A DNA stretch of 64,000 nucleotides from Halobacterium sp. KA-4. GTDB lineage: Archaea > Halobacteriota > Halobacteria > Halobacteriales > Halobacteriaceae. Under the pieces are notes generated by a model. It made no database searches and was not told the DNA's origin. It worked only from the letters and a program-made list of their open reading frames with translations. This document shows, piece after piece, positions 1 to 64,000 of this stretch. The stretch spans positions 1-64,000 of the forward strand of contig NZ_JAJJZG010000005.1 of the NCBI RefSeq assembly GCF_021028995.1. Reading direction: 5' to 3'. Within the stretch, counting starts at the first letter, position 1. Each line of letters opens with the position of its first letter. The translations under genes and the position numbers were made by a program.

Positions 1-106
1 CCACGCACGAGCGCAGGTGTTTCTTGCCCTGTGCCTTCGCCTTGTCGTCGCTATCACCAACTACGAACGCGGAGACAATCCGGGAAGCACGATCATCACG
101 GTGTGA
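1..106 (+). pseudogene. C-terminal end of a probable transposase (partial, enters from left edge)
   Basis: An open frame running in from the window edge encodes 34 residues ending NYERGDNPGSTIITV and stops with TGA at 104-106. The composition (leucine-rich helix, then a basic and acidic tail) fits the C-terminus of a haloarchaeal IS transposase, but I cannot name the family. The main support is context: 15 bp after the stop, an in-frame remainder of a ZIP transporter begins abruptly, as expected where an insertion sequence ends inside a gene. The rest of the gene lies outside the window. Confidence 0.35.
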
Positions 107-120
107 GAAGAGTTCTATGA

Positions 121-432
121 CACCCTCCGGAGGGACTAGCGGTCTCCGTAGCGGCCGTGAACGCCGGATTCGACCGCACGACGTACGCAGCTCTCACCGG
201 GATTCGGGCGGGGCTAGTGGAAATTCCGCTGGTCTTGCTCGGCGCGTGGGCGGTCTCCGTCTCGGGCGCGATTCTGCCGTACGCGATGGGGTTCGCTGCT
301 GGAGGGATGCTGTTCGTCATCAGCGACGAAATCGTCCCGGAGACGCACTCGAACGGCCACGAGCGTGTCGCCACCCTGGGCCTGATGCTCGGCGTCGTCG
401 TCATGCTGTATTTGGACGTGAGTCTCGCATAG
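121..432 (+). pseudogene. 5'-truncated ZIP-family metal transporter
   Basis: The frame reads HPPEGLAVSVAAVNAGF and continues to a C-terminus rich in membrane segments that ends VVVMLYLDVSLA. This is the second half of a ZIP (Zn/Fe) transporter: the PEG motif of transmembrane helix 4, then helices 5 to 8. A complete ZIP protein has about 250-270 residues; only about 103 remain. A stop codon (TGA, 118-120) lies just before the homologous part, and no upstream half exists in the window. A GTG at 157 could start a 91-residue product, but it would lack half the metal path, so I call it a pseudogene. The break coincides with the likely insertion-sequence edge to its left. Confidence 0.75.
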
Positions 433-666
433 CTGGCTGGTTTTGGCTCGTCCGGGCACGCGGCTCGCGGGTCGCTACGCTCCCCGTTCGCTCTGACGTG
501 CCCTCTCTGTGGTCGAGCACGCGCGCTCTCCGCTCGCATCTGGTGGCCCGGCTTCGCCGCGCCGTCTGTTCGGATCCTAGCGTCACCGCTCACCGGACCG
601 TGCCCTCGCTCCGCTCGGGCACGCGGACCGTAAGGCAGAGGGATTCCCCCCGTCAAGTAGTAGTAT

Positions 667-2787
667 ATGGACCAGAAGCGGGAGCTGACGAGCGTCGACC
701 TCGTCGCCCTCACTGCGGAGCTCAACGGCTACAAGGGGGCGAAAGTCGACAAGGCCTACCTCTACGGCGATGACCTCTTGCGGCTGAAGATGCGGGACTT
801 CGACCGTGGCCGCGTGGAACTCCTTATCGAAGTTGGAGACACGAAGCGCGCACACGTCGCGGCACCCGAGCACGTGCCGGCGGCTCCGGGTCGCCCGCCG
901 AACTTTGCGAAGATGCTCCGGAACCGGCTGTCGGGGGCGGACTTCCACGAGGTGCGCCAGCACGGCTTCGACCGGATTCTCGAGTTCGAGTTCCGCCGCG
1001 AAGACCAGGATACGACCATCGTCGCGGAGCTGTTCGGGGACGGCAACATCGCGGTCGTCGATCAGAACGGCGAGGTCGTGGACTCGCTGGACACCGTCCG
1101 CTTGCAGTCGCGGACGGTCGCGCCGGGCTCCCAGTACGGGTTCCCGAGTTCGCGCGTCAACCCCCTGGAACTCGACTACGAGGGGTTCGCGGCGAAGATG
1201 CGCGAGTCGGACACGGACCTCGTGCGAACGCTCGCCACCCAGTTGAACTTCGGTGGGCTGTACGGCGAGGAACTCTGCACGCAGGCGGGCGTCGAGAAGA
1301 CCAAAGACATCGACGACGCCGGCGAGGAGGAGTTCCGTGCACTCTACGAGGCCAGTGAGCGCCTGCTGGACGCGATTCAGGCAGGCGACCTCGACCCCCG
1401 CGTCTACTTCGAACCCGGCGAAGGCGAGGACGAGGACGGAAAGGCGGCGCGTGGACAGCGCGTGGACGTGACGCCGCTGGCGCTCGAAGAGCGCGCCGAC
1501 CTCCCCTCCGACGCGTTCGACCGATTCAACGACGCCCTCGACGACTACTTCACGAATCTCGACACCACCGAGGAGGAGGAGAGCGGGGAGGCGGTGTCGA
1601 AGCCGGACTTCGAGCAGGAGATTCAGAAGCAGAAACACATCATCAAACAGCAGGAGCAGGCCATCGAGGACTTCGAGCAACAGGCCGAGGCCGAGCGCGA
1701 GAAGGCTGAACTGCTGTACGCGAACTACGACCTCGTCGACGACATCCTCTCGACGGTACAGGACGCTCGCGACGCGGGCCACGGTTGGCAGGAAATCGCG
1801 CAGACGTTCGAGGAGGCTGCGGGCGACGTGTCTGGCGCTGACGCGTTCGCGGGCATCAACGAGTCCGAGGGTACCGTCCGCGTCCAGTTGGACGACCACA
1901 CCATCGAGGTGGACCCCGCGTGGGGCGTCGAGAAGAACGCCGACGAGCACTACAAGGAAGCCAAGCGCATCGAGGAGAAGAAGGAGGGCGCACGTGCGGC
2001 CATCGAGAACACGCGCGAGGACCTCGAAGCCGCCAAGCAACGCCGGGAGGAGTGGGAGGTAGAACCCGAGGAGGCCGAGGAGGAAGAAGACCGAGATATC
2101 GACTGGCTCTCCCGGTCGTCGATTCCGATTCGCAAGCAAGAGCAGTGGTACGAGCGGTTCCGCTGGTTCCGTACCTCTGATGGATTCCTCGTCATCGGCG
2201 GTCGCGACGCCGACCAGAACGAGGAACTCGTGAAGAAGTACATGGACCGCTACGACCGGTTCTTCCACGCACAGGCCCACGGCGGCCCGGTTACGGTGCT
2301 GAAGACGTCCGAGCCAAGCGAACCCTCGAAGGACATCGAGGTACCCGAGTCGAGTAAGCGGGAAGCAGCCCAGTTCGCGGTGTGTTGTTCCTCGGTTTGG
2401 AAGGACGGCCGCGGCTCCGGTGACGCCTACATGGTATCGCCAGACCAGGTGTCGAAGACACCCGAGAGCGGCGAGTACCTGGAGAAGGGTGGGTTCGCGA
2501 TTCGTGGCGACCGCACGTACTTCCGGGACCTGCCTGCGGAGTGGGCAGTCGGCATCAGTTGCGAGCCCCACACGCGCGTGCTCGGCGGCCCCATCGACGC
2601 CATCGTCGACGACGTGGAGACGACGATTGAACTCGAACCGGGCCGGTACGCGCAGGGTGACGCCGCTAAGCGCATCTACCGGGAATTCCGCGAGCGCTTC
2701 GCGGACGAGTCGTTCGTCCGGAAGGTCGCCAGCCCGGACGAGATTCAGAAGTACATGCCGCCGGGTGGAAGTCGTATTCGAGACTAG
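667..2787 (+). CDS. rqcH: RqcH/NEMF-family ribosome quality-control protein
   Basis: 706 residues. Homologue of bacterial RqcH, eukaryotic Rqc2/NEMF and the older FbpA family: it binds stalled large ribosomal subunits carrying peptidyl-tRNA and, in bacteria, directs C-terminal alanine tailing. The order is an NFACT-N domain (about 1-290, including NFAKMLRNRLSGADF), a helix-hairpin and coiled-coil region (about 310-460, EQEIQKQKHIIKQQEQ) and an NFACT-R RNA-binding domain (about 478-640, WYERFRWFRTSDGFLVIGGRDA), with an acidic haloarchaeal linker before it. The ATG follows an untranscribed-looking 230-bp gap. Pelota, another ribosome-rescue factor, is the next gene downstream. The family is certain; the tailing activity in archaea is inferred from homology. 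Confidence 0.93.
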   Translation: MDQKRELTSVDLVALTAELNGYKGAKVDKAYLYGDDLLRLKMRDFDRGRVELLIEVGDTKRAHVAAPEHVPAAPGRPPNFAKMLRNRLSGADFHEVRQHGFDRILEFEFRREDQDTTIVAELFGDGNIAVVDQNGEVVDSLDTVRLQSRTVAPGSQYGFPSSRVNPLELDYEGFAAKMRESDTDLVRTLATQLNFGGLYGEELCTQAGVEKTKDIDDAGEEEFRALYEASERLLDAIQAGDLDPRVYFEPGEGEDEDGKAARGQRVDVTPLALEERADLPSDAFDRFNDALDDYFTNLDTTEEEESGEAVSKPDFEQEIQKQKHIIKQQEQAIEDFEQQAEAEREKAELLYANYDLVDDILSTVQDARDAGHGWQEIAQTFEEAAGDVSGADAFAGINESEGTVRVQLDDHTIEVDPAWGVEKNADEHYKEAKRIEEKKEGARAAIENTREDLEAAKQRREEWEVEPEEAEEEEDRDIDWLSRSSIPIRKQEQWYERFRWFRTSDGFLVIGGRDADQNEELVKKYMDRYDRFFHAQAHGGPVTVLKTSEPSEPSKDIEVPESSKREAAQFAVCCSSVWKDGRGSGDAYMVSPDQVSKTPESGEYLEKGGFAIRGDRTYFRDLPAEWAVGISCEPHTRVLGGPIDAIVDDVETTIELEPGRYAQGDAAKRIYREFRERFADESFVRKVASPDEIQKYMPPGGSRIRD

Positions 2788-2891
2788 GCTTCACCTCCGA
2801 CGACTCTCATTCTGCTTCATGCCGTGGGAACGCCGGGAAAGGCACGCTCAGTCCGGCCGTAACCGATTGGAAAGCCGGAATTGAGTGGACT

Positions 2892-2996
2892 GAAAGGGGC
2901 GGTGGGCTCGCGCCTGCGTGGCCGTCTCGCGACGCAAGCACCGCAGCGTAGCGAGGAGCACAGCGAGCGAACGACCGCGAGCCCGCCGGGGCTTTC
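2892..2996 (+). repeat. Structured intergenic repeat, copy A (GAAAGGG...GGGGCTTTC)
   Basis: The element opens with GAAAGGGGC (2892) and closes with GGGGCTTTC (2988-2996). The outer GAAAG pairs with CTTTC. Inside, GGTGGGCTCGCG (2901-2912) pairs with CGCGAGCCCGCC (2976-2987): eleven Watson-Crick pairs and one G-U. The 63-nt loop is made of GAGCG/AGCGAG-type haloarchaeal repeats. It fills most of the 309-bp gap between rqcH and pelota. Two related elements occur at 6810 and 61309 with unrelated stem sequences. Function unknown: it could be an RNA, a terminator or attenuator, or a small non-autonomous mobile element. Confidence 0.7.
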
Positions 2997-3096
2997 TGGC
3001 AGACAACAGCGGGATGAGTCGTGGACGTCCCAGAGTGTCTCAGTCCAGGGCGCGAGAGTAGCAGGACACTTGGGCGTCCCGTGCCTCAGTTCAGGT

Positions 3097-4164
3097 ATGC
3101 AACTGAAGGAACGCCGGCAGGTCGAGGGCGGCGGGGAGCGCATTACGCTCGTCCCCGAGTCCCTCGACGACCTCTGGCACCTCGCGTACATTCTGGAGCC
3201 CGGGGATCTCGTCGCGGGGGACACGCACCGCCGCATCCAGCGTAAGGACGAACAGATGCGGGACACGGGCGGCGAGCGCGAGCACATGCACGTCACCATC
3301 GACGTCGAGGACGTGGAGTTCCACAAGTTCTCGAACCGCCTCCGGGTGTCGGGCACCATCGCGGACTGCTCCCGGGAAGACCAACTCGGCCTCCACCACA
3401 CGCTGAACGTCGAGGAGCGCGAGGAAATCGAGGTCGAGAAAATCTGGAAGCCCGACCAGCTCGAACGGCTCAACGAAGCCGTCGAGGCGACCGACCAGCC
3501 GGACGTCGCAATCGCCACCGTCGAGGAGGGCGAAGCCTACATCCACGTCGTCCAGCAGTACGGCGTCGACGAGTACGGCTCGTTCACGGGCACGACGGGG
3601 AAAGGCGAGTACTCGCGCTCCCGCGAGGAATTGTTCGAGGACGTCGCGAGTGCACTCTCGCACCTCGACGCGGACGCCATTATCCTCGCCGGTCCCGGGT
3701 TCACAAAGCAGGACGCCCTCGACTACATCCAAGAGGAGTACCGGAGTCTCACGGACAAGATTACGACAGTAGACACGAGCGCGGTGGGCGGCCGCGGCGT
3801 TCACGAAGTCCTCAAGCGTGGCGCCGTCGAGGACGTTCAGGAGGAGACGCGCATCGCCGAAGAGTCCGAACTCATCGACGAACTCACCGACCAGATAGCG
3901 ACCGATGGGAAGGCTGCCTACGGCATCGAAGCGGTCGAGAAGGCCGTCGACTTCGGCGCGGTCGAGACGCTGCTGATTCTGGACGAACGCCTGCGCAAGG
4001 AGCGCGCGGGCGAGGGCGACTGGGACGTCGACGTCAACGACCTCGTCACGCAGGTCGAACAGCAGGGCGGCGACGTCACCGTGTTCAGCCACGAGTTCGC
4101 GCCCGGCGAACAGCTCCGAAACCTCGGCGGCGTCGCGGCCATCCTGCGCTACCGAATGGAGTAG
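3097..4164 (+). CDS. pelA: Pelota (Dom34), mRNA surveillance and ribosome rescue factor
   Basis: 355 residues from the ATG at 3097, the usual length for archaeal Pelota. The frame is open back to 2881, but that part overlaps the structured repeat and shows no homology, so the internal ATG is chosen. The N-terminal Sm-like domain ([12 protein letters not shown]...[18 protein letters not shown]) enters the decoding site of stalled ribosomes. The central domain resembles eRF1 domain 2 but has no GGQ motif, and the C-terminal domain recruits the GTPase partner (aEF1A/ABCE1 in archaea). The protein splits ribosomes stalled on broken mRNA. Its position after rqcH puts two successive steps of rescue side by side. 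Confidence 0.95.
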
Positions 4165-4209
4165 TTTCGAGGGAAAACGGCTTTCTCGGTGGCGCTGTGA
4201 GTTGGCGGC

Positions 4210-5406
4210 GTGGCAGGACTGACACTGTTGGACGTCGGGCTGGTGCTGGTCGCGCTGGCGGCCGCTGGGTTGGTCGCGCGCAGGGTCGGCCAGTCGGTCA
4301 TCCCCGCGTACCTCGTCGTCGGTATGCTCGTCGGGCCACACGCGCCCACGCTGTGGGGCTTCCAACCGACGCTCGTCGCCGACCCCGAGACTGTCGCGCT
4401 GTTCGCGGACCTCGGCGTCGTCCTGCTGTTGTTCTTCGTTGGACTCGAACTGAGTCTGGACGCGCTCTTCGAGAAGGGCGACCAAGTACTCGCTGGCGGT
4501 GCCATCGACGTCTTGGTGAGCCTCCCGCTGGGGTTCGCGGTCGGCCTCCTACTAGGCTTTGACTGGGTGGCGTCGTTCGTGCTCGCGGGCGTGCTGTTCA
4601 ACTCCTCGACAGTCATCGTCGCGAAACTCCTGCTGGAACTGGACTGGATTGCCAATCCCGAAAGCGAGGCGATTCTCTCGATTGTGGTTGTCGAGGACGT
4701 AGCGACCGCGGGCTACCTCGCGGTGCTGTCGGCCGTCCTGCTCGGCGCAACCGACGTGGGCGCGCTCGCGACTGACGTCGCTGTCGTCGTCGCGCTCGTC
4801 GCGGCTGGCGCGGTGGTCGCGCTCCGCGGGACGAACGTCATCGAGCGCCTCCTCGACATCGAATCCGGCGAGCTGTTCGTGTTGCTCGCGCTCGGTGTCA
4901 CCGCGACCGTCGCCGGCCTCGGCGAACACTCGGGCGTGGGCGCCGCCGTCGCAGCGTTCCTCGTCGGCACCGCAGTCGGCCGGACGACGCTCACCGACCG
5001 CGTCGAGGGCTTGCTGTCGCCGTCACGGGACCTGTTCGCGGCGCTGTTCTTCGCCGCAGTCGGCCTCTCCACGAACCCCGCGCTCATCACGCAGGAGGCG
5101 TGGGCGGTCGCCGTCGCGGTTGCCATCACGATTCCCGGCCAGTACGTCTCGGGCTACTACGCCGGCCGCCAGTTCGACCTCGAACCGCGGCGAGCGTTCC
5201 GCGTCGGGTCCGCGCTCGCGCCCCGCGGGGAGTTCGCGCTCGTCATCGCCGCGCTCGCCGCTAGCGTCGGCACCACGCCCGTGCTCATGGAGCGTGTCCC
5301 TGCGTTCACCGTGGGCTACGTGCTCGCGACGAGCATCCTCGGCACGCTCGCGATGCGGTACAGCGACCAGTTGTGGGCGGTGCTGCCGTGGACCGAGACA
5401 CGGTGA
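4210..5406 (+). CDS. Kef-type monovalent cation:proton antiporter, membrane subunit
   Basis: 398 residues with a GTG start; almost the whole protein is hydrophobic, about 12-13 helices of the CPA2 family (LLLFFVGLELSLDALFEKG, SSTVIVAKLL, ALFFAAVGLSTNP, ALAPRGEFALVIAAL). CPA2 proteins exchange K+ or Na+ for H+ across the membrane, which matters for an organism with molar cytoplasmic K+. It lacks the fused TrkA-N nucleotide-binding domain that many Kef proteins carry. The gene 44 bp downstream encodes a separate TrkA-C protein that probably fills the regulatory role. Ion specificity cannot be read from sequence. Confidence 0.9.
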   Translation: MAGLTLLDVGLVLVALAAAGLVARRVGQSVIPAYLVVGMLVGPHAPTLWGFQPTLVADPETVALFADLGVVLLLFFVGLELSLDALFEKGDQVLAGGAIDVLVSLPLGFAVGLLLGFDWVASFVLAGVLFNSSTVIVAKLLLELDWIANPESEAILSIVVVEDVATAGYLAVLSAVLLGATDVGALATDVAVVVALVAAGAVVALRGTNVIERLLDIESGELFVLLALGVTATVAGLGEHSGVGAAVAAFLVGTAVGRTTLTDRVEGLLSPSRDLFAALFFAAVGLSTNPALITQEAWAVAVAVAITIPGQYVSGYYAGRQFDLEPRRAFRVGSALAPRGEFALVIAALAASVGTTPVLMERVPAFTVGYVLATSILGTLAMRYSDQLWAVLPWTETR

Positions 5407-5450
5407 TCAGCGGCGGTGGGCTTTTGCGGCCGCGCGTCGAATCCCAAGTG

Positions 5451-5942
5451 ATGCCTGTCCGCGAGACGGAACTCCCCAATGTCGGCCGAAAGTTCGAACT
5501 CGACCTCGCCTCCGGCGGCCGACTGTCGGTCGTCATCGGCCACGACGGCACGCGGACGCTGTACCGTCAGCCTGACGGAGACGGCGACGCCGAGCGCGTC
5601 GCCGAACTCACCGGCGAGGAAGCCCGACAGTTCGGAGCCATCCTCGGCGGCGCGTACTTCCAGCCGGCCGAGTCCGAAACCGCAAACGTCCCAGTCGGTG
5701 ACGCCCGCATCGAGTGGTACGACGTCCACGAGGACTCACCGCTGGCCGGGAGCTCGGTTGGCGACTCGGAGATTCGGACGGAGACGGGCGCGACCCTCTT
5801 GGCCATTCAGCGCGGCAGCGATACTATTGCGAACCCCGGCCCAGAGGAAGTCATCGAACCCGGCGACGTGCTCGTGACGCTCGGGACCCGGGAGGAACAG
5901 CGAAACCTTCAGGCCCGCGTCAACAAGGATAGCGACGCCTGA
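5451..5942 (+). CDS. TrkA-C (RCK_C) domain protein, probable regulator of the adjacent antiporter
   Basis: 163 residues from ATG 5451; the longer open frame overlaps the antiporter and is not favoured. Residues 1 to about 85 form a small N-terminal domain (MPVRETELPNVGRKFELDLASG) like that of KhtT/YhaT-type regulators. Residues 90-158 form an RCK C-terminal ligand-binding fold (DSEIRTETGATLLAIQRG, EVIEPGDVLVTLGTREEQRNL). Such two-gene antiporter-plus-RCK_C units resemble bacterial KhtTU, where the small subunit gates K+ efflux. In several families the RCK_C domain binds cyclic di-AMP, and a dacZ gene lies 25 kb away; whether this copy does so is unknown. Confidence 0.85.
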   Translation: MPVRETELPNVGRKFELDLASGGRLSVVIGHDGTRTLYRQPDGDGDAERVAELTGEEARQFGAILGGAYFQPAESETANVPVGDARIEWYDVHEDSPLAGSSVGDSEIRTETGATLLAIQRGSDTIANPGPEEVIEPGDVLVTLGTREEQRNLQARVNKDSDA

Positions 5943-5943
5943 A

Positions 5944-6678
5944 CTACTCGGTTTCGACGACGAGACCGTCCCGCGCGAACGCGACATGCCCGTCGAAGTG
6001 CTGCTCTATTGACTCCTGCATATCACGGTGGTTGCCCTCCGTGTGGGGGTAGAGATGAGTGAGGTACAGTTCGTCGACATCCACGCCCGCGAGGGACTCG
6101 CCGAGTTGCGTCGGCGTCGGGTGGTTCGAGACGTCCACATCGTCGGGGAACGAGCAGTCGTGGACAAGCACGTCGCAGCCGTCCGCGAACTCGCCCATCC
6201 CCGCAAACGCCTCGGTATCCGCGCTAAAGGCCAGGTCGTCGTCGAATTTGTACGCCAGCCCCGGCATCGAGTGACGCGTCTCGATGGCGTCCACGTCGAA
6301 CCCCGCCACCTCGAAGCTCCCAACGTCGACCTCACGTAACGTGAGGTCCACGCGGTCCTGTAAGTACTCGTGGACGTCCAGCAAGTCCGTTACGAGTCCT
6401 TTCGTCCCGGTCGGTCCGACGACGGTGAGATGTTCTTCGCCTGCGAGCCAGCGCGCCTTCAACAACGGCAACAGGTCGCTGACGTGGTCGAGGTGGTGGT
6501 GCGTGAGCAACACCGTGTCTACGCCCTCGTACCCCACGTCTGTCCGTGCGAGCGTGTGCAGCACGCCGCTCCCGCAGTCCACGAGCAGTCGGCTGTCGGG
6601 TTTTTCGAGGAGGAGCCCGGTCTGCATCCGGTCGCCCGTCGGCATCGCGCTCCCCGTCCCGAGGAACGTCAGTTGCAT
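5944..6678 (-). CDS. RNase Z-like metallo-beta-lactamase-fold hydrolase
   Basis: 244 residues from the ATG at 6678; the longer frame contains no homology before MQLTFLGTGSAMPTGDR. The beta-lactamase-fold zinc motif HxHxDH is at residues 60-65 (THHHLDH), followed by the later ligands HDCSF and YLTHLYPH. It belongs to the ElaC/UlaG side of the superfamily. Some members cut tRNA 3' trailers, but this protein lacks an obvious exosite arm and several haloarchaeal paralogues exist, so the substrate is uncertain. It converges on the TrkA-C gene with a 1-bp gap between stop codons. Confidence 0.85.
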   Translation of the reverse strand: MQLTFLGTGSAMPTGDRMQTGLLLEKPDSRLLVDCGSGVLHTLARTDVGYEGVDTVLLTHHHLDHVSDLLPLLKARWLAGEEHLTVVGPTGTKGLVTDLLDVHEYLQDRVDLTLREVDVGSFEVAGFDVDAIETRHSMPGLAYKFDDDLAFSADTEAFAGMGEFADGCDVLVHDCSFPDDVDVSNHPTPTQLGESLAGVDVDELYLTHLYPHTEGNHRDMQESIEQHFDGHVAFARDGLVVETE

Positions 6679-6809
6679 ACCGGGAGCCGCGGACGGAAGG
6701 CGGTTAACCGTTCGGGGTGCGTGTTCGTGGCTTCGGTAGGCAGGTGCTCTCGAGAACGCCTCGAAAGTCCCACCCGTCGCCCGTTGGACAACCGGTAGCG
6801 GGGCGGATT

Positions 6810-6906
6810 GAAAGGGAGCGACTGGCTTCGCGAAGCACGACAACGTAAGCACTACAGCGAGCGAAGCGCGCAGCGAGCCGCTCGACCGAAGCCAGTCGGG
6901 GCTTTC
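6810..6906 (+). repeat. Structured intergenic repeat, copy B
   Basis: It opens GATTGAAAGGGAGCG (GAAAG at 6810-6814) and closes GGGGCTTTC (6898-6906). The inner stem CGACTGGCTTCG (6819-6830) pairs perfectly over 12 bp with CGAAGCCAGTCG (6887-6898). Stem sequence differs completely from copy A while ends and architecture are kept. It lies in the 343-bp gap between the divergent RNase Z-like and Lhr-like genes, which otherwise contains only promoter-sized DNA. Confidence 0.7.
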
Positions 6907-7021
6907 GAGGTGTCGAAGACCATGGTCAGTCCAGAAACAGCGAGGCGGACCAGATACGAACAGCGCGATTTGCCTAGCGGCGTCAGACACTTGCCGTACG
7001 GGAGCCAAGCACACGCGAACG

Positions 7022-9799
7022 ATGGGTCCCGAGTCGGAGGCGACGACGCGGTCGGCAGACGAGGACCATCAGTCCTCTGACCGCGAGATTCTGGACGCGC
7101 TCGACCCCGCTGTTAGCGAGTGGTGGGTCGACCGGTTCGGGAGCCCCAAGCAGGACGGCGGCTGTTTGACGCCGCCGCAGCGCGAGGCGATTCCGCTGAT
7201 ACACGCCAGCGAGAATGCGCTTGTTGCGGCTCCGACGGGCTCCGGAAAGACACTCGCGTCGTTTACGGCCATCCTAAACGAACTATTCGAGCGCGAGCAG
7301 GCCGAGGGCCTAGACAACGCAGTCCACTGTCTGTACGTGTCGCCTCTGAAGTCGCTCGCAAACGACATCGAGCGCAACCTCGCGGAGCCGCTCGACGGCA
7401 TCAGTGAGCGGCTCGCGGAGCGGGGCGTCGAGACGGACGTCCGGCAGGCGATTCGGCACGGCGACACGTCCGACTACGAGCGCCAGCAGATGCTCGAAGA
7501 GACGCCACACATCCTCAACACGACGCCGGAGACGCTCGCGATTCTGTTGAACTCGCCGAAGTTTCGGGAGAAACTCCGAAACGTCGAGTACGTCGTCGTC
7601 GACGAGATTCACAGCCTCGCGGACTCCAAGCGCGGCACCCACCTCTCGGTGAGCCTCGAACGGCTCCAGCGGCTGGCCGGCGACTTCACGCGCATCGGCT
7701 GCTCGGCGACCGTCGAGCCGCTGGCAGACATTGCACGCTATCTCGTCGGATTTGAACGCGAGGAACCACGCTTCTCTGACGAGCCGAGCGGGCACCGCCC
7801 GCGAGGCAACGGCGGCGAAGCCAGAGACTGCGAAATCGTGGACGCGCGGTTCGCCCGCGACTACGACCTCCAGTTGTCGTGCCCGACGCCTGACCTGGTG
7901 AACGCCTCGAAGGGCGCCATCAACGATGCGTTCTACGCGGAACTCGGTGACCTCATCGAAGCCAACGACAGCACGCTCGTATTCACGAACACGCGGTCGG
8001 GCGCCGAGCGCGTCCTCGAGAACCTCCGCGAGCGTGGCGTCGTGAGCGAGGACGAGTCCGCGTGTCACCACGGCAGTCTCTCGAAGGACCGACGCACCGA
8101 GGTCGAGCAGCAGTTGAAGGAGGGGTCGCTGTCAGTGACGACAACCTCGACGAGCCTCGAACTCGGCATTGACATGCCCCACATCGACCTCGTGGTACAA
8201 GTCGGGTCGCCGAAGTCTGTCGCCAGCCTGCTCCAGCGCGTTGGGCGCGCCGGCCACCGACCCGGGAGGACGGTCACGGGCCGCGTCATCGCGCTGGACC
8301 GAGACGAACTCGTAGAGTGCGCGGTGATGCTGCGGCAGGCCGAACTCGGGTTCGTCGACCGTGTGCACATCCCCGAGCGCGCCCACGATGTCGCCGCCCA
8401 GCACGTCTACGGGATGGCCATCGAGGGCCCGCTCCCGGAGGCCGAAGTGCGCGCGACGTTGCGGTCGGCGTATCCCTACCGCGAGTACAGCGACGACGAC
8501 TTCGAACACCTGTTCAGGTATCTCACGGCAGACTACGACGGCCTCAAAGACCGGAACGTCTACGCGAAAATCTGGCGTGACGAGAACGACCCGCCAGGCG
8601 GCGACGACGGCGACCCCGACGACCCCACGTCGGGCACGCACCACTATCCCGACTTCGACATTGGCGAGCGTCTCATCGGGAAGCGGGGCCGGCTCGCACG
8701 CCCGATTCTCCTCCAGAACCTCGGGACGATTCCGGACTCGTTCACGGTGAACGTCTACGTGCGCGGCGACGACGAGTGGGTCGGCCAACTCGACGAGAGC
8801 TACCTCGACACGCTCGAAGCCGGCGACGTGTTCGTGCTCGGCGGCGACCGATTCGCGCACCGATACCGCCGCGGGTCGAAGGTGTACGTCGACCGCACGA
8901 GCGAGCGCGCGACCGTACCGTCGTGGTTCTCCGAGCGCCTCCCGCTCTCGTACGACCTCGGCCGGGAAATCGCGCACTTCCAGGCCGACCTCCTCGACGA
9001 GTACGAGGACGGTGGTGCAGCGGCAGTCCGGCGCTGGCTCCGGGAGTTCCCCGTGGACGCGAACGCAGTCAGGGCGCTCGCCCGAATGTACGACGACCAG
9101 ATTCAGTACGCGGGCACAGAGAGCGTCAGTACGACCGAGCGCATCGCCATAGAGGAGGTGAAAGACCGCGACGAGTACCGTCGGCGCTACCACGTCCGGA
9201 CGCCGTACGGCCGCCGGTTCAACGACGGGCTCTCGCGGCTGCTCGCCTATCGCTGTGCGAACGAAGCGAACGCGAACGTCGCCGTCTCCGTGGCGGACAA
9301 CGGCTTCACGCTCGCGATGCCACTGAACCGGAAAGTCGACGTCGCCGAGTTGCTCCGCCAAACTGACCCCAACAACGTGCGCGAAATGCTGCGCGCGGCG
9401 CTGGACGGCACTGACCTCCTGCAGCGGTACTTCCGCATCGACGCGACGCGCGCGTTGCTCGTGTTGAAGCGCTACAAGGGGCGCGAGAAGTCCGCGAGCA
9501 AACAACAGGTCGCCAGCGAGATGCTGCTCGGGTTCGCCGAAGACCTCGAAGACTTCGCAGTGCTGGATGAGACGTACCGCGAACTCATCGAGGACAAACT
9601 CAACCTCGCGGGCGTCCGCGAAGTGCTCTCGGCGCTGCAGTCGGGCGACGTCGAAGTCACCGAGACAACCCTGAAGTCACCGTCGCCGCTATCGTTCGGG
9701 CTGGCGACGCTCTCGGCCAGCGACGTCGTGCTCGCCGACGACGAGGACGCGGTGCTCCGGGCGTTCCACGAGCGCGTCCGCGAGCAGGTCGACGACTGA
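7022..9799 (+). CDS. Lhr-family DEAD/DEAH-box ATP-dependent helicase
   Basis: 925 residues. The Q-motif region is followed by Walker A (APTGSGKT, residues 70-77), motif II DEIH (about 194), a SAT-like motif (GCSATVEPLAD), motif IV (TLVFTNTRSGAERV), motif V (TTTSTSLELGIDMPHIDLV) and motif VI (LLQRVGRAGHRPG). This set and the long C-terminal winged-helix and barrel region are those of Lhr (large helicase-related) superfamily 2 helicases, which translocate 3'-5' on DNA and act in repair. The start is the first ATG in frame. Transcribed away from the RNase Z-like gene, with repeat copy B between them. Confidence 0.93.
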   Translation: MGPESEATTRSADEDHQSSDREILDALDPAVSEWWVDRFGSPKQDGGCLTPPQREAIPLIHASENALVAAPTGSGKTLASFTAILNELFEREQAEGLDNAVHCLYVSPLKSLANDIERNLAEPLDGISERLAERGVETDVRQAIRHGDTSDYERQQMLEETPHILNTTPETLAILLNSPKFREKLRNVEYVVVDEIHSLADSKRGTHLSVSLERLQRLAGDFTRIGCSATVEPLADIARYLVGFEREEPRFSDEPSGHRPRGNGGEARDCEIVDARFARDYDLQLSCPTPDLVNASKGAINDAFYAELGDLIEANDSTLVFTNTRSGAERVLENLRERGVVSEDESACHHGSLSKDRRTEVEQQLKEGSLSVTTTSTSLELGIDMPHIDLVVQVGSPKSVASLLQRVGRAGHRPGRTVTGRVIALDRDELVECAVMLRQAELGFVDRVHIPERAHDVAAQHVYGMAIEGPLPEAEVRATLRSAYPYREYSDDDFEHLFRYLTADYDGLKDRNVYAKIWRDENDPPGGDDGDPDDPTSGTHHYPDFDIGERLIGKRGRLARPILLQNLGTIPDSFTVNVYVRGDDEWVGQLDESYLDTLEAGDVFVLGGDRFAHRYRRGSKVYVDRTSERATVPSWFSERLPLSYDLGREIAHFQADLLDEYEDGGAAAVRRWLREFPVDANAVRALARMYDDQIQYAGTESVSTTERIAIEEVKDRDEYRRRYHVRTPYGRRFNDGLSRLLAYRCANEANANVAVSVADNGFTLAMPLNRKVDVAELLRQTDPNNVREMLRAALDGTDLLQRYFRIDATRALLVLKRYKGREKSASKQQVASEMLLGFAEDLEDFAVLDETYRELIEDKLNLAGVREVLSALQSGDVEVTETTLKSPSPLSFGLATLSASDVVLADDEDAVLRAFHERVREQVDD

Positions 9800-9839
9800 C
9801 TGGCGAAGCGTTCATCCGGAAGTGCGATGTATTTGGGGT

Positions 9840-10112
9840 ATGCCAGTCGTTTTCACGCCGTACCTGAAGCGCGTCGCTGGACGCGACACGGACGACGAGG
9901 AGCAACGCGAAGACGAAGAGGCAAGCGGCGGCCTATCGAAGCGACGGCTCGCCGTCGGCGCAGCCGTCGCAGCGGTCGGCGCGGCGTACACCGCGTGGCG
10001 GTTGCAGCGCACCCAGCAGTTTGAGGAGCGCCGCCAGCAGGCCCAGCAGGCCGAAGCCGCCGAAAGCGACAGCCGGCTCCGGCGGGTCGGCAAAGGCTGG
10101 ATTCGGCGCTGA
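9840..10112 (+). CDS. Small single-pass membrane protein, unknown function
   Basis: 90 residues from ATG 9840. An acidic N-terminal stretch (GRDTDDEEQREDEE) precedes one membrane helix (LAVGAAVAAVGAAYTAWRL, about 36-54), followed by a glutamine- and arginine-rich tail (QRTQQFEERRQQAQQAE) ending in a basic patch. The helix is flanked by KRR on its N-side, suggesting an N-in or reversed topology that cannot be settled here. No recognised family. Confidence 0.65.
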   Translation: MPVVFTPYLKRVAGRDTDDEEQREDEEASGGLSKRRLAVGAAVAAVGAAYTAWRLQRTQQFEERRQQAQQAEAAESDSRLRRVGKGWIRR

Positions 10113-10167
10113 CGGCAGCGGTGTAGAGCGCCGACGCATTAACGGACCGTGCCCCGATAGGTGGGCT

Positions 10168-11274
10168 ATGGTGGGACTGGCTCGCGAGCGGCTGACGGAC
10201 GCAGCTGCGCACTGGTGGTTCTACGTGTTCGCTGTCGTCGGATTCGTCGCCGCCGTGGGCTACGGCTACTACGTCGGGTGGAGTGTCGCTGTCGGACTCG
10301 AAGTCCTCATTCTCCTCTCGCTCGCAGCCACGCTCGTGCACTCCGGCATCGACGCCCACGGCCGGGAGATTAGCCAGGCGGGACTCGTACGAGCAACCGG
10401 ACTGACCGCGCTCACGGGTGTGAGTTTCGCGTTGCTGGCGGTCGCTATCTCGCTCATCTGGCAACTGGAGGGGCACCCGGTCGTCGACACCGAGTTCATG
10501 GTGGTGTTCGCGATGTGGCTCGGACTCGCGGTCGGCGCGCAGGCGAGCCTCTACGCGGTCGGGTCCGAGGAGAAGCGCACGCGGCTGGCGGACCTCGTGA
10601 AGCTACTCACGATGAACCAGCGCGTCCTCCGGCACAACCTCCGCAACGAACTGTCGGTCGTAGACGGCCACCTCCAGAACCTCGAAGAGAAGGTCGGAAG
10701 CGACGACGAGGACGTCGCAATCGCGCGACACCACGTCGACGAACTGCTGGAGACCAGCGAGCGCACACGCCGGATTCTAGGCATTTGGGGGAGCGACGAC
10801 CGCCGCGAACAGGACGCCGGCGCAGTCCTCGCGCACGCCGTCGAACGACTCCGAGAGCGCTACCCGGACGTCGACGTCGAAATTGCGGCCAGCGAAGATG
10901 CGGTGGTGTCGGCTCACTCCGCGCTCGGCGACGCGGTTTACGAGGTGCTCGCGAACGCCGTCGAGCACAACGACGAAGATGTACGCATCTCGGCGTCCGT
11001 GACGAACCCGCCGAGCGACGACGTCGTCTTCGAGGTCGCGGACACGGGGTCGGGCATTCCTGACCACGAGCGGTACATCCTCGACCAACCTGAGGAGACG
11101 ACGCTCTCGCACGCCAGCGGGCTCGGCCTCTGGCTGGTCTACTGGACGGTTCGCGAGTCGGGCGGCACCGTCGACTTCGCCGACGACGCGGACGGGTCGA
11201 CGGTCCGGCTCACACTGCCCGACGCGACAGTACGGCCCGGACTCTGGGGACGGCTCGTGGGCCGTTCCCGATGA
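10168..11274 (+). CDS. Membrane-bound sensor histidine kinase
   Basis: 368 residues from ATG 10168 (the open frame begins earlier but overlaps the preceding gene). About five to six hydrophobic helices occupy residues 14-130. An H-box follows (VLRHNLRNELSVVDGH, around residue 155), in the RHNLRN form typical of haloarchaeal kinases. The C-terminal ATPase domain has an N-box (VLANAVEHNDEDV), G1 (VADTGSGIPDHE) and G2 (LSHASGLGLWLVYW). It should autophosphorylate and pass phosphate to a response regulator; none is adjacent, so the partner is unknown. Confidence 0.9.
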   Translation: MVGLARERLTDAAAHWWFYVFAVVGFVAAVGYGYYVGWSVAVGLEVLILLSLAATLVHSGIDAHGREISQAGLVRATGLTALTGVSFALLAVAISLIWQLEGHPVVDTEFMVVFAMWLGLAVGAQASLYAVGSEEKRTRLADLVKLLTMNQRVLRHNLRNELSVVDGHLQNLEEKVGSDDEDVAIARHHVDELLETSERTRRILGIWGSDDRREQDAGAVLAHAVERLRERYPDVDVEIAASEDAVVSAHSALGDAVYEVLANAVEHNDEDVRISASVTNPPSDDVVFEVADTGSGIPDHERYILDQPEETTLSHASGLGLWLVYWTVRESGGTVDFADDADGSTVRLTLPDATVRPGLWGRLVGRSR

Positions 11275-11279
11275 TTGTG

Positions 11280-11795
11280 TCAGTCGAGGTACGGCTGTAG
11301 CACGGCACCGAAGCCCGTGATGCCGATGGCGACCGCGAGGATGCTGCCGACGCCGGTCGCCGCGAGCGCGCCGTTGATTGTCGCAGCGACGAGCAGCGGT
11401 TTGAGCCAGCCGTCTTCGTGGCCGACCAGCCGGTCGGCGATGGCGAGGTAGGCGACGGCGGCTCCGACCGCCCAGACGACGTACGCGACGAGCAACAGCG
11501 GGAACGCGACGACGATGCCGATGATGGTGAACACGAGCACCAGCGCCGCCACGAACAGCCCGACGACGCAGAGGAGACCGTGCGCGAACGAACCGGCTGG
11601 GTCGTCGAGGACGCGCGCCATCAGGCGCTCGGTGCGTTCGGGAAACACCGCGACCGCGATAGCGCCGACCACCAGCGTCGTCAGGAACGCGCCAACCGCG
11701 CCGCCAACGAGCCCCTGCCCGATGGTGACGTCGACGTCGAATCCGGAGCCCGCCTGCGCTACCAACTTCGTTGCCGCGACTGCGAGGACCTGCAT
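11280..11795 (-). CDS. Multi-pass membrane protein, unknown function
   Basis: 171 residues from ATG 11795. A possible N-terminal signal or first helix is followed by about four further helices (VGGAVGAFLTTLVVGAIAVAVF, GLLCVVGLFVAALVLVFTIIGIVV, LLLVAYVVWAVGAAVAYLAI, ATGVGSILAVAIGITG). The pattern resembles the membrane part of polymer-forming (bactofilin)-associated haloarchaeal proteins but lacks the soluble domain. Five bp separate its stop from that of the convergent kinase. Confidence 0.65.
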   Translation of the reverse strand: MQVLAVAATKLVAQAGSGFDVDVTIGQGLVGGAVGAFLTTLVVGAIAVAVFPERTERLMARVLDDPAGSFAHGLLCVVGLFVAALVLVFTIIGIVVAFPLLLVAYVVWAVGAAVAYLAIADRLVGHEDGWLKPLLVAATINGALAATGVGSILAVAIGITGFGAVLQPYLD

Positions 11796-11883
11796 CGTGT
11801 GTTGGGTTCGCCACGCACCGAGATAAAGGCAGAGGCGACGGCCACCCGTATTCATATCCGAGCGTCGGCCGAACGTCGACGCG

Positions 11884-12897
11884 ATGCGTGCCGCAGCATT
11901 CACCGAATTGACCGGACCGGACGGCGTCGGCGTCGTCGACCAGCCGGACCCCGAACCAGGGGCCGGCGACGCCGTCATCGACGTGGAAGCGTGCGCCATC
12001 AACCGCCACGACCTCTGGATTCTGGAGGGCGACTCTGCGATGGTCGACGCGGACGACCTCCCGTTCGTCAGCGGGCTCGACGTCGCCGGTACCGTCATGG
12101 ACGTCGGGGACGGCGTGACGGCTGTCGAACCCGGAGACCGCGTCGTGCTCTGCCCGAACGAGACGTGTGGGACCTGTCGGTTCTGCCGTGAGGGCCCGGA
12201 GAACCTCTGTGAGGAGTTCTCGCTGTTCCACGGCGGCCTCGCAGAGCAGGCGCGCGTGGACGCCGGCCGACTCGTCGCACTCCCGGACGACGTCGACACG
12301 ACCACCGCGGCAGCCTTGCCGACGGCGTACATGACCGCCTACCACATGCTCCGTCGTGCCGAGGTCGGGCCGAACGACCTCGTGTTCGTGCCTGGCGTCA
12401 CGGGCGGTGTCGGCGTCGCTGCCGTCCAACTCGCGGACGTTCTCGGCGCGCAGACGGTTGGCACGTCGTCTTCGCAAGCGAAGCTCGACCGCGTGACCGA
12501 GTTGGGGCTTGACCATGCGATTCGGTCGACAGATGTCGACGAGATTCGAGAGGAGGTAGAGGCCATTGGCGCGCCGGACGCGGTGCTCAACCACCTCGGC
12601 GGCGAGTACACGGAACTCGGACAGACCGTGCTCCGGCGCGGCGGCCGCATGGTCGTCTGTGGCCGGACCGCGGGCGGGCGCTCGGAAATCGACGTTCCGG
12701 ACCTCTTCCTCGGGCACAAGCGAATCATCGGCTCCACGATGGGGACACAGCCCGACCTACAGCGGCTCGTCGACCTCGTCGCAGCTGGTGACCTCGCGCC
12801 GGAAGTCGCCGACACCTATCCGCTCGCCGAAACCGGCGACGCGTTTGCCGCGATGCAGGACCGCGACACCGTCGGCAAGCTCGTCGTCACGCCCTAA
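11884..12897 (+). CDS. adh: Zinc-dependent alcohol dehydrogenase (MDR superfamily)
   Basis: 337 residues. The N-terminal GroES-like domain has the catalytic cysteine (CAINRHD) and the structural-zinc cysteine cluster (CPNETCGTCRFCREGPENLC, about 85-104). The Rossmann domain carries GVTGGVGVAAVQLA and binds NAD(P). Such enzymes oxidise or reduce alcohols and aldehydes or act as quinone reductases; the two zinc sites favour alcohol dehydrogenase. Divergent from the membrane protein, with 88 bp between starts for both promoters. Confidence 0.88.
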   Translation: MRAAAFTELTGPDGVGVVDQPDPEPGAGDAVIDVEACAINRHDLWILEGDSAMVDADDLPFVSGLDVAGTVMDVGDGVTAVEPGDRVVLCPNETCGTCRFCREGPENLCEEFSLFHGGLAEQARVDAGRLVALPDDVDTTTAAALPTAYMTAYHMLRRAEVGPNDLVFVPGVTGGVGVAAVQLADVLGAQTVGTSSSQAKLDRVTELGLDHAIRSTDVDEIREEVEAIGAPDAVLNHLGGEYTELGQTVLRRGGRMVVCGRTAGGRSEIDVPDLFLGHKRIIGSTMGTQPDLQRLVDLVAAGDLAPEVADTYPLAETGDAFAAMQDRDTVGKLVVTP

Positions 12898-12993
12898 GAG
12901 AAGCGAACCGCGCCATCAATCGAGGCTAATTCAATCGCAACGTGTAACAGAACGGCCATCGTCGTTTTCCGCGGGCAGCCAGTTTCTTCGGTG

Positions 12994-13578
12994 ATGCGCG
13001 CTGGACGGGCAGTCAGTCCCGTCGTCGGAGTCGCACTCATGGTAGCTATCACCGTCGTGCTGGCAGCGACGGTGCTGGTGGCCGTACCGGCCATCGGAGA
13101 CATCGAGATGCCATCGTTCGCGGACGGCGACTCCGACGACGAACCGAACGAGGTACAGACCGAACTCATTCGCGCAGCCGACGGTGAATCGGGTAAACTC
13201 GACGACCACTACATTCGCGTCCACATCGAGGAGGGCTCGAACGCCGTCGGGAACTCCCTGAACCAGCTACACGTCGCGTACCCGAGTTCGGCCGACGCGA
13301 GCAACGTCACGGGCTCAGACGTCGAGCGCGTCGGCATCGACAAAGACGGCGACGGCGTCCTCGAAGCCGACGCCATGGTCGACCTGAGCGGGCTCTCGAC
13401 CAGCGACGACGGCAGCACTCTCGACGTCACCTTCAACGGGAACCACAACATCGAAGCCGGCGACTGGATCGTCTTGGACGTCTCGGACGTGCAGAATCCA
13501 GCGCCCGACGGCGAGTACAACGTCTCCATGGACGTCAACGGCGACGTGACCAAGGACGGCGTACTGACTATTGAATAG
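12994..13578 (+). CDS. Type IV pilin-like secreted protein with class III signal peptide
   Basis: 194 residues from ATG 12994; a GTG directly in front (12991) is the alternative. The N-terminus RAGRAVSPVVGVALMVAITVVLAATVLVA is the classic archaeal pilin signal: prepilin peptidase PibD should cut before the hydrophobic helix, after GR or AGRA. The rest is acidic and beta-rich (PSSADASNVTGSDVERVGIDKDGDG), consistent with an extracellular domain. No pil assembly genes are nearby, so it is an orphan substrate for an assembly system encoded elsewhere. Confidence 0.85.
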   Translation: MRAGRAVSPVVGVALMVAITVVLAATVLVAVPAIGDIEMPSFADGDSDDEPNEVQTELIRAADGESGKLDDHYIRVHIEEGSNAVGNSLNQLHVAYPSSADASNVTGSDVERVGIDKDGDGVLEADAMVDLSGLSTSDDGSTLDVTFNGNHNIEAGDWIVLDVSDVQNPAPDGEYNVSMDVNGDVTKDGVLTIE

Positions 13579-13582
13579 TCAG
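13564..13582. terminator. Perfect 9-bp inverted repeat across convergent stop codons
   Basis: CTGACTATT-G-AATAGTCAG: two perfect 9-bp arms around a single base. It spans the end of the pilin gene and the TGA of the Dna2-like gene (13579-13581), whose coding regions abut without a gap. It could act as a bidirectional terminator hairpin, although a 1-nt loop forces fraying of the inner pairs. Alternatively it is a protein-binding palindrome, since its right half repeats 11 bp of the TetR operator at 25727. Confidence 0.5.
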
Positions 13583-16293
13583 GAGAGCGACGCCCACTCG
13601 ACCATCCGGTCGTACAGCGGCTCCGAGCGAAGCGCCCTCTCGTCGCCGACGAGAACGAGGCTCTTCTTCGCGCGAGTGAGCGCGACGTTCACGCGACGGT
13701 GGTCCTCGAAAATGGGGCCGTCGAGGCTCCCAGTCGCGACGAACGACACGACGATGACTTCCTTCGAGGAACCCTGGAAGCGGTCGACCGTGTCCACGGC
13801 GACACCGTCGGGGACATGCCGCCCGATTTCCGCGACCTGCGCGCGGAAGGGCGCGATGACGCCGATATCCTCGGGGTCGACGCCAGCGGCGACGTACTCG
13901 CGGGTGATGTCGCCGACGCGTTCTGCCTCTCTGGGGTCGACGTGTGCGTCGCTCGTCCCGGGCACGTCGTGGAAGGTGACACCATTCTGGACCGCGCCGC
14001 CAGTCTCCACGCCGAGGTCCGCGAGCGTCTGCGCGGCCACTTCGGCCGTCGCGGGGCGGAGTTGGCCGTCGTAGAACTCCTCCGAGGAGAACGCCTGGAT
14101 GCGCTGGCTCATCCGGTACTGCTGGTCGAGCATCACGGACGCCTCCGGGTAGGTGTCGTGGAGGCGCTCGAACAGCGACGTCGACAGCCGGCCGCCCGAG
14201 CGCACGACGGGCGGAAGCTGTTCGTGGTCACCGACGAGCACGAAACGCTCGCCGCGGTTGATAGCTGCGAGCGTGTCCGGCTCGGTGAGCTGGCTCGCCT
14301 CGTCGACGAGCACTACGTCGAACTCCTGCTCACGCATCACCCGGGAACCACACGTCGCGGTCGTCGCGGCGACGACCTCTGCGGTCTGGAGTGCTCGCGC
14401 GCACTCCGCTGGGTCGCCGGACTGGTTCAGCCGGAGGTCCCGCATGTCCTCGCGGACGCCCGTCGACGTCCCGACGCGGACGATGTCCTCGTGCCCTTGC
14501 TCCCGCAGGGCTTCGAGGGCGTTGTCGACGGCGCGGTTCGTGAACGCCGACAGCAGTACGCGGTCACCGCGGTCGACGAATTCCCGAATCAGGGTCGCGA
14601 TGGTGTACGTCTTCCCGGTGCCGGGCGGACCGTGGACGAGCGCGAAGTCCTCGGCGTTCAACGCCTTGCTGACGGCTTCGTTCTGCGCGTCGTTGTTATC
14701 GACGACGCTGTACTCGTCGTCCGCAAAGTCCGGGCTCTCGCGGTCGAACAGCACGTCTTTGCGGCGCTGGTCGCCCTTCAGGAGCCCGTCGTGGAGTGCG
14801 GTGAGCATCCGGTCGACGCTTAACTCGGAGGGGTAGACGTCGAGCCGACGGAGGTCGACGGGCTCGTCGGCGGTGACGACGACGCGGTCCGGTGCGAGCG
14901 TCTCCACGCGCGCCATCTCCGCGGTCCCCCGCACGGGGTCGCCGTCGGAGGCGAGCACGCGGTCGCCCTGTCGAATCTTGGACGCCGCGGCGGTCGGTCG
15001 CTTTGCGGTCAGCCGCCAGCGGCCGTCCGGCAGCTCCTCGTTGCCCGCAGGTTCGAGGTCCACGACTGCGCGGTCGTCGGCCGCGCGCTCTTCGGCCGTC
15101 TGCTCCCAGAGCTTGCGGTACTCGTCGTGGACGGAGTCGCGCTCGCGCTCGATTGCGGCGTAGATGTCGTCGAAGTACGCGCGTTCGTCCTCGGGGAGCG
15201 GTTCGCCGAGTTGGCCGGCCTTCGACTCCTGGTCGAGGCGACCCGACACCACCATGCAGGTGTCCTGCTCGAAGCAGTACTCGCACTTCGCGTCCGCCTC
15301 GAACCCCGTCGGCGGACTGCCCTCGTACTCGATAGCTGCGAGGTGGTTGCGCTGGCGGACGACGAAGTCGAGGAAGCCCTTCCCGATGGAGAACTCCTTG
15401 GCGGGCGAGAGGTCCCCAGACTCCTCACTGCGGTCGACGGCCGCGTTCTTCGTGTACAGGAGGGTTCCGGTGTCGGCGTTCACGCCGCGGTCGTCCAACA
15501 TCAGCGCGTAACACGCCGCCTGCACCTTGTCGTGGAAGCGCGGGTCGCGGTTCGTGTTCTTCCCCGTCTTCAGTTCGACCGGCATCCCGCGACGGATGGC
15601 GTCACAGCGACCCTTGATGCCGAACGTCTCCGAAATCAGGGTGTACTCCGAGCGCCAGTCGTCGCCTGCGCGCCAGCCCTCTGCGGTCTCTTCGGTGGTG
15701 CCGCCGTCCCCGGAGAGGTGGCCCTGTTGGAGCCAGCCCTCGATGGCGGCGGCGTTCGCGCGCACGTCGGCTTCGACTTCTTCGCGGTCACGACCCAGCA
15801 GGCCGAGTTCGAGGCCGGCGTCGTCCACGCGCTCCGCGACGGACTCGTCGAGGTCGCGACCGCGGAGCAGGTCACCGAACACCTCGTGGACGATAGTCCC
15901 CTTCGTCACCGGGTACTTCAGCGGGAGTCCCGAGAGCTTGTTCAGGTAGTAGAGGCGCGGACACTGCACGAACGACCGGATGTTCGTCACGTCCACGAGG
16001 AAGTCCGGCTCGACGACGACGTACGACTCCTTGCTCGTCGAGTACTGGACGTCGCCGTTCCACTCGTCTTCCTCGGCTTCGGTCACCAGCAGGTCCATCC
16101 CGGGTTCGAGGTACTGGACGGCCTCCGTCCACTTCCCCCACAGCGTCACGCGCACGGACGCCCCAGGGTCGTCGGCGGCCGCGTCGCTGTCCGCGTCCGG
16201 CCGGACGTGGACGTCGAGCACGTCCCGGTCGCCGTACTGCGTGTTCACGGACCGCACCTCGTCGACGTCGGTCACCTCGCCCCGTACGTTCAC
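13579..16293 (-). CDS. Dna2-like nuclease-helicase with iron-sulfur cluster
   Basis: 904 residues. An OB-like N-terminal part (MNVRGEVTDVDEVRSVNTQYG...VTLWGKW) is followed by a Cas4/RecB-type nuclease: HEVFGDLL, GRCDAIRRGMPVELKTGK with the D and ExK catalytic residues, and four cysteines (FVQCPRLYYL and CEYCFEQDTC) for a 4Fe-4S cluster. The C-terminal superfamily 1B helicase has Walker A GPPGTGKTYT, motif II DEASQ and motif VI VALTRAKKSLVLVGD. Dna2 proteins trim 5' flaps and resect DNA ends. Convergent with the pilin gene, sharing the inverted repeat at 13564. Confidence 0.92.
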   Translation of the reverse strand: MNVRGEVTDVDEVRSVNTQYGDRDVLDVHVRPDADSDAAADDPGASVRVTLWGKWTEAVQYLEPGMDLLVTEAEEDEWNGDVQYSTSKESYVVVEPDFLVDVTNIRSFVQCPRLYYLNKLSGLPLKYPVTKGTIVHEVFGDLLRGRDLDESVAERVDDAGLELGLLGRDREEVEADVRANAAAIEGWLQQGHLSGDGGTTEETAEGWRAGDDWRSEYTLISETFGIKGRCDAIRRGMPVELKTGKNTNRDPRFHDKVQAACYALMLDDRGVNADTGTLLYTKNAAVDRSEESGDLSPAKEFSIGKGFLDFVVRQRNHLAAIEYEGSPPTGFEADAKCEYCFEQDTCMVVSGRLDQESKAGQLGEPLPEDERAYFDDIYAAIERERDSVHDEYRKLWEQTAEERAADDRAVVDLEPAGNEELPDGRWRLTAKRPTAAASKIRQGDRVLASDGDPVRGTAEMARVETLAPDRVVVTADEPVDLRRLDVYPSELSVDRMLTALHDGLLKGDQRRKDVLFDRESPDFADDEYSVVDNNDAQNEAVSKALNAEDFALVHGPPGTGKTYTIATLIREFVDRGDRVLLSAFTNRAVDNALEALREQGHEDIVRVGTSTGVREDMRDLRLNQSGDPAECARALQTAEVVAATTATCGSRVMREQEFDVVLVDEASQLTEPDTLAAINRGERFVLVGDHEQLPPVVRSGGRLSTSLFERLHDTYPEASVMLDQQYRMSQRIQAFSSEEFYDGQLRPATAEVAAQTLADLGVETGGAVQNGVTFHDVPGTSDAHVDPREAERVGDITREYVAAGVDPEDIGVIAPFRAQVAEIGRHVPDGVAVDTVDRFQGSSKEVIVVSFVATGSLDGPIFEDHRRVNVALTRAKKSLVLVGDERALRSEPLYDRMVEWASLS

Positions 16294-16368
16294 GGGAGAT
16301 GTGTGGGGAGCACCGCGAAAAACCCTGTCGCTCGCGGGAGTCCGGCGACGGAACGACGACCCCGAGGC

Positions 16369-16746
16369 TCACACATCCCGTTCACGACGGTCCATCAGCC
16401 ACGACGCGACGGCCGCGAGCACGCCAACGACGGCAGCGACGGCGACCGTGACGTCGACGGAGAGCACCGACCGGAGGCCGGCGAGATTCACGTAGCTCAC
16501 CGCTTGGAGCGTGACGATAGCGAGCCCAAACCCCGCGGCAGCGTCCACGGCGTACCGCAGTACTTCACCGGCCTGGTCGTACCGAACGGCAATGGCGGCG
16601 AAGACGGCCCCACCCGCCAGCAAGCCGGCGGGGAGACCGACGAGCGCGGAGAACTCGAAGGGCAGCAGCTCGATGACGGCGATTGCGACGACCAGAAAGG
16701 TCGTTATCCCGGCTCCGAGCGCCGACAGGACAGTTCTGGAATGCAT
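16369..16746 (-). CDS. Small four-helix membrane protein, unknown function
   Basis: 125 residues from ATG 16746 (an upstream in-frame start at 16770 adds eight residues). Four hydrophobic segments: VLSALGAGITTFLVVAIAVIELL, ALVGLPAGLLAGGAVFAAIAV, AAAGFGLAIVTLQAVSYV and VTVAVAAVVGVLAAVASWL, ending in a basic RRERDV tail. It resembles haloarchaeal DUF-type small membrane proteins, but I do not recognise the family with confidence. Lies upstream of the nuclease-helicase in the same direction with a 75-bp gap. Confidence 0.65.
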   Translation of the reverse strand: MHSRTVLSALGAGITTFLVVAIAVIELLPFEFSALVGLPAGLLAGGAVFAAIAVRYDQAGEVLRYAVDAAAGFGLAIVTLQAVSYVNLAGLRSVLSVDVTVAVAAVVGVLAAVASWLMDRRERDV

Positions 16747-16806
16747 GCAGTTCGGTGCGCTCGCTGACACGATAAATACTGGTGGTCGCCAGGATGGGCT
16801 GCCGGG

Positions 16807-16822
16807 CGAACAGACCTAACTC
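16807..16822 (+). promoter_or_regulatory. Promoter element CGAACAGACCTAACTC, copy 1
   Basis: The same 16 bp recur at 17142-17157, and in both cases exactly 22 bp separate the box from the ATG of the next gene. The position fits BRE plus TATA of a leaderless haloarchaeal promoter (box about 38 to 23 bp before the start). The AT part CCTAAC is a weak TATA, so it could also be an activator site. Confidence 0.6.
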
Positions 16823-16844
16823 ACTCGCAGCCCCTTCTATAGGT

Positions 16845-17132
16845 ATGAGCGACGACGAAAGCGACGAGACCGTGCAGGTGTGGCTCGTCGAGCGAACGTA
16901 CTCCGACGACGAACAGAACATCATCATCCTCACGTACGCGACGCCGGACGGCGAGCAGTACTTCCGCAAGGAGCGCGCGCTCACCAGTTTCTCCGACGTC
17001 CGAGATACGACCGCAGCGGTCGAAGCCGAACCCGGCAACCTCGGTGACGTCTCCGACCCCGACCTGAAAGAGCAGTACGCCGCCGAAGCCCAGCGGATGC
17101 AAGACGTCCACGACCCCGACGACGTCATCTGA
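16845..17132 (+). CDS. Small acidic protein, unknown function
   Basis: 95 residues from ATG 16845. The sequence (VQVWLVERTYSDDEQNIIILTYATPDGEQYFRKERALTSF) suggests a small mixed alpha/beta domain, soluble, with an acidic C-terminal tail. No cysteines and no membrane helix. It lies 47 bp before the cystathionine synthase/lyase gene and shares its promoter element, which suggests linked expression. I do not recognise the family. Confidence 0.75.
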   Translation: MSDDESDETVQVWLVERTYSDDEQNIIILTYATPDGEQYFRKERALTSFSDVRDTTAAVEAEPGNLGDVSDPDLKEQYAAEAQRMQDVHDPDDVI

Positions 17133-17141
17133 GGCGCGGAA

Positions 17142-17157
17142 CGAACAGACCTAACTC
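17142..17157 (+). promoter_or_regulatory. Promoter element CGAACAGACCTAACTC, copy 2
   Basis: Identical 16-bp copy of the box at 16807, with the same 22-bp spacing to the ATG at 17180. It starts 10 bp after the stop codon of the preceding small gene, so the cystathionine enzyme can be transcribed on its own as well as by read-through. Confidence 0.6.
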
Positions 17158-17179
17158 GCGGGCGGCCGACGCTCCGAGT

Positions 17180-18340
17180 ATGAGCGACGACGACGAGCAC
17201 TTCGAGACGCGAGCCATCCACGCCGGGCAGGAGCCCGACGAGGAGACGGGCGCGCTGATGACGCCGATTTACGCGAACTCTACGTACAAACAGGACGCGC
17301 CGGGCGAGCACCGCGGCTACGAGTACTCCCGCACCGGCAACCCGACGCGTACCGATCTCGAAGCGAACCTCGCGAGCCTGGAGGGCGGCGACTACGGCCG
17401 CTGTTTCGCCTCTGGAATGGCCGCCATCAACACGGTGCTGAACCTCCTGGAAGCCGGCGACCACGTCGTCGCGGGCAACGACGTCTACGGCGGCACCCAC
17501 CGCATCTTCACGCAGGTCTACGAAGAGTACGACCTCGAATTCGACTTCGTGGACACGACCGACCACGACGAGGTGCGGGACGCGATGCGCGAGTCCACGG
17601 AACTACTCTGGGTGGAGACGCCGACGAACCCGCTGATGAACGTCAACGACATCGGCGCACTCGCCGACGTCGCCCACGACTACGACGCGCTGTGCGCCGT
17701 CGACAACACGTTCGCGACGCCGTACCTCCAGCGCCCCCTAGAGTTCGGCGCGGACATCGTCTGCCACAGCCTCACGAAGTACCTCGGCGGGCACTCCGAC
17801 CTGGTTGCGGGCGCACTCGTCACGGACGACGAGGACCTCGACGAGCGCCTCGCGTTCTATCAGAACTCCGTCGGCGCGACCCCCTCGCCGTTTGACTGCT
17901 TCCTCGTGCTGCGCGGGACGAAGAGCCTCGGCGTGCGCATGGACCGCCACTGCGAGAACGCCCAGGAACTCGCCGAGTGGCTTGACGCCCACGACCACGT
18001 CGAACACGTCTTCTACCCCGGGCTCGAGAGCCACCCGGACCACGACCTCGCGGCCGAGCAGATGGACGGCTTCGGCGGCATGCTCTCCTTCGAGTTGGAC
18101 GCTAGCCTCGACGAGGCCAGCGACTTCGTCGGTGAGACCGAGGTGTTCACGCTCGCGGAGTCGCTGGGCGGCGTTGAGTCGCTCATCGAGCAGCCCGCCG
18201 CGATGACCCACGCTGCCATCCCGAAAGAGGAGCGGGAGGCCGCGGGGCTGACGGACCCGCTCATCCGCGCGAGCATCGGCATCGAGCACGTCGACGACCT
18301 GAAGGCCGACCTCCAGCAGGCGATGGACGCCGTCTTCTAG
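17180..18340 (+). CDS. metB: Cystathionine gamma-synthase/lyase family PLP enzyme
   Basis: 386 residues. Features of the Cys/Met metabolism PLP family: YSRTGNPTR (phosphate and substrate contacts), [43 protein letters not shown], and the PLP lysine in [12 protein letters not shown] (about residue 199). The C-terminus has [18 protein letters not shown] and [14 protein letters not shown]. It makes or cleaves cystathionine between cysteine and homocysteine. Synthase, gamma-lyase and methionine gamma-lyase cannot be told apart by eye, so the symbol is tentative. Confidence 0.88.
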
Positions 18341-18402
18341 GCGCTCAAAGCGCTCTTTAACTCCAGAGAAAGCGTTTACCCGCGCCACTCGTGGCTTCGG
18401 GT

Positions 18403-18990
18403 ATGCACCGCCGCACGTACCTCGCGACGCTGGCGACCACGGCATTCGCCGGCTGTGTCGGCGCACCAGCCAGCGACAGCCCCGCCGACGTCACGACGAA
18501 CGGGTTCCCGTACACGCTCACGAACATCCAGACGGACGACCCACCAGTCGAGAACGTCACTATCGACGTGACTGTCACCGCTGACTTCACGACCGACCAC
18601 CCCGCGCGCCTCGAGGTCGCGTTCACGAACGACGCCGACGATACTCAGACGTTCGCGTTTGGGTCGCTCGTCCCGTGGGACGAGATTCGCGGCACGCACG
18701 AGGATAACGAGGCGGCGCTGCTGCTCTCGCCGAACGCCGGCGTCACACCGGACGAGCCCAGCGACGACTGCTGGCAGGCGACCGACGGCGTCGCGCTCCC
18801 TGCCGTGATGTACGAGGAGACGCTCGACCCGGACGAGACTGTCAGCCGCGAGTTCCGCGTGCTCGCCGCGCACGACAGTCAGAACTGCCATCCGACGGGA
18901 ACGTACCGCTTCGAAGACAGCAACTACCTCGGGGAAGGCTGGGGATTCAGCGTGGACGTCGCGGCGTCCGAGTTGAGCGACGAGGAATAA
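18403..18990 (+). CDS. Secreted lipoprotein, unknown function
   Basis: 195 residues from ATG 18403. The N-terminus MHRRTYLATLATTAFAGCVG carries a twin arginine and a lipobox (FAGC), so it is probably Tat-exported and lipid-anchored at the cysteine. The mature part is a beta-rich domain (VENVTIDVTVTADFTTDHPARLEVAFTNDADDTQTF) with two cysteines (DDCWQ, SQNCHPTG) that could form a disulfide. A bacterial Ig-like or transthyretin-like fold is plausible. Confidence 0.75.
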   Translation: MHRRTYLATLATTAFAGCVGAPASDSPADVTTNGFPYTLTNIQTDDPPVENVTIDVTVTADFTTDHPARLEVAFTNDADDTQTFAFGSLVPWDEIRGTHEDNEAALLLSPNAGVTPDEPSDDCWQATDGVALPAVMYEETLDPDETVSREFRVLAAHDSQNCHPTGTYRFEDSNYLGEGWGFSVDVAASELSDEE

Positions 18991-19158
18991 GACGGAGCGG
19001 CACCAGATTCCGCAACGGGTAGCCGCTAGCATTCGCGGACCGAGCGGGTCGAAGACCCCGGAAGGTCCGCGGTTCACTGCGCGAACGAGCGTAGCGAGTG
19101 AGCGCAGGCCGACGACTGAGGGACGCGAAGCGGACCGAAGGAGGAGTGCTTTTCCGCG

Positions 19159-19204
19159 AGTTTTTGCAAGCGAGCGGCCGGAGGCCGCGAGCGCTGGAAA
19201 AAGT
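19159..19204 (-). terminator. Imperfect T-flanked hairpin after the EF-1beta gene
   Basis: Read on the minus strand, five bases after the TAA, an ACTTTTT arm followed by a GC-rich stem (CGCGGCC TCC GGCCGC core) leads to a CAAAAACT arm. The outer T5/A5 tracts and the GC core can pair with a few mismatches. U-tract termination is the usual archaeal signal, so this is a good candidate terminator. The 218-bp gap to its left contains only GAGCG-type haloarchaeal repeats. Confidence 0.45.
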
Positions 19205-19209
19205 GCGCT

Positions 19210-19476
19210 TTAGATACGACCGACTTCTTCGACGGCGACGCTCTCAACGTCGTCCACGTTGGAGAACGCTTCTTCGACGGCTTCCGTGCCGCCGGCGTCG
19301 TCGGGGACGATGACCGTCGTCAGGAGCGCGGTGAGGCCGAACGCGACTTCCTCGGTTTCGACGCCGTTGATTTTCGCGCCTTCGGGGAGGGATTCCGAGA
19401 GGCGGTCCTGGAGGTCGTCGAGGTCGACGTCGGGGCTCTTCGGCATGACCTTGAGGACGGCGGCGACTTTCCCCAT
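19210..19476 (-). CDS. ef1b: Translation elongation factor aEF-1beta
   Basis: 88 residues, the normal size for the archaeal factor: [23 protein letters not shown] through to the end VAVEEVGRI. It is the guanine-nucleotide exchange factor for aEF-1alpha, reloading it with GTP during elongation. The small alpha/beta sandwich keeps the exchange-domain pattern ([25 protein letters not shown]). The start follows the stop of the zinc-ribbon gene by two bases, so the two form one transcription unit, a pairing conserved in haloarchaea. Confidence 0.95.
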
Positions 19477-19478
19477 CG

Positions 19479-19658
19479 TTACGGCCCCCGGAACCCGCAG
19501 TCGGGACACTCGTAGAGGTTGCTCTGCTTGCGGCACTTCGCGCAGCGGTAAATCTGCTGGCCGCAGTCCGGGCATTTGAACGCGGCGGCGGTGGTGCCGG
19601 AGATGTTGATGCCACAGGAGACGCATTTGCGCGCCCGTTTGGCTTCGGTTTCGCTCAT
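19479..19658 (-). CDS. Small zinc-ribbon protein (four CxxC motifs), HVO_2753-like
   Basis: 59 residues. Eight cysteines in four CxxC knuckles (CVSC, CPDC, CAKC, CPDC) make two zinc-binding ribbons; the protein ends [12 protein letters not shown] recognise it as the small zinc-finger protein encoded before EF-1beta in haloarchaea (HVO_2753 in Haloferax volcanii). Studies of that protein link it to motility and biofilm phenotypes, but its molecular target is unknown. It is the first gene of a two-gene unit, with a TATA box about 25 bp upstream. Confidence 0.9.
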
Positions 19659-19680
19659 AAGTTGTTTTGCGCCCGGACGC

Positions 19681-19688
19681 GTTTTAAC
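19681..19688 (-). promoter_or_regulatory. TATA box for the zinc-ribbon/EF-1beta unit
   Basis: Minus-strand GGTTAAAAC lies about 24-31 bp before the ATG at 19658, the right place for a haloarchaeal TATA box with a leader of a few bases. Confidence 0.55.
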
Positions 19689-19719
19689 CGTTGTCTTTCG
19701 GCATCGCCGGCCGGAACAG

Positions 19720-20289
19720 CTAGCTCCCGGGGAGGATGTCGCCGAGCGCAGCGCCGATAGCCATCGGGAGGAGGGCGACGACGACGGTGGATGCGGCGAG
19801 CGTCGGGTCCGTCCACGAGATGCGGCCCCACGCGGTCAACAGCAGTATCGCGGTGGCGGTGGACGCGCCGAGCACGCCGACGAGGCGGCGCGGAATCACG
19901 CCGAGAATCGGGTCCGCGACGCGGACGTCTTGGAACTGCGCGACGTACAGCAGGCCGTAGACGATGACGACGGTGGCGGCGGCGCTACCGACGAGCAGCG
20001 GGAGGTGACTGGCGAGGAATTCGCCGGCCTCGTTGGTCCCGCCTTCGACGGCCATCGGGATGCCGAACAGGAGGCTTCCGAGGAAGGCCTCCGCGAGGTC
20101 GTTGGCGTCGAAGCCGTAGATGACGCGGCCGAACGTGCCCTCGGGCTGCATGTCGGTCGCGAGTTCTTTCACCTCCCGGAGCTGTGCGCGGGCCTCGTCG
20201 TCCTCGACGTGTTCGTCTAAGTCTTCGAGTTCGTCGAAGAGGTCCGAGAAGTCCCGCTGGCTCTCGGGTGGTCTCGGTGGCGCGCTCAT
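19720..20289 (-). CDS. DUF2391-type integral membrane protein
   Basis: 189 residues from ATG 20289; the longer open frame runs through the divergent promoter and is rejected. An acidic cytosolic N-terminus ([31 protein letters not shown]) precedes about five helices. The first of these, [17 protein letters not shown], matches the signature of the DUF2391/TIGR02587 family. Function is unknown. A TATA-like TTTTAAG (minus strand, near 20315) lies 25-32 bp before the start. Confidence 0.75.
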
Positions 20290-20361
20290 GGACAGGGTGA
20301 GAGCCGCCCGCCACTTAAAATGGCCAGCAGTATCTTGGGGGGCGAGCGTGAGGACCCGTGT

Positions 20362-20586
20362 ATGTCCGAACGGGAACCACCCGAGTACCCGCACCCGAAC
20401 GAACTCAAGAAGGGACTGCACGTTGTCATCGATCAGGGGCACGACAAGGAGCCAATCGAGGGCGAAATCGGTGTGGTGCTCGGCGAAGCCGACCCGGAGG
20501 GTGCCCGCGTGAAACTGAAATCCGGTGCCGAGGGCGTGGTCCGCCGCATCAAGCCCAGCGAGGGCGGCGGTCCGCAGCCGACGTGA
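20362..20586 (+). CDS. YwbE-like protein (DUF2196)
   Basis: 74 residues from ATG 20362. The core GLHVVIDQGHDKEPIEGEIGVVLGEADPEGARVKLKSGAEGVVRRI matches the YwbE/DUF2196 family of small beta-barrel proteins, usually about 65 residues. The KOW/SH3-like look suggests RNA binding, but no function is established. It is transcribed divergently from the DUF2391 gene and sits 64 bp before nop5. Confidence 0.82.
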   Translation: MSEREPPEYPHPNELKKGLHVVIDQGHDKEPIEGEIGVVLGEADPEGARVKLKSGAEGVVRRIKPSEGGGPQPT

Positions 20587-20650
20587 ACAGGCGGCCGCGA
20601 TTCCGAGCCACACGAGTGGGTTTAACCCCGCGCGGCCGGTACGCCTGCAC

Positions 20651-21484
20651 ATGACTGAACAGGGGTGGTTCGTCGGCGTCGAGTCCGGCGACGCCGCCGC
20701 GATGGGCGATGCCGTCCGCGAGGGCGAAGCCGACGCGCCCGCGGACTGGCCCGAGCAGGCCGTCGACGCGGGGTTCGCCGACGACACCGACGAGTACTAC
20801 GAGCTGCTGCACGACGCGACGCTGGCGGGGACGCGAGCCGCCGTCCGTGAGCGCGAGGCCGCCGACGACCAGCAACTGATTCACGCGGTGCGCGCGGCCG
20901 CGGACCTCGCGGACGCTGCGAACGAGCTCGCCGAGCGCGGCACGGAGTGGGCGGGAAGCGTCTTCGAGGACGTTGACAGCGGCATTAACGGAGCACGCGA
21001 CGTGGCCGAACGCGACCCCGAGAACGCTACCGAAGAGCGCGCAGTCGCGCTCTGCGAGCGTGTCGCTGACCTCGCTGACGAGCGCGACGACGTCCGCGAG
21101 TACGTCGAGCGGCAGGCACCGACGGTCGCGCCGAACCTCTCGAACCTCGCAGGACCGATGCTCGCCGCGCGACTCGTCGCGCTGGCGGGCGGGCTCGACG
21201 ACCTCGCGAAACAACCCAGCGGTACCGTGCAAGTGCTGGGCGCGGAGGACGCGCTGTTCGCACACCTCCGTGGGCACGCGCCGTCGCCGAAGCACGGCGC
21301 AATCTACACGCACGACTACGTGCGCAACACCCACCCCGAGAACCGGGGGTCGGCAGCGCGCGCGCTCGCCGGGAAACTCTCCATCGCTGCGCGCATCGAC
21401 CACTACTCAGGGGACTTGCGACCCGAGTTGCGGGAGGAACTAGACGAACGCATCGAGCGCATCCGCGCTCGTGATACGGAATGA
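20651..21484 (+). CDS. nop5: Nop5 (Nop56/58-like), box C/D RNP scaffold
   Basis: 277 residues from ATG 20651, preceded by a TATA-like GTTTAACC (20620-20627). The Nop domain shows VAPNLSNLAGPMLAARLVALAGGLDDLAKQPSGTVQVLGAEDALF and GAIYTHDYVRNTHPENRGSAARALAGKLSIAARIDHYSG, the part that grips L7Ae and the box C/D RNA. It positions fibrillarin for guide-directed 2'-O-methylation of rRNA and tRNA. Its stop overlaps the fibrillarin start (ATGA), so translation is coupled. Confidence 0.96.
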   Translation: MTEQGWFVGVESGDAAAMGDAVREGEADAPADWPEQAVDAGFADDTDEYYELLHDATLAGTRAAVREREAADDQQLIHAVRAAADLADAANELAERGTEWAGSVFEDVDSGINGARDVAERDPENATEERAVALCERVADLADERDDVREYVERQAPTVAPNLSNLAGPMLAARLVALAGGLDDLAKQPSGTVQVLGAEDALFAHLRGHAPSPKHGAIYTHDYVRNTHPENRGSAARALAGKLSIAARIDHYSGDLRPELREELDERIERIRARDTE

Positions 21485-22110
21485 GTCTCCCCGACGGCGT
21501 CCAGCGTCGCACGTTCGACAGTGAGGACGTACTCGCGACGCAGGGCGAACCAGTGTACGGCGAACCCGTCGTCGAGGGCTGGCGCCGCTGGGACGCGTAC
21601 CGCTCAAAACTCGGTTCGACGTTCGAACACGGCCTCGATACCGGCCTATCTGGCGGCGACAGCGTGCTCTACCTAGGCGCGGCGAACGGCACGACGGTCA
21701 GCCACGTCGCGGACTTCGCGGGACCGACGTACGCCGTCGAGTTCGCACCCCGCCCCGTCCGCGACCTGCTCGACGTCGCCGAGGACCGCGGGAATCTCTT
21801 CCCGCTGCTGAAGGACGCGCGCAAACCCGAGACGTACGCCCACGTCGTCGAAGCGGGGTTGGACGCCATCGTCCAGGACGTAGCGACGCGCGGGCAGGCA
21901 GACGTCGCGCTGTCGAACCGCCAGTTCCTCGCCGAGGACGGCCGGTTCGTCGGTGCCATCAAGGCGCGCAGCGAGGACGTCACGCGCGAGCCCGAGGACG
22001 TGTTCGAGGACGTGCTCGACCGGCTGCGAGACGGCTACGAGGTGCTGGAGACCGAACGATTGGAGCCACACCACGACGACCACCTCGCAGTCGTCGCGAC
22101 CCCGAAATAG
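21481..22110 (+). CDS. flpA: Fibrillarin, box C/D RNA-guided 2'-O-methyltransferase
   Basis: 209 residues. The SAM-binding Rossmann fold is visible as [63 protein letters not shown], with the later [19 protein letters not shown] giving the catalytic lysine region. Slightly shorter than the 225-230 residues of other archaeal fibrillarins. It works as a subunit of the L7Ae-Nop5-guide RNA complex. Four-base overlap with nop5. Confidence 0.96.
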
Positions 22111-22211
22111 TCACAATAGGCTCGATAGGGTCCCGTTGGTTCGCCGACACACCCGGTAACTCCGCCGACTTCCAGAACTATTTACGGCCGCCGCGGGAAA
22201 CTCCCGGCAGC

Positions 22212-23321
22212 ATGGACGTGGGTTCGCCGGAGGCGTTCGCAGAACTGGGGACGCTCGGCGTCGAGGAGGAGTTCTTCGTCGTCAGCGAGGACGGCGTCCC
22301 GACAGCCGGGACCGACCAGTTAGTCTACGAGGCCGAGCCGCCGGAGTTGCTGGAGGGACGGCTCGACCACGAGCTGTTCAAATTCGTCGTGGAGACACAG
22401 ACGCCGAAACTCGACGGACCAGGCAACGCCGCTGAGGCTGTCCGTGACGTGCGGGCGGCGCTGGTCGCGCACGCCGAGGCGAACGGCTACCGCATCGCGG
22501 CTGCTGGTCTCCATCCGGGGGCACGCTGGCGCGAACACGAGCACGCCGAGAAGCCGCGCTATCGCTCCCAACTCGAACGCATCCAGTATCCACAGCACCG
22601 GAACACGACCGCCGGCCTGCACGTCCACGTCGGCGTGGACGACGCGGACAAAGCAGTCTGGGTGGCGAATCAGTTGCGCTGGCACGTCCCCGTGATGTTG
22701 GCGCTGTCGGCGAACTCGCCGTTCTGGAACGGCTTCGACACGGGACTGGCGTCGGCGCGCGCGAAAATATTCGAGGCGCTACCGAACACCGGCATTCCCA
22801 CCGAATTCGACTCCTACGCAGACTTCGACCGCTTCGAGCGCCTGATGGTCGAGAACGGCGCTATCGAAGACCGCGGCGAACTCTGGTACGACGTGCGTCC
22901 ACACTCCGGGCACGGCACCGTCGAAGTGCGAGCGCCGGACGGGCAGGCCGACCCGGAGAAGGTGCAGGCGTTCGTGGAATACACGCACGCGCTCGTCGTG
23001 GACTACGCGAAACGCTACGAGGACGCCGCCGACTCCGAAGTCACGGACGTCTTCGGTGACGGCGATCCGAGCGGCGCGCTCCGTCGTGAAGTCTTGGACG
23101 AGAACAAGTGGCGGGCGACCCGACACGGCCACGACGCGTTGTTCGTCCGACGGGACGCCAGCGGCGAGGTGTCGTTGGGCGAGGTCGTCGACCGCGAGTG
23201 TGAGCGGCTCGGTGTCTCCGGCATCCAAGACGTCTACGACGCCGAATCAGGTGCGAGCGCGCAGCGCCGGTTGCTCGACGAAGCGGGCGAAGCGGCGCTG
23301 TACGAGTCGCTGGTCCTGTAG
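22212..23321 (+). CDS. gshA: Glutamate-cysteine ligase (gamma-glutamylcysteine synthetase)
   Basis: 369 residues of the GCS2 family: [10 protein letters not shown] near the N-terminus (metal and glutamate site), [35 protein letters not shown] and [22 protein letters not shown]. It joins glutamate to cysteine using ATP. Halobacteria accumulate gamma-glutamylcysteine itself as their main thiol, with no glutathione synthetase, and none is adjacent here. A TATA-like CTATTTACG lies about 30 bp before the ATG, pointing to its own promoter. Confidence 0.93.
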
Positions 23322-23397
23322 CGGAGTACCGGGTCAGACCTCGGGGGGCGAAGAGTTTTTCACCCACACGTCGCTTTTGACCTGAACGAGACGACGC

Positions 23398-23895
23398 ATG
23401 TCTGAGGACACTACCGACGAGACAGCGGGGGAGGACCAGTCGCCGCGGGACCGACTCGGGGAGGAGAAAGAGCGCGCCGTCGCGGGCTTCGACCAGGGGG
23501 TCGTCGACATTCTGTCGTGGGTGCTCGACACGGAGACGCGTGCCCGCATCTTCGTCTACCTCCGCCAGCACCCGTGGAGCACCAGCGAAGAAGTCGCCGA
23601 CGGCACCGGCCTCTACCCGTCAACGGTCCGCGAAGCGCTCGCGGAACTCGCCGAAGAGGACGTCGTCGAGCGCCGCAAGCGCCAGAGCGAGGGCGCCGGC
23701 AACAACCCCTATGAGTACACCGCCATCGCGCCGAGCGACCTCGTCGGCGGCGTCGTCGGTCGCGTCCAGAACGAACTCAACACCGTGTTCAACCTCGACG
23801 CCCACCTCGGCAACGAGGACGCCGAGACCACCGACGAGCCGGTCCGCATCGAAGTCGAGGCAGCCGGCGACACCGACGACGACCAGCGCTCCTGA
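23398..23895 (+). CDS. Winged-helix transcriptional regulator
   Basis: 165 residues. Central ArsR/TrmB-like winged helix (RARIFVYLRQHPWSTSEEVADGTGLYPSTVREALAELAEEDVVERRKRQ, about 48-98). Acidic tails lie on both sides, and the C-terminal helix (GGVVGRVQNELNTVFNLDAHLG) is possibly for dimerisation. A GTTTTTCACC stretch about 40 bp before the ATG may be the promoter. Target and ligand unknown; it sits between gshA and coaD without overlap. Confidence 0.82.
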   Translation: MSEDTTDETAGEDQSPRDRLGEEKERAVAGFDQGVVDILSWVLDTETRARIFVYLRQHPWSTSEEVADGTGLYPSTVREALAELAEEDVVERRKRQSEGAGNNPYEYTAIAPSDLVGGVVGRVQNELNTVFNLDAHLGNEDAETTDEPVRIEVEAAGDTDDDQRS

Positions 23896-23934
23896 ACCCA
23901 AACTGGTAAACGCTGCGCGTGCCTCCGGCGGCGT

Positions 23935-24411
23935 ATGAACGTCGCCCTTGGTGGGACGTTCGACCCGATTCACGACGGCCACCGCAAGCTCTTCGAGCGC
24001 GCGTTCGAGCTCGGGGACGTCACTGTCGGGTTGACCAGCGACGAACTCGCCGCACAGACGCGTAGCGTCGACCGCGAGGTCCGGCCGTTCGAGGAACGCA
24101 AGCGTGACCTCGAAGCCGAACTCGACGCCATCGCCGACGACTACGACAGCGAGTTCGAGATCCGGAAACTCGAAGAACCAACCGGTATCGCCACCGAACC
24201 CACCTTCGACGTGCTCGTGGTCTCCCCGGAGACGAAGGTCACGGGCGAGCGCATCAACGACATCCGCACGGAGCGCGGGCTTGACCCGCTCGACATCGAG
24301 GTCGTCGACCACGTCCGCGCCGAGGACGGCGACATCATCTCATCGACGCGCATTGTACAGGGAGAAATCGATGAACACGGCAACCTTACGCCCGAACGCG
24401 ATGGCCGCTAG
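23935..24411 (+). CDS. coaD: Phosphopantetheine adenylyltransferase, archaeal CoaD
   Basis: 158 residues. Nucleotidyltransferase motif GTFDPIHDGH at residues 7-16 (HxGH class), VGLTSDELAAQTRS, VVSPETKVTGERIN and the ISSTRI signature near the end. It transfers AMP from ATP to 4'-phosphopantetheine, giving dephospho-CoA, the penultimate step of coenzyme A synthesis. The ATG is 40 bp after the regulator's stop. Convergent with the TFB-like gene. Confidence 0.94.
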   Translation: MNVALGGTFDPIHDGHRKLFERAFELGDVTVGLTSDELAAQTRSVDREVRPFEERKRDLEAELDAIADDYDSEFEIRKLEEPTGIATEPTFDVLVVSPETKVTGERINDIRTERGLDPLDIEVVDHVRAEDGDIISSTRIVQGEIDEHGNLTPERDGR

Positions 24412-24415
24412 TTTT

Positions 24416-24730
24416 CTACCAGGACGGCGCGTCGAAGCCGGCTTCCTCCAAGAGTTCCTTCCAGCGCTGCTGAATGACGAGCCGGGAGACGTCTGCAGCG
24501 TCCGCGACCGCGGTCTGTGAGCGCTGGTCGCCCGCGATAAGTGAACCCGCGTAAACGCTGGCCGCGACGACCGCGGGCTTCGACCGTTCTTCGCCCGGCA
24601 CCGCCGAGAGGAAGATGTCCTTCGCGGTCGTTTTCGCTTCCGCATCCAGCTGTAGCTCGCCAGCGACGCTGTCGAGGTCGTCGAGCCACTGTTGTTGGTC
24701 GAACTCGTCGCCCGCACGGTACATACCCAT
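24416..24730 (-). CDS. Mini transcription factor B: single TFB cyclin-fold domain
   Basis: 104 residues (the second ATG at 24724 would give 102). The sequence from LDSVAGELQLDAEAKTTAKDIFLSAVPGEERSKPAVVAASVYAGSLIAGDQRSQTAVADAADVSRLVIQQRWKELLEEAG is one cyclin repeat of the kind found in TFB, ending in the recognition-helix region. The zinc ribbon and B-reader/linker and one of the two cyclin repeats of a full TFB (about 300 residues) are absent. It could modulate initiation or compete with TFB, but no function is shown. Confidence 0.85.
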   Translation of the reverse strand: MGMYRAGDEFDQQQWLDDLDSVAGELQLDAEAKTTAKDIFLSAVPGEERSKPAVVAASVYAGSLIAGDQRSQTAVADAADVSRLVIQQRWKELLEEAGFDAPSW

Positions 24731-24843
24731 AGGTTCGGCGCGCTACACGTAAATCTTCGCCGGCGAATTCGGGACAAATCGAGTGAATCCGGCGCGACGG
24801 TCTCGACAGTTGAAGGGCTGGAGGGACGTGGTGGCGACTACAG

Positions 24844-25266
24844 ATGACGACACCACTCGCGTTCGCGGTCGCGTTCGTGGAACTGTTCGCCGGGTTGTCG
24901 ACGCCCGCGCAGGCTGGCGGCCCAATCAACGACTCTGTGATCGTGTTCGCGGGGAGCCTGCTCGTCGGCGGCGTCGCCATCCACGTCGCCGCGAGCTACG
25001 TCGCCGGTGCGGGCGAGTACGGCGACGCGGTCCTCACCGCGCTCCTCGGTGCCATCGTGTGGGCGCTCCTTGACGGGGTGCCGCTGATCGGCGGCCTGCT
25101 CGCGCTGGTCGCGTGGGTCGGCGTCATCAAGTGGCGCTACCCCGTCGGCTGGACACGCGCGGGCATCATCGGCGTCGCCGCGTGGGCCGTCGCGACCGTC
25201 GTCCTCGCCGCGCTCACGCTCGTCGGTATCGGGTCGCTCGACGCGCTCGGCGTGCCCGGGACATAA
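24844..25266 (+). CDS. Small integral membrane protein, unknown function
   Basis: 140 residues, four to five hydrophobic helices (PLAFAVAFVELFAGL, VIVFAGSLLVGGVAIHVAA, AVLTALLGAIVWALLDGVPLIGGLLALVAWVGVI, GIIGVAAWAVATVVLAALTLVGIG). The first segment ends STPAQA and might be a cleavable signal. No charged residues in the membrane parts suggest transport. Followed by the tRNA-Leu gene. Confidence 0.7.
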   Translation: MTTPLAFAVAFVELFAGLSTPAQAGGPINDSVIVFAGSLLVGGVAIHVAASYVAGAGEYGDAVLTALLGAIVWALLDGVPLIGGLLALVAWVGVIKWRYPVGWTRAGIIGVAAWAVATVVLAALTLVGIGSLDALGVPGT

Positions 25267-25305
25267 CGCAATTCTCATTTGCCTGCCTCGGATACGTCGA
25301 AGTGC

Positions 25306-25389
25306 GCGCGGGTAGCCAAGCCAGGAAAAGGCGTAGCGCTTAGGACGCTATCCCGTAGGGGTCCGCCGGTTCAAATCCGGTCCCGCGCA
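25306..25389 (+). tRNA. tRNA-Leu (anticodon UAG)
   Basis: Acceptor arm GCGCGGG (25306-25312) pairs with CCCGCGC (25382-25388), discriminator A. The anticodon stem is TAGCG/CGCTA around the loop CTTAGGA (anticodon TAG, reads CUN leucine). A long variable arm (TCCCGTAGGGG) marks a class II tRNA, and the T arm is GCCGG-TTCAAAT-CCGGT. CCA is not encoded. No intron visible. Confidence 0.95.
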
Positions 25390-25506
25390 TAAGCGAACGC
25401 AGTGAGCGATCATTTCTCGCATCGGGTCAAACCTGGTCCTAGCGCCCCATATTCCACTTTCACTACGGTTGGATCGGATTTTTGGGATGGGGAGCTCTGT
25501 ATTCCG

Positions 25507-25671
25507 ATGGATCCTGAATCCATGTCCACGGAATCTAAGTCCCTCGGTGTGTGCCCGGAGTGTGGTGCGGCCATCCCGTCGGGCGCGGTGCTCGTCGAGT
25601 ACGAGCGGAACGGCCACCAGGTGGTGTACGCCGAGTGTCCGGACTGTGTGGAGCCGGTCCACCCGAGTTAG
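25507..25671 (+). CDS. Small zinc-ribbon protein, unknown function
   Basis: 54 residues from ATG 25507, or 49 from ATG 25522. Two CxxC knuckles (VCPECGAAIPSGAVLVEYERNGHQVVYAECPDC) form a single zinc ribbon, as in the many haloarchaeal mini zinc-finger proteins. No partner is evident. It lies between the tRNA-Leu gene and the TetR operator. Confidence 0.72.
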   Translation: MDPESMSTESKSLGVCPECGAAIPSGAVLVEYERNGHQVVYAECPDCVEPVHPS

Positions 25672-25722
25672 GGGTTCTCACGCGCGGATAGCGGCACACG
25701 GCTTCTCCCTTCCGAACGCTTT

Positions 25723-25738
25723 TGACTGAATAGTCAGT
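25723..25738. promoter_or_regulatory. Interleaved palindromes: probable TetR operator
   Basis: TGACTGAATAGTCAGT contains two overlapping inverted repeats: TGACT-GAAT-AGTCA and ACTGA-ATAG-TCAGT, offset by 2 bp. It ends 19 bp before the start of the tetR gene, overlapping the expected promoter, so the encoded repressor would block its own operon. Two interleaved dyads suggest binding of two dimers. Confidence 0.7.
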
Positions 25739-25757
25739 AAGGGCTGGTAACACCAGT

Positions 25758-26354
25758 ATGGCGGCGCAACCGACCGACGAGATTCTGGACGCGACGTATC
25801 GTGCGCTCTGCGAGCACGGGTTCGCCGACCTCACCGTGCAGGACATCGCAGACAACTCCGAGAAGAGCAAGGCGACGATTCACTACCACTACGACAGCAA
25901 ACACGACCTCTTCGAGGCGTTCCTCGAGTACCTCTACGACGACTACACCGACCACGTCGACGAAGTCTCCGGGGAAACCCATCGCGAGCACCTACTTGCA
26001 CTCGTGGAGCTCTCGCTGGCGGAAGGCGGCGACGTCCCCGGCATCGACTTCCGGACGGCGATGCTCGAAATCAAGGCGCAAGCGCCCTACGACGAGGGGT
26101 TCCGGGAGCGCCTCACTGACTTCGATCAATACCTCACCGACCGCATCGAGGCAGTCGTCGCCGACGGTGTCGAAGCCGGCGGGTTCCACGACGACGTCGA
26201 CCCCGAGACGACCGCGGAGTTCCTCGTGACGACCATCAAGGGCGCACACACGCGCCGCGTCTCCGTGAACCACCCGCTCGACCGAATCCGGGAGACGCTC
26301 GCCGAGTACGTCGAGACCCGCCTCGTCGCCGACGGGGCGGAGGTGAACGCCTGA
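25758..26354 (+). CDS. TetR/AcrR-family transcriptional regulator
   Basis: 198 residues. The N-terminal helix-turn-helix (ILDATYRALCEHGFADLTVQDIADNSEKSKATIHYHYDSKHDLFEAFLEYLYDDY) is a standard TetR DNA-binding domain. The C-terminal helical part should hold a ligand pocket and dimer interface. Its stop overlaps the start of the MATE exporter by one base, and a palindromic operator precedes it. This is the typical arrangement of a repressor that releases a drug exporter when its ligand binds. Confidence 0.92.
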   Translation: MAAQPTDEILDATYRALCEHGFADLTVQDIADNSEKSKATIHYHYDSKHDLFEAFLEYLYDDYTDHVDEVSGETHREHLLALVELSLAEGGDVPGIDFRTAMLEIKAQAPYDEGFRERLTDFDQYLTDRIEAVVADGVEAGGFHDDVDPETTAEFLVTTIKGAHTRRVSVNHPLDRIRETLAEYVETRLVADGAEVNA

Positions 26355-27778
26355 TGGGGCTCCGAAGCCGGCTCAACTCCATCTTCAAGGGCCAGGAGGA
26401 GTTCGACCTGACCTCCGGGGACGTCGGGAAGCCGCTGTTCTTCCTCGCGCTCCCCATCGTCGTGACGAACCTCTTCCAGACGGCGTACAACCTTGCGGAC
26501 ACGTTCTGGCTGGGCCAGTACAGCACCGATGCACTCGCCGCCATCAGCTTCGGGTTCCCGATGGTGTTCCTGCTCATCTCGCTTGGCATGGGGCTCTCCG
26601 TCGCGGGCAGCGTACTGGTCGCCCAGCACACCGGTGCCGGCGAGCAACGCGAAGCCGAGTACGCGGCCGGACAGACGGTGACCTTCGCGGCTATCGCGTC
26701 CGCTCTACTCGGCGGTATCGGATACTTCTTCGTCGAGGACTTCCTCCGGCTGCTCGGCGCGTCCCAGGACGTCCTCCCGCTGGCGACCAGCTACATGGAG
26801 GTCATCGCGCTCGGACTGGCGTTCATGTTCGGCTTCTTCGTGTTCATCGCGCTGATGCGCGGATACGGCGACACGATTACGCCGATGCTCGTGATGTTCG
26901 GGTCGGTCGTGCTCAACATCGTCATCGACCCGTTCCTCATCTTCGGCTGGTGGGTGTTCCCCGAAATGGGTATCCAGGGCGCCGCCATCGCGACGGTGTT
27001 CTCGCGCGCGCTGGCGATGGTCGTCGGCCTCGCCATCATGTTCGAAGGATCGCGCGGCATCGAAATCCACCTCCGTGACATGGCGCCGGACTTCGGCTAC
27101 CTGCGCCGTCTGCTCCGCATCGGGCTGCCTGCCACCATCGAGGGGACAGGGCGCGCGCTCTCGATGAACCTGCTGTTGATCGTCGTCGCATTGTTCTCCG
27201 ACACGGTCGTCGCGGCGTACGGTATTGGGACGCGCGTGTTCTCGGTCATCTTCCTGCCCGCTATCGCGGTTGCGCGTGGTGTCGAGACGATGACCGGGCA
27301 GAACATCGGTGCCGGCAAACCCGATCGTGCAGAGGCAGCCACCGGCATCGCCGCGAAAGTCCTGTTCGGCGTGCTCACCGCAGCCGGCATCGTCACGTGG
27401 TTCACCGCGTCCGCCATCGCGGACGTGTTCACCACCGACCCGGCGGTCGTCTCGGTCACCACCGAGTTCCTCCGGTACGTCGCGCTGACGTTCGGGTTCA
27501 TCGGCATCATGCGGGCGTACACCGGCAGCTTCCGCGGGGCCGGCAAGACGCTCACCGCGGCCGCCATCTCCGTGCTGATGCTCGGCATCATCCGGCTGCC
27601 GGTGGCGTGGTTCTCCGCGCAGTCCATCGGCGAAACCGGCATCTGGCTGGCGTTCGCCGTCTCGAACGTCATCGGCGCCACCATCGCCTACCTGTGGTAT
27701 CGGCGCGGCACGTGGCGCGACGCCGACCTCACGGAGTCCGAGGCGGCGAGCCCGGACGCCGCTGCGACCGACGACTGA
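26354..27778 (+). CDS. MATE-family multidrug/sodium antiporter
   Basis: 474 residues with about 12 membrane helices. Family features: GKPLFFLALPIVVTNLFQTAYNLADTFWLGQYSTDALAAISFGFPMVFLL, GSVLVAQHTGAGEQREAEYA in the first half, and the equivalent GVETMTGQNIGAGKPDRAEAATG in the second, reflecting the two-fold repeat. MATE transporters expel organic cations in exchange for Na+ or H+. Co-transcribed with the TetR gene, which likely controls it. Substrate unknown. Confidence 0.93.
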   Translation: MGLRSRLNSIFKGQEEFDLTSGDVGKPLFFLALPIVVTNLFQTAYNLADTFWLGQYSTDALAAISFGFPMVFLLISLGMGLSVAGSVLVAQHTGAGEQREAEYAAGQTVTFAAIASALLGGIGYFFVEDFLRLLGASQDVLPLATSYMEVIALGLAFMFGFFVFIALMRGYGDTITPMLVMFGSVVLNIVIDPFLIFGWWVFPEMGIQGAAIATVFSRALAMVVGLAIMFEGSRGIEIHLRDMAPDFGYLRRLLRIGLPATIEGTGRALSMNLLLIVVALFSDTVVAAYGIGTRVFSVIFLPAIAVARGVETMTGQNIGAGKPDRAEAATGIAAKVLFGVLTAAGIVTWFTASAIADVFTTDPAVVSVTTEFLRYVALTFGFIGIMRAYTGSFRGAGKTLTAAAISVLMLGIIRLPVAWFSAQSIGETGIWLAFAVSNVIGATIAYLWYRRGTWRDADLTESEAASPDAAATDD

Positions 27779-27822
27779 GGACCTGCACTTCTTTTGCGTC
27801 GCGCGACGAACCCGCGACCGAG

Positions 27823-28434
27823 ATGCCCACTTGGTCCCGACGGCGTGCCCTCCAAGCACTCGGTACGGCAGCAGCGGCAACGCTCGCAGGATGTAGCGGC
27901 GAGGAGAGCAGCGGATTCGAAGAGCCGGCGACGAGACGACGTGGTGAACCGGTTACCGACTACAGTCTCCATACTGTGCGGCAGTCGAGTGTCGAGCCGT
28001 TGTTCTGGCGAGGCGAGCGCTCGACCAGAACGGAGCGACGCCCGGGCGGCCACATCTACGTCAGCGACGAGGACGACCTCAACGACGTAACGTTCGCCGA
28101 CAGCGACACCGCCGCGGAACTGGGGGCATTCGTCCAAGAGACGGACTACGACTCCGAGTCGGTGCTCGTCCAGTCGCGGGCCATCCAACAGTGCTACGAC
28201 CTCCGGCTCCGCGGCGTCTGGCGCGAGGACGACGGCCTCCAGACGTCGTTCTGTTCGAGCCTCCGTCCCGCGGACGCGGCGTGCAGCCGGGACGCCGAGG
28301 AGACGGTCGGCGTGGGTATCCGGCTGCCGTTCAGCGGCGAGGACTTCTCCTCGTTCGGGTCACGGTGGAGCAAGAGCTGCGACAAGCGGCCAGCCCCCGT
28401 CACCGCCGACGACAGTAGGGGTGGTGGGGTGTGA
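27823..28434 (+). CDS. Secreted lipoprotein, unknown function
   Basis: 203 residues from ATG 27823; the longer open frame lies in the MATE gene. Signal MPTWSRRRALQALGTAAAATLAGCSG has a twin arginine and lipobox LAGC, so Tat export and lipid anchoring are expected. The mature protein has four cysteines (QQCYD, SFCSSL, AACSRD, KSCDKR) that could form two disulfides. Its stop overlaps the next lipoprotein gene by four bases, so the two proteins probably act together. Confidence 0.75.
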   Translation: MPTWSRRRALQALGTAAAATLAGCSGEESSGFEEPATRRRGEPVTDYSLHTVRQSSVEPLFWRGERSTRTERRPGGHIYVSDEDDLNDVTFADSDTAAELGAFVQETDYDSESVLVQSRAIQQCYDLRLRGVWREDDGLQTSFCSSLRPADAACSRDAEETVGVGIRLPFSGEDFSSFGSRWSKSCDKRPAPVTADDSRGGGV

Positions 28435-29789
28435 CCGAACGGAGCCGTCGGGCGTTCCTCGCGGCCGGTGCGAGCGCGCTCGCGGTGACTGCTGGCTGTT
28501 CGCGGCTCCCGTTCGTCGGGGACGACGACTCAAGCGTCTCCTACGACTCCGAACGCCTCCGCAACGTTCCGGATTTGGACGCCGTGACGATTCCGGCGAC
28601 CCATCCCGGACCGGTACCGAACGCGCTCGCCGAAACCCACGCCAATCGGGCAGCGGCGCTGCTGGCGGAGGTTCCCGAGGACCCCGCGATTCCGAACGGA
28701 GTCGTCGCAGCCCGGATAGCCGACGACCGCGAGCACGCGGCCGAGAGCATCGCGGACCGGTCGACGGACGTCTCGACGCTCGAAGCGGTCGGTGGCTGGC
28801 GCTACGACCGCACTGACGCCGCTGAGGTCCGCGGTGCGTACGAGGCCGCGACCGGTTACGTAGACCCCGAAGGCTTGCGCGAACGCCAGGAGGTGATACG
28901 TGGGGACCTCCGCGCGTTCCGAGAGAACTGGGCGTACCGCGGCCGGAACGTCGTCGAGGCGGTCGCCGTCCATCGGAACGTCGAGGGCCTCGCGACGGAC
29001 GCGGGGGACGCACTCGTACCCGACCAGCCGTTCCCGGCGAACCCGAAGGACGCGGTTTTCGAGGTTGGGTCGCTGGTCAGTGAAGTAGAGGATGCCCGAG
29101 CATCCGTCGACGACGCCGCGGCGCTCCGCGACGCTTACACCGACGACGAGATGGCGGGCTACCGAGACGCCATCGCGACTGCGGCAGTCCGACTGGAACG
29201 CGTGACTGACGCGACGCGACACCGCGTAGACCCGTACGTGAGCGCGGAATCCGGCGTCTCCAACTTCCAACGTGACCTCGACGACACACCCGCTGAGTGG
29301 CTGTTCTGGCGGACGAAGTCCACCGCACGAACCTCCATCGAGTCGATGGAGTCGGCCATCGAGCGCGACGACTACGCGACCGCCGTCGCGGAGAGCGGTC
29401 GCGCGCTCGTCGGGCTGCTGGCGCTCGAAGCCGTCGTCGAAGCCATCCAGAACGGCGAGTATGGCATGCCACAGTCAACGGACGCGGTCGTCGATGCGCG
29501 GGAGCGAGCCGTGGATGCAGTAGTGGAGACCGAGACGATGGAGCCCCATTCGCTTACGGACGTGCTCGCGGTGCGGGCGCGGTCGGCGCTGCGGGACGGG
29601 GAACGCGAACTCGCGGGCAACCCCGACTACGAGTCGCACGAAGACGTTCCCGACCAGCGGGACGTCCGAAACGCCGTTGCGATGTACGCGCTCGCAGTCC
29701 ACGCCGCGGACGCGGTTCCGCCGGTCGCCGAACGAGTGACCGCGGTGCTCCGGGACGCGGTTCGCGGTGGGTCCGCGACGGACGGATAA
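28431..29789 (+). CDS. Large secreted lipoprotein, unknown function
   Basis: 452 residues with a GTG start inside the stop overlap (GTGA) of the preceding gene. Signal MTERSRRAFLAAGASALAVTAGCSRL has the twin arginine and lipobox TAGC. The mature part is almost wholly alpha-helical, acidic and without further cysteines (ETHANRAAALLAEVPED, AFRENWAYRGRNVVEAVAVHRNVEG, RTSIESMESAIERDDYATAVAESGRALVGLLALEAVVEAI). A helical solute-binding or scaffold role is possible but unproven. Confidence 0.75.
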   Translation: MTERSRRAFLAAGASALAVTAGCSRLPFVGDDDSSVSYDSERLRNVPDLDAVTIPATHPGPVPNALAETHANRAAALLAEVPEDPAIPNGVVAARIADDREHAAESIADRSTDVSTLEAVGGWRYDRTDAAEVRGAYEAATGYVDPEGLRERQEVIRGDLRAFRENWAYRGRNVVEAVAVHRNVEGLATDAGDALVPDQPFPANPKDAVFEVGSLVSEVEDARASVDDAAALRDAYTDDEMAGYRDAIATAAVRLERVTDATRHRVDPYVSAESGVSNFQRDLDDTPAEWLFWRTKSTARTSIESMESAIERDDYATAVAESGRALVGLLALEAVVEAIQNGEYGMPQSTDAVVDARERAVDAVVETETMEPHSLTDVLAVRARSALRDGERELAGNPDYESHEDVPDQRDVRNAVAMYALAVHAADAVPPVAERVTAVLRDAVRGGSATDG

Positions 29790-29802
29790 TCGCCCGCGAA
29801 CG

Positions 29803-30177
29803 TTACGTCTCGACGAGCAGCCGGTCGTACTCCGGCGGGAACTGGGAGGTAATGCCGCGGAACTCCGCCTCCGGGAGGACGTCGCTGAGACCACCGAGGA
29901 CGGCTTCCACGTAGTCCCAGGCGTCGTCCTCGTCGGCGTCTGCTTCCTCGGCGACGAACGCGACGAACTCGTCGACCGACAGCGACGTCGGGCCATCAGA
30001 CTCGGTGGGGAGTATCCAGTCGGCGGGGTCGCCGGCGAGGTGCTCGGCGATGTCTTCGGCTTCGCCGCGGGCGATGCGTCTCCCGAGCGCGGCAAGCACG
30101 GCTCGCGTTGCGGTGCGTGCCTCCGCCTCGGAGTCGAAGTCGGCGTGCCGACGTACTGCTTCGATGAGTTCGGTCAT
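29803..30177 (-). CDS. DUF2267 family protein
   Basis: 124 residues. The start MTELIEAVRRHADFDSEAEARTATRAVLAALGRRIARGEAEDIAEHLAGDPADWI and the second half DEFVAFVAEEADADEDDAWDYVEAVLGGLSDVLPEAEFRGITSQFPPEYDRLL match DUF2267, a two-part helical domain with a C-terminal LP..F segment. Function unknown. It ends 14 bp from the convergent lipoprotein gene. Confidence 0.85.
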   Translation of the reverse strand: MTELIEAVRRHADFDSEAEARTATRAVLAALGRRIARGEAEDIAEHLAGDPADWILPTESDGPTSLSVDEFVAFVAEEADADEDDAWDYVEAVLGGLSDVLPEAEFRGITSQFPPEYDRLLVET

Positions 30178-30319
30178 AGTGCAACGAGCGGGAGCCGCTC
30201 GTGGGGAGCGTCGAAGCGAGCCGGAAAGAGTCTGGGGGCCACAGCCACGGCAGCCAACTGTCAGACGGGCAGACGACGGGCGCTAACCTTTTTGCGCGTG
30301 GGGCGGCTTCCTCCAGTAA

Positions 30320-31132
30320 ATGGCTAGGCCACCGGAACTCCTCGAGGACGTGCTCGACGGCATCGACACGTTGCTCGTGTTCTCGCCGAGCGGGGCGTAC
30401 TACGACCGCGTGAAAGACGTCGAGGGAGCGGACGTGGTGGTCGTCGCCACGGAGAACTCCGTCGGCGCGGAGACGTTCGTGGAGTTGCCGCTGGCGTTCG
30501 ACGACGTCAAAGAGCGCATCCGATTTGGCATCGAAGGCGCGCTCACAGAGGGGGCCATCGAGGATGGCGACGAACTCGGCTGTGCAGCGCCGCTGTTCGG
30601 CGACGACATCGACATGGTCGCGCGTACGAAAGTCGACGAGTCCCGTCACTCCGGCATCTACGACCTGTTCGCGAACTCGCGGGCGGAACCCGGCGTCATC
30701 CGGGACGTCTTCGAGGTCGCCATCGAACTCGGGCAGAAGGGCCAGAAGGGCAAGCCCGTCGGCGCGCTGTTCGTTGTTGGGGACGCCGGGAAGGTGATGA
30801 ACAAGTCCCGCCCGCTCTCTTACAACCCCTTCGAGAAGAGCCACGTCCACGTCGGCGACCCCATCGTGAACGTGATGCTCAAGGAGTTCTCGCGGCTGGA
30901 CGGCGCGTTCGTCATTAGCGACTCCGGGAAGATCGTCTCCGCGTACCGCTACCTCGAGCCCAGCGCCGAGGGTACCGACATTCCAAAGGGCTTGGGTGCG
31001 CGACATATGGCCGCGGGCGCCATCACGCGGGATACGACCGCTGTCGCCATCGTGCTCTCTGAATCCGACGGCCTCGTGCGGGCGTTCAAGGGCGGCGAAC
31101 TCGTCCTCGAACTCGACCCTGAGGAGTACTGA
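30320..31132 (+). CDS. dacZ: Diadenylate cyclase DacZ (cyclic di-AMP synthase)
   Basis: 270 residues. A C-terminal DAC domain carries the substrate motif DGAFVISDSG (about residue 194) and GLGARHMAAGAITRDT (about 225-235, the RHR-like motif). The N-terminal part (DGIDTLLVFSPSGAYYDRV...) is the archaeal DacZ-specific alpha/beta domain. It condenses two ATP into c-di-AMP, which in haloarchaea controls osmotic responses and is essential in Haloferax. One base separates its stop from the MscS gene, tying the signal to an osmotic-safety channel. Confidence 0.93.
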   Translation: MARPPELLEDVLDGIDTLLVFSPSGAYYDRVKDVEGADVVVVATENSVGAETFVELPLAFDDVKERIRFGIEGALTEGAIEDGDELGCAAPLFGDDIDMVARTKVDESRHSGIYDLFANSRAEPGVIRDVFEVAIELGQKGQKGKPVGALFVVGDAGKVMNKSRPLSYNPFEKSHVHVGDPIVNVMLKEFSRLDGAFVISDSGKIVSAYRYLEPSAEGTDIPKGLGARHMAAGAITRDTTAVAIVLSESDGLVRAFKGGELVLELDPEEY

Positions 31133-31133
31133 C

Positions 31134-31910
31134 ATGCAAGTCGATTTCAGTCCGGTACTGGACCCCGACTTCCGGTACGTGCTCGCCGTCGCGGTGCTGT
31201 TCGCAGGGCTCGCGCTCGGCTACCTGATTGGCCGTGTGAACGAGCGCCTACTGTTGGCGCTGGACGTCGACAAGGCCGTCGAGGGGACGAGCATCGAGCG
31301 CATGGCCCACGACATCGGAGCGTCCACGGTGTCGCTGGTCGCGCGGCTGACGTCGTGGATAATCTACGCGTTCGCGGTGCTGGTCGCGCTCGAAGTTGCT
31401 CGGCTCACCGTCCAGGACGCGGTCTGGTACCCAATTGTCGGCTTCCTCCCGTCGGTCGTGATTGCGGTCGCGGTGCTGTTCTTCGGCGTACTCGCGGGAG
31501 ACAAGGCGGAGCTGTTCGTCAGCGAGCGACTGCGAAGCGTGAAGGTGCCGGAGATGTCGGTCCTCCCGAAGGCCGTGAAGTACAGCGTCCTGTTCGTCGC
31601 GGCGCTAGTCGCCCTCTCACAGGTCGGCGTCGCTATCGACGCGCTGCTCGTGTTGCTGGCAGCGTACGTCGGGGCGCTCATCATATTCACGGCGGTCGCC
31701 ACGCACCAACTGTTGACGTCCGCAGCGTCCGGTGCCTACCTCCTGTTACGGCAGCCGTACGGCATCGGCGACCGCGTCGCTATCGGCGAGCACGAGGGCA
31801 TCGTCCAGGAGGTGAACGTCTTCGTGACGCGCGTCGAGGACGACGGTCGGGAGTACGTGCTTCCGAACCACCTCGTGTTCAAGCGCGGCGTCGTCGTGGT
31901 GCGCGAATGA
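31134..31910 (+). CDS. MscS-family mechanosensitive channel
   Basis: 258 residues from ATG 31134. About four to five membrane helices, then the MscS beta-domain: ASGAYLLLRQPYGIGDRVAIGEHEGIVQEVNVFVTRVEDDGREYVLPNHLVFKRGVVVVRE. The protein stops soon after the beta-domain, lacking the larger alpha/beta vestibule of E. coli MscS. Such channels open when membrane tension rises after osmotic down-shock. Middle gene of a tight dacZ-mscS-membrane protein operon (1-bp gap before, 4-bp overlap after). Confidence 0.9.
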   Translation: MQVDFSPVLDPDFRYVLAVAVLFAGLALGYLIGRVNERLLLALDVDKAVEGTSIERMAHDIGASTVSLVARLTSWIIYAFAVLVALEVARLTVQDAVWYPIVGFLPSVVIAVAVLFFGVLAGDKAELFVSERLRSVKVPEMSVLPKAVKYSVLFVAALVALSQVGVAIDALLVLLAAYVGALIIFTAVATHQLLTSAASGAYLLLRQPYGIGDRVAIGEHEGIVQEVNVFVTRVEDDGREYVLPNHLVFKRGVVVVRE

Positions 31911-32470
31911 GTCCGGTCGCCTCCATATTGGCGATCGTGGGCTGGGCGGTGCTCACTGTCGGTGGCTACGCGATGATTGCCAGCGGCGACCGACGAGCGT
32001 GGGCGCGCGAGCACGGGTCGCGGTGGACGCTGTGGCTCGGCGCGCTCACCGGCGTGCTGATAGCCGTCGCAGCGGGGTCGTTCTCCGTGTGGGAACAGGC
32101 GGGCGTCTATCTGCTCGCAGTCGCCGGCGTACTCGGGTACACAGCAGGTGCCACCGCGGCAGCAGGCGCAGCAGGGCTCGCAGATGCTGCGACCAGCGAC
32201 GGCGCACCGTTTGCACGCCGCGTACGAGCGTTCTGGTACGCGTCGGCGGTCTACTTCCGGGGGACGCGAGCGGCGTTCGCGCTGGCCTTCCTGGCGTTCG
32301 CGCTGGCCGCTATCGTCGCGGGCGTCTCCGTCAACCCCGTACTACGCACAATCGGCTCGTTCTCGGTCGGCGGCGCGTTCGCGTGTCTCACTGCGCTCGC
32401 CGCCACTGGCGTGTTCGTTCCGGGAAGCTACGACGAGGGCGCGGCGGAGCGCGTTCGCGCGACGCACTAG
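31907..32470 (+). CDS. Multi-pass membrane protein in the dacZ-mscS operon
   Basis: 187 residues from the ATG that overlaps the MscS stop (ATGA). Helices: SILAIVGWAVLTVGGYAMIAS, WTLWLGALTGVLIAVAAGSF, GVYLLAVAGVLGYTAGATAAAGAAGL, FALAFLAFALAAIVAGVSV and VGGAFACLTALAATGVFVPG. No family recognised. Translational coupling to the channel suggests a shared role at the membrane. Its TAG stop lies in a CTAG shared with the convergent acyltransferase. Confidence 0.75.
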   Translation: MSPVASILAIVGWAVLTVGGYAMIASGDRRAWAREHGSRWTLWLGALTGVLIAVAAGSFSVWEQAGVYLLAVAGVLGYTAGATAAAGAAGLADAATSDGAPFARRVRAFWYASAVYFRGTRAAFALAFLAFALAAIVAGVSVNPVLRTIGSFSVGGAFACLTALAATGVFVPGSYDEGAAERVRATH

Positions 32471-32991
32471 CGCTCGTCGTAGTCCAGCGGTTCGGCAGGG
32501 ACGCCAGCGACTGTCCTGCCAGGTGGCACGTCGTCGGTGACCAACGAGTTCGCGGCGACCTGCGCGTCCTCGCCGATGCGGACGCCAGGAAGGACGATTG
32601 CGCCCGCACCGATCATCGCGCGGTCGCCGACGACGACCTCGCCGGTTCGATACTCGTCTTGGAGGAACTCGTGGCAGAGCAGCGTAGCGTCGTAGCCGAC
32701 GACGGCATTCTCGCCGACGGTGACGAGTTCCGGCCAGAAGACGTCGGGCGTTGATTCCAGTCCCCACGACGCGCCCGAGCCGACCGTAACGCCGAGCCGG
32801 CGAAGTAGCCAGTTCTTCGCGCGGAGGCTCGGGCAGATGCGCGCGAGTACGACGACGACGTAGTTGAGCGCGACCCGTAACGGGTGTTTGGCGTCCGGCC
32901 AGTGCCACAGGGAGTTGCGGCGGCCGGGAGTCGGATTCCGGTCGAGGCGGTCGTGGCGCGACACGCTCGCGGGTTCGTGGGCGGCCGTCAT
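32467..32991 (-). CDS. Hexapeptide-repeat acyltransferase
   Basis: 174 residues. The left-handed beta-helix repeats are visible (GVTVGSGASWGLES, VTVGENAVVGYDATLLCHEF, GEVVVGDRAMIGAGAIVLPGVRIGEDAQVAANSLVTDDVPPGRTVAGVPAEPL). The C-terminus is like that of maltose/galactoside O-acetyltransferases. It probably transfers an acetyl group from acetyl-CoA to a sugar or related small molecule; acceptor unknown. Converges on the dacZ operon with a four-base overlap. Confidence 0.88.
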   Translation of the reverse strand: MTAAHEPASVSRHDRLDRNPTPGRRNSLWHWPDAKHPLRVALNYVVVVLARICPSLRAKNWLLRRLGVTVGSGASWGLESTPDVFWPELVTVGENAVVGYDATLLCHEFLQDEYRTGEVVVGDRAMIGAGAIVLPGVRIGEDAQVAANSLVTDDVPPGRTVAGVPAEPLDYDER

Positions 32992-33045
32992 GAACCTACG
33001 TGTTCCCCGCTGACGCCGGGTGTACGACTACTGTCGAAGGTAGGA

Positions 33046-33053
33046 TTTATTAT
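33046..33053 (+). promoter_or_regulatory. TATA box and palindrome before the small HTH gene
   Basis: TTTATTAT lies 28-35 bp before the ATG at 33081, an unusually good TATA for this GC-rich DNA. Seven bases on, the 8-bp palindrome ACTATAGT (33060-33067) lies between box and start, where an autorepressor could bind. Confidence 0.6.
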
Positions 33054-33080
33054 CGTCGAACTATAGTCGGCAAACGACGA

Positions 33081-33293
33081 ATGTCTACTCGACAGCTGCC
33101 GACTGGGGTGGAGTCGCCGCGCGGGAAGCTGGTTTATCTCTACCTCTCCACGAACGAGAGCGCGACGCTGGACGAACTCCATGGCGAACTCGACGTCCCA
33201 CGCATCACGCTGTACAGCGTGCTGAAGACGCTACGCAACCGCGGGGTCGTTGAGCAGGACGGCGACAGCTACGTCGCTGCGCGCCCGCTCTAG
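33081..33293 (+). CDS. Small winged-helix (TrmB/MarR-like) protein
   Basis: 70 residues from ATG 33081. Nearly all of it is one helix-turn-helix with a wing: GKLVYLYLSTNESATLDELHGELDVPRITLYSVLKTLRNRGVVEQDGDSYVAARPL. No ligand domain is present. Probably a compact DNA-binding regulator; targets unknown. Its TAG stop lies in a CTAG shared with the convergent HEWD-like gene. Confidence 0.82.
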   Translation: MSTRQLPTGVESPRGKLVYLYLSTNESATLDELHGELDVPRITLYSVLKTLRNRGVVEQDGDSYVAARPL

Positions 33294-33457
33294 GACTCCT
33301 CCACGGGAGTGAACGACCCCGTGACGTCCCAGGAGTGGACGCAGTAGACGTCACCGACCTCGTCGTCGACTCGCCAGTTCCCCGTCTCGTCGTCCCAGCG
33401 TTCCGAGCGCCCACACTGCGTGCACGTGCGCTCCTTCGGGGCTCGAATTTCGGCCAT
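33290..33457 (-). CDS. HEWD-type small zinc protein
   Basis: 55 residues from ATG 33457 (an earlier in-frame start at 33505 adds 16). CTQCGRSERWDD and VYCVHSWDVTGSF give C-x2-C, a later Cys and His, and the conserved His-x-Trp-Asp end that I associate with the haloarchaeal HEWD family. Likely a small zinc-binding protein of unknown role. Confidence 0.75.
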   Translation of the reverse strand: MAEIRAPKERTCTQCGRSERWDDETGNWRVDDEVGDVYCVHSWDVTGSFTPVEES

Positions 33458-33564
33458 CACGCGTATGCAGTCGGCCCGCCGGCTTGAGTGTTCTGTCCAC
33501 GACACCGCGAGTTCGACAGCCGTCGGTCCAAACAGTTACGGCGTCGGCGCGTCCGGGTTCGGGC

Positions 33565-34530
33565 ATGCAGTTCGGAATTCTCTCCACGGCGAACATCGGC
33601 GACGAGTCAGTCGTCCCCGCGATTCGGTCGACTGACCACAAGGTCCGCGCGATTGCCTCGCGAAGTGCGGACGCCGCAGCCGCGTACGCCGACCGCCACA
33701 ACATCCCCGAGACGTACGACTCTTACGACGCCCTGTTGGACGCGAACATCGACGCCGTCTACGTCCCGCTCCCGAACGGCCTCCACGCTGAGTGGACGAA
33801 GCGGGCCGCTGACGCCGGCCTCCACGTGCTCTGCGAGAAACCACTCGCCGCGGACGCCGACGAAGCTGTCGACGTCGTCGAACACTGCGCGGACGCTGGC
33901 GTCACGCTCATGGAAGCGTTCATGTACCGATACCACCCCCGGACGGTTCGCGCCGTCAACGTCGCGCGCGAGGAACTCGGTGACCTCCGCCACGTCCACG
34001 CAGACTTCAGTTTCCGGCTCGAAGAGGGGCCGGACGTCCGCCTCGACCCTGACCTCGCCGGCGGCGCGCTCATGGACGTCGGCTGCTACCCGGTCAACGC
34101 GGCCCGCACGTTCCTCGGTGAACCCGCACTCGTCTCCGGGCACACGCACGACCGCCGCGACGCAGGCGTCGACACGGAAGTCGCGGCCACGTTCGAGTTC
34201 GACGACGGCGCGACCGCCACGATCGAGGCGAGTTTCGAAACTGGACTCCACCAGCGCTACCGCGTCGAAGGTACCGACGGCTGGCTGGAAACCGAATCGG
34301 CGTTCAACCCCGGTCAGTCAGAAACGGTGCTTCGCTGGGGTACCGACGAGAAGACCGTCGAAGAAACGTTCGACCCAGTGGACTCCTACCGCCTCGAAAT
34401 CGAGCACTTCGCAGCCAGCATCGAGGCCGGCCGCGACCCCCTGACAGACGGCGAGGAAGCCGTCGCGAACATGTGCGCCATCGACGCCATCTACGAGTCG
34501 TCGGCGACCGGCGACACGATTCCGCTCTAG
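33565..34530 (+). CDS. Gfo/Idh/MocA-family NAD(P)-dependent sugar dehydrogenase
   Basis: 321 residues from ATG 33565. The Rossmann start is ILSTANIGDESVVPAIR; the family signature VLCEKPLAADADEAVDVV contains the EKP catalytic lysine; MEAFMYRYHPRTVRAV follows. The C-terminal substrate domain has GGALMDVGCYPVNAARTFLG with the conserved aspartate and tyrosine. Related proteins oxidise glucose or xylose in haloarchaea, so D-xylose or D-glucose dehydrogenase is plausible, but not fixed by sequence. Its TAG stop overlaps the XPD stop in a CTAG. Confidence 0.9.
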   Translation: MQFGILSTANIGDESVVPAIRSTDHKVRAIASRSADAAAAYADRHNIPETYDSYDALLDANIDAVYVPLPNGLHAEWTKRAADAGLHVLCEKPLAADADEAVDVVEHCADAGVTLMEAFMYRYHPRTVRAVNVAREELGDLRHVHADFSFRLEEGPDVRLDPDLAGGALMDVGCYPVNAARTFLGEPALVSGHTHDRRDAGVDTEVAATFEFDDGATATIEASFETGLHQRYRVEGTDGWLETESAFNPGQSETVLRWGTDEKTVEETFDPVDSYRLEIEHFAASIEAGRDPLTDGEEAVANMCAIDAIYESSATGDTIPL

Positions 34531-36923
34531 GCGTGCTCACTCCAGAACAGGTCTAACTGGTCGCCGAGGAACTCCGGGGTCATGCGCGTGAATTCCTCAC
34601 GCTCGCCAGGGCCGAGGTACTCGAAGACGGAGTGACGCGCGCCCTCGACGTAGCGCTGGCCGACGAACGCCCGTACGCCGACCTCTTCTGGGCCACGAAT
34701 CACGCGCCCGATAGCCTGTCGCGCGCGCCGCACCGCCGGCACCGTCAGCGCGTACTCGAAGGCGTGGTCCTCGCCGAACGCGTCCGCGTACGCCCGGCGA
34801 ACGGCTCGCACGCGCGGCGACCCGACGTTCACGAGCGGGACGCCAACCACGGCGCACGCCGCGAGTTTGTCGCCGTCATAGTCGACACCCTCCGTGAGCG
34901 TACCGCGGGTGCTCGTCACCATGACTTTGCCATTGCCACGGAAGAACTGGCGCTTGAGCGCGTCCGTGTCCTCGTTCGAGGAGGATTCGTCGACGAGCAC
35001 GGGCTTCTCGACGGCTCCCTCTAGGTAGTCGCCCGCCCACGCCGCCTCCTGGTAGTTCGGCATGCAGACGAGGACGTTCCCCGGCGAGCGTGCGATGGTG
35101 CGGAGGACGTAGCGGTACTGCTCCCGGGTCTGGTTGGCGTTTTCAGTGGTCGGGTCGCCGCGGTTGCGTGCGGTGAATGGCGTCGCGTCCACAATGAAAC
35201 TCGCGCGGTTCTCCTCGGGGAATCGCAGGTCGTAGCGGCGTTCCACGACCGGCCGGGCTTCTGCGTCGCCGGCACCCGCTTCGAGCCTGTCCAGCCCCGT
35301 CACCTCGCGGAAGACGTCGAGCGGTTCCAGCGTCGCGCTCATCAGCACGCCACCGCCTAGTCCCGCGAACGTCTCGCGGAGCGCGCGCGCCGGCATGCAG
35401 TTGTACGTCATGAGTGCGGGGGTGTACGTCTCTGCCCATGCCGCGCCGGCCCGCCCGGACTCTTTGGGCGCGTGCTCGAGCTCGATTTCCCGGAAGTACG
35501 TCGCGTGGTCGCGCTCCCACCACCGCTGGAGGGTGATGCCGACTGCTCCACAGACCGCCGAGCGGTCGCCGTCGTCCTCCAGAATCGCCGCGACCGCGGT
35601 GCCGATGTCCGCCAGCGACCGCCACAGCCCACCCGTGTATCCCTCTTGTTCGGCCCAGCGTGTGAGGTCGTCGGGTTCGTCGGTCTCGGGGTCCCGGAGC
35701 GGAATTTCGTGATCGTACTCCGGGAGGTCGCGGGGTCGGTTCGGGTCGTGACCCTCGTTCGCGAGATACTCGGCGACGCGGTCGTCGAGCCACTCTGAGA
35801 CGTCGCCGAGGAACTCCACGGTTTCCTTGACGGCGTCGAGGGTAACTTCGTAGCTCTTCAGTTCGTCACGGACCTGCTGGCGGTTCGACTCGCTCTGCTT
35901 GGCCGTCGTAAGCAACTGCCGGAGGTCGTTTCGCGCGCGAGCGAGCGTGTGTCGGCCCACACGGTCCGAGAGGAGGTCACGCACGCGCTCCTCCAGACGG
36001 TGGGCTTCGTCCACCACGACGAACGTCTGCTCGTCGAGTAGGTGTTCGGTGAGCCCGCGGGTCTGCGGGTCGAAGAGGTGGTTGTAGTTCCCGATGACGA
36101 CATCCGCGTGGTCGAGCATGACCTGCTGGACGCGGTGCGGACAGGTGCCGTACTCGACGGCAGCAGGGAGGAAGTCCTCGCTCGTAACGACGTTGTAGTC
36201 GCCGACGTCGAAACCGACGGGCGAGCCCTTGTTCCGTCCGTACCAGTCGGCCTCAAACGGGCAGAACAGCGGCGGGTCACCGTCGGCGAACTCCTCGGGT
36301 GCGCTCGGCTGCACGGGCACGTACGGGGAGTCCGCGCCGTCGGTCCGCAGCGGATTCTCTGAGAGATTGTGGTTGGCGTCCGCGCGCGCCGACCGTGCGA
36401 GGTCCCGAGCCTTCGCGGGGTCCCACCACGGGTCGTCGAGCGCGTCCGCGGCGCGCAAGTCCACGAGTTCGCCCGCGTCCTGTCCGTCGAAACTCCCACC
36501 CTCGCCGTCGGCCTCCACGAGGCCTGCGGTGGACTCGCGGAGGTCCTCGCAGCGGTCGTGTACGCTGGCGTCCCGTGGGAACACGTCCTCGCGGCCGTAC
36601 GGACAGAGGTCGCGCTTCCCGACGAGTGCGACGCCGTTCAGCGGCTCGTCGAGTCCCGAATTCATCTGCCGGAGGTCCGCGACGAATTGCTGGAGCTGCT
36701 GTTTCACGGGGGTGACGACGAACACGCGCTCGTAGTCGTCGGTGCGGCGCACGAGCTGGGCGGCCGCGGTCAGCGCCGCCATCGTCTTGCCGGTGCCGCA
36801 GGGCCCTTCCATCGCGAGATAGCCGCCGCGCTCGCCGGCGTCGATTGCCGCGTCGATGGCGTTGGCCTGCTGGTCGTAGGGCCGGTCGAACCCGAAGAAG
36901 TCGCGCCAGTCGTCGTCGCCCAT
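34527..36923 (-). CDS. XPD/Rad3-family iron-sulfur DNA helicase
   Basis: 798 residues from ATG 36923; the in-frame extension to 37376 overlaps the kinase gene and has no homology. Walker A EGPCGTGKT, then the four-cysteine cluster region (LCPYGREDVF, DRCEDL, FCPFEADWYG, GTCPHRVQQ), motif II VVVDEAHRLEER, motif III LMSATLEPLD and motif VI RRARQAIGRVIRGPEEVG. This is a 5'-3' helicase of the XPD/FANCJ/DinG class, acting in repair. Starts divergently from the large histidine kinase. Confidence 0.92.
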   Translation of the reverse strand: MGDDDWRDFFGFDRPYDQQANAIDAAIDAGERGGYLAMEGPCGTGKTMAALTAAAQLVRRTDDYERVFVVTPVKQQLQQFVADLRQMNSGLDEPLNGVALVGKRDLCPYGREDVFPRDASVHDRCEDLRESTAGLVEADGEGGSFDGQDAGELVDLRAADALDDPWWDPAKARDLARSARADANHNLSENPLRTDGADSPYVPVQPSAPEEFADGDPPLFCPFEADWYGRNKGSPVGFDVGDYNVVTSEDFLPAAVEYGTCPHRVQQVMLDHADVVIGNYNHLFDPQTRGLTEHLLDEQTFVVVDEAHRLEERVRDLLSDRVGRHTLARARNDLRQLLTTAKQSESNRQQVRDELKSYEVTLDAVKETVEFLGDVSEWLDDRVAEYLANEGHDPNRPRDLPEYDHEIPLRDPETDEPDDLTRWAEQEGYTGGLWRSLADIGTAVAAILEDDGDRSAVCGAVGITLQRWWERDHATYFREIELEHAPKESGRAGAAWAETYTPALMTYNCMPARALRETFAGLGGGVLMSATLEPLDVFREVTGLDRLEAGAGDAEARPVVERRYDLRFPEENRASFIVDATPFTARNRGDPTTENANQTREQYRYVLRTIARSPGNVLVCMPNYQEAAWAGDYLEGAVEKPVLVDESSSNEDTDALKRQFFRGNGKVMVTSTRGTLTEGVDYDGDKLAACAVVGVPLVNVGSPRVRAVRRAYADAFGEDHAFEYALTVPAVRRARQAIGRVIRGPEEVGVRAFVGQRYVEGARHSVFEYLGPGEREEFTRMTPEFLGDQLDLFWSEHA

Positions 36924-37017
36924 TCGGTACAGGGTGGGGCACCACGAGGTATGAACGTACGGATTGCCGAACGCGACGGCCGGAGGATTCTTCCGTGGAA
37001 GTACGCATCGGATTGGT

Positions 37018-40000
37018 ATGGAACAGGGGGAGGCGTCGCCGGACGCGAGCGCGCCACATCGACAGTACGAGGCGCTCGCGGCCGTCGTCGACGGCGGCGT
37101 CTTCGAACTCGACGCAGACCGGCAATTCACCGGCGTCAGCGAGGAGTTCGTCGAGCAGACGGGGTACACGAACGGCGAGGCCGTCGGTGAACCGCTCGCG
37201 GCGCTGTTCGGCGACGACGCCGGTCGCATCGACCACACGCTCGACAGTCTCGACGCCAGTGCGGAAGCGACGCTGGCGGTTACTGTCGAATTGGCCACTG
37301 GCGAGTCGGCCCCCTTCGAACTACGGCTCCGAGGAATCGGTGCGGACGGAGAAGGTGGCACAGTCGGCGTGCTCACACCGGCCGCTGCCGGGAACGACGA
37401 GCCCGCACACGACCCCGAAGAGCGCCAGCGTGTTCTCCGGGACGTCTACGATGTGACGACAGACGCCAGCCGGTCGTTCGAAGAGCGAACCGAGGCGCTG
37501 CTCGCGCTCGTTCGGGAGACCATCGGCACCGAGTACGCGTCGCTGTCGACAATCGACGGCGACGACTACATGTTCGAACTGGTAGACGTGCCAGCGGACG
37601 CTCCGCTCGACGCGGGCGACACGTACCACCTCGACGAGACAAACTGCGAGCGCATCGTGGAGACCGAGGCGTCCGTCGTCTTCGGGGACATCGAGGCGGA
37701 CGCACCCGGGTTCGAGGACCGCGCCGCGAACGCCGAACTCGGGCTCTCGTGCTTCCTCGGCGCTCCCGTCGTCGTCGACGGCGACATCGAGGCGACGTTC
37801 TGTTTCTTCGGATCCGAGCCCCGAACCCGAGGGTTCACGGAGTGGGAGGTCACGCTCGTGGACATCGCTGCGGAGTGGGTCGGCTACGAACTCGCCCAGC
37901 AGCGCACCCGCGAGCGGCTCCAACGCCGGAACGACGCGGTCGAAGCATCGCGGCGCCGCTACGAGACGCTCGTCGAGAACGTGCCCAACGGCGCGGTTGC
38001 ACTCGTGGACGACGACCTCCGGTACGTGACCGTCGGCGGGTCGCCGGCCGACACCGCCGACAGCACGGCCGCCGACCTCGAAGGCCGGTGTGTCGAGGAG
38101 GTGCTGTCAGCGGACCTCGCGGACGTCGTCGTCCCGCGGTATCGGGCCGCGCTGGACGGCGAATCGAGTACGTTCGAGCGCGAAATCGGCGGCCGCGTCA
38201 ATCAGTTTCACATCTTCCCGGTGTACGACGACGGCGAGGTCACGGCCGCGATGGGGATGTCTCAGGACGTCACCGAGCGCGCCGAACGCGAACAGCAGCT
38301 CGCCCGCTACGAGACCATCTTCGAGACGCTCAACGACGGCATCTACGTCACCGACGAGGACGGTTACTACGAAGCAGTCAACGACCGGTTCGCCGACATC
38401 ACGGGGTACAGCCGCGCGGAGTTACGCGGCGAGCACGCGTCACAGTTCGTCGACGAGTCGACGCTGGAACGCGCCGCCGAGATTCGGGCGGCCGCGGACG
38501 ACGACGAGACGCCGACGCTGGAGACGACCATCGAGACGAAACACGGCGACGAACTCCCCGTCGAGGTGACGTTCTCCTCGCTGGAGACGCGGGACGGGGA
38601 GCGCCAGCGCGTCGGCGCCGTCCGAGACATCACGGAGCGACGCGAGCGTCGCCGCCGCATCGAGGAGAGCGAACAGCGCTATCGCACGCTCGTGGAGAAC
38701 TTCCCGAACGGCGCGGTCGGCCTCTTCGACGACGACCTCCGATACACCGCGGTCGGCGGCGAACTCGTCGACGAGGGCGACGTCTCGCCGGCCGACCGCG
38801 TCGGGCGCCGCGTTCACGACATCTACCCCGACCACCTCGTCGAGGAAATCGAACCACACTTCGAAGCGGCGCTCGACGGGGAGGCACAACAGTTCGAGAC
38901 GTCGTTCCGCGGCAAACACCTGTCCGCGCGCGTGCTCCCGATTCGCGGGCCCAACGGCTACGTCGACGGCGGGATGCTCGTCGTACAGGACGTCACCGAG
39001 CGCACCGAGAACCGGCGGAAGCTCGAAGCGAGCGAGCGACGCTACCGCACGCTCGCGGAGAACTTCCCGAACGGCGGCGTCGGCGTCTTCGACGAGGACC
39101 TCCGGTACACGCTCGTGGACGGGACGATGTGGGAGGACATCCCGCTGGACGCCGCCGACGTCGAAGGGAAAACCATCTGGGAGGCGCTTCCCGAAGACAC
39201 CGCGGACGACCTCGAACCGGTGTTCCACGGGGCGTTGAACGGTGAGACGGGCAGCGTGGTGTCGACTCTCTCGGGACGAACGTACCGAGTGTGGGCGACT
39301 CCGCTTCGGGACGCCGACGGCGACATCACGGCGGGACAGAGCTTCGCGGTCGACATCACTGAGCAGAAGGAACGCGAGCAGTTCCTCGCGGACGCGAAAG
39401 CCCAAATGGAGGCCGCCGCGGAAGCGGGCGCGGTCGGCACGTGGGAGTGGCACGTCCCCGAGGACCGATTCGTCGCTGGCACCTCGCTCGCACGCCTGTT
39501 CGGCGTCGACCCGGAGCGCGCCCGCGAGGGTGTGCCGCTGGCCGAACTCGTCAGCTCGATTCACGCGGACGACCGCGAGCGCGTCGCCGCTGCCATCGAT
39601 GAAGCCGTCGAGATGTGCAGCGACTTCGAGGAAGAGTACCGCGTCTACGACGCCGACGGCGACGTCCGTTGGGTCGTCGCGCGCGGCCACGTCGAGTGCG
39701 AGGACGGCGAGCCGGTGACGTTCCCGGGCGCGATTACGGACATCACCGAGCAGAAGCGCGCCGAGCAAGAAATCGAACAGCACCGCGAGCAACTGGAGAC
39801 GCTGTTCGAGGTGTTGCCGGTGGGCGTCGTCGTGGCGAACGGCGACGGCGAACTCGTGGAAGCCAACGGCATCGCGAAACGCATCTGGGGTGGCGCGGAC
39901 TTCGACGCCGATTCCGTCCAGGAGTACGACCAGTACACGGCGTGGTGGGCGGATTCGGGCGAACGCGTCGAATCCGACGAGTACGCGCTCGCTCGCGTGC

Positions 40001-41385
40001 TCGACGGCGAGCCAGTGGTCGAGCCCGACGTCTACGACATCGAGGGAGCGGACGGCTCCGAGCGCGTCATCGAGGTCCGCGGAATGCCGGTGTTCGACGA
40101 CGGCGAGGTCGTACGCGGCGTCATCACGATGACCGACGTCACCGAGCGCGCCGAACGCGACCGGACGCTCGAACGCCGCGCGCGCCAACAGCGGGTCGTC
40201 GCGAACCTCGGGCAGCGTGCGCTTGACACCGACGACCTCGACGAACTGATGGCGCAAGCCGCCGAGCAGGTGGCTGACGCCCTCGAAAACGACTACTGCA
40301 AGGTGTTGGACCTCGACGACGACGCGCGCGAACTGCTGTTGCGGCAGGGCGTCGGCTGGGACGACGGCATCGTCGGGAACGCGACCGTGGACGCCGACGA
40401 CAATTCTCAGGCGGGGTACACGCTGCTCTCCGAGGAACCCGTCGTCGTGGACGACCTCGCCGCCGAAGACCGGTTCAGTGGCCCGGAACTACTCACCGCT
40501 CACGACGTCGAGAGCGGCGTCAGCACCATCATTGGGTCGCCTGAGGTGCCGTGGGGCATCCTCGGCACCCACGACACCAGCCACAAGCAGTTCTCCGAGG
40601 AGGACGTCAACTTCGTGCAGAGCGTCGCCAACATCCTCGCGGACGCCATCGAGCGCGAGCGTTACGACGCCGAGCGCGAACAACTCGTCTCGGACTTGGC
40701 TGAATCCAACGAGCGCCTCGAACAGTTCGCGTACGCGGCCTCGCACGACCTCCAGGAGCCGCTCCGGATGGTGTCGAGCTACCTCTCGCTCATCGAGGAC
40801 CGGTACGGGGACGAGCTCGACGAGGACGGACAGGAGTTCCTCGACTACGCGGTCGACGGTGCGAACCGGATGCAGGAGATGATAGATGCGTTGCTCGAAT
40901 ACTCCCGCGTGGAGCGCGGCGCGGAGTTCGAACCTGTCGACCTCGACGCGGTGTTCGCGGACGTCTGCCGCGACTTCGAGATGAAAATCGACGACAACGA
41001 CGCGACCGTCGTCGCCGAGTCGCTGCCGACGGTCGCCGGCGACGAAGACCAACTCCGACAGGTGTTCGGGAACCTCCTGAGCAACGCCATCGAGTACAGT
41101 GAGGGGCCGCCAACGGTCCGCGTGGCCGCCGAGCGCGACGGCGACGAGTGGGTGTTCGAGGTCAGCGACGACGGCATCGGCATCGACCCCGACCACGCCG
41201 ACCGCATCTTCGAGGTGTTCCAACGGCTCCACACGCACGACGAACACCCGGGGACGGGCGTCGGGCTCGCGCTCGTTCAGCGCATCGTCGAGCGCCACGG
41301 TGGCGACGTCTGGGTAGAATCGACGCCTGGCGAGGGGTCAACGTTTTACTTCAGTATCCCCGATACGAGGCAACGCGATGATTGA
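37018..41385 (+). CDS. Very large cytoplasmic multi-PAS/GAF sensor histidine kinase
   Basis: 1455 residues from ATG 37018, with no membrane helix. Order by eye: PAS (15-105), GAF (145-300), PAS (315-418), PAS (428-540), PAS (555-660), PAS (675-782), PAS (795-915), PAS (925-1045), GAF (1055-1215), HisKA with phospho-histidine H1243 (ASHDLQEPLRM), and ATPase (1330-1455; SNAIEYSEG, VSDDGIGIDPDH, GTGVGLALVQRIV). Three PAS units share the opening Y-T-L-ENxPNGxV, so they arose by duplication. It should sense several cytoplasmic signals. Its stop lies inside the next receiver gene, which is the likely partner. Confidence 0.93.
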   Translation: MEQGEASPDASAPHRQYEALAAVVDGGVFELDADRQFTGVSEEFVEQTGYTNGEAVGEPLAALFGDDAGRIDHTLDSLDASAEATLAVTVELATGESAPFELRLRGIGADGEGGTVGVLTPAAAGNDEPAHDPEERQRVLRDVYDVTTDASRSFEERTEALLALVRETIGTEYASLSTIDGDDYMFELVDVPADAPLDAGDTYHLDETNCERIVETEASVVFGDIEADAPGFEDRAANAELGLSCFLGAPVVVDGDIEATFCFFGSEPRTRGFTEWEVTLVDIAAEWVGYELAQQRTRERLQRRNDAVEASRRRYETLVENVPNGAVALVDDDLRYVTVGGSPADTADSTAADLEGRCVEEVLSADLADVVVPRYRAALDGESSTFEREIGGRVNQFHIFPVYDDGEVTAAMGMSQDVTERAEREQQLARYETIFETLNDGIYVTDEDGYYEAVNDRFADITGYSRAELRGEHASQFVDESTLERAAEIRAAADDDETPTLETTIETKHGDELPVEVTFSSLETRDGERQRVGAVRDITERRERRRRIEESEQRYRTLVENFPNGAVGLFDDDLRYTAVGGELVDEGDVSPADRVGRRVHDIYPDHLVEEIEPHFEAALDGEAQQFETSFRGKHLSARVLPIRGPNGYVDGGMLVVQDVTERTENRRKLEASERRYRTLAENFPNGGVGVFDEDLRYTLVDGTMWEDIPLDAADVEGKTIWEALPEDTADDLEPVFHGALNGETGSVVSTLSGRTYRVWATPLRDADGDITAGQSFAVDITEQKEREQFLADAKAQMEAAAEAGAVGTWEWHVPEDRFVAGTSLARLFGVDPERAREGVPLAELVSSIHADDRERVAAAIDEAVEMCSDFEEEYRVYDADGDVRWVVARGHVECEDGEPVTFPGAITDITEQKRAEQEIEQHREQLETLFEVLPVGVVVANGDGELVEANGIAKRIWGGADFDADSVQEYDQYTAWWADSGERVESDEYALARVLDGEPVVEPDVYDIEGADGSERVIEVRGMPVFDDGEVVRGVITMTDVTERAERDRTLERRARQQRVVANLGQRALDTDDLDELMAQAAEQVADALENDYCKVLDLDDDARELLLRQGVGWDDGIVGNATVDADDNSQAGYTLLSEEPVVVDDLAAEDRFSGPELLTAHDVESGVSTIIGSPEVPWGILGTHDTSHKQFSEEDVNFVQSVANILADAIERERYDAEREQLVSDLAESNERLEQFAYAASHDLQEPLRMVSSYLSLIEDRYGDELDEDGQEFLDYAVDGANRMQEMIDALLEYSRVERGAEFEPVDLDAVFADVCRDFEMKIDDNDATVVAESLPTVAGDEDQLRQVFGNLLSNAIEYSEGPPTVRVAAERDGDEWVFEVSDDGIGIDPDHADRIFEVFQRLHTHDEHPGTGVGLALVQRIVERHGGDVWVESTPGEGSTFYFSIPDTRQRDD

Positions 41386-41830
41386 GCACCGCGACGGCGA
41401 GCCTGTGGACATTCTGCTGGTCGAAGACAACCCCGGCGACGTGCGCCTCACGCGCGAGGCCTTCGCCGAAGCCCGTATCAACAATGACCTCCACGACGTC
41501 AACGACGGCGAAGCTGCGCTCGACTTTCTCTACCAGCGCGGCGATCACGCCGACGCCCCCCGCCCCGACCTGATGTTGCTCGACCTGAACCTCCCGAAAG
41601 TGGACGGCCTCGACGTCCTCGAGGAAGTGAAATCCCACGACGACCTGCGGACGATTCCGGTCGTCGTCCTCACGAGCTCAGAGGCTGAGGAGGACGTCGT
41701 GCAGAGCTACGAGCAACACACGAACGCGTACCTCACGAAACCCATCGACCCCAACGAATTCGTCGACGTGATTCGCTCGTTCGAGCGGTTCTGGTTGACG
41801 CTCGTCGAACTCCCACCGGATCCTGACTGA
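41378..41830 (+). CDS. Stand-alone response regulator receiver protein
   Basis: 150 residues, single CheY-like domain. Acid pair E16-D17 (LLVEDNPGD), phospho-acceptor D69 (LMLLDLNLPKVDG), switch region VVVLTSSEAEED and lysine in YLTKPID. There is no output domain; close relatives are Rcp1-type receivers paired with phytochrome-like kinases. It overlaps the kinase gene by eight bases and is followed five bases later by the Bat-like regulator, so it could shuttle phosphate between them. Confidence 0.92.
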   Translation: MIEHRDGEPVDILLVEDNPGDVRLTREAFAEARINNDLHDVNDGEAALDFLYQRGDHADAPRPDLMLLDLNLPKVDGLDVLEEVKSHDDLRTIPVVVLTSSEAEEDVVQSYEQHTNAYLTKPIDPNEFVDVIRSFERFWLTLVELPPDPD

Positions 41831-41835
41831 CACGC

Positions 41836-43881
41836 ATGAGCGACGCCCGCCCACGAATACTGCTGGTCGAGGACAATCCCGGTGACGCCCGCTACATCCG
41901 CGAACTGCTCGACGACGCCGTCTCGCTGGAAGCGCGCTCGTTCGACGATGGCGTGCTCGTCGACCGCGACGACCGCGAGGAGAACGACCCAATCGTCCAC
42001 GAGACGCGCCTCGAGGACGCCCTCGACCACCTCGACGACGCAGGGGCCGACGTCGTCCTCCTCGACCTCGGACTCCCGGACAGCACGGGTCTGGAGACGC
42101 TCACGACGTTGCTCGACCACGAGAAGGCCGTCCCGGTCGTCGTTCTCACCGGGCTCACCGACCGCGAGGTCGGGATGGAAGCGTTGCGTCGGGGGGCCGA
42201 GGAGTTCCTCGTCAAGGACGAGATCAACTCCGAGTTGCTCGTGCGCTCGATTCACCACGCTATCGAGCGGCGCGCGCACCGCCGCGAGCAGAAGCGCTAC
42301 GAGACGCTCATCGAGGAGTCCACGGACGTCAACGCCATCACGGACCCGGATGGAACAGTCCAGTACGTCACGCCGTCCGTGGAGCACGTACTCGGCTACG
42401 ACCCCGACGAGTTGGTCGGCGAGAACGCCTTCGATTACATCCATCCCGACGACCGCGTCGCGGTCCGCGAGGAGTTCGACCGGCTCGCCGGGGACCCCGA
42501 CTACCGCGCGACCGTCGACTTCCGATTCCGCTGTGCGGACGACTCGTGGGTGTTCCTGGACGCGCGCGGCCGAAACCTCCTCGACGAGCCCGCGATAGAC
42601 GGATTCGTCGTGTACACACGTGACGTCACCGAGCAACGCGAGTACGAGCGCCAACTGGAAGCGCAGCGCGAGCGCCTCGCCGCGCTGAACCAACTGAACG
42701 ACGTCGTCCACGGGGTCGCGGGCGCGGTCGTCGACCAGTCCACCCGCAAGGAGATCGAGCGCATCGCCTGCCAGCGCCTCGCAGAGTCGCCGTCCTACGA
42801 ATTCGCGTGGGTCGGCGAACCCGACCCCGAGACCCAAGCGGTGAACGTGCGCGCGAGCGCCGGCACCGACGGCTACCTCGACGAAGTGTCGCTGTCCGTC
42901 GACCCGGACGACTCGGCTAGCGAAGGCCCGACGGGGCGCGCATTGCGAACCGGTGAGATGCAGATTGTACTCGACGTCCACAACGATGGCGACTACGCGC
43001 AGTGGCGCGACGTCGCCGACGAGTACGACTTCCAGTCGTCGGCCGCCATCCCGATTCGCTACGAGGACACGACGTACGGTGTATTGAACGTGTACGCTAA
43101 CCGTTCGGACGCGTTCCGCGAGCAGGAGCGAACTGTCGTCGAGCACCTCGGCCACCTCGTCGGACACGCCATCGCGGCCGCCGAACGAAAGCAGGCGCTG
43201 ATGAGCGACGCGGTCGTGGAATTGGAATTCCGGATTCGAGAGATTGCGGACGCAATCGGTGCTGGCACCGTCCCGGAGACGCCGATAGAGCTGGAACGAA
43301 CGATTTCCGTCGACGAGGACGAGTTCCTCGTCTACGGAACGGTCGACGACGGCGGCGTCGACGAAGTCGAACAGCTGGCGGAGACGGTGCCGTTTTGGGA
43401 GTCAGTCACCACCGTCGGCGAGGACGTCGACGGCGTCCGGTTCGAACTCCGGCTTTCGGACCCACCGCTGATGTCGGAGGTGGCGTCACTGGGCGGGTCG
43501 GTTCGCCGGGTCGTCATCGGCGAAGACCTTCGGCTGACCGCCCAGTTCCCGCAGGATACGGACGTGCGGGAAGTCGTCGACGCGCTTCAAAACGAGTACG
43601 ACTCCGCGGAGGCGGTGGCACGCCGCCAAGTCACCGAGCGCGACGAGCGCCCCGGTCGCCTCGCCGACGTCTGGTCGGAGGAACTGACGGACCGCCAGCG
43701 TACCGTCATCGAGACTGCCTACTTCTCGGGGTTCTTCGAGTGGCCGCGCGCGACGAGCGGTGAGGACGTCGCTGACTCGCTGGGCATCTCTGGGCCGACG
43801 TTCTCACAGCACCTTCGCGCCGCCGAGAACAAGATTTTCGCGCGCCTCGTCGGCGACGACCCCAGCGATTCGTCGACGTAA
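41836..43881 (+). CDS. Receiver-PAS-GAF-HTH regulator of the Bat (bacterio-opsin activator) family
   Basis: 681 residues. Receiver (1-125, phospho-acceptor D77 in VVLLDLGLPDST), PAS (about 150-275), GAF (about 290-455), a Bat-type middle domain (IRDEV-like FRIREIADAIG...) and a C-terminal HTH_10 helix-turn-helix (ELTDRQRTVIETAYFSGFFEWPRATSGEDVADSLGISGPTFSQHLRAAENKIF). Bat proteins activate genes under low oxygen or light. Third gene of the signalling cluster; a transposon begins immediately after its TAA, which may have clipped or altered the C-terminus. Confidence 0.92.
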   Translation: MSDARPRILLVEDNPGDARYIRELLDDAVSLEARSFDDGVLVDRDDREENDPIVHETRLEDALDHLDDAGADVVLLDLGLPDSTGLETLTTLLDHEKAVPVVVLTGLTDREVGMEALRRGAEEFLVKDEINSELLVRSIHHAIERRAHRREQKRYETLIEESTDVNAITDPDGTVQYVTPSVEHVLGYDPDELVGENAFDYIHPDDRVAVREEFDRLAGDPDYRATVDFRFRCADDSWVFLDARGRNLLDEPAIDGFVVYTRDVTEQREYERQLEAQRERLAALNQLNDVVHGVAGAVVDQSTRKEIERIACQRLAESPSYEFAWVGEPDPETQAVNVRASAGTDGYLDEVSLSVDPDDSASEGPTGRALRTGEMQIVLDVHNDGDYAQWRDVADEYDFQSSAAIPIRYEDTTYGVLNVYANRSDAFREQERTVVEHLGHLVGHAIAAAERKQALMSDAVVELEFRIREIADAIGAGTVPETPIELERTISVDEDEFLVYGTVDDGGVDEVEQLAETVPFWESVTTVGEDVDGVRFELRLSDPPLMSEVASLGGSVRRVVIGEDLRLTAQFPQDTDVREVVDALQNEYDSAEAVARRQVTERDERPGRLADVWSEELTDRQRTVIETAYFSGFFEWPRATSGEDVADSLGISGPTFSQHLRAAENKIFARLVGDDPSDSST

Positions 43882-43883
43882 AC

Positions 43884-43909
43884 AGCCTCGGGCGCGGTGG
43901 CCCGAGGCT
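43884..43909 (-). ncRNA. End hairpin, candidate 3' part of a TnpB guide (omega/re) RNA
   Basis: AGCCTCGGGC and GCCCGAGGCT pair over 10 bp around a 6-nt loop, 12 bp beyond the tnpB stop in the tnpB direction. In IS605-type elements the TnpB guide RNA scaffold spans the tnpB 3' end and this terminal hairpin, and the guide is read from the flanking DNA beyond the end. Here that flank is the end of the Bat-like gene. The hairpin might also serve as a terminator for that gene. Expression is not shown. Confidence 0.5.
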
Positions 43910-43921
43910 TTTGTAATTCCC

Positions 43922-45253
43922 TCAGCCGTGCGCTAACACTCCCTGTTCCGCGAGAGAACGGGATGAGGGTGGGCGGCTTACACGCCCCGACCCGGACAGA
44001 CGCACCAACCTGACCTGCGGCTGGGTTTTGTGAGTCCGGTAATTCGTATTGTTATCGTCGAGTTTCACCTTCTCACGCCACGCGATGTTCACCGACGCAT
44101 TCCGGTCAGCGTGATCCTGCACCACGCCACACTCGTCGTTCGGACACCGGAACCGCCGCCCCTGCCGATCCCCACGCTCACCACAGCACGAACACGTCTT
44201 CGAGTTGTAGTACGCGTCCACCGCATCTGTCGGAAGTTCCCGCCACGTCGCCTTGTACGAGACAAATTTCTCGAACTTGTGGAACGGCAGTTTGTGCAAC
44301 CGGCGGTTCATATACGATCCGTACTGCATTTCCTCGCGGATCCCCTCCATGTCCTCGAACACGATAACCGGGTTCGGGAACTGCTCCGCGAACTCCACGA
44401 CAGCACGTGAGAGCCGATGCAACACCCACTCGGTGAATCGTTCCTCTTTGCCACCGAGTTTCCGGTAGACGCTCGTCTTGCCGTGTTCCTGACAGCGTTT
44501 CGTGATCGTGTGGTAGCGTTGGCGTTCCTGCTTGACTTGTCCGTAGTCGAGGACGAGTGTGCCCTTCGTCCGCATCGTGTCACGGTCGAGGGCGGTGAGA
44601 GCCACGTTGCGCTCGTTGATGTCCACGCCAACAAGCGTGTCGCTGGTGTCGGGTTCGGGCACGTTGAACTCGCGTGTGACCGTGACGTGTAGGTAGTACA
44701 CGCCATCGCGGTACAGGAGTTCGGCCTGCCCCACATCCACCTCCTCCGACGCGAGAGCGTCTCGAAGCTCGTCCATTACGTCCGGCTCGCCGCGCAGGTG
44801 GCCCTTCACCTTCTTGTAGGGTTTTGGGCTGATGCGGACCTGGACGCGGTTCGAATCGTCATCCACGGTGAGGCGGTAGCCTTCGGTGTGGGCCATCACG
44901 AGCGGATACGCACCCGATTTGTCCGTACTCGGCGGCGTCGGCTTGCCGCCATCAGGATCATCTTGGTTCTCCCACCACTCTTTGAGCGATTGGTAGGAGT
45001 CCCATGTTTGGAGGGCTTTGCCGACGACCGCGCACTTGTTGTTCCGTAAGAAGTCGTCGCGGTCAACCTCCTTCTGTATCTTGGTGCGAGTGTACCCTTG
45101 TTGTGTGAGGTGGATGGTGTCGTTGAATATCTCGCGTGACGCGAGGCGGGCGTCGTGAAGCCACGACCGCTCACCAGACGCTATGTGGAGACGCGTCTGA
45201 ATGGTTTTCGTGGCTTCTTCACCCACACTTTGACAATCGATCCAGACTGTCAT
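43922..45253 (-). CDS. tnpB: TnpB, RNA-guided nuclease of IS200/IS605 elements
   Basis: 443 residues from ATG 45253. The RuvC-like catalytic residues are all present: D in VGVDINERN (about 208), E in VIVFEDMEGIRE (about 300) and D in DHADRNASVNIAW (about 383). The zinc ribbon CSCCGERGDRQGRRFRCPNDEC (about 355-376) is complete. The C-terminal tail (PPSSRSLAEQGVLAHG) is typical of haloarchaeal copies. TnpB cuts DNA matching the guide beside a transposon-associated motif, helping the element persist after excision. No frameshift, so probably active. Confidence 0.93.
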   Translation of the reverse strand: MTVWIDCQSVGEEATKTIQTRLHIASGERSWLHDARLASREIFNDTIHLTQQGYTRTKIQKEVDRDDFLRNNKCAVVGKALQTWDSYQSLKEWWENQDDPDGGKPTPPSTDKSGAYPLVMAHTEGYRLTVDDDSNRVQVRISPKPYKKVKGHLRGEPDVMDELRDALASEEVDVGQAELLYRDGVYYLHVTVTREFNVPEPDTSDTLVGVDINERNVALTALDRDTMRTKGTLVLDYGQVKQERQRYHTITKRCQEHGKTSVYRKLGGKEERFTEWVLHRLSRAVVEFAEQFPNPVIVFEDMEGIREEMQYGSYMNRRLHKLPFHKFEKFVSYKATWRELPTDAVDAYYNSKTCSCCGERGDRQGRRFRCPNDECGVVQDHADRNASVNIAWREKVKLDDNNTNYRTHKTQPQVRLVRLSGSGRVSRPPSSRSLAEQGVLAHG

Positions 45254-45270
45254 AAATGTAGGGAATAGGG

Positions 45271-45669
45271 ATGGAGGAGTACCGCAGTCACGCACATTCG
45301 GTCAGTTCCTGCAAGTATCACTTCGTCTGGTGTCCCAAGTATCGCCACCCGGTTCTCGATATAATGGAGGCCGATGTGCGAGAGTTGTTTGCGGAGACTG
45401 CCGACCACTTCGGTCACGGAATTCTGGCGTTGGAGAATGCAAACGACCACGTCCACCTATTCGTGCGAGCAGACCCGAAGCACAGTCCAGCGGATATTGC
45501 CTGGCAGTTCAAGTCGTTCTCAGGAAAACACCTACTGGAACGGTATCCCGAGATTCGGGAGTCGTATTTCTGGGGTGGCGGATTCTGGAAGGTCGGATAC
45601 TACGTTGGAACGACAGGAGCGGTGTCGGAGGAAGTGGTTGAACGGTATATCGAGGAGACAGAACACTGA
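45271..45669 (+). CDS. tnpA: TnpA, Y1 HUH transposase (IS200 family)
   Basis: 132 residues. The HUH motif is H60-V-H62 (NANDHVHLFV), and the catalytic tyrosine lies in WKVGYYVGTTG (around 110-111). Starts with SHAHSVSSCKYHFVWCPKYR, the usual opening. TnpA cuts and rejoins single-stranded element ends during lagging-strand synthesis. The frame is intact. Diverges from tnpB with starts 17 bp apart, the arrangement of class IS605 elements. Confidence 0.94.
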   Translation: MEEYRSHAHSVSSCKYHFVWCPKYRHPVLDIMEADVRELFAETADHFGHGILALENANDHVHLFVRADPKHSPADIAWQFKSFSGKHLLERYPEIRESYFWGGGFWKVGYYVGTTGAVSEEVVERYIEETEH

Positions 45670-45730
45670 GTCGAGTGTCGGGCTTCACCCCCAACCCCAG
45701 TGGATCGGGGAACTCGCCCTCGCAGGTTGT

Positions 45731-46726
45731 TTAGAATTGTGGGAGCGACAGCGGCACCGACCCCTTCGTGTAGCCGTCCACGGAGCCGTTCGGCCGCAGG
45801 CGGAAGACGACCGCGGGCCGGTGGCCGACATCGGGCTGTTCGCCGCGGATACGGCGCCACTCGTCGTCGGGGAACGACGAGCAGTCCACGAACAGGACGG
45901 CGCCGCCGCCGTGGGCTTCCAGTTGGCCGCTGGTCTTCGTCTCCGCGGTCTCCTTGACCGCCCGAATTGGCGTGTTGGCGGCGCGGTCGTTCGTCGGGAC
46001 CGGTCGCGTCACCTCCACGAGGATGCCGTGTTCGCCCTCGCGGTCCGCACGGAAGTCCAGCGAGTGACCGGTTGTCACTTCGATTTCGGGTGTGATTTCG
46101 TAGCCGGCCTCGTGGAGCAGCCACGCGGCGTGGAATTCGCTCATCGCGGCGCTCGCGCGCGCCAGGTCGAGGAATTCGGAGGTGCCGAGTTTGCCCGCCA
46201 TCACGTGTCGCTCGTCGTCGAGGACCCCCGTGTCGAGGAAGTCCTCGTAGAACGCGAGCGCGTCTGCGGGGTCGGCGTCCGGGAAGCCGGCGGCGTGTTC
46301 GCTGAAGAACGCGCGTGTCGTCTCGCGACCGTCCTTCGACATGAACACGGGAAGGAAGAACCACGACAGCGTGGGGTACGCCGAGAGCCACGGGTCTTCG
46401 TCGTGGAGTTCCGCGAGGAGTTCCCGTTGGGCCCACTCGGAGACCGCCTCGGGGGCTTCGGCGAACGACTGCTTGTCTGTTCGCCACAGCACTTCCGGCG
46501 TCTCGGTGTTGCCGAGCCACCACCCGCCGTCGTGGTTCCAGCAGAACAGCGCGGTGTCGCCGTTGTCCATGTCGAAGCGCCGTGCGTCGTAGCCGGCAGG
46601 GGGTTTGAACCACGGCGTCGAACTACTCGCGCCGAGGTTGTCGTCGAGGTCCCGGTAGAGCTGGTCGTGAACGCGGTCGGCACTCCACGATGCGTTCGAG
46701 CGCCGGAACCGCAACGGTTTCGCCAC
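45731..46726 (-). CDS. DUF5784-like haloarchaeal protein, possible nuclease fold
   Basis: 331 residues. I associate the sequence (MAKPLRFRRSNASWSADRVHDQLYRDLDDNLGA) with haloarchaeal DUF5784. The second half has FHAAWLLHEAGYEITPEIEVTTGHSLDFRADREGEHGILVEVTRPVPT. This spacing (hydrophobic helix, then D in a strand, then ExT in the next strand) resembles a PD-(D/E)XK nuclease core, although the final lysine is replaced by threonine. No function is established. It ends about 30 bp from the transposon. Confidence 0.7.
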   Translation of the reverse strand: MAKPLRFRRSNASWSADRVHDQLYRDLDDNLGASSSTPWFKPPAGYDARRFDMDNGDTALFCWNHDGGWWLGNTETPEVLWRTDKQSFAEAPEAVSEWAQRELLAELHDEDPWLSAYPTLSWFFLPVFMSKDGRETTRAFFSEHAAGFPDADPADALAFYEDFLDTGVLDDERHVMAGKLGTSEFLDLARASAAMSEFHAAWLLHEAGYEITPEIEVTTGHSLDFRADREGEHGILVEVTRPVPTNDRAANTPIRAVKETAETKTSGQLEAHGGGAVLFVDCSSFPDDEWRRIRGEQPDVGHRPAVVFRLRPNGSVDGYTKGSVPLSLPQF

Positions 46727-46780
46727 ACGTAGAATTGGTCCGCGGCAGGGATGAGTCTGTCGTCGGCGCGCAATTCGGCA

Positions 46781-47014
46781 TTAGACGAGTTCGAGTTCGT
46801 CGGGCCGGTAGGTGACTGCGTCGCGGCCGTAGTCGTCGAAGCGAACGACGATTCGTGGGTCGTCGCTCCCGGGACGGACGTCGGTGACGACGCCGTCGTC
46901 GCCGAAGTGCTGGTGGTGGTCGTAGCCGTGGACCGCGAGCTTCGCCTTCTCCGCCGACTGCCGCGTGACGCGTACCGGTTGTCCCAGCCGCAGGTCTGAC
47001 TTCGAGCGTGCCAT
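46781..47014 (-). CDS. Small KOW/SH3-like protein, unknown function
   Basis: 77 residues. An SH3-like barrel is suggested by LRLGQPVRVTRQSAEKAKLAVHGYDHHQHFGDDGVVTDVRPGSDDPRIVVRFDDYGRDAVTYRPDELELV, with alternating hydrophobic strands and a final V-x-Y-x-x-D-E-L-E. Several histidines cluster in the middle. Divergent from the DUF2249 gene; a 108-bp gap holds both promoters. Confidence 0.68.
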   Translation of the reverse strand: MARSKSDLRLGQPVRVTRQSAEKAKLAVHGYDHHQHFGDDGVVTDVRPGSDDPRIVVRFDDYGRDAVTYRPDELELV

Positions 47015-47069
47015 GACAACTCATAGCACACTAGTCGTAATGAGTGTTTCGGCGATTTCGTCGAACGCG

Positions 47070-47081
47070 CGAATATATTCG
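47070..47081. promoter_or_regulatory. 12-bp perfect palindrome CGAATATATTCG before DUF2249 gene
   Basis: The palindrome ends 41 bp before the ATG at 47123. It matches the pattern CGAA-y-AT-r-TTCG shared with the palindrome at 57444-57455, which precedes the other DUF2249 gene at almost the same distance. Its AT core may double as the TATA region, so bound protein could block or help TBP/TFB. Confidence 0.6.
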
Positions 47082-47122
47082 GGAGAACACGCACCCTCGG
47101 GGACAGCCAACTATCGACTGCG

Positions 47123-47356
47123 ATGGCAGCGAAAACACTCGATTTGCGGGAGGTACCGCCGCCCGAACGCCACCCCAAGATACACGACGCCTTCGACGAG
47201 TTAGACAGCGGCGAAGCGCTCGAACTCGTCAACGACCACGAGCCCAAGCCACTGTTCTACGAGATGCAGGCGGAAGTCGACTCCTTCGACGCTGACGCCT
47301 ACGAGGTCGAACAGCGCGGCCCCAGCGAGTTCGTCGCGAAACTGCCGAAGGTGTGA
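47123..47356 (+). CDS. DUF2249 single-domain protein
   Basis: 77 residues, one DUF2249 repeat: LDLREVPPPERHPKIHDAFDELDSGEALELVNDHEPKPLFYEMQAEVD...YEVEQRGPSEFVAKLPKV. The NDHxPxPLxYxM core holds the conserved histidine and proline pair of the family. In haloarchaea DUF2249 proteins often sit near denitrification or anaerobic respiration genes. A palindromic candidate operator lies upstream. Confidence 0.9.
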   Translation: MAAKTLDLREVPPPERHPKIHDAFDELDSGEALELVNDHEPKPLFYEMQAEVDSFDADAYEVEQRGPSEFVAKLPKV

Positions 47357-47496
47357 GGTAGGACAGGCAATCTACTGCATCGTGCCCACTCTCGACCGCC
47401 GGCATCACGCCGGCACTCCTGTTCACATCACCACTTCGCTCCGGCTCGCTTCACCACTTCGGCGCTGCACTCGATGCTGACTGCAGGCACAGCCGG

Positions 47497-47985
47497 TCAA
47501 CCGTCGTCCCGCTCGGCGTCGTCAGTACCCGCATCGGTCGGTTTCTCCATCGTGACGCGGTGTGGGGCGTACCCGCGGCTGTCGTAGAGGCGGCGCGCGG
47601 CCTCGTTGTCCCATAGCGCTTCGACAGCGAGCACGTCCGCGCCGGCGTCGCGTAGTTGCCCCTCCGCGTAGTCGAGTAGTGCGGATCCGACGCCCTCACC
47701 GCGGAGGTCGGGCAACACGTAGATATTATCCACGACGCCGCGTGTGGCGTCCGTCTCGAAGAATCCGGTCTCGACGTGGAACATCACGAATCCGACTGGC
47801 TGGCCGCCGCTTCGGGCGACCGCGCAGTCCCCGGTGTGGACGTACTGCGCGACGAGGTCGCGGGCCTGTTCGCGGTTCTCCTCGGCGAGCAAGTGCGAGT
47901 CGTGAGCGCGCTGCTCGCGGGCGAGCGCGACCCACAGCTCGGTGACGGCCCCGACGTCGTCTCCGGTCGCAGCCGCCACGTCCAT
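47497..47985 (-). CDS. GNAT-family N-acetyltransferase
   Basis: 162 residues from ATG 47985. The acetyl-CoA loop is seen as GVVDNIYVLPDLRGEGVGSALLDYAEGQLRDAGADVLAVEALWDNEAARRLYDSRGY, i.e. motif A (RGEGVGSAL) and motif B. It acetylates an amine on a small molecule or protein; substrate unknown. Lies 40 bp after pgk in the same direction, perhaps read through from it. Confidence 0.9.
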   Translation of the reverse strand: MDVAAATGDDVGAVTELWVALAREQRAHDSHLLAEENREQARDLVAQYVHTGDCAVARSGGQPVGFVMFHVETGFFETDATRGVVDNIYVLPDLRGEGVGSALLDYAEGQLRDAGADVLAVEALWDNEAARRLYDSRGYAPHRVTMEKPTDAGTDDAERDDG

Positions 47986-48025
47986 CAGCGGTCCTCCACG
48001 GCCAGCGTTCTCGGAGCCGCCAGCG

Positions 48026-49222
48026 TCATCGCAGCGCCTCCACGGCCGGGAGCGACTCGCCGGTGAGCAATCGGAGGGCAGCGCCGCCACCGGTACTCAC
48101 GTGCTCGAACCCGGAGAGGCCGAATTGACGGATGGCCGCGGCCGTGTCGCCGCCGCCGACGATGGTGTACTCAGCCGCCGTCGCCGCCTCGAAGATGCCG
48201 CGCGTGCCGTCTGCGAACGACTCCTCCTCGAAGACGCCAGCTGGCCCGTTCAGGACCGCCGTTCCTGTCTCTTCGAGGATGTCGGCGTACGCGGCGACCG
48301 TGTCGCTGCCGATGTCCTTGACGGGTTCGTTGCGCGCCGGCGGGAGTTCCTCGACCCCGAGTTCGACTCGCTCGCCGTCGCGCTCGACGGCGACGTCCTC
48401 GGGTACGTGGATGTGGTTGCCGTACTCGTAGAGGAGGTCGTCCGCGCGCTCGATTTCCGTCTCGTAGCCGCGGTCGTGGACGAAATCCGTGCTCGCACGC
48501 CCGATGTCCACGCCGGCCGCTGCGAGGAAGACGTTCGCGACGACGCCAGTCACGAGCACGTTCTCCGCGAGGTCGTTCGCGAGCGCGTGTTCGATGACCG
48601 TCACGGAGTCCGGGACCTTCGCGCCGCCGACGACGTACGTCCGCGGCGTCGGCGTCTCCTCGATGGAGCCCAGCACGTTCAGTTCCGTCTCCATCACGCG
48701 GCCTGCGTACGACACTAGTCGTTCGGGGAATCCGACCAGCGACGGCTGCGACCGGTGCGCGGCTGCGAACGCGTCGTTGACGTATGCATCTAGTACGGGC
48801 GAGAGCCGCGCAACGAGGAACGTCTCCGCGGCGCGCTCGGCGGAGAACTCCATGTACTCCTCGCTGTAGAAACGCGTATTTTCGAGCAGGACAGCCGTGC
48901 CCGCGTCGAGGGCGTCGACTGCGTCCCGCGCCTCCGCGGAGAAGGTCGCGTCGCAGTACGAGACTGGGTTGTCGAGGAGTTCGTCGAGCCGGTCGGCGTG
49001 CGGTTCGAGCCGCTCGAACTCGTCACCGCCCGGGCGCCCCTGGTGGGCGAGAATTGCGACCCGTGCGCCGCGGTCGAGCAGTTCGTCGAGCGTGTCCACG
49101 TGCGCCCGCAGCCGCGCGTCGTCGGCGAGCGTTCCATCCTCGGCCAGCGGGCTATTGATGTCGACCCGCACCCCGACCGCAGTGTCCGTGGCGTCGAGGT
49201 CGTCGAGGGTCCGTATCGCCAT
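48026..49222 (-). CDS. pgk: Phosphoglycerate kinase
   Basis: 398 residues. RVDINSPLAEDGTLADDARLRAHVDTLDELLDRGARVAILAHQGRPGGDEF is the N-terminal substrate region, followed by VLLENTRFYSEEYMEF and the nucleotide domain (YVVGGAKVPDSVTVIEHAL, VLNGPAGVFEEESFADGTRGIFEA, TIVGGGDTAAAIRQFGLSGFEHVSTGGGAAL). It interconverts 1,3-bisphosphoglycerate and 3-phosphoglycerate with ATP; in halobacteria it serves gluconeogenesis and the lower part of the semi-phosphorylative pathway. Confidence 0.96.
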   Translation of the reverse strand: MAIRTLDDLDATDTAVGVRVDINSPLAEDGTLADDARLRAHVDTLDELLDRGARVAILAHQGRPGGDEFERLEPHADRLDELLDNPVSYCDATFSAEARDAVDALDAGTAVLLENTRFYSEEYMEFSAERAAETFLVARLSPVLDAYVNDAFAAAHRSQPSLVGFPERLVSYAGRVMETELNVLGSIEETPTPRTYVVGGAKVPDSVTVIEHALANDLAENVLVTGVVANVFLAAAGVDIGRASTDFVHDRGYETEIERADDLLYEYGNHIHVPEDVAVERDGERVELGVEELPPARNEPVKDIGSDTVAAYADILEETGTAVLNGPAGVFEEESFADGTRGIFEAATAAEYTIVGGGDTAAAIRQFGLSGFEHVSTGGGAALRLLTGESLPAVEALR

Positions 49223-49373
49223 GTGGTGGGACCGAGAGAAGCGGCGTGCATAGGCGTTTCTGTCCGCCGCGGCCAGTCGCGCGCCCGAATTCGGGTACGC
49301 AAGAACGAGTAAATATGCGGTGTCGTTGCGGGCTCAGGGAGCGGGTCGCAGGGCGGTGTCGGCGAGTGGGGCG

Positions 49374-49919
49374 TCAGACCGGCTGGCACTCGGGACAGAG
49401 CAGTTGGCCGTTGACGTCCACGAGTTCGTGGGCGAGTCCGCCGCAGCTCTCACAGACACCCTGTTCGCTGTAACTGTCGGCGGAGTTGGCTTGCTCGCTG
49501 CCGGTCGGCGGGGCCGACGGCGCTGCGGGCGCGCCGCGGAGTTGTTTCTCGACGGTCGGTGCGACGTCGCGCGCTTCTACGACGCCGTGGACGCCGTCGT
49601 CGTCGGCGACCAGAACGCGCGGGTCGCCAGTACGGCCCATCAGGTCCGCGGCGTCTGCCACGGAAGCGTCCAGCGAGAGCGACTCTGGCGGGCCGTCCAT
49701 CACGTCCGCGGCAGTGACGGCGTTCGGGTCGTGGCCGTCCAGGAGGAGGTCCATGACGGTCTCGGCGGTGACGATGCCGACTGGGTTGGTGCCGCGGAGG
49801 ACGACCGCGCTGTTAGTGTTCTCGGCCCGCATCAGTTCGACTGCGTCGAGGAGTTCGTCGGATTCGCTGACGCCGACGAACTCCTGGGAGAGCACGTCCC
49901 TGAGCGCTAACTGTGGCAT
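49374..49919 (-). CDS. CBS-domain pair with C-terminal zinc ribbon
   Basis: 181 residues from ATG 49919 (an upstream ATG adds five). Two CBS repeats (LSQEFVGVSESDELLDAVELMRAENTNSAVVLRGTNPVGIVTAETVMDLLL and ADVMDGPPESLSLDASVADAADLMGRTGDPRVLVADDDGVHGVVEARDVA) form a Bateman module that binds adenine nucleotides. After a linker, CESCGG...LLCPECQPV forms a zinc ribbon. The zinc ribbon suggests a nucleic acid or protein contact gated by nucleotide level. Partner unknown. Confidence 0.88.
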   Translation of the reverse strand: MPQLALRDVLSQEFVGVSESDELLDAVELMRAENTNSAVVLRGTNPVGIVTAETVMDLLLDGHDPNAVTAADVMDGPPESLSLDASVADAADLMGRTGDPRVLVADDDGVHGVVEARDVAPTVEKQLRGAPAAPSAPPTGSEQANSADSYSEQGVCESCGGLAHELVDVNGQLLCPECQPV

Positions 49920-50133
49920 GGGAATACGTAGCACGCAGTCGGGCTAAAAGGTATCCCCAAAACGCGTATGGTGTCCGGAAGCGAAGGTCTCTGGGGACGA
50001 AACCGAGCGGGTCGAGGTCCTCAGTGGGAAACCGCGTTGCGACAACTTCTGTCGCCAAGTGAGAAGGTTCCTGCGGCACGTGACGGCCACGAACCGCGGG
50101 ATTCAACACCGCCGCCTCCCCTGTCGCGTAGTA

Positions 50134-50868
50134 ATGACCATCCCGTCGTTCGCTATCGGCATCGCCGGGGGTACGGGGGCCGGCAAGACGACGGTAGCGC
50201 GCGAGATTACCGACAACGTCGAGGAAGCAGCCACCCTCATTCCGCTGGACAACTACTACAAGGACCTCAGCCACATGGACTTCGAGGAGCGGGCGAACGT
50301 CAACTACGACCATCCCTCGGCGTTCGAGTGGGACCTCCTCCAGGAACACCTCGACGCGCTGCTCTCCGGGCAGCCCGTCGAGATGCCCCAGTACGACTTC
50401 TCCGAACACCTCCGCAAAGAGGAGCGGGTCACCGTCGAACCCACCGACGTCATCGTGCTGGAGGGGATTCTGGCGCTCTACGACGAGGACGTCAACGACA
50501 TGCTCGACCTCCACATCTACGTCGAGACCGACGCCGACGTCCGCATCCTCCGCCGTATCGAGCGCGACGTCGTCGAGCGCGGCCGCGACCTCGAAGGCGT
50601 GATGGACCAGTACCTCTCGACGGTCAAGCCGATGCACGAACAGTTCATCGAACCCACGAAGAAGGACGCCGACATCATCATCCCGGAGGGCGCGAACGCG
50701 GTTGCGGTCAACCTCCTCGAAGAGAAAGTCCAAGCCGAGAGTTCGGAGATGGCGGAGTGGGCAGTGCGCGGCGACGAGGAGCGCTACGAGCGCGAATTCA
50801 CGGACAGCGACACCGACGACGCGGTCGAGGAAGCAGTCGACGCGAACGCAGCCGAGAACTCGGAGTAG
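50134..50868 (+). CDS. udk: Uridine kinase
   Basis: 244 residues from ATG 50134; the longer frame lacks homology. Walker A GGTGAGKT at residues 12-19, then IPLDNYYKDLSHMDFEERANVNYDHPSAFEWDLL (uridine site), VTVEPTDVIVLEGILALYDEDVNDMLDLHIYVETDADVRILRRIERDVVERGRDLEGVMDQYLSTVKPMHEQFIEPTKKDADIIIPEG. It phosphorylates uridine or cytidine in pyrimidine salvage. The last 40 residues are an acidic tail not found in bacterial forms. Confidence 0.93.
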   Translation: MTIPSFAIGIAGGTGAGKTTVAREITDNVEEAATLIPLDNYYKDLSHMDFEERANVNYDHPSAFEWDLLQEHLDALLSGQPVEMPQYDFSEHLRKEERVTVEPTDVIVLEGILALYDEDVNDMLDLHIYVETDADVRILRRIERDVVERGRDLEGVMDQYLSTVKPMHEQFIEPTKKDADIIIPEGANAVAVNLLEEKVQAESSEMAEWAVRGDEERYEREFTDSDTDDAVEEAVDANAAENSE

Positions 50869-50959
50869 CGCGGGAGGCGGGAGTGCTCGGTGGTTCAGTC
50901 GTTGCTACGTAGGTTCTGTCGTCGTCGGTACGTAATCGGGAGAATCGACTGTCGCCGGA

Positions 50960-51286
50960 CTATCGCTCGGGCGGGTGGTAGTCCCAGACGTTCGCGCGGC
51001 GCAGGCCGTCTCCGACCGCCTTGTGGAAGGCCACCTTCGTCTCGAATTCGTCTTCCTCGACGTGTTCGAAGATTTCCGCCACGGAGAGTACCTTCTCGTG
51101 GTTGATGCGGACCGGCCAGTCGCCGAATTCCTCGACGAACGCCGACTTCTCTAGGGGGAAGTCGTCTTCTTCGTCGACCATCTTCGAGAGGACCGCCATG
51201 TCGTAGTTACGGCCGCCCTCGCTGCCTTTCTCGCCGTCGGGGTCGTGGACCCAGTCCCGGCCCGAGGGGTCTTCCATCTCTGCCAT
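50960..51286 (-). CDS. Small acidic haloarchaeal protein (DUF5785-like)
   Basis: 108 residues from ATG 51286. WVHDPDGEKGSEGGRNYDMAVLSKMVDEEDDFPLEKSAFVEEFGDWPVRINHEKVLSVAEIFEHVEEDEFETKVAFHKAVGDGLRRANVW looks like a helical domain restricted to halobacteria, which I associate with DUF5785. Function unknown. Lies between udk (convergent) and the tRNA-Ser gene. Confidence 0.75.
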   Translation of the reverse strand: MAEMEDPSGRDWVHDPDGEKGSEGGRNYDMAVLSKMVDEEDDFPLEKSAFVEEFGDWPVRINHEKVLSVAEIFEHVEEDEFETKVAFHKAVGDGLRRANVWDYHPPER

Positions 51287-51378
51287 ACATACGGCGTTCG
51301 CCGCCGGCCCCAAAACCGTTTCTCAATCCGCGCCGGAGATTCTCGGCTCCACGAGAAACGAGTTGTGTAGAATGTTAG

Positions 51379-51460
51379 CGGTGAGGCTGGGATTTGAACC
51401 CAGGAGGCTGACGCCACCGGTTTTCAAGACCGGCGCAATAGGCCGCTCTGCCACCTCACC
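51379..51460 (-). tRNA. tRNA-Ser (anticodon UGA)
   Basis: On the minus strand, acceptor GGTGAGG pairs with CCTCACC, discriminator G. The anticodon stem CCGGT/ACCGG encloses loop CTTGAAA (anticodon TGA, reads UCN serine). A long variable arm (GGCGTCAGCC region) marks a class II tRNA, and the T arm is CTGGG-TTCAAAT-CCCAG. CCA is not encoded; no intron. Confidence 0.94.
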
Positions 51461-51489
51461 ACGCGAGTGACCGTACAATGAGTGCACGG

Positions 51490-51572
51490 GTCAACTACCC
51501 CACCAGGGTAATGGGGGGCTTGTCAGTGGACTCACCGCGTCGTACCCGAAGGACTTTCGGGCATTCACGGAT
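51490..51572. other. Structured non-coding block, possible insertion-sequence relic
   Basis: Two hairpins: TACCC-CACCA-GGGTA (51496-51510) and CCCGAA-GGACT-TTCGGG (51545-51561). Between them the text GGGGGGCTTGTCAGTGGACT reminds me of the region that follows tnpB genes in haloarchaeal IS200/IS605 elements, but no tnpB remains. It lies between tRNA-Ser and the origin region. Confidence 0.3.
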
Positions 51573-51742
51573 CGCCATCCCTGACTTCGGGGCCGATTGA
51601 CGTCGGCCCGTGACCGGCAACAACTGTTGGCCGCCGACCACCTACAAATAACTCGGGATGCCAGAACCTTCAAACCTCCGAACAACCGACAACTGTCGAC
51701 TTTCTCCCTCGTTTGAAACTGTCGTTGTCTGCCCGGCGACGA

Positions 51743-51861
51743 CGCCCCGCCCCCGAATTTCGAGTGTTCGACGGCGAGATGGTGGGGAGGTTGGGTGGAC
51801 GACCTGCTCGGGGGTGAGCGAATCGTGAGAGGACACGCCCACCCCGTTTTGCAAGTGTTCT
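51743..51861 (-). other. Upstream origin recognition box-like repeats (two, inverted)
   Basis: On the minus strand: ACACTCGAAATTCGGGGGCG (within 51743-51768) and CTTGCAAAACGGGGTGGGCG (within 51831-51861). Both share an A-rich core followed by a G string, the look of haloarchaeal origin recognition boxes, and are in the opposite orientation to the three copies after the gene. They lie 230-350 bp before orc1/cdc6. Between them and the gene is a purine-rich, about half A+T stretch (51997-52062) that could unwind. Confidence 0.7.
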
Positions 51862-52054
51862 ACGTAGAAATCGGAGCGGTGATGCCAGCGGTGGACGAAT
51901 GGCTCGTTATATCAACACTGGAATCGGGCGATAGAGCAGTGGTTGCGTGTGTTTTGGAGTGGGTTTGCTAGCACGGGAACGTGGCAGGAACTTCGGGACG
52001 GAACGAGGGAAACAGACCGAACACACGAAACTACCGAAACGATAGAACCGAGGG

Positions 52055-52061
52055 TATTATA
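52055..52061 (+). promoter_or_regulatory. TATA box of orc1/cdc6
   Basis: TATTATA lies 30-36 bp before the ATG at 52091, the only strong TATA in the region, implying a short leader. Confidence 0.6.
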
Positions 52062-52090
52062 GTGGATGAGCAGAAAGCGACTCGCAAGCG

Positions 52091-53275
52091 ATGAAGACGC
52101 CGTTCCGAGACCGCGTCGAGCTGTTCACCAACAAGGACGTCCTCAAGGACCACTACGAGCCGGAGGAAATCCTCGAACGCGACGAAGAAATCGACCAGTA
52201 CGCGAACGCCCTTCAGGACGTCGTCGACGGCTGGGAACCGGACAACGTCTTCGTCTACGGGAAGACTGGCGTCGGGAAAACTGCGGTGACGCGATACATG
52301 ATGGACGCCCTCGAATACGAAGCCGAGGACCGCGAGGGCGTCGACGACGTGGTGAGCGTCGAAGTCAACTGCCACCACCACCCCTCGTCCTACCAGGCCG
52401 CCATCGCACTCGTGAACGAACTCCGCGGAGACACCGACCAGGATCCCCTCACAACCGGGCTGTCGACGTCGGACGTGCTCAACGCGCTGTTCGACGAAAT
52501 CGAAGCACGCGAGGGTACGGTGCTCATCGTACTCGACGAAATCGACAACCTCGGCGACGACGACATGCTGCTCTACCAACTGCCGCGCGCGAAGACGAAC
52601 GGCAACATCTCGGACTCGCAGGTCGCGGTCGTCGGCATCTCCAACGACTACACGTTCCGCAACGACCTCTCGCCGAAAGTCCAGGACACGCTCTGCGAGC
52701 GCGAGATCAAGTTCCCGCCGTACGATGCCAACGAACTCGTCACGATTCTCACTGACCGCGCCGAGCGTGGCCTCCGCGGGGACGTTCTCGAAGACGGTGT
52801 CATCCCGCAGTGTGCCGCGCTCGCCGCTCGTGACCGTGGGAGCGCGCGACAGGCCATCGACTTGCTCCGCGAGGCCGTCAACGTCGCCGTCGAGGACGGA
52901 CGCGAAGTCGTCACCGAGGAAGACGTCGACACCGCAGTCGAACGCGTCGAACGTGGTCGCATCAAGGACTCCATCAAGGACCTCACGACCCACGGCCAGT
53001 ACGTCCTGCTCGCGGTCACGCAGATGTCAGTCAGCGGCGAGACGCCGGCCCGCGCGAAGGAACTCTACGAAGTCTACGAGGAGGTCGCCGCGGAGTACGC
53101 CGCCGAACCCCTGAGCCAGCGCAGCGTCCACGACCACCTCAACGACCTCTCGATGCTCGGCTTCCTCCGCCAGCACGACCGTAACTACGGCCGCGGCGGC
53201 GGGCAGTTCTTCGAGTACGAACTCGACGTCGACGCCGAGATGGTTCGGGAAGCGATGGCCGACGAAACCGAGTAG
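52091..53275 (+). CDS. orc1: Orc1/Cdc6 replication initiator
   Basis: 394 residues. Walker A GKTGVGKT at 57-64, Walker B LIVLDEIDNLGDDD (about 147-158), sensor 1 VVGISNDYTFR and sensor 2 with RDRGSARQAIDLLREA, then a C-terminal winged helix (SQRSVHDHLNDLSMLGFLRQHDRNYGRGGGQFFEYEL). It binds origin boxes, melts origin DNA and loads MCM. The gene has G-tailed repeats on both sides, the usual sign that it governs the adjacent origin. Haloarchaea have many paralogues, so the symbol names the family rather than a specific orthologue. Confidence 0.95.
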   Translation: MKTPFRDRVELFTNKDVLKDHYEPEEILERDEEIDQYANALQDVVDGWEPDNVFVYGKTGVGKTAVTRYMMDALEYEAEDREGVDDVVSVEVNCHHHPSSYQAAIALVNELRGDTDQDPLTTGLSTSDVLNALFDEIEAREGTVLIVLDEIDNLGDDDMLLYQLPRAKTNGNISDSQVAVVGISNDYTFRNDLSPKVQDTLCEREIKFPPYDANELVTILTDRAERGLRGDVLEDGVIPQCAALAARDRGSARQAIDLLREAVNVAVEDGREVVTEEDVDTAVERVERGRIKDSIKDLTTHGQYVLLAVTQMSVSGETPARAKELYEVYEEVAAEYAAEPLSQRSVHDHLNDLSMLGFLRQHDRNYGRGGGQFFEYELDVDAEMVREAMADETE

Positions 53276-53280
53276 GGAAT

Positions 53281-53390
53281 CGTCCTCTCCCGGCACTTCC
53301 CTCTCGCCTGACTTCTCACCTGATTCTGCCTTCCTCCCTAGTTCCCCTTTCCTGCCTTCCTCTCGACCTACCCCGTTCTCCTGCCCTGGA
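53281..53390 (+). other. Pyrimidine-rich tract after orc1/cdc6
   Basis: About 110 bp almost free of runs of purines, made of CCTTCC, CTCTCC and TTCCCC units on the plus strand. It starts within 6 bp of the orc1 stop and leads into the first downstream box. No reading frame or hairpin seen. Strong strand asymmetry is compatible with an unwinding or terminator role. Confidence 0.5.
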
Positions 53391-53538
53391 ACATTCGAAA
53401 ATCGGGGTGGGGGACCTCTCTCACTCGTCACTCCCATTCCTCTCCCCTGACCTCCTCCCGACTTCACTTGCAAAACGGGGTGGGGGCCTTCTCCAGTCAC
53501 CCGCCAACTCTCGAACAACACTTGCAAACGGGGGTCCC
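53391..53538 (+). other. Downstream origin recognition box-like repeats (three, direct)
   Basis: ACATTCGAAAATCGGGGTGG at 53391, CTTGCAAAACGGGGTGGGG at 53467 and ACTTGCAAACGGGGGTCC near 53520. All point the same way, each with a TTGCAAA or TTCGAAA core followed by a G string; spacing is about 74 and 54 bp. They are inverted relative to the two upstream copies, so the set flanks orc1/cdc6. Confidence 0.72.
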
Positions 53539-53573
53539 CGAGTGAACGCCTTCCCGGCCCGAATCTGTGCTCC

Positions 53574-54338
53574 TTACTCTCGGACGAGCACGCGCTCGCC
53601 GTCCTCCTCCTCGACACGGAGACCGAGGTCTTCGACGTACGCGGTCGTAAATGCGGGGACGATGCGCCCGGCAGCGCGTCGCGCGCGGAGTTCCGCGACC
53701 AGCGAGACGAGGTCGTCGCCGGTCCGGACGCGGGTCTGTTCGTGGAGGAAGTCGACGTCGTGGCCGGCATCGATTGCTCGCGCGGTCACGTTCTCGATTT
53801 CCGGCGCGCTCCACGCGCCCTCGAAGTCTATCGGTTCGCGGAAGCCCGCGAAGTAGAGACTCCCGCCTCGGGACGGCCCGACGACGACCGGATTCCGGCG
53901 GAGCTTCAGCGCCGCGCTGTCGACGTGCTTGCGCGCGACCAGCGGCGCGTCGGGTTCGAGGATGGCGACCGACGCCACGCCCTCGGTGTCCAGCAGGTGC
54001 GTGACGGTGTTCCCGACACGGGCGTGCTTCGAGGACCCGACCTGCACTTCGACGCGGGCGGCCGCGGCCTCCTCTTCGTCGAGCACGTCCTCGACGAGAC
54101 TCCTGACCTCTCGCTCGGCGTCCGCTCCCTCGGGAACGTGCTCGTCGGGGAGCAGGTCGTCGGGCCGGTAATTCACGAGGAGGTCGCCACCGCTCTCGGC
54201 CACCGCGCGGAACGCGTCGGCGGCCATCGCCTCGTACAGCGATACCACTTCGCGCTCGGAGAGCGGCGACGTGGCTGCCAGCTCCGGGAGTACGAGTCCT
54301 TCCCGCGGTGGGTCAACCGTGACGGCGACGACAGTCAT
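53574..54338 (-). CDS. Conserved protein beside the origin, glycosyltransferase A-like fold possible
   Basis: 254 residues. The start VVAVTVDPPREGLVLPELAATSPLSEREVVSLYEAMAADAFRAVAESGGDLLVNYRPDD and the later SVAILEPDAPLVARKHVDSAALKLRRNPVVVGPSRGGSLYFAGFREPIDF resemble DUF2064/CofC-type nucleotidyl-sugar folds, with the acidic EPDAP in the metal-site position. Neighbours of orc1 are conserved in several haloarchaea. I cannot name a substrate or decide whether it has a replication role. Confidence 0.65.
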   Translation of the reverse strand: MTVVAVTVDPPREGLVLPELAATSPLSEREVVSLYEAMAADAFRAVAESGGDLLVNYRPDDLLPDEHVPEGADAEREVRSLVEDVLDEEEAAAARVEVQVGSSKHARVGNTVTHLLDTEGVASVAILEPDAPLVARKHVDSAALKLRRNPVVVGPSRGGSLYFAGFREPIDFEGAWSAPEIENVTARAIDAGHDVDFLHEQTRVRTGDDLVSLVAELRARRAAGRIVPAFTTAYVEDLGLRVEEEDGERVLVRE

Positions 54339-54484
54339 ACGTGGTCCTCGGTCCGGGGGACGCTTGAACGCCGCGATACGGCGGCCCCGTAACCACGACG
54401 GTGCTGCTCGTCGTCACAGCGTCGGTCAGGTCGTCACAGCGCCATCCAGTCGACACAGCACCGGCCACGCCGACACGGCACCGG

Positions 54485-55117
54485 CTAGCGACCGCGCCGA
54501 CCCTTCGTCTGCCGGTAGTCGGTGTCGAGCAGGTCGAGGAAGAAGTCGACGTACTCCTCTCGTTGGTCGTCGGTCTGCTCGGCGGGATGAATCATCGGCG
54601 CGAGTTCGAACCCACGTCCTCGAATCGACGTCGCGTGGTGGTCCTCGACGTCGAGGTCGTCGGCGGGCGTGGTCGTGTACTCCTTCCCGAGTTCCGTGAG
54701 CGCGCGCTGGCCGACCGGAACGAGCACCTCGGGGTTGATGATGCGAATGTCCGCGTTCAGGTACGGTTCGCAGGTCACGACTTCCTCGTCGCTGGGGCCG
54801 CGGTCGGGGTGCCGGCAGCGGGTCAGGTACGTCAGGTAGGCGTTGTCGAGTTCCGGCTGGTCGCTGGACGGCAGCGAGTAGTTCAGGCCGATGCTACCGA
54901 GGATGTGCTGGAAGCGCTCGCCCGCCTCGTCGCCCGTGAACGGGACGCCCGTCTCCTCGGCGCCCTCGCTGGGGGCTTCGCCGACGAACACGAAGTCCGC
55001 GCCGACGTCGCCGTAGCCGTGGACGACGCGCTCGCGGACGTCACAAAGGCCGGGACAGTTCCGGCAGTTCTCGTCCATCCCGTAGGGGTTCTGCGGGCCT
55101 TCCTGGTGTGCGTCCAT
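54485..55117 (-). CDS. Uracil-DNA glycosylase superfamily (type 4/5-like, iron-sulfur)
   Basis: 210 residues. Motif 1 FVFVGEAPSEGAEETGVPFTGDEAGERF and motif 2 region APMIHPAEQ fit family 4/5 uracil-DNA glycosylases; the alanine after GE and the HPA motif are typical of family 4. N-terminal cysteines (CRNCPGLC) plus RCRHPD and TCEPYL supply the 4Fe-4S ligands. It removes uracil from DNA, starting base excision repair. Starts 32 bp after the aroC stop, same direction. Confidence 0.88.
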   Translation of the reverse strand: MDAHQEGPQNPYGMDENCRNCPGLCDVRERVVHGYGDVGADFVFVGEAPSEGAEETGVPFTGDEAGERFQHILGSIGLNYSLPSSDQPELDNAYLTYLTRCRHPDRGPSDEEVVTCEPYLNADIRIINPEVLVPVGQRALTELGKEYTTTPADDLDVEDHHATSIRGRGFELAPMIHPAEQTDDQREEYVDFFLDLLDTDYRQTKGRRGR

Positions 55118-55149
55118 CAGTTGTTACGGGAGGTTCGTGCCACGGAGAT

Positions 55150-56301
55150 TTACTCGTTACGCGGGCTGCTCGGGTGGTAGTCGGTGTCGTACTCGCCGGG
55201 CTGGTCGTCCAGTCGGTCCGGGTTGATGCGTCCGCCCAGCAGCATGAAGTCCAGAATCGTCACGTTGAGCATCGCTTCGACGACGGGGACGCCGCGCGGC
55301 GGCAGCACGGGGTCGTGGCGGCCGACGACCTGAATCTCTTTCTCCTCGCCGGTCTCCCAGTCGACGGTCTGCTGTTTCTTCGGAATCGACGTGGGCGCGT
55401 GCAGGGTCACCTCGCCGTAAATCGGCTCGCCGGTCGTGATGCCGCCCTGCAGGCCGCCGTGGTCGTTCTCCACGGGCACCGGGTCGCCATTCTCGTCGAA
55501 TTCCCAGCCGTCGTTGTGCTCCTTCCCGGGAATCGTCCGGGCCTCGCGGCCGCGCCCGAACTCGAACGCCGTGCTCGCGGGCACCGACATCATCGCCTGC
55601 CCGAGCCGGGCTTCCACGGAGTCGAAGCGCGGTGCGCCGAGTCCTCGGGGCACGCCCTGAATTTCGAAGTAGATGGACCCGCCAATCGAGTCGCCACGCT
55701 CCTGGTAGTCCTCGATGAGTTCCTGCATCTCCGCGGCGGTCTCGGGATGCGCGCAGCGCACGTCGTTGTCCTCGGTGTGTTCGAGCATCTCCTCGAAGGA
55801 CACCTCGGGTGCCTCGATGTCGCCAATCTGGTTCACGTGGGCTTTCACCTGCACGCCCTCGTGCTCCAGAATCTCCTTGGCGATTGCCCCTGCCGCGACC
55901 CAATTCACGGTTTCGCGCGCCGACGAACGCCCGCCGCCGCCCCAGTTGCGCGTGCCGAACTTCGCGGAGTACGTGAAGTCGCCGTGGGACGGCCGGGGCG
56001 CGGTGACGAACGGCTCGTACTTCCCGGACTCGGCGTCCTTGTTCTGGATGGTCATGCCGATGGGCGTACCCGTCGTGTAGCCGTCCTGAATCCCGGAGTT
56101 GATGGTCACCTCGTCGGGCTCCCCGCGCGAAGTTGTAATCATCGACTGGCCGGGCTTCCGGCGGTCGAGTTCGCGCTGAATCGTCTCCTCGTCGAGTTCC
56201 AGTCCCGCGGGACAGCCCGACACCACGACGCCCATGCCCTGGCCGTGGCTCTCGCCGTACGTCGTCACCTGGAACAGTCGCCCGAACCGATTACCGTTCA
56301 T
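55150..56301 (-). CDS. aroC: Chorismate synthase
   Basis: 383 residues from ATG 56301. Signatures: GRLFQVTTYGESHGQGMGVVVSGCPAG, ELDRRKPGQSMITTSRGEPDEV, RPSHGDFTYSAKFGTRNWGGGGRSSARET and the C-terminal PPRGVPVVEAMLNVTILDFMLL. It converts 5-enolpyruvylshikimate 3-phosphate to chorismate with reduced FMN, the last common step to aromatic amino acids. The preceding enzyme AroA is 3.6 kb away on the same strand. Confidence 0.97.
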   Translation of the reverse strand: MNGNRFGRLFQVTTYGESHGQGMGVVVSGCPAGLELDEETIQRELDRRKPGQSMITTSRGEPDEVTINSGIQDGYTTGTPIGMTIQNKDAESGKYEPFVTAPRPSHGDFTYSAKFGTRNWGGGGRSSARETVNWVAAGAIAKEILEHEGVQVKAHVNQIGDIEAPEVSFEEMLEHTEDNDVRCAHPETAAEMQELIEDYQERGDSIGGSIYFEIQGVPRGLGAPRFDSVEARLGQAMMSVPASTAFEFGRGREARTIPGKEHNDGWEFDENGDPVPVENDHGGLQGGITTGEPIYGEVTLHAPTSIPKKQQTVDWETGEEKEIQVVGRHDPVLPPRGVPVVEAMLNVTILDFMLLGGRINPDRLDDQPGEYDTDYHPSSPRNE

Positions 56302-56447
56302 TACCGGAGCATACGTCCCGAGGGGCTTATGACTTGCAGTCCGCGCAACCGCCGACCGACTCCCCCTCGAAACGCGAACGCGACCCTGAATCGACACGAA
56401 CGGGTTCGGGAGTCGACTTTCCCGCGTTAGCGTGCTACCCGTGCACT

Positions 56448-56921
56448 ATGGCAGCTACGACGCAGACAGCGACGCGGTGTGGGTGCGAGCGACCACGTGA
56501 CTGCGTGGACCGCCGCTCCGGCCGGTACCTCACGGCCGTCTACTGGCTCGCTGCCGACGACACACGGGTCGCTACTGGCGCTGTCAGCGACCGTCTCGGT
56601 GTCACGCCCGCGACGGTCACCGAGATGTTCGACCAGCTGGCTGCGGCCGCGCTCGTCGACTACGAGAAGCACGCCGGCGTGCGGTTGACCGAGCGCGGCC
56701 GAACCGTCGCCAGCGAGTTGGCGTGGCGACAGTGCGTCGTCCGCACGTTCTTCGCGGCGGAGCTAGACCTCGAATCCGGCGCCGACGAGGGCTACCAGTT
56801 CGGCTACGTGCTCCCCGCAGGCGGCGTCGAGACGCTGCGCGGCTTCGTCGACCACCCACGCGACGACTGCTGTATAGGGACGGACACCGACGACTGTCGC
56901 TACGAGGCGCACGCGCACTAA
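56448..56921 (+). CDS. DtxR/MntR-family metal-dependent regulator
   Basis: 157 residues from ATG 56448. Winged helix SGRYLTAVYWLAADDTRVATGAVSDRLGVTPATVTEMFDQLAAAALVDYEKHAGVRLTERGRTVASELAWRQCVVRTFFAAELDL is that of DtxR, SirR and Idr proteins, which bind DNA when loaded with Fe(II) or Mn(II). The N-terminus (CGCERPRDCVDR) and C-terminus (DDCCIGTDTDDCRYEAHAH) are unusually rich in cysteine and histidine, possibly an extra metal site. It is followed six bases later by a molybdopterin-domain protein. Confidence 0.88.
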   Translation: MAATTQTATRCGCERPRDCVDRRSGRYLTAVYWLAADDTRVATGAVSDRLGVTPATVTEMFDQLAAAALVDYEKHAGVRLTERGRTVASELAWRQCVVRTFFAAELDLESGADEGYQFGYVLPAGGVETLRGFVDHPRDDCCIGTDTDDCRYEAHAH

Positions 56922-56927
56922 CCCACT

Positions 56928-57425
56928 ATGTCGGACCTCGAAGTCCACGACGTGCCTGACGGCGTCGACCCCGTCGAGTGGCGACTCGACGTCACTGGCG
57001 ACGTGGCCCGTTCGCTGTCACTCGACCGCGGCGCCCTCGCCGATTTCCCGAAACAGTCGTTCACGGCGGACTTCACGTGCGTCGAGGGATGGGTCGCCGA
57101 AGACCTCTCGTGGCGGGGCGTTCGCGTCGGCGACGTTCTCGACCGCGCAGCCCCGACCGAGAGGGCCACTCACGCGCTCGTCCACGCGATGGACGGCGAA
57201 TACGCGTGCTCGTTCCCTCTCGACCGGCTCACAGACGCCGTGCTCGCGCTCGAACTCGACGGCAGCTCGCTCCCCGTCGAGCACGGCGGCCCCGCGAGGC
57301 TCGTCCCGACGGGAGACGCGGACTGCTGGGAGAGCGTGAAGTGGGTCTCGGAGCTGGAACTGACCGACGGCGCCCGCGAGGACGCCGACTCTGCCGAGTC
57401 AATCGCGCTCTCGCGGATAGCGTAG
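56928..57425 (+). CDS. Short molybdopterin-binding (sulfite oxidase-like) domain protein
   Basis: 165 residues. DFTCVEGWVAEDLSWRGVRVGDVLD contains the conserved cysteine that ligates molybdenum in sulfite oxidase/YedY enzymes, and YACSFPLDRLTDAVLAL, PARLVPTGDADCWESVKWVSELELTD follow the fold. About half the length of YedY or sulfite oxidase and without a signal peptide, so it is a minimal cytoplasmic form. Probably co-transcribed with the DtxR-type gene. Substrate unknown. Confidence 0.85.
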   Translation: MSDLEVHDVPDGVDPVEWRLDVTGDVARSLSLDRGALADFPKQSFTADFTCVEGWVAEDLSWRGVRVGDVLDRAAPTERATHALVHAMDGEYACSFPLDRLTDAVLALELDGSSLPVEHGGPARLVPTGDADCWESVKWVSELELTDGAREDADSAESIALSRIA

Positions 57426-57442
57426 GCCCAAACCTCGAACCT

Positions 57443-57456
57443 CCGAACATGTTCGG
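57443..57456. promoter_or_regulatory. 14-bp perfect palindrome CCGAACATGTTCGG
   Basis: It ends 38 bp before the ATG of the four-repeat DUF2249 gene. Its inner 12 bp (57444-57455) match CGAA-y-AT-r-TTCG, also found before the other DUF2249 gene at 47070. CGAAC/GTTCG half-sites recall the inverted repeat reported before haloarchaeal denitrification genes under NarO, although I recall a different spacer, so identity with that site is unproven. Confidence 0.68.
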
Positions 57457-57494
57457 CTCTGACGCTATCCAGCCGCGTCCGTTCTGTCCACGTA

Positions 57495-58565
57495 ATGGAC
57501 TCGACTGTCGATGTCCGCGACACCGACCGCGCACAGCGCCGCGAGCGCGTCTTCGACCGTCTCGACGACGTCGATGTAGACGATACGGTCACCGTCACCG
57601 CCGACCGGGACGTCCACCCGACGCTCTCCCAGTACGAGATTACGCGGGATGCCGCCCTCGATCGCGCGTACGAGCGAACCGGGCCGGATGTCTGGGAAAT
57701 CCGCGTCACGAAACGCCCGCTGGCGGAGGCTAACGACCCCTACGCGTTCGACGTCCGGAACCTGCCGCCCCGGCGCCGCCACACCGTGCTCACGGACACG
57801 TTCGAGTTACTCGACGTTGGCGAAGCGTTCGTGCTGGTGAACGACCACGACCCGGAGCCGCTGTACCATGAACTCCGGTCGACGCACGGCGACGTCGTCG
57901 GGTGGTCGTACGAGCACGAGGGCGACGGCGAGTGGCGCGTGGAAATTTCGAAGACCGGCACTTCGGCGGCCCGCGTGGACGACGGTGCGACGGCGACGTT
58001 CGACGTTCGCGACATCCCCAAACCCGACCGCCACCCGACCATCCACCACCGCTACGGGAACCTCGCGGCCGGCGAGTCGCTGGACATTGTCGCACCGCAC
58101 GAGCCGAATCCGCTACGCCGGGAATTCCGGCAGCAGTACGGCGGCGACTTCGAGTGGGATGTCCGCGAGCGCGACCCCGGCGAGGTCCGCGTCCGCATTA
58201 CGAAAGCCGCTAGTGACGACGCGACTGACACCGACGACGTGACCGACGAGAGTGACGCGACAGGGAACATCGACACGGACGACCTGACTGTCGTTCAGGA
58301 GTTGGACGTCCGCGACCGCCCGCCGGCCCAGCGCCACGAAGCAATCTTCGACGCCTACGCCCACCTCGACGCGGGCGAGGCGTTCGTGCTTGTGAACGAC
58401 CACGACCCGAAGCCGCTGTACCATCAGTTCGAGGCCGAGGCTGGTCCCGAGTTCCGCTGGGAGTATCGGGCCCGCGACCCCGGTGAGTTCCGCGTGCTCG
58501 TCGGCCGGGACGCCAGCGACGACCCGCAGTCGAGTCCGCCCGAGGACGTCGAAGCACCGTTCTGA
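57495..58565 (+). CDS. Four-repeat DUF2249 protein
   Basis: 356 residues. Four units, each opening with a DVR-x-(3-5)-R-R/H-H segment: about 1-72 (degenerate), 78-155, 165-240 and 265-340. Units 2 and 4 share VLVNDHDPxPLYHxx; unit 3 has IVAPHEPNPLRREF. Between units 3 and 4 lies an acidic linker (DDATDTDDVTDESDATGN). The gene follows a molybdopterin-domain gene and a palindromic operator, which fits a role in metal- or redox-linked respiration, though none is proven. Confidence 0.88.
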   Translation: MDSTVDVRDTDRAQRRERVFDRLDDVDVDDTVTVTADRDVHPTLSQYEITRDAALDRAYERTGPDVWEIRVTKRPLAEANDPYAFDVRNLPPRRRHTVLTDTFELLDVGEAFVLVNDHDPEPLYHELRSTHGDVVGWSYEHEGDGEWRVEISKTGTSAARVDDGATATFDVRDIPKPDRHPTIHHRYGNLAAGESLDIVAPHEPNPLRREFRQQYGGDFEWDVRERDPGEVRVRITKAASDDATDTDDVTDESDATGNIDTDDLTVVQELDVRDRPPAQRHEAIFDAYAHLDAGEAFVLVNDHDPKPLYHQFEAEAGPEFRWEYRARDPGEFRVLVGRDASDDPQSSPPEDVEAPF

Positions 58566-58591
58566 GCGACGCCCCTCGTCCCGTCACTAGC

Positions 58592-59845
58592 CTACACCAA
58601 GTCGTCGAGGCGCGCGACACCGAACGGCACGAGTGCTTCGTCGGGGTGGAGACCGCCGTGCATGCCAGCGAGTGCGAGTTGTTCGGGTTCGTCTGCGTAC
58701 CAGAGTGCACCGTCCTGCGGAACGACGATTAGGTCGCCGCTGTTCCGCTCGAACGCGGGCCCGGGCTCCCCGCGCCCCCAGAGGTCGGCGTCGAGCGCTT
58801 CCTCGCGCGAGTAGACGAGTGCGTCGAGGTCCGCCGCTGCCAAGCGCTCGCGTGCCGCCGCGGGGTCGTCGACGCGCAAGTGAACGTTCCGCGGACCGCC
58901 CAGCACGAGCGGTGTCCCCGACCGGTCCGTCGGTACGTCCGCGAGTATCCCGATATCGTCGAGTTCGGTTCTGTCCTCGTCGCGAATGGGCACTTGGCCG
59001 TGGTCGGCGACGAGACAGACCACCGTCTCCTCTCGGACTTCCTCGTCGAGCGTCGCGAATGCTCTCTCCAGTGCGTCGCAGACGGCCGCAACCTGCATCC
59101 CGTACCGTTCGTCGTCGGGGCCGTGCTCGTGGGCGACTTCGTCGACGACCGGGTAGTATGCGTACGTGTACGACGGCGCGTCGGCCGACTGGAGCACGTC
59201 ACGAATGGAGAGCGCGAAGTCGGGCGTCCGCTCGTAGTGGTGCGTCGTCGCGCCGACCAGCGCGCCGTCGTCGTACCCGGTTCCGTAATCCGGTTCGACG
59301 ACGTGAGCGTCCACGCCAGCCTCCTCCAGGCGGTCGTATATCGGGTCGCCGTCAAAGAGTTCGTCGGGGCCGACAGCGATGTCGCCGTCGTCCTTGGCGG
59401 CGTACGGGAGCGTCTCGTAGACAGTATCACCGACCGGGTCGTAGCCGTTCCACCCGAGCAGCCCGTGTTCGACGGGCTCGCAGCCCGTATGCATCGTCGT
59501 TACGCACGCCGCCGTCTCGGAGGGGTACGTCGACGTGAGCGGCGTCACGCGGCCGACGTCGACGAACGACCGGAGCAGCGACACGTCGTCGTACAGGCGC
59601 TCGAACTGCCGGAACCCGAGCGCGTCCACGAACAACACCAGAACGTGCTCGGCGTTCGCGTCTTCTCCGCCACTGCCTGCCTCCGAGAGCGCGCGGTCTG
59701 GGAGCGTTTCCCCGAGGTCCGCGCCCACCAGCGACGCAGCAGTCGCCGGTACCCGCGAGAAACAGAACCCGTCGTAATCCGGACGGACGAACCCTTCCGC
59801 GAGTTCGTCGGCGGCGAGTTCCTCGGCGAGAGCGGTATCGAGCAT
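58592..59845 (-). CDS. Type I phosphodiesterase / alkaline phosphatase superfamily enzyme
   Basis: 417 residues. Metal and nucleophile motifs: VLVLFVDALGFRQF (Asp ligand), TSTYPSETAACVTTMHTGCEPVEHGLLGWN (Thr nucleophile region), YYPVVDEVAHEHGPDD (Asp and His ligands) and CLVADHGQVPI (Asp-His). No signal peptide, so cytoplasmic. Members hydrolyse nucleotide or sugar phosphodiesters or act as phosphomutases; the substrate is open. A conserved GMHGG...DEALVPFGVA near the end resembles archaeal phosphonoacetate-hydrolase-like proteins. Confidence 0.88.
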   Translation of the reverse strand: MLDTALAEELAADELAEGFVRPDYDGFCFSRVPATAASLVGADLGETLPDRALSEAGSGGEDANAEHVLVLFVDALGFRQFERLYDDVSLLRSFVDVGRVTPLTSTYPSETAACVTTMHTGCEPVEHGLLGWNGYDPVGDTVYETLPYAAKDDGDIAVGPDELFDGDPIYDRLEEAGVDAHVVEPDYGTGYDDGALVGATTHHYERTPDFALSIRDVLQSADAPSYTYAYYPVVDEVAHEHGPDDERYGMQVAAVCDALERAFATLDEEVREETVVCLVADHGQVPIRDEDRTELDDIGILADVPTDRSGTPLVLGGPRNVHLRVDDPAAARERLAAADLDALVYSREEALDADLWGRGEPGPAFERNSGDLIVVPQDGALWYADEPEQLALAGMHGGLHPDEALVPFGVARLDDLV

Positions 59846-59934
59846 ATCCCCGAATCAACCGCACCCGTAGAAAACACCACTGGTCGTCTGACAGCCCCTC
59901 ACACGACTGGTCGAACGACGCGGCCGCGCCCCGT

Positions 59935-61218
59935 TTACAGGTCGACGGCGGCTCCGAGGTCGTCGAGCGCGTCGAAGAAATCCGGGAAGGAGACGTCGAC
60001 GTGCTCGGCACCCTCGATGGTCGTCTCGCCGTCCGCGACGAGCGCAGCAACGGCGAGTGCCATCACGATACGGTGGTCGCCACGGCCGTCGACACGCGCT
60101 CCGGAGAGGTCGCTGTCACCACCGTGGACGACGAGTTCGTCCCGCCGCTCCTCGACGTCCGCCCCGAGTTTCGTGAGTTCTTCGGCCATCGCGGCGACGC
60201 GGTCGGTCTCCTTGTAGCGGACGTGCTCGGCGTCCGTAATCGTCGTCGTCCCGTCCGCGGCCGCGCCCAACACCGCGATGGTCGGCAGGAGGTCGGGCGT
60301 ATCCGCGACACCGACGGTGATTCCATCCAGGTCCGATTGCTCCACGACGATGCGCCCCTCCGAGCGCCGCCAGTCGACGTCCGCGCCCATCTGCCGGAGG
60401 ATACCAACGATGGCGGCGTCACCCTGCTCGCTAGGGTACGCACCCTCGACGACGACCTCGTCGCCGCCCGCGAGCGCGCCCGCTGCCAACAGGTACGACG
60501 CCGACGAGAAGTCGCCGGGGACCGCGTACTCGCCGTCGACGGGTTCGTACGTCTGCCCGCCCGGGACGCGGTAGCCGTTCCCGTGCTCCTCGGCGTCGAC
60601 GCCGAACGACGCCAGCACGTCCAGCGTGATGTCGACGTACGGCGCGGACTTCAGCTCGGTCGTCAACTCGATGTCGACGCCGCGCTCGGTCACCGCGCCG
60701 GCCATCAACAGCGAGGTGACGAACTGCGAGGAGACGTCGCCCGGCATCTCCACGCGCCCACCCTCGATGGGGCCGTCGACGATGAGGGGTGCCTGCCCGT
60801 TCTCGCGGGTCGAGCGCGCGCTCCCGCCGAGTGCCTCGATGGCGTCCAGCAGCGGACCCTGCGGGCGCGAGCGCAGCGACCGGTCGCCCGTGAGCACCGT
60901 CGTCCCGTCGGCGAGCGCGGCCGCGCCCGAGACGAGTCGCATCGTCGTCCCGGAGTTCGCGCAGTCGATGACGTCCGCGGGCACGTCGGGCGCGCCGAGG
61001 AACCCGGTGACGTTCCAGTCGCGGTCGACGCGCTCGGTGTCGCCGCCGAAGTGGTCGACGGCGCGCGCGGTCGCCTTCGTGTCCGCGCTCACGAGCGGAT
61101 TCCGTACGAGTGCGCCCTCCGCGTAGCCCGCCGCGAGGAGCGCGCGGTGCGTGTAACTCTTCGACGGCGGGGCGCGGGCCGTCCCCGACACCCGGGAGTT
61201 CGCGACAGTGACGTCCAT
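59935..61218 (-). CDS. aroA: 3-phosphoshikimate 1-carboxyvinyltransferase (EPSP synthase)
   Basis: 427 residues from ATG 61218; the longer frame overlaps the intergenic repeat region. Signatures: [75 protein letters not shown], and [36 protein letters not shown]. It joins shikimate 3-phosphate and phosphoenolpyruvate to give EPSP for chorismate synthase. Confidence 0.97.
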
Positions 61219-61308
61219 GCGTACGGCGACGGCGGGGCCCGGTATCAGGGTTCCGGCGACGGCGACTGGTGCGAGAATTTCACGTAAGTTCTGACGACGA
61301 CACCACCT

Positions 61309-61482
61309 GAAAGCCCTCGGTCGTCTGCGCTGCCGGAAGACGTTCCGGCTCACTGCGTTCGCGGACTGCGACTTCCGTTGTCACGCTCGCAGTGCTCGCG
61401 TGACTCCCGCGTCTCGCTGCGCGCGTTCGCGATGCTCGCGTGCTTGCTTCGTCGGGGTTCCCGCAGACGCCCTCGCCCTTTC
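61309..61482 (-). repeat. Structured intergenic repeat, copy C (minus strand)
   Basis: Read on the minus strand it begins GGCGGATTGAAAGGGCG (GAAAG at 61482-61478) and closes GAGGGCTTTC at 61309. The inner arms GGGCGTCTGCG (61472-61462) and CGCAGACGACC (61329-61319) pair over ten of eleven positions. The 132-nt loop is longer than in copies A and B and contains a second GGAACG/CGTTCC-type helix. It occupies the middle of the 399-bp gap between divergent aroA and the M24 peptidase gene. Confidence 0.65.
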
Positions 61483-61617
61483 AATCCGCCGAGGGTGCCG
61501 GTTGTGTACTCCGGCGAAACACAGAACATAGGTCGACTGGTTAGGAGGTAAATCGACTACCCATGCCGAACAACCGGAGGCGGTAGGATTTTGCAGCGGC
61601 CGCGACGACTCGCGTAC

Positions 61618-62793
61618 ATGGACCCCGACTTCGCGCGGCTCGACGAGTTCCTCGACGAGCAGGGACTGGACGGGTACGCCTTCCACGACGACGGTTCGAA
61701 CAGCGACCTCTACTACGTCACTGGATTCGACGCCCCAGACCCCTACTTCGCCGTCTACACGCCCGAGGAGACCGCCGTGCTCGTCTCCTCGCTGGAGTAC
61801 GGCCGCGCGAAACAAGAGAGCCGCGCGGACACGGTCAAGCGCCACGCGGACTACGACTACCGCGCGAAGCACGCCGAGCACGGCGAGCGAGAGGCGCAAG
61901 CGCTGATGGCCGAGGAGTTCCTCGCGGACGTCGGGTGCGAGTCGCTGGCCGTTCAGGCCGAGTTCCCGGTCGCCACTGCGGACGTGCTCCGCGGGAAGGA
62001 AATTACCGTCGAACCCGACGAGGACGGCGTCGTTACGGACGTGCGCGCGACGAAGACTGACGAAGAAATCGAGCACGTGCGAACTGCCCAGAAGGCCAAC
62101 GAGGCGGCTATGGCACGCGCCGAGGAACTGATTCGTGGTGCAGACGTCAACGACGACGGCGTCCTCGTCCACGACGGCGACGTGCTCACCAGCGAGTTCG
62201 TCAAGCAGGAAATCGAAGTCGAACTTCTCCGGCACGGCTGCGCGCTCGACGAAACCATCGTCGCGTGCGGGCGGGACGCTGCAGACCCTCACAATCGCGG
62301 CAGCGGACCGCTGGAAGCCGGCGAATTCGTCGTCGTGGACATCTTCCCGCGGGACAAGGACTCGAAGTACCACTCCGACATGACGCGGACGTTCCTCAAC
62401 GGCTCTACAAGCGAAACCCAGCAGGAGTGGTACGACGTCACGCACGAGGCCATGCGGGCCGCGCTCGACGTCGTCGAACCCGGGGCTACCGGCGAGAAAG
62501 TCAATCAGGCGGTCGTGGACGTCTACACCGACCACGACTTCCCCACCGTCTACACCGACCCCGAAACCGAGACCGGGTTCATTCACTCGACGGGCCACGG
62601 CGTCGGCCTCGACGTCCACGAGCAGCCGTCGCTCTCCCAGGGCGGCGAGGAACTCCGCCCCGGCCACGTCATCACCATCGAACCCGGCCTCTACGACCCC
62701 GAGGTCGGCGGCGTCCGCATCGAGGACATCGTCGTCGTCACCGAGGACGGCTACGAGAATCTCACCGACTACGAGATTTCGCTCGCGGACTGA
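61618..62793 (+). CDS. pepQ: M24-family aminopeptidase (Xaa-Pro dipeptidase)
   Basis: 391 residues from ATG 61618. Creatinase-like N-terminal domain, then the metallopeptidase domain with metal ligands in FVVVDIFPRDKDSKYHSDMTRTFLNG (two Asp), IHSTGHGVGLDVHEQPSL (His), and VITIEPGLYDPEVGGVRIEDIVVVTEDG (two Glu). It removes residues before or after proline from short peptides using two Mn or Co ions. A seven-codon frame (ATG 61563, reading MPNNRRR) precedes it and may be a leader peptide or chance. Confidence 0.92.
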   Translation: MDPDFARLDEFLDEQGLDGYAFHDDGSNSDLYYVTGFDAPDPYFAVYTPEETAVLVSSLEYGRAKQESRADTVKRHADYDYRAKHAEHGEREAQALMAEEFLADVGCESLAVQAEFPVATADVLRGKEITVEPDEDGVVTDVRATKTDEEIEHVRTAQKANEAAMARAEELIRGADVNDDGVLVHDGDVLTSEFVKQEIEVELLRHGCALDETIVACGRDAADPHNRGSGPLEAGEFVVVDIFPRDKDSKYHSDMTRTFLNGSTSETQQEWYDVTHEAMRAALDVVEPGATGEKVNQAVVDVYTDHDFPTVYTDPETETGFIHSTGHGVGLDVHEQPSLSQGGEELRPGHVITIEPGLYDPEVGGVRIEDIVVVTEDGYENLTDYEISLAD

Positions 62794-62822
62794 CGGGACG
62801 CAACAACACTCTGGCAGCTCCG

Positions 62823-63785
62823 TCACTCGCTCTGTGGCTCCTGGGGCGTCGGTCGTTCGCTGGCCAGCCGAATCGAGTAGTTCACGAGCGCCTCCATGCG
62901 GTCCAGTGACTCCATCGCGGACGCCAACTCTGGCGTCTCGCCGGTGGCCGCCCGCGCCGCTGCCAGGTCGTCGCGGAGCACGTCGATGGATTCGTGGAGG
63001 TCCGAGGAGAGCAGGTTCGTCAGTTCGAGCAGGTGGTCGCCACGCTGAATGTCCTCGTCCTCGACGACCGTCCGGAAGTGCACGGAGAGGCCGTCCTCCG
63101 AGGGGAACGCCCGCACCTCGAACGTCTTCTCTAAGGGCTGGAAGTATTCGCGGAACGTCACCGGCTCCTGGGCGGCCATCGCGCGGTGGTACTCCGTGTA
63201 GAAACTCGTCCCGACGGCCCCGGGGAACGCCTCCCAGACGTTCTCCCCGATGACGTCCTCCGCGTCCACCTCCAGAATCTCCTCGGCGGCGCTGTTCACG
63301 TACGTGAACCGCCAGTCGCGGTCGAGCGCGAAGAAGCCGTCCGTGATGCGCTCGTAGACGTTCCGCGCGAGGTCGTTCAACATCGCAACGTCCTGTTCGG
63401 CTCTGTAGGACGCTGCTGCGTCGTGGCACGCGTCGGCCAGTGCCACCAGCGGGTCGCCCTCGTCGCCGTGTCGAACGTACTCGGTGACGTCCAGTGAAAT
63501 GGCGCTGCTGGCTATCGAGTCGGCGTTCGCGGCCTCGTAGACGACGACCGGGACCGCCGGGTCGGTGTCGCGGACGAGCCGCAGAACCTGCAGGCCGTCG
63601 GTGCCGTCAGCCGCGTGTTCTACGGCGATGCAGTCGACGGCCTGCTCGGAGAGCACGCCGAGGGCGGCCGCCGCGGTCGGCAGCGCGGTCACTGTCAGCG
63701 ACGCGTGTTCGGGGAGCGCGCGCTCGACCGCCGCGCGCGTCCGCTGGTGTGCGCTGACGAACAGGACGTGCATCGGTTCACCCAT
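62823..63785 (-). CDS. Receiver-like plus PAS sensory protein without kinase domain
   Basis: 320 residues (316 if ATG 63773 is used). Residues 5-120 resemble a receiver fold (HVLFVSAHQRTRAAVERALPEHASLTVTALPTAAAALGVL...VVVYEAANADSIASSAI) but the phospho-acceptor position reads EHAADGTDG, so a phosphorylatable Asp is doubtful. A PAS domain follows (ARNVYERITDGFFALDRDWRFTYVNSAAEEILEVDAEDVIGENVWEAFPG, about 138-245) and then a helical C-terminus in place of HisKA and ATPase. It may be a sensor that acts through protein contact. Confidence 0.82.
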   Translation of the reverse strand: MGEPMHVLFVSAHQRTRAAVERALPEHASLTVTALPTAAAALGVLSEQAVDCIAVEHAADGTDGLQVLRLVRDTDPAVPVVVYEAANADSIASSAISLDVTEYVRHGDEGDPLVALADACHDAAASYRAEQDVAMLNDLARNVYERITDGFFALDRDWRFTYVNSAAEEILEVDAEDVIGENVWEAFPGAVGTSFYTEYHRAMAAQEPVTFREYFQPLEKTFEVRAFPSEDGLSVHFRTVVEDEDIQRGDHLLELTNLLSSDLHESIDVLRDDLAAARAATGETPELASAMESLDRMEALVNYSIRLASERPTPQEPQSE

Positions 63786-63822
63786 ATCGGGGAGTCACTC
63801 GGGTGATAGGGAAGCCCGCGGG

Positions 63823-64000
63823 TTAGTTACTTGTGGCTTCCTCGTGGGCCTGGAGGTCGTGGAACACCGCGAGGAAGTCGTCATCGTCGAGGTCGGTGAC
63901 GCGCTGGTCGAGTTTCGAGCGGAGTTCGCGAATGTCCTCGCAGAGCTGCTGGTAGCGTTCGTCGTCGGCGAGTTCGGCATCGGTCTTCGTCGTTTCGATT
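63823..64000 (-). CDS. C-terminal part of a helical protein (partial, runs off right edge)
   Basis: The minus-strand frame reads IETTKTDAELADDERYQQL, continues CEDIRELRSKLDQRVTDLDD and ends HDLQAHEEATSN before TAA at 63823-63825. Acidic, probably coiled-coil, about 58 residues visible. The downstream neighbour in the same direction is the receiver-PAS protein (38 bp away), so it may be part of the same signalling unit. Family not recognisable from this fragment. Confidence 0.6.
   Translation of the reverse strand, partial: IETTKTDAELADDERYQQLCEDIRELRSKLDQRVTDLDDDDFLAVFHDLQAHEEATSN

Follow-up and report, generated by a model that had tools for sequence, protein, structure and literature searches.

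The window, that is, the whole 64,000-nt stretch of Halobacterium sp. KA-4 DNA analyzed here, carries three copies of a hairpin element: copy A at 2892-2996 (plus strand), in the gap between rqcH and pelota; copy B at 6810-6906 (plus strand), between RNase Z and a helicase gene; and copy C at 61309-61482 (minus strand). These positions, given by a sequence-only reading of the DNA, were borne out, with GAAAGGG..GGGCTTTC at each; the base directly before is T in all three. Across the window, TGAAAGGG occurs three times (0.54 expected) and GGGCTTTC five times (1.28 expected). The gene names rqcH, pelota, RNase Z, helicase and aroA are a reading of translations, not a database result. The copies had been placed in the window's widest gene gaps: the gaps are indeed wide (309, 343 and 399 bp by our own gene calls), but they are not the widest. 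The proposed fold, GAAAG pairing with CTTTC around an inner stem, holds for copies A and B, whose inner stems of 10-13 bp fold, and in part for copy C, which has about 70 extra nt in its arm; the minimum-energy fold of that copy keeps the inner stem and lacks the outer pairing.

Two other features of the window deserve mention. Ahead of most arms (e.g., at 6800-6814) lies GGCGGATTGAAAG, whose likeness to the 3′ end of type I CRISPR repeats (ATTGAAAG) is probably coincidence. At 43857-45657, an Rfam sot2652 match (43857-44043) overlies a minus-strand gene of TnpB size; the adjoining Y1 transposase gene (45298-45657, plus strand) makes this an IS200/IS605-type element.

Architecture of the unit

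The three hairpins are each an arm of a larger unit, built symmetrically from an outer inverted repeat, a left arm, a centre and a right arm. The parts recognizable in the window are:

2837..2841, no strand assigned: probable relic of the outer end of copy A's left arm (GAAAG), the arm itself being lost; the exact relic is as we infer it
2850..2891, plus: copy A centre segment, AGTCC...GGACT, matching the ~43-nt centre between the divergent arms of full units
2892..2996, plus: right arm of copy A, a hairpin with class 1 ends and a type I core (80.9 bits with covariance model R1)
2934..2967, plus: conserved core of the copy A arm, GCAAGCAC ... GAGCACAGCGAG, with a 2x3 internal loop (near-invariant columns of the 42-arm alignment)
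6759..6767, plus: copy B left outer end CCTCGAAAG, left arm absent (from the sequence; sister species have the full left arm)
6768..6809, plus: copy B centre segment, TCCCACCCG...GGGGCGGATT
6810..6906, plus: copy B right hairpin arm, type I core (covariance model R1, 86.5 bits)
6907..6915, plus: copy B right outer end GAGGTGTCG, within the outer inverted repeat (consensus downstream flank GAGGTGTT)
61309..61482, minus: copy C single arm, class 2 ends GAAAGGGCGAGG...CCGAGGGCTTTC, type I core, extra insert of ~70 nt
61483..61505, minus: right half of the copy C centre, CAACCGGCACCCTCGGCGGATT

An intact left arm is found at the orthologous intergenic region of copy A in two other Halobacterium genomes (L184, L185). 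In order, a full unit consists of the outer repeat AACACCTCGAAAGCCCC, left arm, centre AGTCC...GGACT, right arm and GGGGCTTTCGAGGTGTT, its outer inverted repeat reading ..CCTCGAAAGCCCC / GGGGCTTTCGAGG.. overall. The arms are ~100 bp long (range ~85-175 bp) and end in GAAAGGG/GGGCTTTC; the centre is either ~43 or ~200 bp. Many copies are divergent pairs with their GAAAG ends 31-47 nt apart (mostly class 1), while class 2 pairs mostly have about 180-300 nt, sometimes more, between these ends. Within a pair, CCCCTTTC of the left arm is complementary to GAAAGGGG of the right, and within a unit the outer GAAAGCCCC is complementary to GGGGCTTTC; to judge from this complementarity, the unit, when single-stranded or extruded, could fold as a four-way junction. 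The G/G (GGG/GGG) internal loop described earlier would then be accounted for, because those bases pair with the C's of the other arm.

Two stems (an outer one and a second), a core that hardly varies and a variable tip make up each arm. Two end classes and two core types exist: one core, nearly invariant in the 42-arm alignment, is GYAAGCAC / GCRCARC with a 2x3 loop, and the second is CCCCTATC...GATATG. Of 65 divergent units, 63 combine two arms of one end class, and in none are the two arms more than 85% alike. The ends had been regarded as fixed, but they covary too, since GAAAG/CTTTC alternates between genera with CAAAG/CTTTG (in Halorubrum-like genomes, the genus name being a guess) and GGAAG/CTTCC (in another genus). 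The ends of the centre are conserved in sequence, and a covariation check of their pairing is therefore uninformative.

Some units depart from this plan. In some Haloarculaceae-type genomes (L039, L061, L075, L133), the outer end (CCGAGGGCTTTC plus ~39 nt) stands two to three times in tandem beside the unit, downstream of the right arm. The centre of the L061 unit (genome G281) also holds an insert of ~220 bp bounded by CTCTGTAGGATCGCT / AGCGATCCTACAGAG, apparently another small mobile element, and the two outer ends of g24-type units are unlike each other.

Distribution, covariation and arm turnover

The occurrence of the hairpin family is far from chance. The pattern GAAAGGG-N70-100-GGGCTTTC is found at 24 places in the Halobacterium sp. 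KA-4 genome (none for the reversed control) and in 291 of 391 Halobacteria genomes (reversed control, 0-2 per genome), with the highest copy number, 191, in G281. Because loci were found by strict end patterns, decayed copies are under-counted. A covariance model built from 42 arms recovered 28 arms in the home genome and matched 48 of the 53 Halobacteriales in a 295-genome draw from the phylum; it matched nothing outside Halobacteriales in that draw, genomes not listed being taken as outside the order. One home-genome locus (L014) has a long flank in common with Halobacterium sp. CBA1126. The arm is also present in five viral contigs (L178-L182), possibly proviruses or host DNA; no match was found in the phage collection searched. 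No description of the family was found in the open literature searched, the closest being a paper on Haloquadratum mobile elements, and the family seems to be undescribed there.

The view of these hairpins as a structured family with covarying stems is well supported by the covariance alignment of the 42 arms, in which 204 two-sided changes were counted against 59 in shuffles. In that alignment, 92% of cells pair and slid controls collapse; an arm's own stem halves match at 10.9, against 5.2 for chimeras of two arms. A comparison of 61 close arm pairs gave 60 paired and 4 unpaired double changes, with 37 wobble and 36 unpaired singles; between the closest arms, the changes are singles with few doubles. 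Because paired doubles so outnumber unpaired ones and the closest pairs carry mostly singles, pairing is evidently restored over time, whether through selection or because one half of a stem templates its partner. The isolated compensatory changes between related arms and the near-invariant core suggest that some protein or RNA recognizes the structure, which counts against reading the family as a mere mobile repeat.

A stronger claim, that compensating changes are the mark of selection on structure, fares less well. Unrelated whole arms have been substituted at orthologous sites, and each replacing arm brings both stem halves with it, which weakens the argument from covariation: much of the “compensatory change” is cassette exchange. 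Some real pairwise compensation exists too; the 60-to-4 ratio could come from selection or from arm-templated correction.

Turnover of this kind can be followed at individual sites, orthology being based on flank alignments. The 14 sites common to genomes G000 and G319 include seven with unrelated arms, three with core swaps in which the outer stem was kept, and two with in-place core inversions (L009/L220 and L024/L238) between 9-12 bp inverted repeats. At the rqcH-pelota site of copy A, other Halobacterium species have full pairs with different arms, and in one species without matching copies the gap measures 66 bp. The RNase Z-helicase site of copy B holds full pairs with differing arm combinations in four sister species (G067, G035, G353, G023); a deletion fuses two half-arms in one species, G319 has a near-complete deletion, and others have nothing. 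The arms at these two sites are drawn from shared stem families: 68 arms fall into 33 such families, several of which recur at at least five sites and on either side of the unit, and the copy C arm belongs to one family with a G319 arm from another locus (L239). Near-identical arms at unrelated sites have little identity past the arm, with the boundary near the arm ends. Old units thus persist at fixed intergenic sites across species, their arms and cores being replaced, shuffled between sites and inverted. Stem sequences vary while pairing stays because arms are swapped, copied and flipped between these sites.

Mobility and competing explanations

Of the roles first suggested for the element (small RNA, attenuator, or non-autonomous mobile element), the last is backed by the sister species G319, which has 95-96% identity in flanking genes. 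This genome has about ten near-identical arm-bearing copies of 227-282 bp, whose shared sequence extends no further than GGYRGTGTTCAGATAAG / CTTATCTGAACACYRCC; of the nine complete ones, seven are flanked by perfect 8-bp target duplications. Two of the inserts (L222 and L231) each interrupt a called gene, whose ORF closes once the insert and one duplication are removed. Full-length elements of 697 bp in the same genome have the same ends, including GTGTTCAGATAAG, and their own 8-bp duplications (CTACCTAG, AAGTTGAT, GCTATATT), and encode an IS6-family transposase (192 bits, cut-off 125). The G319 copies, too short to encode a transposase, thus resemble MITEs mobilized by the resident IS6 element, and may have been moved in trans by its transposase.

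IS6 was rejected as a general mover and is supported for G319 only. Exact GTGTTCAGATAAG is absent from the window part of contig C51, copies A, B and C lack IS6-type ends, as do most other copies, and copy number across genomes does not track IS6 content: G281, with its 191 copies, has one Y1 gene and only weak IS6 matches. Since the ends are missing and copy number is independent of IS6 and Y1 content, neither is supported as the mover of most copies. A further difference from an IS6-mobilized MITE is the interior, a modular hairpin cassette that is exchanged on its own.

Another possibility is that these are REP/BIME-type repeats (REPINs) spread by a RAYT (Y1, TnpA-REP) transposase. The likenesses are high copy number, intergenic position, palindromic sequence and head-to-head dimers with unlike partners, as known for REP dimers (PMC3733652) and as seen here in 65 divergent units. 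However, the ends are not GTAG or CGTC tags, the arms measure ~100 bp against 20-40 bp for REP palindromes, and the Y1 transposase (PF01797) is absent from three genomes with 32-70 copies (G165, G336, G232). An association with RAYT/Y1 was rejected on this last ground, and the REP/BIME reading is largely refuted and very improbable. PATEs (palindrome-associated transposable elements), compared by description only, are likewise non-coding, palindromic and known from haloarchaea, but carry palindromic ends of IS605 type and no inverted terminal repeat. The closest described analogue, by description rather than sequence, is SMR-A of Haloquadratum walsbyi (including HqIRS42/43/55), which is about 110 bp long with prominent inverted terminal repeats, occurs in many copies, makes no target duplication and sits inside palindromes of other mobile elements (PMC3119063). 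The arms described here fit this in size and in their nesting in palindromes, have inverted ends and many copies, and may be alike in lacking a target duplication, none having been seen for them; SMR-A copies are near-identical, whereas these arms are highly diverse around a conserved core.

A structured non-coding RNA or cis-regulatory element (small RNA, attenuator or mRNA stabilizer), spread by mobile elements and held by selection on RNA structure, would account for the strong covariation and for the paired double changes. A link to particular gene contexts was not seen. Of 158 groups, 155 are intergenic, and their flanks (88 co-directional, 44 divergent, 23 convergent, by gene calls of a simple scorer written for this analysis and checked against the window) match the background of gaps of at least 150 bp (213, 121 and 66), with no preference for gene starts, ends or orientation; a terminator or promoter role by position was rejected for the same reason. 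Where the flanking genes are co-directional, 43 single arms point with transcription and 23 against it, which hints weakly at a transcript-level effect (two-sided binomial about 0.02, one of several comparisons made). Against an RNA role stand the unrelated or inverted arms at one site in sister species, the deletion or absence of elements from the same sites in other species, and the lack of any Rfam family match at the elements. The small RNA and attenuator options are unsupported, and selection on an RNA is a distinctly improbable explanation.

Somewhat less improbable, though still unlikely, is a dedicated recombinase acting on folded hairpin DNA, which would exchange and invert cassettes at docking sites in place of general gene conversion. 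This would fit the exchange boundaries near conserved arm ends, the in-place core inversions between 9-12 bp inverted repeats, the conserved internal loop within an otherwise variable hairpin, and the fact that the two sides of nearly every unit share an end class. On the other hand, no enzyme candidate was found, several high-copy genomes having no Y1 transposase genes; the units examined contain no gene; and short inverted repeats invert without a dedicated enzyme in other systems. A class-wide hairpin-cassette system, in which a putative enzyme recognizing the internal loop in folded DNA exchanges and inverts arms at fixed intergenic docking sites, is an equally tentative idea; its logic would be comparable to that of integron cassettes, but without genes.

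Taken together, the evidence points to a non-coding mobile DNA repeat more than to a small RNA or attenuator, and the hairpin is likely to be an arm of a modular mobile repeat of Halobacteria whose arms are exchanged between fixed sites. Turnover of the arms in this modular repeat may proceed by copying between dispersed copies, through ectopic gene conversion or template switching at hairpins, perhaps anchored by the short conserved arm ends. Pairing would survive such copying: an incoming arm supplies both stem halves, and one half can template correction of the other. The pattern can be explained without a host function, though one may exist.

The replacement of whole hairpins between loci can be the main source of strong covariation in an alignment, a caution for covariance-based discovery of non-coding RNAs. 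Nearly all of the Halobacteria sampled have this repeat in their intergenic DNA, and because its arms are exchanged and flipped at fixed sites, ectopic recombination in polyploid archaea becomes directly testable.
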